The translations under genes were made by a program, and so were the position numbers. From positions 1 to 27,537 of the IMG/VR virus record IMGVR_UViG_3300047368_000270: DNA of 27,537 bases; one strand, given 5' to 3'. The first letter of the stretch is position 1; every line of letters begins with the position of its first letter. The stretch is from a virus. Below are positions 1 to 27,537 of the stretch, one piece after another. The notes beneath the pieces were generated by a model. The model worked only from the letters and a program-made list of their open reading frames with translations. It was not told the origin of the DNA and searched no databases.

Positions 1-1466
1 GATGGAGGAAATCCTGGGATAGCTGCATCTGCCGCTTCTTTTCCAGATATAAACAATCCATTGTCGGCATCGTCGCCACCACCAATGGTAGCTGTGAATG
101 TTAAATCAACTGTTTTATTGTCTCCAATAGTACTTGTGAAGTTTTCTGACTCTAGGCGGGCACCTTTTAATGTATAAGCCATTGCAAGAGCTTCGTCTTT
201 AGTTGTGCAGTCAACACACTCTGGGTCAAACATCTTGACTCCAACGTTTAACTTATCGCAACCACAAAGCAAGTCAGCCATGTTTCCTTCTTTTATTTCG
301 GAAAGTAGAGCGCTTACAGACATTGTTACTGTAATAGGTACATCCAGGGCCTTAGAAAAGCCGAACGTAGAACCAAGTCTCTGTAAAGTTGTTCTTCCCA
401 TTGGGACACTAAAGCTAACAGATTGTACATGAGCACTTCCCAACAGCGGATTGTTGGCGTCTCCAGAAACTTGCTTTGAAATTAAAGCTGCATTCGAAAG
501 GTCAACAACAATATCTCCAGGTCTAAGAGCTGCAACATCCCCACATCCAGTAAATCCACTATCAGCAGGAGGCAAAGAATAAAGCCCGGTGCATCCGTTA
601 GCTCCTTTAGCAACCCTGTTTCCATTTACATCTTTGTCCCAAGCAGAACTAATAAAACTTCCATCACGCATGTCTATACCAGGTATATCATTTCCAGTTG
701 TACCAAAATCACTTTTGATATTCATGCCTTCAACTGTAACACTTGCAGTTGGAATTGATCCCACAGAAATATCAACACTATAATCTGTGATATAACCATT
801 ACCAAGAGATATAACTGTTTTCTGTTCTTCTTTTCCTGCTTCGTGCAAGTTAATGTCTCCATTAACTGCGTCCCTAGCTTCAGGAACAGTAAGAATAAAG
901 TAATTGTTTCCTGCTTGATAAAGCTCTGGAGATAATGCTCCACTTAATGCGTTTGTTACTCCATCGGTAACGAACTCAAGTTGTCTTTCATTGTAACCAT
1001 CAATAAGGTAGTAACTAAAGTCAAGGTTTACGGTTGGCGATTCAACTACAATCGAATCTAGTCGAGCCAGATTACCAAACTGGTTTACATCTTGACGATT
1101 AACGGTAAAGCCATAGTTTGCGCTCTGAACACGTTTTAATTGATTAATAATGGTTCCGTGGTACTTAGGGTTGCCAAATTGTTGATCGTTCCATTCTGGC
1201 CAGGCGTCGCCTTCTTGCCATCCTACTAAATCTCCAGCATTATTTGTGGCCGGAGAAGCAGAAGTTCCTCCGAAAACTTGATTTTCATCTCTTGCTGGGG
1301 TAAAAATCCCAAATGGACCTGGGCCTACGTTAGCTGCTTGCGCGGCATAATCTGCTGGTGTCGCAGCGTCCGCAATTGCGGCTCCAGTAAAATGTGCTCC
1401 AGTAGAATCTGGGCTTATAAATAACGCTTCTGATTGATAAATTACTCTGTTTCTATGTACGGCCAT
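1..1466 (-). CDS. Tail tube-like structural protein, C-terminal part missing
   Basis: The frame is open from an ATG at 1466 to the window edge, about 488 residues, so the 3' end lies outside. A good Shine-Dalgarno (AGGAG) sits 7 bases upstream of the ATG. The N-terminal third contains a stretch reading NYGFTVNRQDVNQFG followed by ESPTVNLDFSYYLIDG, a pattern I associate with major tail tube proteins of long-tailed phages. The later part is rich in beta-type sequence (PITVTMSVSALLSEI, TVDLTFTATIGGG) and has a cysteine cluster (LLCGCDK, DPECVDC). It is the last gene in a head-neck-tail order on this strand, which fits a tube protein. The tail tube call rests on motif memory and position, not on a search; another tail structural role is possible. 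Confidence 0.6.
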   Translation of the reverse strand, partial: MAVHRNRVIYQSEALFISPDSTGAHFTGAAIADAATPADYAAQAANVGPGPFGIFTPARDENQVFGGTSASPATNNAGDLVGWQEGDAWPEWNDQQFGNPKYHGTIINQLKRVQSANYGFTVNRQDVNQFGNLARLDSIVVESPTVNLDFSYYLIDGYNERQLEFVTDGVTNALSGALSPELYQAGNNYFILTVPEARDAVNGDINLHEAGKEEQKTVISLGNGYITDYSVDISVGSIPTASVTVEGMNIKSDFGTTGNDIPGIDMRDGSFISSAWDKDVNGNRVAKGANGCTGLYSLPPADSGFTGCGDVAALRPGDIVVDLSNAALISKQVSGDANNPLLGSAHVQSVSFSVPMGRTTLQRLGSTFGFSKALDVPITVTMSVSALLSEIKEGNMADLLCGCDKLNVGVKMFDPECVDCTTKDEALAMAYTLKGARLESENFTSTIGDNKTVDLTFTATIGGGDDADNGLFISGKEAADAAIPGFPP

Positions 1467-1540
1467 TGTTTTTTCTCCTGTTTTTGATTGAAAAAGTTGT
1501 TACCTTTTATTACATCCCTTATTGTATAATGGGAAATTTT

Positions 1541-2455
1541 TTATTTAAGTCTGGGAAATCTTGCCTGATTTACCTCGAAGTCTACAAATCCTAAATATAA
1601 TTCCGGGTTTGTTGTTTTAGACAATCTGTCACTTATTTTAGAAGCCCTAACGTCATCAATAAACATTATTGCTCCTTGATTATTGCAATTACTAACTGCT
1701 TCAGTATAACTAAACTGTCCCGTCTTCAGGTCACCGTATTCGTTCAACGGGTACTCGTCATAACCTAAATTTGTTACCCCTCTATTGAATGCGTCAGCAC
1801 AAAGCGATAACGCTCCATCTAATTGGTATAAATTTTCTGCAAAAAATATAACCCTATAATATAAATGGGTTAAATCTTCGCCGCCAAATGCAAATGGAGT
1901 ATTATTCGTCCTCTCCATTGAAACAAAAGCGGCTGGAGCCACATGTTGATAAGGAGAAAGTCCTGTGCCTTTTCCTAAGTCTGGAGTAGTCCTACTGTTT
2001 ACATTATATTTATTTTGTATAACTAAATTTTCTTCTGTGTCGTCGGCTAAATATATATTGATATCTTTTACAGCAAAGTCTCCTTTTATATTTAATGAGT
2101 CATAAGTTTGCGGAAAGAAAGATCCACTAAGTAATACTCTTCCATTTTCAAAATCTAAACTCAACCCGCTTTGACCTCTTTCACAGAAATTATAATTTCC
2201 ATCGCCAGTATCTATATAAACCCCACTAGGAATTTCAGCTTCCGACGCGTCACTGTCGTAAACCCACTGCTTGTACTCACTATTATAGGAGATTAGCCCG
2301 TTTACTGGATCGTCCGGATAAACCGGTAATCTATCGTCCGGCATATAATAAAAATCTCCCTGCTTGTTCGAGTAAGCTTCGGCATTATATACTAAATAAT
2401 GATCAAGCCATAATGCAAAACTAGTTGTTGCTTCGTGTTGGAATTGTGGAATCAT
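1541..2455 (-). CDS. Putative neck/tail-terminator region structural protein, 304 aa
   Basis: I do not recognise the family. The protein opens MIPQFQHEATTSFALWLDHY and is rich in Tyr, Asp and Asn with many short beta-like segments. No signal peptide or membrane segment is visible. Its ATG overlaps the stop of the upstream 215-residue gene by 4 bases (ATGA-type), so the two are translationally coupled, and the tail-tube-like gene follows 75 bases downstream. In siphophages the gene just before the tube protein is usually a tail terminator or tail completion protein, so position suggests such a role. This is inference from gene order only. Confidence 0.55.
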   Translation of the reverse strand: MIPQFQHEATTSFALWLDHYLVYNAEAYSNKQGDFYYMPDDRLPVYPDDPVNGLISYNSEYKQWVYDSDASEAEIPSGVYIDTGDGNYNFCERGQSGLSLDFENGRVLLSGSFFPQTYDSLNIKGDFAVKDINIYLADDTEENLVIQNKYNVNSRTTPDLGKGTGLSPYQHVAPAAFVSMERTNNTPFAFGGEDLTHLYYRVIFFAENLYQLDGALSLCADAFNRGVTNLGYDEYPLNEYGDLKTGQFSYTEAVSNCNNQGAIMFIDDVRASKISDRLSKTTNPELYLGFVDFEVNQARFPRLK

Positions 2456-3099
2456 AATCCTTTTCTTATTGATACGTCTTTATCTATTGCGAGAAAAGCT
2501 TTTTGCCATTTATTCAAGAACTGAGAAATATAACTGGTATTCGAGAATCTTCCGGTTCTTATTTTTTTGTTCGCCTGAACCCCAGATCCAGACCTACTTT
2601 TATCTGAGCTAGTATTTAAATAGGTTCCCAAGCCAGACATACCGATTTCAATTCTTTGCGCCCAACTTATCCCACTAGCCCACGGAAGTGGAGTGGCTTT
2701 AAATATTTGCTCCTTGCTTGGAATTTCTATAATAAGTTGAGCCCTTCCGGCGGCATTAAATCTAGTGACTCTAAAATTCGTTTGAGATAATAATAAAACT
2801 ATAGGATCTATAGGCTTATCGCCCTCGCTAAAACCAATAAAAGAAAATAAATTTCCATATCCGCCTAATGTCCCGCTAATATTTGTTGACTTTGGTCCAG
2901 CTAGTATTTCTCTAGTTACCGGTAATCTTAGAAAATCTGAAATCATTTCTTTTTTCATTTTTTCTATTTTGTTAACTATTAATTCTCCTTTATCTGTTTT
3001 TAAATTATCCTGTATAGCTTTTGCACTATTTTTTCTTGATAAAGACTGTTTAATTTCTTTATCGAACTCAGAGTTATTTATTGTAAATCTAACAGCCAT
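2452..3099 (-). CDS. Putative tail-completion/neck protein, 215 aa
   Basis: It starts MAVRFTINNSEFDKEIKQSL, has a long charged helical N-terminal half (Lys/Glu rich to about residue 65), a Gly-rich loop near residues 75-90 (SGTLGGYGNLFSFIGFSEG) and a basic C-terminal part ending ..KDVSIRKGL. It overlaps the upstream gene by one base and the downstream gene by four, so it belongs to a compact neck operon. Size, helical N-terminus and place between a head-closure-sized gene and the tail genes are like HK97 gp10-type tail completion proteins, but I see no diagnostic motif. The role is inferred. Confidence 0.55.
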   Translation of the reverse strand: MAVRFTINNSEFDKEIKQSLSRKNSAKAIQDNLKTDKGELIVNKIEKMKKEMISDFLRLPVTREILAGPKSTNISGTLGGYGNLFSFIGFSEGDKPIDPIVLLLSQTNFRVTRFNAAGRAQLIIEIPSKEQIFKATPLPWASGISWAQRIEIGMSGLGTYLNTSSDKSRSGSGVQANKKIRTGRFSNTSYISQFLNKWQKAFLAIDKDVSIRKGL

Positions 3100-3548
3100 T
3101 AGTCCGTAGGCCTCAAATAATAAGTGAAAAATTTAGGTCTAAATAAACCATGCTTTCTAACGTCTGTTACCTTGAACATCAATCTGCCATCTATCTCAAC
3201 ACGCTTTGCATCCTTGAAATATTCATAACCGTCTGAATCTAATTTTATTCTAACCTCTCCGATATCGTGGCTAACCTTGATAGTGCTATTAACTTCTGAA
3301 TCAAAATTAACTTCGGTCTGTTTGTCCATATACAATATTCGCGCCATGAGCGCACTAAACTGACTTTTTCTGACTATCTGACTAACGCCTTTAACATTAT
3401 TATATAAATAATTAAAATTTGGATCGGTACTCACTATTACTTTTTGAGACTCCTTATAAGCGAATATACTTCTCGCAAATGTATCATGCATATCCTGCAT
3501 TACTGCTTCGTACTCAGCTTTTTGTGCTGCTGTTAAAAATGATGCCAT
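3099..3548 (-). CDS. Putative head-closure/neck protein, 149 aa
   Basis: A small protein with a helical N-terminus (MASFLTAAQKAEYEAVMQDM) and a beta-rich C-terminal half (STIKVSHDIGEVRIKL, RLMFKVTDVRKHGLFRPKFF). That layout and the size are similar to head-closure (stopper) proteins, but no signature residue is seen. It is the first gene of the neck operon on this strand and is divergent from the plus-strand gene at 3624. The ATG at 3548 lies 13 bases after a TGTA box (3549-3561), and there is no Shine-Dalgarno, so it may be translated from a leaderless or nearly leaderless mRNA. Confidence 0.55.
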   Translation of the reverse strand: MASFLTAAQKAEYEAVMQDMHDTFARSIFAYKESQKVIVSTDPNFNYLYNNVKGVSQIVRKSQFSALMARILYMDKQTEVNFDSEVNSTIKVSHDIGEVRIKLDSDGYEYFKDAKRVEIDGRLMFKVTDVRKHGLFRPKFFTYYLRPTD

Positions 3549-3561
3549 AACATATTATACA
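3549..3561 (-). promoter_or_regulatory. TGTA start-proximal box (copy 1)
   Basis: On the minus strand this reads TGTATAATATGTT directly before the ATG at 3548. It contains a perfect TATAAT. No -35-like hexamer stands 17 bases upstream. It is one of eight similar boxes in the window. Confidence 0.5.
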
Positions 3562-3567
3562 CTTTCT

Positions 3568-3596
3568 TTGAAAAAAAACTTTTTACATTTTATAAT
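3568..3596 (+). promoter_or_regulatory. Sigma-70-like promoter of the plus-strand island
   Basis: TTGAAA at 3568-3573, a 17-base spacer, and a perfect TATAAT at 3591-3596. The predicted start is near 3603, leaving a leader of about 20 bases before the ATG at 3624. It would drive the genes at 3624-5689. It overlaps the region upstream of the divergent neck operon. Confidence 0.55.
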
Positions 3597-3623
3597 AAGA
3601 TGTGTTAGAACATAGAGCAAAGC

Positions 3624-3908
3624 ATGGATCCTGAAGAAATACTACAAACTGTTTACGCAAAAAATACTAAAATACTTTTTAAATCTTTCTTGATTTTAAT
3701 TGAGGATCTAAATAATGATCACCTCAGGAATTTTGAAAAACTCCGCGACGCGATTCCAGAAGATTATCACGCCTTGCTAGATCAAGCAGACTACTTCGAT
3801 CAAAAGAAGCTGCAATATTTAAGAAAGAAAATACTAGACCTAGGAAACGATAGTATAAGAACAGCAGAAGACTCTTTTGAAAATTTTACTATAAGTTTCA
3901 AGTTTTAA
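3624..3908 (+). CDS. Hypothetical protein, 94 aa
   Basis: A small, strongly charged, probably all-helical protein (MDPEEILQTVYAKNTKILFK, then ..DLNNDHLRNFEKLRDAIPED..). No motif is recognised. It is the first gene of a plus-strand group and has a promoter with both hexamers 28 bases upstream. The next gene starts 32 bases after its stop. The position inside the head/neck cluster suggests a virion or assembly role, but nothing in the sequence proves it. Confidence 0.55.
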   Translation: MDPEEILQTVYAKNTKILFKSFLILIEDLNNDHLRNFEKLRDAIPEDYHALLDQADYFDQKKLQYLRKKILDLGNDSIRTAEDSFENFTISFKF

Positions 3909-3940
3909 ATTTAAAATACATCTATTAAACAAATAAAAAA

Positions 3941-4705
3941 ATGAGCAAAAAAACAATTTACAAATTTACAGTTAAAAAAGAAGAAGAAGTTGAAGAAGAA
4001 ACAACTTTAGAAGTAGAAAATAAAGAGACTAAAGAAAAAGAAAAAGTTACAACAACTAAAACTGTTAAAAAAGAAGTTCCTTACGAAATTAGAATAGCTC
4101 AACCTTCTAGGCGACAAATCGAAGATGCAGACATGGAGTTCAGTATTGAGATGAGTAAATGCATTAAAAAAGGAATTCTTACAAAAGCCATGCTGGCTAA
4201 AAAATATAGTGACAGCGGAGGACTACTGTCAGAAGAAGATTCTAGCGAACTAATCAGGTCTTATCGAGAATTGGCTGAGCTCCAGAACGACCTAGGAAAA
4301 CTGATGTCTAAAAAGAAAAAAACAGACCAGGAAACTAAAAAAGAAGAAAAACTTACTGAATCTTTTGCTACCATCAGGAAGCGCATAGTTGACCTCGAAA
4401 CAACATACCAAAGCGTCTTTAATCATACAGCAGACACTAAAGCCCAAAACAAAACCATCTTGTGGTATATGCTTAATTTGTCTTATGTTACCGGTCCAGA
4501 CGAAACCGAAGTTCCACTTTTTTCCGGCGAAACAACCGAAGCAAAAGAAGAGTCTTATTATTTATTAGATGAAAACGAAGATGAAGTGTTTGACCTAGCA
4601 AGAGAAAAACTTATGACTTTTATTAGTTTTTGGTACTTTAGTCAAAACGCATCTGATGAAGATTTCTCTAACCTTGAAAAAGATATTGATTCAGGCGAGG
4701 TATAA
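3941..4705 (+). CDS. Possible tail-assembly-chaperone-like or structural protein, 254 aa
   Basis: The N-terminal 45 residues are almost entirely Lys, Glu, Thr and Val (low complexity, KKEEEVEEETTLEVENKETK). A folded, helical part follows, with the stretch RRQIEDADMEFSIEMSKCIK and then GILTKAMLAKKY, and a 40-residue Lys/Glu coiled-coil-like segment around residues 105-150. The C-terminus is acidic. I recall the EDADMEYS..SKCIK..GILTKAMLAKKY pattern from uncharacterised proteins of environmental phages but cannot name a function. The next gene is in the same frame, separated only by TAA TGA, so the two are a functional pair. Tail assembly chaperone is a guess from the size and the pairing. Confidence 0.6.
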   Translation: MSKKTIYKFTVKKEEEVEEETTLEVENKETKEKEKVTTTKTVKKEVPYEIRIAQPSRRQIEDADMEFSIEMSKCIKKGILTKAMLAKKYSDSGGLLSEEDSSELIRSYRELAELQNDLGKLMSKKKKTDQETKKEEKLTESFATIRKRIVDLETTYQSVFNHTADTKAQNKTILWYMLNLSYVTGPDETEVPLFSGETTEAKEESYYLLDENEDEVFDLAREKLMTFISFWYFSQNASDEDFSNLEKDIDSGEV

Positions 4706-4708
4706 TGA

Positions 4709-5689
4709 GTGGACCTAAAGGACTACAGGCATCTATTTAAAGAAATAGTTGACGGCTTCTCTGCTTATTATGTAGGAGAGAAAAAAAGCTTCATAAAACA
4801 TCAGTCTAATGCTGACCTTGTTGAATTTGAGCAGGTTTACCAAGCTCACTTTGATAGGGCCTACGAGCGGGGCCTTCCCACTGAAAAAGAAATCTTTAAA
4901 AACCTAGAAGAAGAAGGCGTATGGTTAAAGTCGGACGAATCAGAAATAGAAAACCAAAAGTTTTATGTAGAGAGCCTAATAAAGAACAAAAAGAACTTGT
5001 TTCTTAAAAGTGCCATTGATAGAATAAATCAACAAATTAAAGAGGCAGAAGAAAAGCTCAACGAACTAAATACAAAAAGATCAAATTTAATATCTAATTC
5101 AGCAGAGAAATATGCGCTTAATAGAGCTAATGATTTTTATATGTTCAATAGCTTCTATGAAACTTCTGACTTAAGTAAACCTCTATACACCCAAGAGGAA
5201 TTTGAACATATCGAACCAAAAAAAATCACAGAACTTGTAAGGGTTTACAATAGCTTTCATGATAAATTTTCTGAAAAAAATATACAACATCTAGCTGTAC
5301 AGGATTTTTATAAAATATACTACTCTTTCTCGGAAAGCACAATGGACTTCTTTGGATGCCCGGTAGTAAAACTAAATAACTTCCAACTTAACCTTTTAAT
5401 ATATACCAGGATATTTAAAAATATATTCGAAATGAATGATGATATACCAGATAAGATAAAAAAAGACCCTGAAGCTTTATTAGATTATGCAAATTCATCC
5501 GAAGCAAGAGACGAAATAAAGAAAAAGATGGGAGAATCTTCTTCTGCTTCTACAATAGTTGGAGCAACTAAAGAAGACTTGGAAGAATTAGGCCTTGAGG
5601 GTCAGTCCGGAACTACGCTACATGAAGAAGCTAAAAAGAAAGGCGGATCATTATCCATGAAAGACTTGATGGACCTAGGAGGCGTTTAG
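4709..5689 (+). CDS. Hypothetical assembly or structural protein with GTG start, 326 aa
   Basis: The frame opens with GTG at 4709, directly after the TAA TGA that ends the previous gene in the same reading frame; GAGGT at 4697-4701 can serve as Shine-Dalgarno. An ATG at 4705-4707 gives only an 11-codon peptide in another frame, so GTG is the better start. Residues about 95-135 look like a coiled coil (INQQIKEAEEKLNELNTKRS). The middle is aromatic-rich, and the C-terminus (from about residue 270) is low complexity with Ser, Glu, Gly and Lys. No family is recognised. Tight coupling to the 254-residue gene suggests they act together. Confidence 0.6.
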   Translation: MDLKDYRHLFKEIVDGFSAYYVGEKKSFIKHQSNADLVEFEQVYQAHFDRAYERGLPTEKEIFKNLEEEGVWLKSDESEIENQKFYVESLIKNKKNLFLKSAIDRINQQIKEAEEKLNELNTKRSNLISNSAEKYALNRANDFYMFNSFYETSDLSKPLYTQEEFEHIEPKKITELVRVYNSFHDKFSEKNIQHLAVQDFYKIYYSFSESTMDFFGCPVVKLNNFQLNLLIYTRIFKNIFEMNDDIPDKIKKDPEALLDYANSSEARDEIKKKMGESSSASTIVGATKEDLEELGLEGQSGTTLHEEAKKKGGSLSMKDLMDLGGV

Positions 5690-5697
5690 TTTTTAAG

Positions 5698-5710
5698 TGT
5701 ATAACATATT
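5698..5710 (+). promoter_or_regulatory. TGTA start-proximal box (copy 2)
   Basis: Reads TGTATAACATATT immediately before the ATG at 5711, the same 13-base distance as at four other genes. No -35-like hexamer is visible upstream. Confidence 0.5.
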
Positions 5711-6733
5711 ATGTCGACAATAAAAATTAGGAATTTACCACTTGCAACTAACGAGCAAGTCAAACCTGGAAACTTTTTAGCCTGCGCCCTTGACACAGAT
5801 TCTGGGCTACAAAAATTAACTAGAAAATTGACGCTCAGCCAAGTTGTTTCAGGCGGCCTTCAAGATGGCGCTGTTCCGATACCTATTACATCCCTACCTA
5901 TTGCCACAAACAACTCTCTTGGAGTTGTACAAATTGGAGCAAATTTGAATATAACTCCAGAGGGAATTTTGAGCGCCGATAATTCAACTACCCCCTATCA
6001 ACTACCAACGGCAAGCGAAACTGTTCTTGGGGGCATAAAAGTTGGAGATAACCTAACAATAGATCCAGATGGAACCTTGAACGCCCCTACGCCAAGTGGC
6101 GGAGGAGGCTCAGGAAGCGGAACACCTAATTGGAGCAGTGGATGGGTCAATACAGACAGTACTACATCTGTAGCTAACGGGGCTACACTTAATTTTACGC
6201 ATAATTTGGGTAGCGCTGATTTAATTTTTACTCTTTATGCAGCTGACGATAATTCAGGAACAAACACTGTAGCTATTGGCGTGGGCTCAGACCTAGGTAG
6301 CAGCGGGGTCACTATGGCAGGAGCGCAAATTCAATCAGTATCCTCAACCCAGGTGACATTGCAATTAGGTAGCTCTGGGTATAATACATTGAATTCTACG
6401 GGACAACGAGTAAATGGCTCGGAAACCAACTATACAGGAAAGTTCATAAAAATAGTAGCAAGTGCTGGTGGTAGTGGCGGCGGCACTTTTTATGCTTTTA
6501 CTTCAGGTATTATCACGAATGAGGGCCAACATACAATAACTTATCCTGCCGGATGGACCAGTGGAATTCCTGATAATATTATAGTCAGCACTCAATATCC
6601 CACAGGGGATGCCAGCTCTACTGTTCACTTCCAACTGGTAAGTTTTACTGCAAGCGCTGTTACTGTTTTTGCGCAAGCTGGAGCGGCTACATTCGCAACA
6701 CATTTTTGCGATGTCCTTCTAGTTAAAAACTAA
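5711..6733 (+). CDS. Tail-fibre/receptor-binding-like protein, 340 aa
   Basis: A modular adhesin-like protein. Residues 1-50 (STIKIRNLPLA..) form an anchor-like segment common in phage virion proteins. Two fibre repeats follow, LPIATNNSLGVVQIGANLNI with GILSA and LPTASETVLGGIKVGDNLTI with GTLNA. A Gly/Ser linker (residues about 130-139) leads to a domain starting at Trp141 (WSSGWVNTDSTTSVANGATL, then NFTHNLG) that also occurs twice in the 809-residue fibre at 20631. The last 80 residues resemble the gp53-like tip domain of tail fibres (VSTQYPTG..VSFTASAVTVFAQAG..) and also match an internal part of the large fibre. It would sit at the tail tip or on the capsid and contact the cell surface. 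The 3' end overlaps the convergent minus-strand gene by 4 bases. Confidence 0.75.
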   Translation: MSTIKIRNLPLATNEQVKPGNFLACALDTDSGLQKLTRKLTLSQVVSGGLQDGAVPIPITSLPIATNNSLGVVQIGANLNITPEGILSADNSTTPYQLPTASETVLGGIKVGDNLTIDPDGTLNAPTPSGGGGSGSGTPNWSSGWVNTDSTTSVANGATLNFTHNLGSADLIFTLYAADDNSGTNTVAIGVGSDLGSSGVTMAGAQIQSVSSTQVTLQLGSSGYNTLNSTGQRVNGSETNYTGKFIKIVASAGGSGGGTFYAFTSGIITNEGQHTITYPAGWTSGIPDNIIVSTQYPTGDASSTVHFQLVSFTASAVTVFAQAGAATFATHFCDVLLVKN

Positions 6734-7263
6734 AAATAACACCCCGAACCAGTAGGAACATAACCCGCATCATCTCCAGCAACCTGCCTGGGTTGAGCAC
6801 CATAAATATTATATGCGCCTACAAGCTCTGTAATCTTTCTGTCTGCCTCTTCCGCAAGCCCTTTGTAATTCCTAGATGCATCATTTCGATCTTTCGCCGA
6901 AAATACACCTCTTTTAATCGTTGTGTCTCCTTCGCGCAATTCAGTCCATTCGCTTTCGTTGAAGGAGGAGGTTGAATTTGGATCGTAAAGGCTTCTAAGC
7001 ACCTTTCTTGCCTCTTTAAAGTAGTAATCCTTCAGATACAGCTGTACTAGAATTTCTTTTTCCTCTTCCTGGAGGGCTGGATTTAGATCTCCTGAAGTGC
7101 CAGTGTACCCAAAAGATTGATTAATTAAAACGTTTAACTGCCCTACATGCCCGCTAAGACTTCCAGATATAGTCAATAGCTCAGCAGACTTTTCTGTCGC
7201 TCCAGTTATAAAATCGAAGTCATACTCTAAAACTCCGCTAGCTATTTGACCTATCTGATTCAT
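6730..7263 (-). CDS. Putative head-tail adaptor-like protein, 177 aa
   Basis: Begins MNQIGQIASGVLEYDFDFIT, has a mostly helical middle (NPALQEEEKEILVQLYLKDY, with YFKEARKVLRSLYDP following) and ends in a Gly-rich tail, GYVPTGSGCYF. The gene lies just after the capsid genes in transcription order, three bases after the stop of the 131-residue SAP-like gene. Size, helical content and place fit a head-tail connector (adaptor) protein, but no diagnostic motif is visible. Its stop overlaps the stop of the plus-strand fibre gene. Confidence 0.55.
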   Translation of the reverse strand: MNQIGQIASGVLEYDFDFITGATEKSAELLTISGSLSGHVGQLNVLINQSFGYTGTSGDLNPALQEEEKEILVQLYLKDYYFKEARKVLRSLYDPNSTSSFNESEWTELREGDTTIKRGVFSAKDRNDASRNYKGLAEEADRKITELVGAYNIYGAQPRQVAGDDAGYVPTGSGCYF

Positions 7264-7266
7264 TGA

Positions 7267-7662
7267 TTAAGATTGTTCTTTTAGGAGCTTAAGCAGTTTC
7301 TTTCCTTGCTCTGATTCTGGGTCAACAATAGGTTTTGTGACTTGCACTACCTTATTGGCTCCACCATGCGTATACTGAGCAAACGCTTTCTTGAGCTTGG
7401 TTTTTAACATTGCCTTTGTTCCGGATGGAAAGACTCCTGATTTAACTGCCAGTTCCTGCAGGCTCGTCAAAGCCATATTATCAACTGCCGCCGTAAACTC
7501 TTCGCTCGAATTGTATCCAAATGGATTTTTTTCCTTGAATCCCATCAATTGTTCTAGATCTCGCGCATGCTTTGTTTCGGCCGCTAAATGATCTACTCCG
7601 TCGCTGAATTCTATAGGCTTTTTAGATGCCTTTGATTTTGTGGTTGTTTTTTTTCTAGCCAT
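7267..7662 (-). CDS. Small basic protein with SAP/HeH-like motif, 131 aa
   Basis: The N-terminal 20 residues are Lys/Thr/Ser rich. Residues about 65-97 read MALTSLQELAVKSG, then VFPSGTKAMLKTKLKKAF, which fits the SAP or helix-extended-helix pattern (leucine-rich helix, Gly, GTK, second basic helix) known to bind nucleic acid. The rest is charged with no other motif. The ATG has a Shine-Dalgarno-like AAGGA at a suitable distance. It sits between the capsid gene, which is separated by a terminator, and the adaptor-like gene. A role in DNA contact at the portal or inside the head is possible, but that is inference. Confidence 0.6.
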   Translation of the reverse strand: MARKKTTTKSKASKKPIEFSDGVDHLAAETKHARDLEQLMGFKEKNPFGYNSSEEFTAAVDNMALTSLQELAVKSGVFPSGTKAMLKTKLKKAFAQYTHGGANKVVQVTKPIVDPESEQGKKLLKLLKEQS

Positions 7663-7713
7663 GATTTTTCCTTTTTCCTTGGTTTTATATAAAATATAGT
7701 AATGTCTACAAAC

Positions 7714-7742
7714 AAAAAATCCACCGCTAGGGTGGACTTTTT
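7714..7742 (-). terminator. Intrinsic terminator downstream of the capsid gene
   Basis: Stem TCCACC / GGTGGA with a 5-base loop, followed on the minus strand by six T. It lies 26 bases after the major capsid stop. A short T run on the other side makes it potentially bidirectional. It would separate abundant capsid mRNA from the connector genes. Confidence 0.8.
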
Positions 7743-7767
7743 GAAAGTATGACTTTAAAGCACCCTA

Positions 7768-8850
7768 TTAGATAGTGATGCCTGTAAGAACTCTGTCGTC
7801 GAGGATCATGCGACCTTCTTCGAGAGAACCAAAGTATCCAATCTTTTGCTGACGGATGCTGTATTGATCGTCTGCAAGAAGAGTAAACTCGGATCCAGTT
7901 TCAGAATCAAGAGCAACTGCACGGAATAAAGATTCACGTGAGCGATCAAGCCCGATAACTAAATCATCATCGCTTCTGCTAGAAAGAGTATTCCATACGC
8001 TTGTAAACTTCTGACCTTTGCCAAGCTCGTTGATTTCCATGATGGAAATACCGTAGAACTCAGGGATACCGGCGTTTTGATAAATTGCGTTGCGCATTTC
8101 ATCAGTAGCGGCAATTGGCCCACTTGCATTGGCAGGATCACCACCAGCAGTACCTACAGTATTAATAGGATTGTAAGCCATTGCACGAAGACCTTCAACA
8201 GCCTCAGGACTCATGATCATATCAGTGATTCCTTTGATTCGGCCTTCTGGAGTTCCACCTGTCCATGCAGTGTTGATGCGTTTTGCTTTAGTTAAAAGTC
8301 TATTGAAATCATCAAGGATCAAAGTGTCTCCGTTTGCAGTTTCAAGGTGGCTTTTACCATTTGTTTCAGCAGCAAATAAAGCTCCCAAAATCAAGTTTGC
8401 AGAAGTAGATTCTTGACGAAGAAGAATTTCTTGAGCGATACGAGTGAACGATTTACCAACAACATCCAAGCGAGACTTAGCAGCGTAGCGTTTGTCGAAA
8501 TCAACAGCGCTATCAAGACGATAAGTCGTGAACTTCATTTCTGAAGCAGTTGGTGTTACAGTATTGGTTGGAAGACCACCAGGAACTGATGTGCTGTAAA
8601 CCTTTACGTAATCTGGAGCAGTAACGTCATAGTAAAGATCCAAAGGAATACTAGGACTGTCCATATCGTTAAACTGGAAGTTTGTGAATAAGTTACTAAG
8701 CGTAGGAGCTTGGTTTACAACCTCGGCCAAAACTGGTCCGATGAATTCTGCCAATGCCATTTGTGCTTCGTAAGCAACTTCGCGATTTCGTGAAGCCATA
8801 GCCTTTACGAGCTCGACTTGTTCTTCTGTTCTCTTAAGTGTAATTTTCAT
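7768..8850 (-). CDS. Major capsid protein, HK97-fold type
   Basis: A 360-residue protein without low-complexity regions, in the usual size range of HK97-fold capsid proteins. The N-terminal helical part (residues 1-50) leads to FIGPVLAEVVNQAPTLSNLF and then a beta-rich domain with SIPLDLYYDVTAPDYVKVYS. The middle has the helix-rich pattern with the arginine-rich AQEILLRQESTSANLILGAL, and the C-terminus ends in a beta segment (FTLLADDQYSIRQQKIGYFG). It lies directly downstream of protease/scaffold and decoration genes, which is the standard order, and is followed by a strong terminator. The fold is inferred from size, sequence style and context; I saw no single signature residue. Confidence 0.85.
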   Translation of the reverse strand: MKITLKRTEEQVELVKAMASRNREVAYEAQMALAEFIGPVLAEVVNQAPTLSNLFTNFQFNDMDSPSIPLDLYYDVTAPDYVKVYSTSVPGGLPTNTVTPTASEMKFTTYRLDSAVDFDKRYAAKSRLDVVGKSFTRIAQEILLRQESTSANLILGALFAAETNGKSHLETANGDTLILDDFNRLLTKAKRINTAWTGGTPEGRIKGITDMIMSPEAVEGLRAMAYNPINTVGTAGGDPANASGPIAATDEMRNAIYQNAGIPEFYGISIMEINELGKGQKFTSVWNTLSSRSDDDLVIGLDRSRESLFRAVALDSETGSEFTLLADDQYSIRQQKIGYFGSLEEGRMILDDRVLTGITI

Positions 8851-8876
8851 TTTTTTTGATACTCTCTAGTTAAAGA

Positions 8877-9563
8877 TTAAAGGTCAAGCTTGATTACGTA
8901 GTAAGTGCCAGTTCCATTGGCAGCTGATCCATCTCCAGCAAAATAATCATTTGAAGATAGTTTGCCAGTTGCAAGGTCGCGATTTCCTTTTCCTATGCAA
9001 ATTCCAGCTTTTCTGTTGGCAGCATTGATAACGAACTTTCCTGCGTTTGCTCCTGTGCCAATATAAACAGGCTGACCTTCGATGAGGTTTCCAGATACTG
9101 CGCTTTCAGCTACAGTAATAATACCCTTGGTTAAAACAGGAACTGCTTCACCAGGAAGAACTCCGTAAAGCTCAAGAAGTTTTTGTTTGTAGTAAAGGAA
9201 CTTCTCACCATTTTCATCAAAAGCGATGGTCTGACGAAGAGTAACTCCTAAAGCGTGGGAAACATCTGGATCAGCAAGTGCTCCGTCAGCAGCGCTAACT
9301 TTTAAAGGTACCTCAGGGTAAGAATTTCCACCCACGTGAGGGTAGTCAGTTTTACCTAAGTAAGATTGTAATTGAGCTGTACCGTTTGCGATGGGCTCTT
9401 GAGTCATATCGCCGTTGGTCACTGATACGATCACGCCTGCGTCCCAATCACCATTAGATGCATGAGTCATGTCTGCCAATGTAAGCGCTGAAGTATCAAG
9501 CGAAAACAAGTTGACAACGTCGTGTTCGTTGTATTGTCTGAATGGAAGTAGTCTATTAGCCAT
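8877..9563 (-). CDS. Capsid decoration-like protein, 228 aa
   Basis: Opens MANRLLPFRQYNEHDVVNLF, a pattern common in head decoration or stabilising proteins placed just before the capsid gene. The sequence is beta-rich and Gly/Ala-rich, with a segment AVPVLTKGIITVAES followed by EGQPVYIGTGANAGKFV that looks like the beta-tulip-type decoration fold. A good Shine-Dalgarno (GAGGA) precedes the ATG. It lies between the protease-scaffold and capsid genes, with 26 bases to the latter. It would bind the outside of the expanded capsid. Confidence 0.7.
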   Translation of the reverse strand: MANRLLPFRQYNEHDVVNLFSLDTSALTLADMTHASNGDWDAGVIVSVTNGDMTQEPIANGTAQLQSYLGKTDYPHVGGNSYPEVPLKVSAADGALADPDVSHALGVTLRQTIAFDENGEKFLYYKQKLLELYGVLPGEAVPVLTKGIITVAESAVSGNLIEGQPVYIGTGANAGKFVINAANRKAGICIGKGNRDLATGKLSSNDYFAGDGSAANGTGTYYVIKLDL

Positions 9564-9580
9564 TTTATTTTTCCTCTATT

Positions 9581-11173
9581 TTAGTATTGAATGTTTACGT
9601 TGTCTTTCGAGAAAGCTTGTTTAAATTTTTCTCTGATAGAAAGTTCGTCTTGAGTTGCGTCGCCATTATTGTTAGCAACAACTTCTTCTTCGACTTCTAC
9701 ATTTTCGATAGCTTCTTCAACAACCTCTTCGGTTGCTTCTTCTGCCACTTCTTCTGTAGATTCGCTTGCGGAAGAAAGTTCTGCGATTCTTTTTTGAACC
9801 TGCTCTTCAACTTTAGCTGCAATAGCTTTTTGTTGCTCTTCTTTAAATGCTTTGGTTTTATGGTTCCACATAACAGAGAGCTTTTCTTTGTACTCAGCGA
9901 AAGCTTCATCAGTAGAATCAAGAGATTTAAGCTCAGAAGCGAGAACGATACGGTCTTCATCTTCTAATTCGAAATCATCATCAAGTTGACTCATTCTGTC
10001 GTTAAATTTCTCAGAAGCTTCTTTTGCAGCAGCTTCAGTTTTAAGAGTTTCGATTTGCTCGTTCATTGCAGCAATCTCTTCTTTTAAAGATTCGATTGTT
10101 TGCTTTGACTCTTCAGAGGCTTGGACAAGCTCTTCTTTTTCCTTGCTCATTTCTTCTTTGTCTGATTGCCATTGGTCATTCTTTTGAATGATGGCGTCAT
10201 GGAAAACTTTAGTGATGTTGGCAATAGCCTCCTCAGAAAGTTTCTTAGAAGAAGCTTGAGCTTCTAAAGTCTCTGTTACTTGTTTTAAAATTTCTTGTTC
10301 CATAATCTTATTAGGTTTTAAGTTCTTGTTTAGAATTACATTGTCTTTTTCCAAATGGGAACTTTTTTTATTTTTTATTTCTATTTTTTCGTAAATGGAG
10401 CTTTCTGCATTGTCTTTCAATTTGAATTGTCGAATGCTATCTTCATCCACAGTTAAACCTTTTACTTCGGCCGCTGGGTTAGCTGTAAAGCCGATTCCAA
10501 GCGGATAGATGTCTCCGACAATCAGCCGATGAACTTCTTTTCCGTCATCATCTCTACCGTTTCCGCCGTAAGCTTTTAAAAATTGTTTATACTCTTCTTT
10601 TTGCTCTTCACCTTCAATTATAATTGCGTCCTTTAAGTTGCTGCTTCCAACTGCGATTACATAATCATTGAATCCAATTTCCCAGCTTGCTGAAACTTTT
10701 TGATAAAGCTCATCTTCTTCGTCAACAGACTTTTGAACTAATTCTGCAAATTCGGGGTTAACTGTTTTATATACAACAGATGATAATGCAATATTAAAAG
10801 GCTCATCGCTTGAAGCAGCTTCTTCTTCGCTGATCAATTCATTCGTCCCAAACTTAGATAATGAAGCTCCAACAATGTGACCAACAACTTTTTTACGCTG
10901 ATGCTCTATATTGGTAGGCTTGTGAATAAAATAGTCTTTAATAGCCAGAGCGGTCTCGGTGTCAATTCCGTCGCCATTCTTATTGAACATATTTGCTACT
11001 GCGCCATTAAACGCAACGCCAACCAAATCAATGTTTTTACTAAAGTCAATATCTTCTGGTATTATATCTCTTAAAGAGTCAACAGATGCCAATGATTCAA
11101 TCTGCTCACTTTTCGGGCTAGAGGCTACAACACTTTCAGAAAACTTACATATATACTTAAAAGGTAAACTCAT
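9581..11173 (-). CDS. Prohead protease fused to scaffolding protein, 530 aa
   Basis: Residues 1-260 look like a herpes/HK97-type prohead serine protease: NIEHQRKKVVGHIVGASL holds the likely catalytic His91, and KVSASWEIGFNDYVI holds the likely nucleophile, Ser161 or Ser163. YPLGIGFTANPAAEVKG near residue 235 is the conserved late strand. Residues from about 291 to 430 are a long Glu/Lys/Ala coiled coil typical of scaffolds, then a very acidic stretch (residues about 465-500, EEVAEEATEEVVEEAIENVE), and a C-terminal helix (SIREKFKQAFSKDN) of the kind that binds capsid protein. Met291 (codon at 10303) could allow separate expression of the scaffold. The mature capsid protein is expected to be made after scaffold cleavage. 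Confidence 0.75.
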   Translation of the reverse strand: MSLPFKYICKFSESVVASSPKSEQIESLASVDSLRDIIPEDIDFSKNIDLVGVAFNGAVANMFNKNGDGIDTETALAIKDYFIHKPTNIEHQRKKVVGHIVGASLSKFGTNELISEEEAASSDEPFNIALSSVVYKTVNPEFAELVQKSVDEEDELYQKVSASWEIGFNDYVIAVGSSNLKDAIIIEGEEQKEEYKQFLKAYGGNGRDDDGKEVHRLIVGDIYPLGIGFTANPAAEVKGLTVDEDSIRQFKLKDNAESSIYEKIEIKNKKSSHLEKDNVILNKNLKPNKIMEQEILKQVTETLEAQASSKKLSEEAIANITKVFHDAIIQKNDQWQSDKEEMSKEKEELVQASEESKQTIESLKEEIAAMNEQIETLKTEAAAKEASEKFNDRMSQLDDDFELEDEDRIVLASELKSLDSTDEAFAEYKEKLSVMWNHKTKAFKEEQQKAIAAKVEEQVQKRIAELSSASESTEEVAEEATEEVVEEAIENVEVEEEVVANNNGDATQDELSIREKFKQAFSKDNVNIQY

Positions 11174-11190
11174 GTTAAAATATTAATACA
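11174..11190 (-). promoter_or_regulatory. TGTA start-proximal box (copy 8, 17-base distance)
   Basis: Reads TGTATTAATATTTTAAC on the minus strand, right before the protease-scaffold ATG at 11173. The distance is 17 bases, not 13, so it is a weaker member of the set. Confidence 0.35.
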
Positions 11191-11200
11191 CTAATATAAA

Positions 11201-13324
11201 TTAATCTTCAATATTTATTTTTTTACTATGATAAAGTATAGCAGCAGGATAAGATACAATTTCATGCTGTTGAGAAAGATCTAAAACATCAGACATAATA
11301 TTTAAATTTTCTATATTATTAAAATCTTCAATACAAGAACTTAATGCCTTCTCCCACTCTTGATGCTCGGTAGACATAACAACGCTTTCAATTAAAGTAT
11401 CTATCATGCCTTTATGCTCTTTAGATAACCTCTTTCTATTGTAGTGTGTCTTAAGCTCGGATTCAGCCTGCTTGCGTAAAGCTTCTATGCTATATACTAC
11501 TTCTTGGATATTTTTTCTACTGTGAACTTCGTCAGATGCAAAAACCCCGCTTGGCTTTGTGGTTGTTCCTGCTGGACGACCATTGTCTTTCTTGGCAGCA
11601 GGTTTTCCGGGTTGCGGTTGACCTGGCTGAGCTACAGGCTGAGGAGCTTTCTTCATTTGTTCCTGGGAGGTCTTTTGCTGCTCGATACTCATTTCGTGCT
11701 GCTCTTCTTTCATCTCTTGATCTTCTTCGCTTAAGATAGGCTGAGATGCAGACAGTGGGGTGTAAAACCCTTTTTCTCTGTCTTCGACAAATCTTTCTTG
11801 TGCTGCGCGAAGATCTTGAGGGTCTGGGTATATGCCTTGCTTTAAGGCAGTCATTCCTTGCTCTGGAGTTATGATGCCCATCTCAATAAGTCTAGAAGTA
11901 ACTCTTTGCAATTGAACTTCGTCTTTAATGTCTATTTCTACAAATTTAGCTGTTGGAAAATTCTTGAACCCCATTGCCTGGCAGACCTGTTTAATTTGCG
12001 GCTGCATAACATCATTAAGAAATGCATTGCGAGCCTCTTTTAGTCTTTCCAGAAAAATCTGCGCCTTAACCTGCGTACTCGAGTAGTTCTCCTTGCCTAC
12101 AATTATATTCTGCAAACCTTCCTTGATATCCTCGTTTACGATTTGGTACTTAGTCGGCCCAAGAACTTTATTTAAGTCAGGAATAACAAATTCAGCCTTG
12201 GTAGTATAATCTGCAATTAAAGCCCTTCCGATACTCTCGTTCTGGAACAACGCTTGCATTGCTTTTAAATTGTTTGGATTAACTCCGCCTTTATCAGGAG
12301 TATTACCCATCGTCACCAACAATATAACATTTTCAATGGTACGAGTTATAGCTTGATCGATTTTCTTTAACTCCATCTTCCAGTTTATATCATCTAATAC
12401 AGGAAAACCAAAAGGAATAGCAAAAGGTTCATAATCTTGTTTTTTATAAAATGAAAATATTAATTTATTAGGATCTAAATCAACCATAATACCATCGCTC
12501 ATGAATTGATTCTCGCTGATCTTCTTTTTTGCCTTATCGGGTAAAGCTTCAAACATCTCCTTGTCGTAGTCGGATTGAGGGAACTTTAACTTCTCGATAT
12601 CGTATTCGCTTAGAATTTTTTTGTATATCCCATTCTTAGAGCTAAAAGTCAATGCTCTGTCCGCCACAAAGTCATAAGGGTTAAGAAATACATACCCAAC
12701 AGGTATTCTCTTCGATCCAATATTTTTTCCCTCTGAACCATATACCTGATTAAGTTTAATTAAGTCTTCAGTTGAAAACTTTCCATCAAGCTTGTACATA
12801 AATACATTGCCTGATCTATAATACTCTCTAAAATATTGATCCTTTAATTTCCAAATTTTTATTTTTTGCATCCACTTCTCTATGAATACTTTTGCCTTTT
12901 CGGATCCTCCGTCTAGATATATATCGGAATTAGAAAATTCAGCCATAACATCAATAGCGTTTCTAAAGATAGGTACATTTGCATATGCTTTTTGACAAAG
13001 CTCTATGGATATCCTTGGCGTCACATAAGAATCTTTATAAGAATAAGGTAGTCCGCTGTCATGTATGTTAGCGTACTTGTTTTTCTTTGGTGGCTTAGAA
13101 GCTCTGTTTGACCTGAACCTGGTTCCCTCTGTGCCTTCTACTTGGCCAACGTTTCTGGAGTAGCTTGCTTGTGCATAATATGATTCCCCTGCGGTTGCTG
13201 GCTTGATTTCTTCTGTAGACTCGGCTTTATTTAACAAAGAATTTAAATCGTTAGCGTCGTCACTTTTAGCGCTAGATTCAAACTTATTCCAATATTCGGA
13301 TTTCTTATTATATTTTCTTGGCAT
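11201..13324 (-). CDS. Portal protein
   Basis: From the ATG at 13324 this gives 707 residues. An in-frame TTG nine codons upstream (13351) is possible but is less likely, because the ATG has the 13-base TGTA spacing seen at other genes. The N-terminal 100 residues are polar and probably disordered. The portal body starts around KAYANVPIFRNAIDVMAEFS and continues with YFREYYRSGNVFMYK, typical of the portal wing. A Pro/Gln-rich stretch (APQPVAQPGQPQPGKPA) near the C-terminus links to a helical tail. It follows the large terminase and precedes protease-scaffold, the usual order. It forms the dodecameric DNA channel at the capsid vertex. Confidence 0.85.
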   Translation of the reverse strand: MPRKYNKKSEYWNKFESSAKSDDANDLNSLLNKAESTEEIKPATAGESYYAQASYSRNVGQVEGTEGTRFRSNRASKPPKKNKYANIHDSGLPYSYKDSYVTPRISIELCQKAYANVPIFRNAIDVMAEFSNSDIYLDGGSEKAKVFIEKWMQKIKIWKLKDQYFREYYRSGNVFMYKLDGKFSTEDLIKLNQVYGSEGKNIGSKRIPVGYVFLNPYDFVADRALTFSSKNGIYKKILSEYDIEKLKFPQSDYDKEMFEALPDKAKKKISENQFMSDGIMVDLDPNKLIFSFYKKQDYEPFAIPFGFPVLDDINWKMELKKIDQAITRTIENVILLVTMGNTPDKGGVNPNNLKAMQALFQNESIGRALIADYTTKAEFVIPDLNKVLGPTKYQIVNEDIKEGLQNIIVGKENYSSTQVKAQIFLERLKEARNAFLNDVMQPQIKQVCQAMGFKNFPTAKFVEIDIKDEVQLQRVTSRLIEMGIITPEQGMTALKQGIYPDPQDLRAAQERFVEDREKGFYTPLSASQPILSEEDQEMKEEQHEMSIEQQKTSQEQMKKAPQPVAQPGQPQPGKPAAKKDNGRPAGTTTKPSGVFASDEVHSRKNIQEVVYSIEALRKQAESELKTHYNRKRLSKEHKGMIDTLIESVVMSTEHQEWEKALSSCIEDFNNIENLNIMSDVLDLSQQHEIVSYPAAILYHSKKINIED

Positions 13325-13337
13325 ATTAGATAGTACA
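13325..13337 (-). promoter_or_regulatory. TGTA start-proximal box of the portal gene (copy 3)
   Basis: Reads TGTACTATCTAAT before the ATG at 13324. In this copy TTGGAC stands exactly 17 bases before TACTAT, so an ordinary sigma-70-type promoter is also possible here. Confidence 0.5.
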
Positions 13338-13361
13338 CCAAACGAACTCAAAGTCCAATTT

Positions 13362-13386
13362 AAAGTTAAAAGTCGACTTTAACTTT
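13362..13386 (-). promoter_or_regulatory. Near-perfect palindrome centred on GTCGAC
   Basis: Arms AAAGTTAAA and TTTAACTTT flank a GTCGAC centre; one extra A in the left arm is the only imperfection. It lies between the terminase stop (13390) and the portal promoter region. It is long enough for a dimeric regulator and has no T-run, so it is not an ordinary terminator. Confidence 0.45.
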
Positions 13387-13389
13387 ACT

Positions 13390-15267
13390 TTAAACCATTA
13401 TAGGTATAAAAGTTGATTCGACGGGATTTTCCTGGGCATTCATCATATCGTAATAAGTCTTCACCATCCAATTGCCTAGAACTAAAGCCGAATAAGAATC
13501 CTTTCGAGTTTTACTTGGACCTGTTTGCCTTCTTAGATTTGACGGCAATCCAAAAGTCTGAGTACCTTGCGGCGTAGAAGTTACCTGTATTAATGCGCAT
13601 TGATTCTTTGTATAGTTTACCATGTCATATTGATGATCCAGAAAATCAATCATTTTTGCTCCGCCACTGCTCTTGAGGAATTCTTTTTGGTTTGGTAAAA
13701 ATATTAAATCATCAACAGGTACATTTTTCTTTAATTGCTTATGGTAATTGTCGTCTAAAGGTCTAGATCCAAACCACAGTCTTTTGTGGTCAAAGCTGGC
13801 CTGTAAAAGTTCATTTGACTTTCTTATCCAATCGGATGTAGCTTTCCTCAGGATGCATATTTTTTTATCTTTTAAATTGTATTGCATTTTTGCATCACGC
13901 AAAGCCTCTTGATAATGTTCGGTATTATCTAAATCTGCTACAATCTCCTTGATATTAATGTTAGCCTTATTAAACTGCTCACTAGCATTAGCTCCTTGTA
14001 AAAATTGTACACCTCCACCATAGTCACCAACAATAGCAACAATATTAAAATGAGTTAATAAATAATGAAAATAATTAATGTGATCATTCATTTTTAAACC
14101 AGGAACAGCATAACTATGAACCAAGGTTCCAGTTCTAGTGTTGTCGTTCAACTTGATCACATGCATTGCAAAATCGTCTGAACTTTCACTTTCTGCCCAA
14201 CTAGGGTCGAAGGCTAACAAATATTTAGAGTCTCGATCTCCGGCTATTTCTAGGCATGGAGTTTCGCCATCCGTTACAGTACATGCAGCCATAGTTGAAG
14301 TTTTAAAGAACCCAGAACTATCATCCGTGAATATAGCGTTGAACTCTCGGTCAAACTGAGACTGACTCATTGTCTGCTTAGATTGGTTAATCAAATTTTG
14401 ATCGTACAAAGCTTCAGGCGCAACATCATAACTAAAATGCATGATAACTCTTTTAGCTGTATCTATAGATCCGGGATGCGCTCCATCAAGAATCAAATTT
14501 TCAAATGTTTCATATACCTTGTATAAATATTCAAATTTATAACTAGCAGAAGATAAAGCTATTAATTTATTGTTCGGCCAGACATATCTCTCAGATTCTT
14601 TCATCTTTCCTTTTGCGATCATCTGGTCTTCAAGCTTACGAACCTTCTCTCTTTCGGTGGGATTCTGAACAACACTCAAGAATGGCAATATAACCTCATT
14701 ATAGATGTGCTCAGGCATCAAAAGAAACTCATCAATAATAATCCTATGAAACCTAAAACCACGAAGCTTTGAACCGTCGCCTAGTGGTAAAGCAATAATT
14801 TTTGACTCTCCAATCTCCAAGGTCCACTGATCGTTTTTCTTAGATTTTTTGGTAATGCACTGAGAAAGAAATGCTGCTTCAGGTTTGTTTGCGATATCTT
14901 CTATTTTTTCAAAGATCATCTTTGATTGCCTGAATGTTGCAGCTAGAATACCTATCTGAACTCCTTGGTTAAATATAGCATCAAGAAAAGCATATATAGC
15001 AGTACTAAAAGACTTTGACATACCGCGAGACCATATACCTAAAAAATAGTCAGTCTCAAGCATAGATTTGATTGCAAGATGCTGAAAGGGAAAAAGATCT
15101 ACTCCACCTATAAGGTTTGTTGTAAAAGTTAGGTTTTCTTTAAGAAAGTCATGTAGCAACAACTTAGCGTCAGGCTCGTCTAAGTACCCTTTGATTTTCA
15201 ACATTTCTTCGTTTTTGTTGACCTTTTTTTTCTTGCTTGCCGCAAGCTTTCCTTGTTCCCATGTCAT
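13390..15267 (-). CDS. terL: Terminase large subunit
   Basis: The 625-residue packaging motor has both expected halves. The ATPase shows a Walker A-like loop SRGMSKS at residues 80-86 and a Walker B with catalytic acid, RIIIDEF, at Asp179-Glu180. The RNase H-like nuclease shows its acidic residues in LLAFDPSW (Asp354), IVGDYGGG (Asp415) and MIDFLDHQYD (Asp541/Asp544). It translocates DNA into the prohead and cuts the concatemer. The start overlaps the stop of the ERCC4-type nuclease gene by 4 bases, so both are coupled. No obvious small terminase lies directly upstream, which is odd. Confidence 0.95.
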   Translation of the reverse strand: MTWEQGKLAASKKKKVNKNEEMLKIKGYLDEPDAKLLLHDFLKENLTFTTNLIGGVDLFPFQHLAIKSMLETDYFLGIWSRGMSKSFSTAIYAFLDAIFNQGVQIGILAATFRQSKMIFEKIEDIANKPEAAFLSQCITKKSKKNDQWTLEIGESKIIALPLGDGSKLRGFRFHRIIIDEFLLMPEHIYNEVILPFLSVVQNPTEREKVRKLEDQMIAKGKMKESERYVWPNNKLIALSSASYKFEYLYKVYETFENLILDGAHPGSIDTAKRVIMHFSYDVAPEALYDQNLINQSKQTMSQSQFDREFNAIFTDDSSGFFKTSTMAACTVTDGETPCLEIAGDRDSKYLLAFDPSWAESESSDDFAMHVIKLNDNTRTGTLVHSYAVPGLKMNDHINYFHYLLTHFNIVAIVGDYGGGVQFLQGANASEQFNKANINIKEIVADLDNTEHYQEALRDAKMQYNLKDKKICILRKATSDWIRKSNELLQASFDHKRLWFGSRPLDDNYHKQLKKNVPVDDLIFLPNQKEFLKSSGGAKMIDFLDHQYDMVNYTKNQCALIQVTSTPQGTQTFGLPSNLRRQTGPSKTRKDSYSALVLGNWMVKTYYDMMNAQENPVESTFIPIMV

Positions 15268-16184
15268 CGCTTATCTATAAAGTATTGTAAATCTGTTTCC
15301 CACATTTTTTTACCATATACTAAAAGTTTTGGTATTATTTCTTCTGACTGAGCTCTGCCTCCGGTAAAAACGAACTGACACTTTTTAGCAAATTTATGCA
15401 TAAGTAATCTCATGTTATGCCATATGTATTTAAGGTTTGATTGTCTAGGCCCATACATGTTATTTTTAATAATTGCTTCTATAGAGCTTTCTACAACAAT
15501 AAATATATATGCGTCGAATTCTTGCGCCCTTTCAAGCTCACGAGTAAACCTCTTGAAGCCGGTAGTCATTGTTCCTTTAAAGTCAGACTCACTTTTTCTG
15601 TCAACATATGTATAATCGTAATGTGGCGCTCCTACTGCGTAATCCCCGAAGTCTAGTTTCATTGACATAGAATTTTCGAACTTTAGCGGTTGCTGCTCCC
15701 GAGTATCTATTAAAATTTTAACGTTATCCAGTTCTTTATTTTTATCAAAAAAACCTTTCATTATATTCTTGTCTAATAATGGTTTAATTTTTATATTATT
15801 GCATGCTTGCGAATAAGATCCAAAAAAATATTTATACATATCCATGGAAGGCAAGTCATGAAGGTGAAGTTCCAGATGAGAGGGCGCGTATGCCAATTCC
15901 TTGCTCGTAACGCGCTGTTGTAGGCGTTTTAATAAATAATCCTTAACTTCCTCCTTGTCGGCGCTTAAAGCCCATTTACGGAGGTTATCCTGCGAAGCGA
16001 AGTCGATATTAAAATAATCTTCTTTATTATTAAATTCTAATAATTCATTAGTTAATTTATCCCGACGCTCATATATATTAACATAATATTCAGCAAGAGG
16101 AATTTTATGCGCTTTGGGAATGTGTAAATGCAAGCCTCTTTCGTTTTTGAAAGTTTTACCGCATACTTTACATTCTTCACTCAT
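15264..16184 (-). CDS. C2H2 zinc-finger protein with ERCC4-type nuclease domain, 306 aa
   Basis: The N-terminus is a C2H2 finger (Cys5, Cys8, His21, His26; CKVCGKTFKNERGLHLHI). The middle contains FGSYSQACNNIKI (residues 121-133), like the GSxxxA repeats found next to DNA-binding parts of phage endonucleases. The C-terminal half carries the ERCC4/XPF nuclease signature: ILIDTREQ (Asp160-Glu163), LDFGDYAVG (Gly180-Asp181), YVDRKSESDF (Asp195-Arg-Lys197, Asp201) and a helix FKRFTRELERA. It should cut DNA at branched or specific structures. It is coupled to the large terminase by a 4-base overlap, so a packaging-related cleavage or recognition role is likely by context. A branch-clearing nuclease for packaging or a site-specific cutter are both possible. 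Confidence 0.8.
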   Translation of the reverse strand: MSEECKVCGKTFKNERGLHLHIPKAHKIPLAEYYVNIYERRDKLTNELLEFNNKEDYFNIDFASQDNLRKWALSADKEEVKDYLLKRLQQRVTSKELAYAPSHLELHLHDLPSMDMYKYFFGSYSQACNNIKIKPLLDKNIMKGFFDKNKELDNVKILIDTREQQPLKFENSMSMKLDFGDYAVGAPHYDYTYVDRKSESDFKGTMTTGFKRFTRELERAQEFDAYIFIVVESSIEAIIKNNMYGPRQSNLKYIWHNMRLLMHKFAKKCQFVFTGGRAQSEEIIPKLLVYGKKMWETDLQYFIDKR

Positions 16185-16186
16185 TT

Positions 16187-16228
16187 ATAAAAAAAAATAA
16201 GCCACCACAAGCAATGCGATGACTTATT
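16187..16228 (-). terminator. Strong hairpin with T-run upstream of the nuclease-terminase operon
   Basis: On the minus strand AATAAGTCATCGCA can pair with TGTGGTGGCTTATT over 14 positions (three G-U), with a TTGCT loop, followed by nine T. It ends transcription of the 81-residue gene only a few bases before the ATG at 16184, so the nuclease-terminase pair needs read-through or its own start. Confidence 0.75.
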
Positions 16229-16250
16229 CCATGCTTTTAAACAAAAAGTA

Positions 16251-16496
16251 TTATGCAACTACTTCAGTTTCAGCCTCTTCAGCCTTTTCTTCGTTAGCTG
16301 CGATTTCCGCATCAGCTTTTTCGATGTGTTCAATTAACTTCTCTTTGTCCTCATCGGACATTTCTTCCAATTGCTTGTTAGCTAATTGCAAGGAGTAATT
16401 CTTAGCGGCCTCAATGACTCCAGTTAGATTTAACTGATTGAGGATGGAGTTACCCAAGGTTTCAATCATTTTATCTTTTATAATTTTATCACTCAT
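16251..16496 (-). CDS. Small acidic protein, 81 aa
   Basis: A helical protein with an N-terminal part MSDKIIKDKMIETLGNSILN and a very acidic C-terminus (EKADAEIAANEEKAEEAETE). No family is recognised. It stands alone between two intergenic gaps and is followed at once by a strong terminator. The 97 bases upstream are AT-rich with no clear -35/-10 pair. Small acidic phage proteins sometimes act as inhibitors or DNA mimics, but nothing here proves that. Confidence 0.6.
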   Translation of the reverse strand: MSDKIIKDKMIETLGNSILNQLNLTGVIEAAKNYSLQLANKQLEEMSDEDKEKLIEHIEKADAEIAANEEKAEEAETEVVA

Positions 16497-16593
16497 AATT
16501 TTATATTTATTTTAATTGTTATTGTTTATTTAGATTAGTATTTAATCTATAGCATTGTTTATATTATATATAAAGGTTTGTTGTATTTCTATA

Positions 16594-16848
16594 TTAAAGT
16601 TTATATTCTACGCTTCCTTCTTCGAGAGACTTGTTTTCCGGCTCCTTTACCTGCTTGATCGTATAGGTTGTGGTCTCATCTCCGCCAATATCTTCTTCTA
16701 CGAGATTCTTTGGGCTTATGATGGAAGCCATCGCTTTAATGATGATTTGATCCGTTTCACCTACAGGCTTGAAGTCGGGTTCGTTTTCAAAAACCTCTTG
16801 GATCTTGGAGTATTCGTAGTCGCCAATTAATAATTCAATTTTTTTCAT
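16594..16848 (-). CDS. Hypothetical small protein, 84 aa
   Basis: Starts MKKIELLIGDYEYSKIQEVF and has an acidic C-terminal half. Its ATG overlaps the stop of the 351-residue gene by 4 bases, so it is the last member of the sigma-factor operon. No motif or membrane segment is visible. Function unknown. Confidence 0.6.
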   Translation of the reverse strand: MKKIELLIGDYEYSKIQEVFENEPDFKPVGETDQIIIKAMASIISPKNLVEEDIGGDETTTYTIKQVKEPENKSLEEGSVEYKL

Positions 16849-17900
16849 GTTGCATCGTGTTTTGAGATTCCTAGTATTCTTGCTTTCCAGCTATCCATAT
16901 TATCAAGTCGAGTTACCTCTTCGTCAACTAATTTTTTCTGCATTTCTGCTAATTCTATCATTCTGACTCTTTCTTCTTCTACTTGAAAGTTTTTTACTAA
17001 TGAAATTATAGTAGCATTTTCTTTACTTTTATTTTTTAATCTTTCTGAACGGTCACCATTTAATTTTTTAATTAATGACTCCATTCTTTTTTCACACTTA
17101 TCATATTCATCTGTTTTAGACTTTAATACTTCAGCTAACCTAACAGTCATGTCTTGCTGGTCTTCAACTTCATTAAACATAGTATTAAGCTTTTCAATAT
17201 GAGATGATATATTTTTTAAATTAATATAATCAACACAAACATTAATATATAAATTTATTTCATCACTTGTTAAATCTGGTTTATCCCATGTAGCTCTTAT
17301 AAACTCAGCCTCAAATAACTCTCTGTCTTTCATGTTGCTGTAGTTACTGATGACTTGTATGAATCTAGGCGCCGAAAGGCTTTTGATCAGGGATTCTATG
17401 CAATTCTCTTCGTCGTGAGTTAGTTTGTCTTCTTTTAGGCCTGCGAAACAAAATTCATTTATTTTATTTAAACCTGTGGACAAAAGCTTGGGGGGACTGT
17501 AAAGCCTGTTGACCGCACTTTCACTGTCGTGAACGTAAGCAGGCTCATACTCTCTGAGAAAGTCTAATACCGCCACATGCTGCTTAGAAAACCTTTTTAC
17601 AGACATTTCTGGCCAAATCATTTCAGAAATCTGAAAAGCACTTAAACCATTCTTTGCTTGTTGCTTTACAAACTCTATTTGAGCATCAGTTAGCGTGATA
17701 TCTTCTACTTTGTCCCACTTTGTGGTCTTGTAGTCCATGCTTTGCTCGGCCAAAAACTTCTTGACCGCTCGACCCTCTTTACTTCTTCCATCTAGACTTT
17801 CATTCTTGAATACTGCCTTTGTTAGATCTAGTAGGTTGGGAGTTTGCTTAAAGTTATCCCTAATGAATTGTTTTTGTTCTTCAGATAATTTGATTTTCAT
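16845..17900 (-). CDS. DNA-binding-like protein with two HTH-type repeats and a coiled coil, 351 aa
   Basis: The N-terminus holds two related segments, LSEEQKQFIRDNFKQTPNLL (residues 5-24) and LTDAQIEFVKQQAKNGLSAF (about 69-88), each followed by a second helix (DLTKAVF, QISEMIW), which looks like two tandem helix-turn-helix units. The middle is helical with CIESLIKSLSAPRFIQV. Residues from about 230 to the end form a long coiled coil (MTVRLAEVLKSKTDEYDKCE..). HTH plus coiled coil is also the layout of many small terminases, and no other small terminase candidate is seen near the large subunit; a transcription regulator working with the adjacent sigma factor is the other option. It overlaps the sigma gene by 20 bases. 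Confidence 0.6.
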   Translation of the reverse strand: MKIKLSEEQKQFIRDNFKQTPNLLDLTKAVFKNESLDGRSKEGRAVKKFLAEQSMDYKTTKWDKVEDITLTDAQIEFVKQQAKNGLSAFQISEMIWPEMSVKRFSKQHVAVLDFLREYEPAYVHDSESAVNRLYSPPKLLSTGLNKINEFCFAGLKEDKLTHDEENCIESLIKSLSAPRFIQVISNYSNMKDRELFEAEFIRATWDKPDLTSDEINLYINVCVDYINLKNISSHIEKLNTMFNEVEDQQDMTVRLAEVLKSKTDEYDKCEKRMESLIKKLNGDRSERLKNKSKENATIISLVKNFQVEEERVRMIELAEMQKKLVDEEVTRLDNMDSWKARILGISKHDAT

Positions 17901-18669
17901 CTCCTAAAAATGCTATTCCTTTCTTTTGTAATATTCTAGCAGCCTTTTCTTTTAATATTTTTCTTAAATTTTTAATCTGTTTATATCCAGCTTTTCTTCC
18001 TGATTCAGTGCTTTTAAAACCCATCTGTGTCGCCACTTCTTCATCTGATAAGTTTTTTATATACAGTAGCTCAAAAGCCTTAAACTGTCTATCATTTAAG
18101 ACGGACTTAAGTTCTTTTATTAATTTTAACGAAGCTGCCTGAATATCCATATCAAGATGATTGTCTGAGTTTCCATCAATTTCATGAAGATGACTATCTA
18201 GTGATAAGGTAATCTTTACATTGTAGGCATGTTTTTTTGTTTTCTCCCATTTTTTATACAAGGGACATGTTTGATCCTGGTTTCCCGATTTAGTGAAACT
18301 GCACAAATTCATTTGAGCGTCATTATTAAAAGGGCAGTTAAGGCATGGGCGCGCATAATTACTGTAATGATTACGCAAAATGTTTTTCATCTGGTTTGCT
18401 ATAATTTTATTCAACCAGGGTTTAATTGGACGACTTTGATCCCAATGCGACCATTTTTTATAAATATGAGCTCTAATTATTTGGGATACATCATCAAAGT
18501 CAATCCACGCAACTGAACTAAGAAACCAATTCCTTTTTCTCTTTAGCAACTCTCCATCTATTATTTTATGAAAATCTTCATATGGAGCGTTTGACCTTTC
18601 GCCTTCTTCAGGGCTTTCTGCGGCCTTTTCCTCTTTTTCCCTTTTATTGGTTTTCTTTTTTTGCGGCAT
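17881..18669 (-). CDS. Phage sigma-70-family factor with four-cysteine insert, 262 aa
   Basis: After a charged N-terminus, residues about 46-102 match sigma region 2 (DFDDVSQIIRAHIYKKW, DQSRPIKPWLNKIIANQMKN). Residues about 183-247 match region 4, with the HTH NLSDEEVATQMGFKS and basic recognition helix. Between them lies an insert with Cys109, Cys112, Cys123 and Cys135 (PCLNCPF.., LCSF.., TCPLYKKWEK), spacing C-x2-C-x10-C-x11-C, probably binding zinc. I remember similar inserts from other phage sigma-like proteins. It should direct host RNA polymerase to phage promoters. It overlaps the upstream zinc-ribbon gene by 26 bases and the downstream HTH gene by 20, so the operon is tightly coupled. 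Confidence 0.8.
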   Translation of the reverse strand: MPQKKKTNKREKEEKAAESPEEGERSNAPYEDFHKIIDGELLKRKRNWFLSSVAWIDFDDVSQIIRAHIYKKWSHWDQSRPIKPWLNKIIANQMKNILRNHYSNYARPCLNCPFNNDAQMNLCSFTKSGNQDQTCPLYKKWEKTKKHAYNVKITLSLDSHLHEIDGNSDNHLDMDIQAASLKLIKELKSVLNDRQFKAFELLYIKNLSDEEVATQMGFKSTESGRKAGYKQIKNLRKILKEKAARILQKKGIAFLGDENQII

Positions 18670-18976
18670 CGATAATATCTTTGAAGTTATGGATAGTGTT
18701 ACCTTCTCGTGTTATCTCGTAACTCAATGATGATATTTCTGGAACAAAGTCTACATCAGTTTCATCTTCTGATGGAAGGTCCCTAGAGTTTTTTCTAGCC
18801 TCCATTTGTTCTTTGAAGCTTCCAGGGTGCCGCCTCTTAGCCGCAGGCTTCTTCTCTTGCTTTATAGTTGCTTTTGAGGTCGCCCCCATTGGTGTTCCGC
18901 AAGAAGAGCAAAATTTAGGCTTTGAACCCGAATACTCATTCTTTGCTCCACATTCTGTACAAAATATTGTTTGCAT
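18644..18976 (-). CDS. Zinc-ribbon protein, 110 aa
   Basis: The first 30 residues form a zinc ribbon: FCTECGAKNEYSGSKPKFCS and SCGTPMG give two CxxC knuckles. The middle is basic (EKKPAAKRRHPGSFKEQMEA) and the C-terminus acidic then helical. It could bind nucleic acid or RNA polymerase. It is the first gene of the operon that encodes the sigma factor, behind a palindrome with a TATAAT, so a role in transcription control is plausible but unproven. Confidence 0.7.
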   Translation of the reverse strand: MQTIFCTECGAKNEYSGSKPKFCSSCGTPMGATSKATIKQEKKPAAKRRHPGSFKEQMEARKNSRDLPSEDETDVDFVPEISSLSYEITREGNTIHNFKDIIDAAKKENQ

Positions 18977-19001
18977 AACACTTACATTATAAGTAAGCGT
19001 T
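18977..19001 (-). promoter_or_regulatory. Operator-like palindrome enclosing a TATAAT before the sigma operon
   Basis: Arms AACGCTTAC and GTAAGTGTT (one mismatch) flank TTATAAT on the minus strand. TATAAT is at 18986-18991, nine bases before the ATG at 18976. A repressor bound here would cover the -10 element. No good -35 hexamer is seen 17 bases upstream. Confidence 0.5.
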
Positions 19002-19011
19002 TGTAAAAAAT

Positions 19012-19641
19012 CTATATTAAATAACCAGATATTATTCTGGCTTGACGCTTCATGAATACGTCAGTCTCTTCATTGAAATCTTCTTTCTGCTGTATACTGC
19101 AAAAACCTATGCTGTTTTTTGATGCACAATTTTTAATATAATCTACCCCTAATATTCCTATTACTGTATTATTTAATGTTTTTATTGGTATATTGTAAAT
19201 ACTATTTATTCCTTTATTGTCCATTAATATTTTAAATGAATGATCTGTTACTTCTTCCATGTCAAGATAGGCAAATTTTTCGTCAGTAGTTAATTGATTA
19301 ATGTAACTGTGAAAATTGGAAACTATATGGTTTTTTGAAAGCTCGCACTCTCTGCTGATCCCTTTCTCGACGATCTCATGGGTGCAACTGAACTTTTGCT
19401 GACTTCTTCCTGACATATAGTATCCGCCATTGTGAAATTGTAAAATATAGGCCCTGTCAGCCTTCATTTCCTTCATGACATATTCTAAAGCCGTATAGAT
19501 GTTTTCGTTGTTTTGAGTTTCAGTTAATATTGGATTAATTAACTTGGCTTTATTTTTCTTGTGATTCTTAGATATGATCACACTAGTAATCGTAGCTGCA
19601 GCACCAATTAAGGCAGAACATATTATGTACAATCCATCCAT
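19012..19641 (-). CDS. Membrane-anchored GAF-like domain protein, 209 aa
   Basis: Residues 3-24 (GLYIICSALIGAAATITSVI) are a single membrane segment followed by a Lys-rich stretch (KNHKKNKAK), so the bulk should be cytoplasmic. Residues about 45-205 look like a GAF-type sensor: a helix (IYTALEYVMKEMKADRAYIL), QFHNGGYYMSG, and a C-terminal strand pair (SIYNIPIKTLNNTVIGILGV). No enzymatic output domain follows. Its ATG is 13 bases after a TGTA box, with no Shine-Dalgarno. An orphan membrane GAF protein in a phage might sense a nucleotide or small ligand, or act in superinfection exclusion; both are guesses. Confidence 0.65.
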   Translation of the reverse strand: MDGLYIICSALIGAAATITSVIISKNHKKNKAKLINPILTETQNNENIYTALEYVMKEMKADRAYILQFHNGGYYMSGRSQQKFSCTHEIVEKGISRECELSKNHIVSNFHSYINQLTTDEKFAYLDMEEVTDHSFKILMDNKGINSIYNIPIKTLNNTVIGILGVDYIKNCASKNSIGFCSIQQKEDFNEETDVFMKRQARIISGYLI

Positions 19642-19654
19642 AATTTTTAGTACA
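19642..19654 (-). promoter_or_regulatory. TGTA start-proximal box (copy 4)
   Basis: Reads TGTACTAAAAATT on the minus strand directly before the ATG at 19641. It fills the whole gap to the phoH stop. Confidence 0.45.
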
Positions 19655-20380
19655 CTATTTTTTGTATGTTTTTAATTTAGTGATTATGTATTTTAGTATT
19701 TCACTTCTAAATATGTCGTTTTCGTTAAACTTAAAGCAGTGTATTCCTTTTTCTTTACTTACTGGATCATTAAATAAGTCGAACATATCTGCAAATCCAC
19801 TTCTGCTTCCAATGTCACTTTGCATCATATCTCCGCATACAAAAAGCTTTGTGTTGTCGCCAATCCTGGTTGTCATGGTAACCAATTCCTTGAATGAAAA
19901 ATTCTGGGACTCATCAGCAACTACAATTTTGTTTAACCAACTTGCGCCTCTTAAGAAATTGATTGGTACGGCTTGAATTCTACCGTGTTTTACTAGTTCG
20001 CTCTTTACGCCGGATCCAGCTGGTAACATTTCGTCAAGCTTATCCTCTAGCGGGGCCATATAGGGGCCAAATTTCTCTTCAAGGGATCCAGGTAATGCTC
20101 CTAGTCCTTTGTCGGCGCTTTCGATTGCTGTGCGCACGTATAGCAAATCCAAACTTTCGTCTTTCTGCAAATGCCTTAAAGCTGAAAAAACAGCCATGTA
20201 TGTTTTGGTGGCTCCGGCTGGACCAGATACAAATATTATTTTTGTTTCTGGGTTCATCGAAAGGTCCAGAAAAACTTTTTGCTTGTCGCTTAGTTTTTTG
20301 CCTTTTACTACTATTTTGGTTTTAAAGGGGGTGAGTTCAAATTCTTCGTCAATATCTTTTGTTGCTTTTTTTCTTGGCAT
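19655..20380 (-). CDS. phoH: PhoH-family ATPase
   Basis: A single-domain PhoH protein of 241 residues. The P-loop reads GPAGATKT (residues 53-60), with Thr in place of the usual Gly before Lys, as in several phage PhoH proteins. Walker B is KIVVADESQNFS (Asp156-Glu157), and the sensor-like segment LFVCGDMMQSD follows. The family consists of ATP-dependent RNA-acting proteins common in phages, often linked with phosphate-stress or RNA processing, but their phage role is unsettled. It is divergent from the 61-residue gene at 20444. The leader upstream of its ATG is about 37 bases after a TGTAATAT sequence, longer than at neighbouring genes. Confidence 0.9.
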   Translation of the reverse strand: MPRKKATKDIDEEFELTPFKTKIVVKGKKLSDKQKVFLDLSMNPETKIIFVSGPAGATKTYMAVFSALRHLQKDESLDLLYVRTAIESADKGLGALPGSLEEKFGPYMAPLEDKLDEMLPAGSGVKSELVKHGRIQAVPINFLRGASWLNKIVVADESQNFSFKELVTMTTRIGDNTKLFVCGDMMQSDIGSRSGFADMFDLFNDPVSKEKGIHCFKFNENDIFRSEILKYIITKLKTYKK

Positions 20381-20426
20381 GTTTTTGAGGGTTATTGAAT
20401 ATTACTAAATATTACACAGACTTTAG

Positions 20427-20443
20427 TGTATAATATATTATAT
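20427..20443 (+). promoter_or_regulatory. TGTA start-proximal box with perfect TATAAT (copy 7)
   Basis: Reads TGTATAATATATTATAT right before the ATG at 20444, a 17-base distance. TATAAT is at 20429-20434. No -35 hexamer is apparent. It serves the 61-residue gene and the coupled tail fibre. Confidence 0.5.
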
Positions 20444-20629
20444 ATGTCAAAAACTTCTAAATACGATGTTCTCGAGCTTCTTTCAAAGAAAATGCCTTTT
20501 TATGCGGCCACACAATGGCTTAAAGCATCAAATGAAAATTTAGATGGAGAAACACCTTCTGAGTGCATGAAGCAGGGCAAGAGCGACAAGGTCTACCAAG
20601 TATTACAAAAAGAATTGGAGGGTAAATAA
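20444..20629 (+). CDS. Orphan MbcA/ParS/Xre toxin-binding-domain-like mini-protein, 61 aa
   Basis: The sequence ATQWLKASNENLDGETPSEC followed by MKQGKSDKVYQVLQKELEGK has the order of conserved positions seen in the MbcA/ParS/Xre (DUF2384) antitoxin domain: A..WL..n..L.G.TP.e....G..d.V...L. The HTH part that normally precedes it is missing and no RES-type toxin gene is adjacent. A GTG six codons upstream is an alternative start, but the ATG is more likely. The large tail fibre gene begins one base after its stop, so the two are co-translated. It may be a stand-alone adaptor, a decoy for a host toxin, or a fibre chaperone with a similar fold. Confidence 0.65.
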   Translation: MSKTSKYDVLELLSKKMPFYAATQWLKASNENLDGETPSECMKQGKSDKVYQVLQKELEGK

Positions 20630-20630
20630 G

Positions 20631-23060
20631 ATGACGAGCTGGAGTAGTGGATGGGTAGAGATACCAATTGTAGGTTTCCCGCAAGTTCGGAATTTGAACT
20701 TTACTCATAATTTAGGTACTAGTGATTTAGTTTTCTCGGTTTATTGGTATGATACTGCCGCGGCCAACACAGACCCCATATCCGCCGAAGGCACTTATGC
20801 CATCAATAATGGTTACAGCTATGGATCAAGGATAAAAATATTAAATGACAACGATGTTACCTTGTCCTTAATGAAGGATGGCTTTTCAGGGGGCGACTGG
20901 AGACCTACTCTTGCGCCAGCTTATATAAAATTAGTAGCTATTTCTGCGGTAGCGGACCCAGAACCAGAACCAACAGCCGCCGGGGCGAGCTGGAGCAGTG
21001 GATGGGTCGACACAGACGGGACAACTGCAGTGGCCAATGGAGCTACACTATCTTTTAATCACAGCTTAGGTATTGAAGATCTCGTGTTTGAAATATTTGC
21101 TAGGGACGCAAATGGCGGCACAAACTCTGTAAGAATAGATACACAAGACGGTGATGCGGGCAGTAATTATGGCGCACAAATACAAAACATTGAAACAAAT
21201 ACATTTACGATTCAATTAGCCCAGAATGGCATTATAAGATCTTCAAATAACGGCGGTACATCCGCTATTGATTGGGACGGTCAACAAATAAAAATATTAG
21301 CTGCAGCTATTACTGCAAATGAACCAGAAGCCGCTGGAACAGAAGTAATATTCATTGAGCCTTATGATATAACCCCAGTTGACGGTGCCTGGACAAAAAT
21401 AGACGCACAGCCAGCGTGGGCAAATTCTAACGCAAGAACCCTCGTGGTAAAAGCTGAAACGGTTGACGCTGACACAGGGGGCAACACCAACCAGTCTTTA
21501 AAAGCAAGAACCTCTGCCGCATCCACAATAGAAGTTGACATCATAACTCACGGAGGCACAAGCGGCCAAAGATCGGTGGCGAGCGAGCAAGCCTTAATAC
21601 CATGCTCAGAAGATGGATCCTTCGAATATCATTGGTATCGCAGTTCTTCTAACGGTGGATTAAGGAGTTTTAGAGTTGTTGGCTATATATACAAAAGCCC
21701 TTTTCTTACTGGCGCCGGCGATTTATGCAAACTTTTTCCAGACGACTCAGGCTATCAAATGTTTCGTAATGGATTAACGATGCAGTGGATGAGCAGTCCA
21801 GCATTTACTACAGAAACATCACAGGTAGTTAATTTTCCGGTACCGTTTGCTTCAAAGCCATTTAAGGTTGTTGCGTCTACACGCTTCCCGAGCGGAGTCG
21901 TCAATACCCACGAAACAATGCAAGTTGTCAGTTGGGATGCCTCAAGCGTTACTATTCTTGCGCAATCAATTACAGGATCCTTTAATCCCGTGTACGCCGA
22001 TATAATCGCCATAGGAATAGCGGAAGTAACGGGCTGCTCCACAGGCGGCGGAGGCGGAGGCGGAGGTGGCGATGTCGACGGCATAAAAGTAAGCCAGTTA
22101 ACAAATGCCGCAGAATTAAAAGACGACGACCTGTTTTTGCTTTCGAGAGATAATGAGCCTGACGGATCCTATGATATCAGTAAAAATGTTAAACTTAGCG
22201 ACATAGCAAAATATATCGCCGGAGCAGAGCCACCGGCACCCACTCCTCCCGCTGAGGGCATTGTTCATTTTAGCTCAAAAATAATAAGCAATGCTGCCAG
22301 TAGTACCGAATCAAAAGCCTTTGAAGACGATGACTCTTCAGATATAACTGCTGCGGGAGTTTATGAAATTCAATCGACTTATGCGTTTGAATCTTTTAAT
22401 TATGCGGGAGTTGGATTTTACACCAGACTTGACCCGAATAGATCTGGCGATGGATGGAGTAGCTCTACTGGACTAGGAAAAGCCGTGCCAACCGTTGCAA
22501 AGCAAGATATGAAATCCATGGCAATTCCAGCAGGAACAACCGTTAAGTTCTCCTTGGACTGGACTCACTTAGGTGCGACTTACGTTCATCATCAATACAC
22601 CAGAGAAGACTTGGTATTTTTCGAAATTACTGGCCCAGCACTAATAGTTGATCTATCTCCTGGAGAGTCACTTCCGGACGCTTCCTCCGGTACGCACTTA
22701 GCGAGCATGGGAATAACCCAAGCTAAAGTTTATAACTGGTACAATATATTACCGTATCCCGAAAATGATTTTTTTAATTATGCGGATAGATACCGCACTA
22801 TATTCGACCAAGGCCAAGAAAGAATGGCTTATGAGGACATAACATTGGCATGTAGAGCACCAAAAATAAATAGCCTGTATCATAACCTGACCGGGGAACT
22901 CCAATGGGCCCAATATCTAAATGCAGAGTTGTTTTTTCATGGCGATGCTCCAAGTACTTTTAATTCGTTGTTTAAAGTGCCAGCTAGCAATATTGGGACC
23001 GCAATTGACCAAAGAACTCTACGCAATATGCCCTATACGTCAACTTTGATTATAGAGTAG
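20631..23060 (+). CDS. Large multi-domain tail fibre / adhesin, 809 aa
   Basis: A strong Shine-Dalgarno (GGAGG) precedes the ATG. Two copies of the WSSGWV domain lie at residues 4-115 and 121-240; they match the single copy in the protein at 5711. Residues about 250-360 are a beta-rich domain, and about 380-465 resemble the gp53-like fibre tip (RNGLTMQWM.., VASTRFPSG.., SSVTILAQS). Nine consecutive Gly (472-480) then link to a segment IKVSQLTNAAELKDDDLFLL, common in virion proteins, and to a C-terminal domain of about 260 residues with many aromatic residues. It probably mediates host recognition. Sharing domains with the other fibre points to duplication or recombination. Confidence 0.8.
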   Translation: MTSWSSGWVEIPIVGFPQVRNLNFTHNLGTSDLVFSVYWYDTAAANTDPISAEGTYAINNGYSYGSRIKILNDNDVTLSLMKDGFSGGDWRPTLAPAYIKLVAISAVADPEPEPTAAGASWSSGWVDTDGTTAVANGATLSFNHSLGIEDLVFEIFARDANGGTNSVRIDTQDGDAGSNYGAQIQNIETNTFTIQLAQNGIIRSSNNGGTSAIDWDGQQIKILAAAITANEPEAAGTEVIFIEPYDITPVDGAWTKIDAQPAWANSNARTLVVKAETVDADTGGNTNQSLKARTSAASTIEVDIITHGGTSGQRSVASEQALIPCSEDGSFEYHWYRSSSNGGLRSFRVVGYIYKSPFLTGAGDLCKLFPDDSGYQMFRNGLTMQWMSSPAFTTETSQVVNFPVPFASKPFKVVASTRFPSGVVNTHETMQVVSWDASSVTILAQSITGSFNPVYADIIAIGIAEVTGCSTGGGGGGGGGDVDGIKVSQLTNAAELKDDDLFLLSRDNEPDGSYDISKNVKLSDIAKYIAGAEPPAPTPPAEGIVHFSSKIISNAASSTESKAFEDDDSSDITAAGVYEIQSTYAFESFNYAGVGFYTRLDPNRSGDGWSSSTGLGKAVPTVAKQDMKSMAIPAGTTVKFSLDWTHLGATYVHHQYTREDLVFFEITGPALIVDLSPGESLPDASSGTHLASMGITQAKVYNWYNILPYPENDFFNYADRYRTIFDQGQERMAYEDITLACRAPKINSLYHNLTGELQWAQYLNAELFFHGDAPSTFNSLFKVPASNIGTAIDQRTLRNMPYTSTLIIE
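22044..22070 (+). repeat. Glycine-codon repeat (nine GGN codons)
   Basis: Nine Gly codons in a row, mostly alternating GGC and GGA, within the large fibre gene. Gain or loss of units would keep the reading frame and change only linker length. Confidence 0.85.
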
Positions 23061-23063
23061 ATT

Positions 23064-23294
23064 CTATTTAATCTTATTATACCAATACTTCGAGCTTTGG
23101 CGTAAAGCGTCATTCGACTCTCTTACATACTCTAAAGCGGAAATTGCTAATTCAAGTTTCTGCTCGGTAAGCGTCGACTCGCATTCATCGATTACCTCTT
23201 TAATTATTTCCTGAATGAAATCTATATACGGGCAAGTATTACTGGGTATTTCAGGCGCTGCTTGTTTGAATTTATTTAATTTAGTGATGTCCAT
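23064..23294 (-). CDS. Small helical protein, 76 aa
   Basis: The protein is mainly helical, with MDITKLNKFKQAAPEI, a CPYIDFIQEIIKEV segment and a C-terminal ALEYVRESNDALRQSSKYWY. I recall similar small proteins from other phages but no function. The ATG lies 13 bases after a TGTA box. It ends three bases from the stop of the convergent tail fibre gene, with no terminator between them. Confidence 0.6.
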   Translation of the reverse strand: MDITKLNKFKQAAPEIPSNTCPYIDFIQEIIKEVIDECESTLTEQKLELAISALEYVRESNDALRQSSKYWYNKIK

Positions 23295-23307
23295 ACCTTA
23301 TGGTACA
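23295..23307 (-). promoter_or_regulatory. TGTA start-proximal box (copy 5)
   Basis: Reads TGTACCATAAGGT on the minus strand before the ATG at 23294, again with 13 bases to the start. Confidence 0.4.
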
Positions 23308-23326
23308 CATCAAAAAAAAAACAGTT

Positions 23327-24091
23327 TTACTTTTTCTTCTTTTTGTAGCCTGAGTCAGAAATCGGCACACACTTGCCGTCTTTTTCGACATACCCTTCGT
23401 TGCACTTAGGAGGATATCCAGCTTTATCATCAGCTTTAGATTTTTGTTTTTTCTCTAATATGCTTTTTTTAATAGCATCAGGTAATTTTTTCTGCTCTTC
23501 AGTTAAACCTTTATCCTTTGACTTTTTGTCGTCTTCAGCTTTGGATTTATCCTTTTTTGGCTTTTGGGCTTTTTCCCATGCATCTTTTTTTGGACGGTCT
23601 TTGTCTCCAGGTTTTGCAGGTTTATAGTCTTTGCCTTCGCGTTTCTTTTTGTCGCGGATATTATCCCAAAGCCCTCTTTTGCTTTCAGATTCGTCTAAAA
23701 ATTCTTCTTCTGATTCTTCTTCACCTTTTGTTACCTTAGTGACGCTCTTTTTGCTCCACATTTTGCAACTCCAGTATTTTGCTTTAGTCTTTGGTCCGGG
23801 ATTATCGCATCCATGACGAGCACGAAAACTTTTACGACGAGCAGGATCATCGCGCTTGATTTCCATGTTGGGGTCGCCAAAATTAACTTTTACAACATTG
23901 CCCTTTTCATTCTTTACATATACGGAAAACTTTTTTGGCCCACCAGATGTACGAAATGGTTTATTAAGCTTTTTGCCTTTTTTCTCTTCTGCAGCCCAAG
24001 CTTCTTGCGTTATTTCTTCTTCTGTACCTTCGGCCTCTTTAAGTTGGGCACGAATAGCATCACTGAAATCAAGTTCGTTATTTTTGTCCAT
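23327..24091 (-). CDS. Lys-rich protein with a conserved RRKSFRARHxCD domain, 254 aa
   Basis: The best start is the ATG at 24091; an in-frame TTG six codons earlier is less likely. Residues about 45-115 form the only folded-looking part: KKFSVYVKNEKGNVVKVNFG, then DPNMEIKRDDPARRKSFRAR, then HGCDNPGPKTKAKYWSCKMW, with two Cys and two Trp/His positions that I recall as a conserved module in proteins of marine phages and viruses, of unknown function. The C-terminal half is Lys/Glu/Asp low complexity and ends with CNEGYVEKDGKCVPI and five Lys. It could be a DNA- or virion-associated basic protein. It is divergent from the small-gene region. Confidence 0.7.
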   Translation of the reverse strand: MDKNNELDFSDAIRAQLKEAEGTEEEITQEAWAAEEKKGKKLNKPFRTSGGPKKFSVYVKNEKGNVVKVNFGDPNMEIKRDDPARRKSFRARHGCDNPGPKTKAKYWSCKMWSKKSVTKVTKGEEESEEEFLDESESKRGLWDNIRDKKKREGKDYKPAKPGDKDRPKKDAWEKAQKPKKDKSKAEDDKKSKDKGLTEEQKKLPDAIKKSILEKKQKSKADDKAGYPPKCNEGYVEKDGKCVPISDSGYKKKKK

Positions 24092-24106
24092 ATAATATAT
24101 ATTACA
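24092..24106 (-). promoter_or_regulatory. TGTA start-proximal box (copy 6)
   Basis: Reads TGTAATATATATTAT on the minus strand before the ATG at 24091, at a 15-base distance. Confidence 0.4.
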
Positions 24107-24200
24107 CAAAATGTTGTACTTTTTATACTTCTTTTTGTAACTTTCGGCGCTAGAGAGTTACTCTTTTTTATTTTTACCTTTTAACAAAATAACCCCCGCC

Positions 24201-24280
24201 GATTTTTTTTGGGTTGCTATTATTTGAGTTTTATTGGCGTTTTTGTTCCCTTTGGATTTTTTTTAGTTAGCTATTATTTC
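24201..24280. repeat. Imperfect direct repeat of 26 bases with T8 tracts
   Basis: Copies at 24201-24226 and 24255-24280 both begin GATTTTTTTT and continue to CTATTATTT, with a variable hexamer (GGGTTG versus AGTTAG) between. Their starts are 54 bases apart. Confidence 0.7.
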
Positions 24281-24323
24281 AAAATGTAAATTATTAAAAA
24301 TGAGAATGAAAAATACCACCCCC

Positions 24324-24352
24324 CGCAACCTGTTGAACAACAACAACTTATG
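24324..24352 (+). repeat. Degenerate 29-base half-unit of the 71-bp element family
   Basis: Starts CGCAACCTGTTGAA and ends AACAACAACTTATG. It differs by only a few bases from the right half of the element at 26790-26860. The second half is absent and the flank is C-rich instead of the usual GC palindrome. Confidence 0.65.
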
Positions 24353-24426
24353 AAAATTCAATAAACTACCCCCCGCCGGCAGTAAATTTGTGCAATAAAA
24401 TAATTGAAAGGTAATTGCAGAAAAGT

Positions 24427-24455
24427 TTGACTTTTGTTAATTTGTATGTCATATT
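24427..24455 (+). promoter_or_regulatory. Early-type promoter 1 (with leader)
   Basis: TTGACT at 24427-24432, 17-base spacer, CATATT at 24450-24455. Unlike the other six, it has a leader of about 34 bases before the ATG at 24496. An AAATAATTG box stands upstream. Confidence 0.65.
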
Positions 24456-24495
24456 GTATATATAACATTAAATAAACAATATAGAAAATAAAGAT

Positions 24496-24651
24496 ATGAT
24501 AACAGACGAAATAATTGAATTCATGATTGAAGACCTTGGCATAATCGACTATGTCGGACAAAGAGAAGTCGAAGATTTTGAATTGTTTTGTGATGTAGGC
24601 GATAACTTTTGGTCTTTTCAAATGATCAAACAAGCGTTTGAGCAAAAATAA
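24496..24651 (+). CDS. Small acidic protein, 51 aa
   Basis: ATG at 24496 to TAA at 24649-24651. The peptide opens MITDEIIEFMIEDLGIIDYV and ends FSFQMIKQAFEQK-like (WSFQMIKQAFEQK), with many Asp and Glu residues. It is short, but a promoter stands upstream and the next promoter starts 13 bases after its stop, as for its neighbours. A longer minus-strand frame covers the same bases but has no promoter support. No family is recognised. Confidence 0.65.
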   Translation: MITDEIIEFMIEDLGIIDYVGQREVEDFELFCDVGDNFWSFQMIKQAFEQK

Positions 24652-24664
24652 TTGCAAATAAAGT

Positions 24665-24699
24665 TTGCATAAATTAAATAAATAGACTACATTATACTC
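24665..24699 (+). promoter_or_regulatory. Early-type leaderless promoter 2
   Basis: TTGCAT at 24665-24670, 17-base spacer, TACATT at 24688-24693, then six bases to the ATG at 24700. The transcript start predicted 7 bases after the hexamer is the A of the ATG. Confidence 0.65.
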
Positions 24700-24978
24700 A
24701 TGGAATTAATACTAGAAGATTACGAAAAAATTAACGACGACGCCTTTGAAGGAACTTTTTACTATGGCGACAATATGGTAATTGCTCAAATTAGTACAGA
24801 TTGGCTTATCGATTACGAAGAAAATAATTTTGAAATTTACGCCGTTGTCTTGTCAGCTCAACAATATGATGACAACGATCAACCTACTGAATTGACTATA
24901 ACAAGCAAAGAAATTGAAAACTTCGTTGAAAATGAAATGCACGAATGGTTTGACGATTATCTTAAAAAAATCGCTTAA
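24700..24978 (+). CDS. Small acidic protein, 92 aa
   Basis: A very acidic protein (MELILEDYEKINDDAFEGTF, then ..EENNFEIYAVVLSAQQYDDN..) with alternating beta-like segments and a helical C-terminus (IENFVENEMHEWFDDYLKKI). No motif is recognised. It is the only gene between promoters 2 and 3 and has no room for a Shine-Dalgarno, because its -10 hexamer is six bases upstream of the ATG. Early phage proteins of this type often bind host factors; this is context only. Confidence 0.75.
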   Translation: MELILEDYEKINDDAFEGTFYYGDNMVIAQISTDWLIDYEENNFEIYAVVLSAQQYDDNDQPTELTITSKEIENFVENEMHEWFDDYLKKIA

Positions 24979-24983
24979 ATAGT

Positions 24984-25018
24984 TTGACACAACACCTTTA
25001 ATCGATTACCTTATATAT
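24984..25018 (+). promoter_or_regulatory. Early-type leaderless promoter 3
   Basis: TTGACA at 24984-24989, 17-base spacer, TACCTT at 25007-25012, ATATAT, then the ATG at 25019. It drives a three-gene unit that ends at the terminator at 25605. Confidence 0.7.
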
Positions 25019-25207
25019 ATGAAAATTAATAACGGAGCTATCTATCACAGCAAATCAAACAACAAAGCCGTTCGCGTAGTGCGAGCAAATCAAGCCGAGG
25101 CAATCGCATATGTCAAGCACCATAAGCAAGACATTGAGAGCGAAGTATTCTTTACAGACCTTTTGCCCGCGACAATCAAACAAGTAAAGCAATACCTAGG
25201 CAAATAA
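25019..25207 (+). CDS. Small basic protein, 62 aa
   Basis: Opens MKINNGAIYHSKSNNKAVRV, then a helical part (NQAEAIAYVKHHKQDIESEV) and a C-terminal helix (TIKQVKQYLGK). No family is recognised. It begins six bases after a -10 hexamer and its stop overlaps the ATG of an 18-codon frame (TAATG), so it heads a coupled unit with the 104-residue gene. Confidence 0.7.
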   Translation: MKINNGAIYHSKSNNKAVRVVRANQAEAIAYVKHHKQDIESEVFFTDLLPATIKQVKQYLGK

Positions 25208-25263
25208 TGATATCGTCAATCATCTGTTCAATCATTATCGCAATAATCTGTTTAAACAAATAA
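25207..25263 (+). CDS. Possible 18-residue hydrophobic micro-protein
   Basis: The frame starts inside the TAATG overlap with the previous stop and reads MISSIICSIIIAIICLNK, almost entirely hydrophobic with two Cys and a C-terminal Lys, i.e. like a short membrane peptide. It ends five bases before the next ATG. The overlap and composition favour a real peptide, but 18 codons can arise by chance in AT-rich DNA. Confidence 0.35.
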   Translation: MISSIICSIIIAIICLNK

Positions 25264-25267
25264 TAAT

Positions 25268-25582
25268 ATGAGAAAAGTAACACAAAGAATAAAAGAAGCA
25301 TTCAACAAAGGCAAATCTTTAAAAATAGGTAATACACGAACAGACGGCAACGTCGTTTGGTTGCATGGCAACGCAATTGTCAAGCGTGACCCTGACGGGT
25401 TGGTGCGTTGGTCGCTTGCCGGATGGAATACTCCTACAACACGCGAACGCGTCAATGGCATAGCAAATGCCGGTGTTTGCCAAAAGAACTTCGTACCTAT
25501 GTTAAACAATCACGAAATTGACTCATCCGATTGGTTCGCTTCGCCTAATAAGTTACCTAATCCTTTTGCGTTTTTTATATAG
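25268..25582 (+). CDS. Conserved phage-type small protein, 104 aa
   Basis: The sequence FNKGKSLKIGNTRTDGNVVW, LHGNAIVKRDPDGLVRWSLA and GWNTPTTRERVNGI matches a pattern that I recall from many phage and some bacterial proteins of unknown function (GNT..G..LWLHG..IA..GW.T.TTRERLNG). The fold is probably small and beta-rich. It is the last gene of the unit driven by promoter 3 and is followed by a terminator 23 bases after its stop. Base composition is more GC-rich than in its neighbours, which fits recent arrival, though I have not measured it. Confidence 0.75.
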   Translation: MRKVTQRIKEAFNKGKSLKIGNTRTDGNVVWLHGNAIVKRDPDGLVRWSLAGWNTPTTRERVNGIANAGVCQKNFVPMLNNHEIDSSDWFASPNKLPNPFAFFI

Positions 25583-25604
25583 TCTATAAAGTTGACCTAT
25601 CCAA

Positions 25605-25628
25605 TAGCCCACTATGTGGGCTTTTTTG
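25605..25628 (+). terminator. Intrinsic terminator after the three-gene unit
   Basis: Stem AGCCCA / TGGGCT with loop CTATG, followed by a run of six T that starts at the last stem base. Confidence 0.85.
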
Positions 25629-25645
25629 TGCATAATGCTATCGCC

Positions 25646-25675
25646 CTAAGTCGTTGGTTATCAGTAAAAGTTATG
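25646..25675 (+). repeat. Degenerate half-unit next to element A
   Basis: Starts CTAAGTCGTTGGTTATCAG and ends AAAAGTTATG; it is a worn copy of the 29-base unit, one base before element A. Confidence 0.6.
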
Positions 25676-25676
25676 C

Positions 25677-25747
25677 CGTAAGTCGTTGACTATCAGGCAC
25701 TTACGGCGGCCTGGCCGGCGTAAGCCGTTGACTATCAAGTACTTACG
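25677..25747 (+). repeat. 71-bp double-hairpin element A
   Basis: Two 29-base units (25677-25705 and 25719-25747) around a 13-base GC-rich core (25706-25718, containing the perfect palindrome CGGCCTGGCCG). Each unit has ends CGTAAG(T/C) and ACTTACG and a centre GTTGACTATCA. It follows a terminator, so it is not needed just to end transcription. It precedes promoter 4. Confidence 0.9.
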
Positions 25748-25784
25748 GAAAAATAAAATAAATGAAAAATAATAGCCAAATAGC

Positions 25785-25819
25785 TTGACTCTTGCCGGTT
25801 CTTCCTTTATGTTATATAT
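25785..25819 (+). promoter_or_regulatory. Early-type leaderless promoter 4
   Basis: TTGACT at 25785-25790, 17-base spacer, TATGTT at 25808-25813, ATATAT, then the ATG at 25820. It starts 38 bases after element A. Confidence 0.7.
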
Positions 25820-26002
25820 ATGTTTAATGATAGACACCTCCTCTTTCAAAAGGTTCAAGCCGATATCTTCTTTCACAAGGAAGTTATCAGAAACGAGAGT
25901 GACCCCACTCTCGTCAAGATCTCTCTTGATCTGTTAAAGCAAAATCAAGATTGGCTTGCTGAATGGCAAGCTCAGAACAAACTAACCTTAAGTAAAAACT
26001 AA
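25820..26002 (+). CDS. Small helical protein, 60 aa
   Basis: Opens MFNDRHLLFQKVQADIFFHK and continues with EVIRNESDPTLVKISLDLLK and QNQDWLAEWQAQNK, so it should be mostly two helices. No motif is recognised. It forms a one-gene cassette with its own promoter upstream and the 71-bp element B starting seven bases after the stop. The -10 hexamer is six bases from the ATG, so a leaderless mRNA is predicted. Confidence 0.7.
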   Translation: MFNDRHLLFQKVQADIFFHKEVIRNESDPTLVKISLDLLKQNQDWLAEWQAQNKLTLSKN

Positions 26003-26008
26003 AAATTT

Positions 26009-26079
26009 CACAAGCCGTTAACTATCAGGCACTTACGGCGGCCAGGCCCGCGTAAGTCGTTGATATACAGGCACTTACG
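26009..26079 (+). repeat. 71-bp double-hairpin element B
   Basis: Units 26009-26037 and 26051-26079 around core GCGGCCAGGCCCG (26038-26050). The left unit has CACAAGC in place of CGTAAGT, the right one is intact. It starts just after the stop of the 60-residue gene and precedes promoter 5. Confidence 0.9.
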
Positions 26080-26116
26080 ACAAAATAAAAAAAAGTAAAA
26101 ATAATTGAAAAAAAGT

Positions 26117-26151
26117 TTGACTTTAGCTAATTTATCCCCTATGTTGTATAT
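26117..26151 (+). promoter_or_regulatory. Early-type leaderless promoter 5
   Basis: TTGACT at 26117-26122, 17-base spacer, TATGTT at 26140-26145, GTATAT, then the ATG at 26152. The 29 bases around the -35 are nearly identical to those of promoter 7. Confidence 0.75.
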
Positions 26152-26502
26152 ATGAAATCATTATATAATACAGATACAAAAGAATTCACTTTTAACTTTA
26201 TCATGTGCATCGAAGGCAAAGCCTACAAGGTCGAGGCTATAGCTTGCGAGGATGATATCATGGTTAACGATGAGTATCGCCCTCAGTACATAGATGTTTA
26301 CATGGCTAAATTGACAAACGAAAAAACAAACGAATTGACAGAATCTAATGTCTACCAAAATAAAGATCTCTTGAAGGCTGTAAGCGATAAGCTCACAGAA
26401 AGGTTGATCGTAAACGCAAACAAAACTTGGTTTGTTACTGATGCTCCAAGAATCTTCAGAGAACAATTCGACTCTTGCCTCGAAATAATGTTTAACAAAT
26501 AA
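26152..26502 (+). CDS. Hypothetical early-region protein, 116 aa
   Basis: Starts MKSLYNTDTKEFTFNFIMCI, followed by a strand-rich part (EGKAYKVEAIACEDDIMVND, YRPQYIDVYMAKLTN) and a helical C-terminal half (DLLKAVSDKLTERLIVNANK, then FREQFDSCLEIMFNK). No family or membrane segment is recognised. It has its own leaderless-type promoter, and the next promoter starts 13 bases after its stop. It is one of the larger proteins of the small-gene region. Confidence 0.75.
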   Translation: MKSLYNTDTKEFTFNFIMCIEGKAYKVEAIACEDDIMVNDEYRPQYIDVYMAKLTNEKTNELTESNVYQNKDLLKAVSDKLTERLIVNANKTWFVTDAPRIFREQFDSCLEIMFNK

Positions 26503-26515
26503 TCCCTTAAAACGC

Positions 26516-26550
26516 TTGACAATAACCAAATAATCCTTTACTTTATACTT
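26516..26550 (+). promoter_or_regulatory. Early-type leaderless promoter 6
   Basis: TTGACA at 26516-26521, 17-base spacer, TACTTT at 26539-26544, ATACTT, then the ATG at 26551. No 71-bp element precedes this one. Confidence 0.7.
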
Positions 26551-26745
26551 ATGAACGAAAAACAAAGATTACAACAAATTATAAACGACAACCTCGAAGC
26601 AGCGAACAACGGCTCAGGTTCAGCAATGATGCAATGCGTGGCGGCTCAAGCCGACCTTGACAGAATAGCACAATCGGAGGCTAATGAGTTAGAGGCTTAT
26701 ATCGCCCACACACCATTGCCCGAACCCCTCATTTTAGTTGACTAA
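26551..26745 (+). CDS. Small protein, 64 aa
   Basis: Opens MNEKQRLQQIINDNLEAANN and is helical through AQADLDRIAQSEANELEAYI, with a Pro-rich end (PLPEPLILVD). No family is recognised. It has a leaderless-type promoter and is closed by a strong terminator seven bases after its stop, making a complete single-gene transcription unit. Confidence 0.7.
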   Translation: MNEKQRLQQIINDNLEAANNGSGSAMMQCVAAQADLDRIAQSEANELEAYIAHTPLPEPLILVD

Positions 26746-26752
26746 TTTAACT

Positions 26753-26775
26753 GCCCCGAAAAGGGGCTTTTTTTT
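26753..26775 (+). terminator. Strong intrinsic terminator
   Basis: Stem GCCCC / GGGGC with a GAAAA loop, followed by eight T. It closes the unit of promoter 6 and lies 14 bases before element C. Confidence 0.9.
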
Positions 26776-26789
26776 GGGCTTGTTTATAT

Positions 26790-26860
26790 CGTAAGTCGTT
26801 GAATATCAAGGGTTTACGGCGCCCAGGCCCGCGCAAGTCGTTGAATAACAACAACTTACG
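26790..26860 (+). repeat. 71-bp double-hairpin element C
   Basis: Units 26790-26818 and 26832-26860 around core GCGCCCAGGCCCG. The left unit ends GGGTTTACG, identical to the left unit of element D. The right unit (..GAATAACAACAACTTACG) resembles the half-unit at 24324. It precedes promoter 7. Confidence 0.9.
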
Positions 26861-26887
26861 AAAAGATAAAAATAATTGAAAAAAAGT

Positions 26888-26922
26888 TTGACTTTAGTTA
26901 AAAACTACCTTAGTTTATAAGT
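26888..26922 (+). promoter_or_regulatory. Early-type leaderless promoter 7
   Basis: TTGACT at 26888-26893, 17-base spacer, TAGTTT at 26911-26916, ATAAGT, then the ATG at 26923. Confidence 0.7.
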
Positions 26923-27093
26923 ATGATAATAATTACAAGAAATAAAAACTTCTCAGAATGGATCAACATTTCAATGTTTGGAAAATTAATTGACAATTGC
27001 AAAAACACTGCTAGAGCAATGCACATTGCTACAAAACTGCAAATCGAGTACAAATCCAAAACGGGCGAAAAGCTCCACATTACACAAAGGTAA
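26923..27093 (+). CDS. Small basic protein, 56 aa
   Basis: ATG at 26923 to TAA at 27091-27093. It reads MIIITRNKNFSEWINISMFG, then KLIDNCKNTARAMHIATKLQ, and ends basic (KSKTGEKLHITQR). It is net positive, probably helical, with no known motif. The gene is supported by the promoter six bases upstream of its ATG and by the next gene starting three bases after its stop. Confidence 0.7.
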   Translation: MIIITRNKNFSEWINISMFGKLIDNCKNTARAMHIATKLQIEYKSKTGEKLHITQR

Positions 27094-27096
27094 ATT

Positions 27097-27285
27097 ATGA
27101 CTAAAATAGAAATTCAAAAAGAAATAGTTGAACTCCATAACGCACTAAAAGAGTGCATTTTGACTGACTCGCAAAAAGTTTCAATACGGAACGAAATTGG
27201 TCAACTGGAAGATGAGCTTTCACTTCTTGACTTCCAGGAGCATGATGATTTCGATTATGGCTACCATGACCAATACGACCAATAA
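27097..27285 (+). CDS. Small coiled-coil-like acidic protein, 62 aa
   Basis: The first 45 residues look like a coiled coil (MTKIEIQKEIVELHNALKEC, then SIRNEIGQLEDELSLL); the C-terminus is Asp/Tyr/His rich (EHDDFDYGYHDQYDQ). It has a Shine-Dalgarno-like AAAGG seven bases upstream, as expected for a second gene in an operon, in contrast to the leaderless first genes. It follows the 56-residue gene and ends four bases before element D. Confidence 0.7.
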   Translation: MTKIEIQKEIVELHNALKECILTDSQKVSIRNEIGQLEDELSLLDFQEHDDFDYGYHDQYDQ

Positions 27286-27288
27286 AGT

Positions 27289-27359
27289 CGTAAGTCGTTG
27301 AATATCAAGGGTTTACGGCGGCCGGGCCCGCGCAAGTCGTTGATATTCAGTAACTTAGG
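27289..27359 (+). repeat. 71-bp double-hairpin element D
   Basis: Units 27289-27317 and 27331-27359 around core GCGGCCGGGCCCG. The right unit is somewhat worn (ends ACTTAGG). It lies between convergent genes (27285 and 27439), so no promoter for the small-gene region follows it. Confidence 0.9.
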
Positions 27360-27438
27360 GAATTTTTTAACTTTTTTTCATTTTATAGTTTTTTTTATAG
27401 TTTTTTATTTGATATTTGTCTATTTACTATTTATTGAT

Positions 27439-27537
27439 TTAGTATTTGTCAAGTGCTTCTAAATCTTCTGTTAAAACATAAAGTTTGCCGAACGCACCTT
27501 CTGCTTGGTTTGTCATGTCGGTAAATCGCCCACTTTC
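27439..27537 (-). CDS. C-terminal end of an unidentified protein
   Basis: The last 33 codons of a minus-strand gene that begins outside the window. The visible part ends AFGKLYVLTEDLEALDKY and then TAA. The segment SGRFTDMTNQAEG precedes it. This is too short for a family call. It is convergent with the small-gene region, with element D and a T-rich stretch between. Confidence 0.55.
   Translation of the reverse strand, partial: ESGRFTDMTNQAEGAFGKLYVLTEDLEALDKY

Follow-up and report, generated by a model that had tools for sequence, protein, structure and literature searches.

Why would a phage hold several intergenic elements to one length while their sequences vary, and is it the DNA or its transcript that is constrained? 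The question is raised by a virus record of 27.5 kb (27,537 nucleotides in full, hereafter the window), which encodes a distant phage-type terminase large subunit and PhoH, gives a weak match to sigma-70 region 2, and is filled over its last 3 kb with small plus-strand open reading frames (ORFs).

Four 71-bp elements and the genes around them

The initial annotation placed four elements of 71 bp at 25677, 26009, 26790 and 27289, and both the positions and the build it described are exact, every element consisting of two palindromic units of 29 nt separated by a GC-rich core of 13 nt. Element 1 (25677-25747, plus strand) joins units at 25677-25705 and 25719-25747 through the core GCGGCCTGGCCGG at 25706-25718, and stands in a tandem gene junction downstream of an intrinsic terminator-like hairpin (about 25605-25630). 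Element 2 (26009-26079, plus strand; units 26009-26037 and 26051-26079, core GCGGCCAGGCCCG at 26038-26050) also lies in a tandem junction, without a terminator and with the stop codon of ORF 25820-26002 located 6 nt upstream. Element 3 (26790-26860, plus strand; units 26790-26818 and 26832-26860, core GCGCCCAGGCCCG at 26819-26831) occupies a further tandem junction, downstream of a terminator-like hairpin (about 26752-26781). Element 4 (27289-27359, plus strand; units 27289-27317 and 27331-27359, core GCGGCCGGGCCCG at 27318-27330) is found at a convergent junction, between ORF 27097-27285 on the plus strand and an ORF on the minus strand that runs in from the end of the window.

Two half-units had also been proposed: a degenerate one at 24324-24352 (plus strand; score 21 of 27), where the array region begins, was recovered as described, while the second (25645-25673, plus strand), on the upstream side of element 1 with a gap of 3 nt, starts one position earlier than the 25646 first given. 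The claim that the units of an element share one orientation is meaningful only in part, because each unit is itself a palindrome. In total, 9 units in the window reach a score of 20 of 27 or higher when compared with the unit consensus, whereas 25 dinucleotide-shuffled windows held a mean of 0.08 such units and never more than one; the elements are real and far above chance expectation.

Three of the elements are followed by predicted promoters. After element 1, at a distance of 37 nt, a predicted sigma-70 promoter spans 25785-25813 (plus strand; -35 TTGACT at 25785-25790, -10 TATGTT at 25808-25813), with 6 nt between the -10 box and the start codon, a leaderless geometry. The predicted sigma-70 promoter after element 2 (26117-26145, plus strand; -35 TTGACT at 26117-26122, -10 TATGTT at 26140-26145) lies at the same distance of 37 nt and has its leaderless start at 26152, and the one predicted after element 3 (26888-26916, plus strand; -35 TTGACT at 26888-26893, -10 TAGTTT at 26911-26916; leaderless start 26923) lies 27 nt from the element, which is one helical turn shorter than for elements 1 and 2. 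The leaderless appearance, with the -10 box ending 6 nt before the start codon, is seen at 25808-25822, 26140-26154 and 26911-26925 as well as in related loci, and genes after elements are mostly leaderless, 55 of 87 having their start codon 6 nt past the -10 box. A promoter does not need an element, because several short gaps hold a promoter without one, for example upstream of ORFs 25019 and 26551.

Upstream of element 1, a 104-aa ORF (25268-25582, plus strand) belongs to PHROG_554 (function unknown), a family present in 78 of the 86 related loci analyzed and mostly encoded directly upstream of an element. In Autographiviridae, e.g., Vibrio phage VEN, a relative of this ORF is located 1.4 kb from the left end, and by analogy with this placement the element region is probably early. 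Elsewhere in the window, an SWSSGWV-type coding motif is repeated at 6126-6150, 20635-20659 and 20986-21010 in two proteins, one of which, of 809 aa, matches a tail fibre family, which suggests a repeated domain common to both.

A family with a core length typical of each lineage

Relatives were gathered by means of PhoH and of the 104-aa ORF and then screened for elements, which were present in 18 of 53 PhoH loci, many of these loci being short or ending before the region, and in most of 80 loci with the 104-aa ORF. A pattern scan of IMG/VR matched at least 120 stretches, many of them carrying unit-core-unit arrays. In all, the family was found in well over a hundred uncultured phage contigs, and 711 distinct elements were pooled. 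Among the matches listed, those in the larger records, which reach about 200 kb, are concentrated in a single region, and the pattern read backwards, used as a control for such records, gave 0-2 matches per strand. Of 27 further element-bearing records, 15 encode a terminase homologous to that of the window, at 38-67% identity, which makes the carriers largely one broad uncultured group.

No annotated phage was found to carry the family: the first element had no BLAST match in INPHARED or PLSDB, and array DNA of another lineage matched INPHARED in genes only. A GTDB scan with the double-unit pattern returned 84 matches, mostly chance or unrelated Bacteroidota palindromes, with no comparable arrays noted. 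In some Bacteroidota chromosomes (loci L290, L320, L335, L340 and L363), two GTTGATNATCA-type palindromes flank an inverted repeat in a superficially similar layout. Searching the literature for the motif as text retrieved primers and similar sequences only, and no description of the element was found in the open-access literature. The family of repeated regulatory DNA is thus large and, in the text searched, undescribed; its carrier phages are common in environmental metagenomes.

The 29-13-29 build holds for all four elements of the window, but a 13-nt core is not universal, as relatives keep a 29-N-29 arrangement with N set by lineage at 12/13, 17/18, 19, 20/21, 23/24, 26 or 29. Core length therefore spans 12-29 nt between lineages and is nearly fixed inside one genome, 77% of elements having the modal core length of their own locus and 90% deviating from it by at most 1 nt, whereas random pairs of elements from the pool have the same length 14% of the time. 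The earlier observation that lengths are fixed though copies vary is thus true within a genome, where copies share a median identity of 71%, and it follows that the geometry is kept in each lineage while the sequence drifts. Selection, or some other means of maintenance, must keep the length constant within a genome, and the core length typical of each lineage offers a handle on the joint evolution of such elements. The core itself is short, GC-rich and imperfectly palindromic.

RNA structure or protein-binding site

The constancy of length had been taken to suggest a structural constraint, with each element folding into two small hairpins or one long stem. At the RNA level, the elements would then be tandem hairpins at transcript 3' ends that act in termination, processing or mRNA stability, which would be in line with the palindromic units and core, with the location between genes, and with the A-run, GC repeat and T-run often present in the 20-24-nt core classes. 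When covariation of the arms was assessed in 72 aligned 71-mers of the 13-nt class, none was seen for the long stem, in which unit 1 pairs with unit 2 (0.149 vs. 0.154 in shuffles), whereas the two-hairpin model showed a modest excess (0.179 vs. 0.148), mainly from pairs 2-28, 6-24 and 9-21; in the larger pool, pair 2-28 alone exceeded a within-genome shuffle. An apparent negative covariation inside the elements was attributed to the pooling of both orientations and discarded. Selection on RNA would tolerate G-U pairs; no G-U excess was found on the transcript strand, G-T and A-C mismatches being equally common in the oriented units and long stem, and hence the RNA strand is not the one under selection. 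A GC hairpin followed by a U-tract, as in an intrinsic terminator, was recognized in just 10 of 245 oriented elements, which agrees with the earlier view that simple termination does not explain them, and an Rfam search of the window gave no match. Moreover, the invariant bases fall where a protein consensus predicts them and the phasing of downstream promoters (see below) has no explanation in RNA, so that an RNA-level role is unlikely; the long-stem and hairpin reading does not hold up, and a symmetric DNA-binding site fits the data better than an RNA structure.

The pooled unit consensus is cGTAAgTcgTTGAnnnTCAAcgAcTTACG, in which A4, A5, T11, A19, T25 and T26 are conserved at 98-99%. Its right half is WATCAR-N4-TTR, the E. 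coli IHF consensus WATCARNNNNTTR (PMC7962754), and its left half an inverted copy of it. Exact matches to WATCARN4TTR occur in 62.5% of 1422 units and matches with at most one mismatch in 91%, against 0.04% and 0.35%, respectively, at random positions. Within the window, exact matches are found at 25733 (plus) in element 1, 26053 (minus) in element 2, 26804 (plus) in element 3, and both 27303 (plus) and 27333 (minus) in element 4. The degenerate consensus positions are obeyed as well (A or G occupies position 20 in 99.4% of units and position 27 in 98.7%), and the N4 gap is exact, since other gap lengths give almost no matches.

The pooled units are twofold symmetric, and the unit centre was recovered identically in a rerun in which the centre was ignored. 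IHF sites are usually not palindromic, and their A-tract is usually on one side, 5' of the consensus; beside the units, A/T richness of the flank is weak (65% AT vs. 60% for the genome). Consensus halves face the core somewhat more commonly than outward (604 vs. 453), and the near unit, on the promoter side, is somewhat better conserved than the far unit. Conservation beyond the IHF consensus is seen for A at position 23 and T at position 7, each at 84%, and for the outer CG, and as positions 7 and 23 are conserved above the need of IHF, another protein or an added constraint is possible. No match to HU/IHF family genes was obtained above the cut-off in the element-bearing phage records examined, which fits the use of host IHF. 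Judged from their sequence, the units look like a symmetric protein-binding site that resembles an IHF site.

We give about an even chance to the explanation we favor, namely that the element acts at the DNA level, as a boundary and as a site of promoter architecture built from paired IHF-type units. Each 29-nt unit comprises two overlapping, opposite-facing copies of the recognition sequence, and two such units flank a core with a length typical of the phage lineage. During early infection, both units would be occupied by host IHF or by a bending protein that shares its specificity, which would kink the DNA into a compact complex that parts the upstream from the downstream transcription unit, and the bend would turn upstream DNA to the RNA polymerase at the next leaderless promoter, which could work only on the right helix face; at convergent junctions, with no promoter, the separating role alone would apply. 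IHF was reported to bind repeats on the 3' ends of transcription units and to act in a manner that depends on gene orientation, and a modulation of gyrase was proposed (PMC7826290; PMC2817692). IHF alone does not account for the fixed core length of each lineage. If IHF does bind, the virus would be dividing up an entire gene region with an architectural protein borrowed from its host.

Promoter phasing and the regulator alternative

The strongest functional sign is the phasing of elements to promoters, which calls for a DNA-bound protein. For promoters of leaderless geometry only, with an element to -35 distance of 4 to 90 nt, this distance has a 10.5 bp period (n = 316 flanks, R = 0.39, p = 8e-22), which was retained as similar flanks were filtered out ever more stringently (p = 1e-8 with 111 flanks left, 8e-5 with 66 and 4e-4 with 41). 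The phase reference is the near unit (R = 0.40) rather than the far unit (R = 0.10), and phasing to the near unit was found in every core-length class tested. When loosely scored promoters were used, phasing weakened under strict de-duplication, whereas the leaderless-only set was robust. Lying on the helix face of the next promoter, the element probably helps to organize the switching-on of genes, and the 10.5-bp rule makes a clear prediction for reporters. At lambda pL and Mu Pe, an IHF site is likewise located upstream of an early promoter and shows helical-phase dependence, but those are single sites, whereas in these phages a whole gene region is marked by dozens of double sites in each genome. 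It is conceivable, though somewhat doubtful, that a widespread group of uncultured phages, with genomes reaching about 200 kb, employs its dozens of paired IHF-type palindromes for insulation and, at the same time, to fix the rotational phase of the leaderless early promoters; if this is true, they would constitute a phage-borne architectural code with a lineage-specific spacer, of which none was described in the literature searched.

Helically phased promoters would also suit an operator or stoperator array, in which a dimeric phage regulator, made after the early phase, shuts the phased promoters and blocks elongation elsewhere. The unit is twofold symmetric and strongly conserved, positions 7 and 23 included, and is present in many intergenic copies in one region per genome, and mycobacteriophage stoperators provide a phage precedent for such arrays (PMC9283540). 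Like the elements, stoperators of the L5 type are many short intergenic sites in a phage, the binding of a protein being putative here, but they are 13-bp, asymmetric and direction-dependent sites bound by a monomeric phage repressor (PMC9283540), whereas the phage elements are 29-bp twofold-symmetric palindromes in fixed pairs. A regulator array nevertheless seems rather unlikely, as the same unit serves lineages with terminases only about 40-60% identical, whereas the specificity of phage repressors usually changes quickly; its degeneracy tracks IHF at every specified position, and the analysis turned up no candidate for the regulator.

A second motif, CA-N5-CGTGCCAA, is found beside many elements at an offset of 19-20 nt, and sometimes 30-31 or 41-42 nt (examples are L127:4701-4720, L132:1864-1883, L372 and L209), and only beside elements in the loci scanned. 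On the reverse strand it reads TTGGCACG-N5-TG, like a sigma-54 promoter aimed at the element.

Gene boundaries and shuffled cassettes

Bacterial BIMEs are thought to partition gene regions via a host architectural protein, and E. coli RIB/BIME-1 is the nearest known kind, although the phage element is not a member. Both are repeated intergenic palindromic elements between transcription units, with an IHF-type recognition sequence and two palindromes joined by a linker of set length. The layout, however, is inverted, as two IHF-type palindromes surround a GC core in the phage element and two REPs surround one IHF site in RIB/BIME-1. The phage units are not REPs, a REP-type (Y1) transposase (PF01797) is absent in 20 records, and, unlike the chromosomal RIB/BIME-1, the element resides on phage DNA and is helically phased to the promoter. 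RIB/BIME-1 is found at the 3' ends of transcription units. For the phage element, a preference for 3' ends is not secure: inside arrays and with redundancy removed, gaps of >90 nt contain one in 76% of tandem junctions, in 84% of those that are convergent and in 60% of those that are divergent. An initial claim of a strong 3'-end preference was dropped, since an early divergent count of 24% became 60% without redundant loci and array edges (12 of 20 divergent gaps inside arrays; p = 0.10 vs. other junctions). Overall, 411 of 431 elements are intergenic.

The genes between elements are heavily shuffled among relatives, and alignment breakpoints at elements are modestly enriched (222 vs. 163 expected), as might be expected if early gene cassettes were rearranged through the elements, acting as dif-/attC-like recombination sites or as mobile elements of the REP type; the 29 nt can also be read as 11-7-11, in the style of a tyrosine recombinase core site. 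Homologous recombination at repeats can shuffle genes as well, however, and neither Phage_integrase (PF00589; 15 records) nor resolvase (PF00239) and the Y1 transposase (20 records, several of about 200 kb) was found. With most convergent junctions holding one element, not two, and promoter phasing left unexplained, recombination sites are unlikely. Integron attC and pdif modules likewise place palindromes, of a length typical for the genome, between small gene cassettes, but in the phage records examined there is no recombinase, promoters lie inside the cassettes, and the unit sequence is conserved beyond the fold alone.

The small genes between elements form a shuffled pool, in which the same families recur in varied order and orientation, sometimes twice per genome (loci L127, L370, L372 and L443), and they are a ready source of unknown early phage proteins. 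Among 83 non-redundant tandem cases, there are 17 in which the TAA within unit 1 (CGTAAG) coincides with the upstream gene's stop codon (distance -5).
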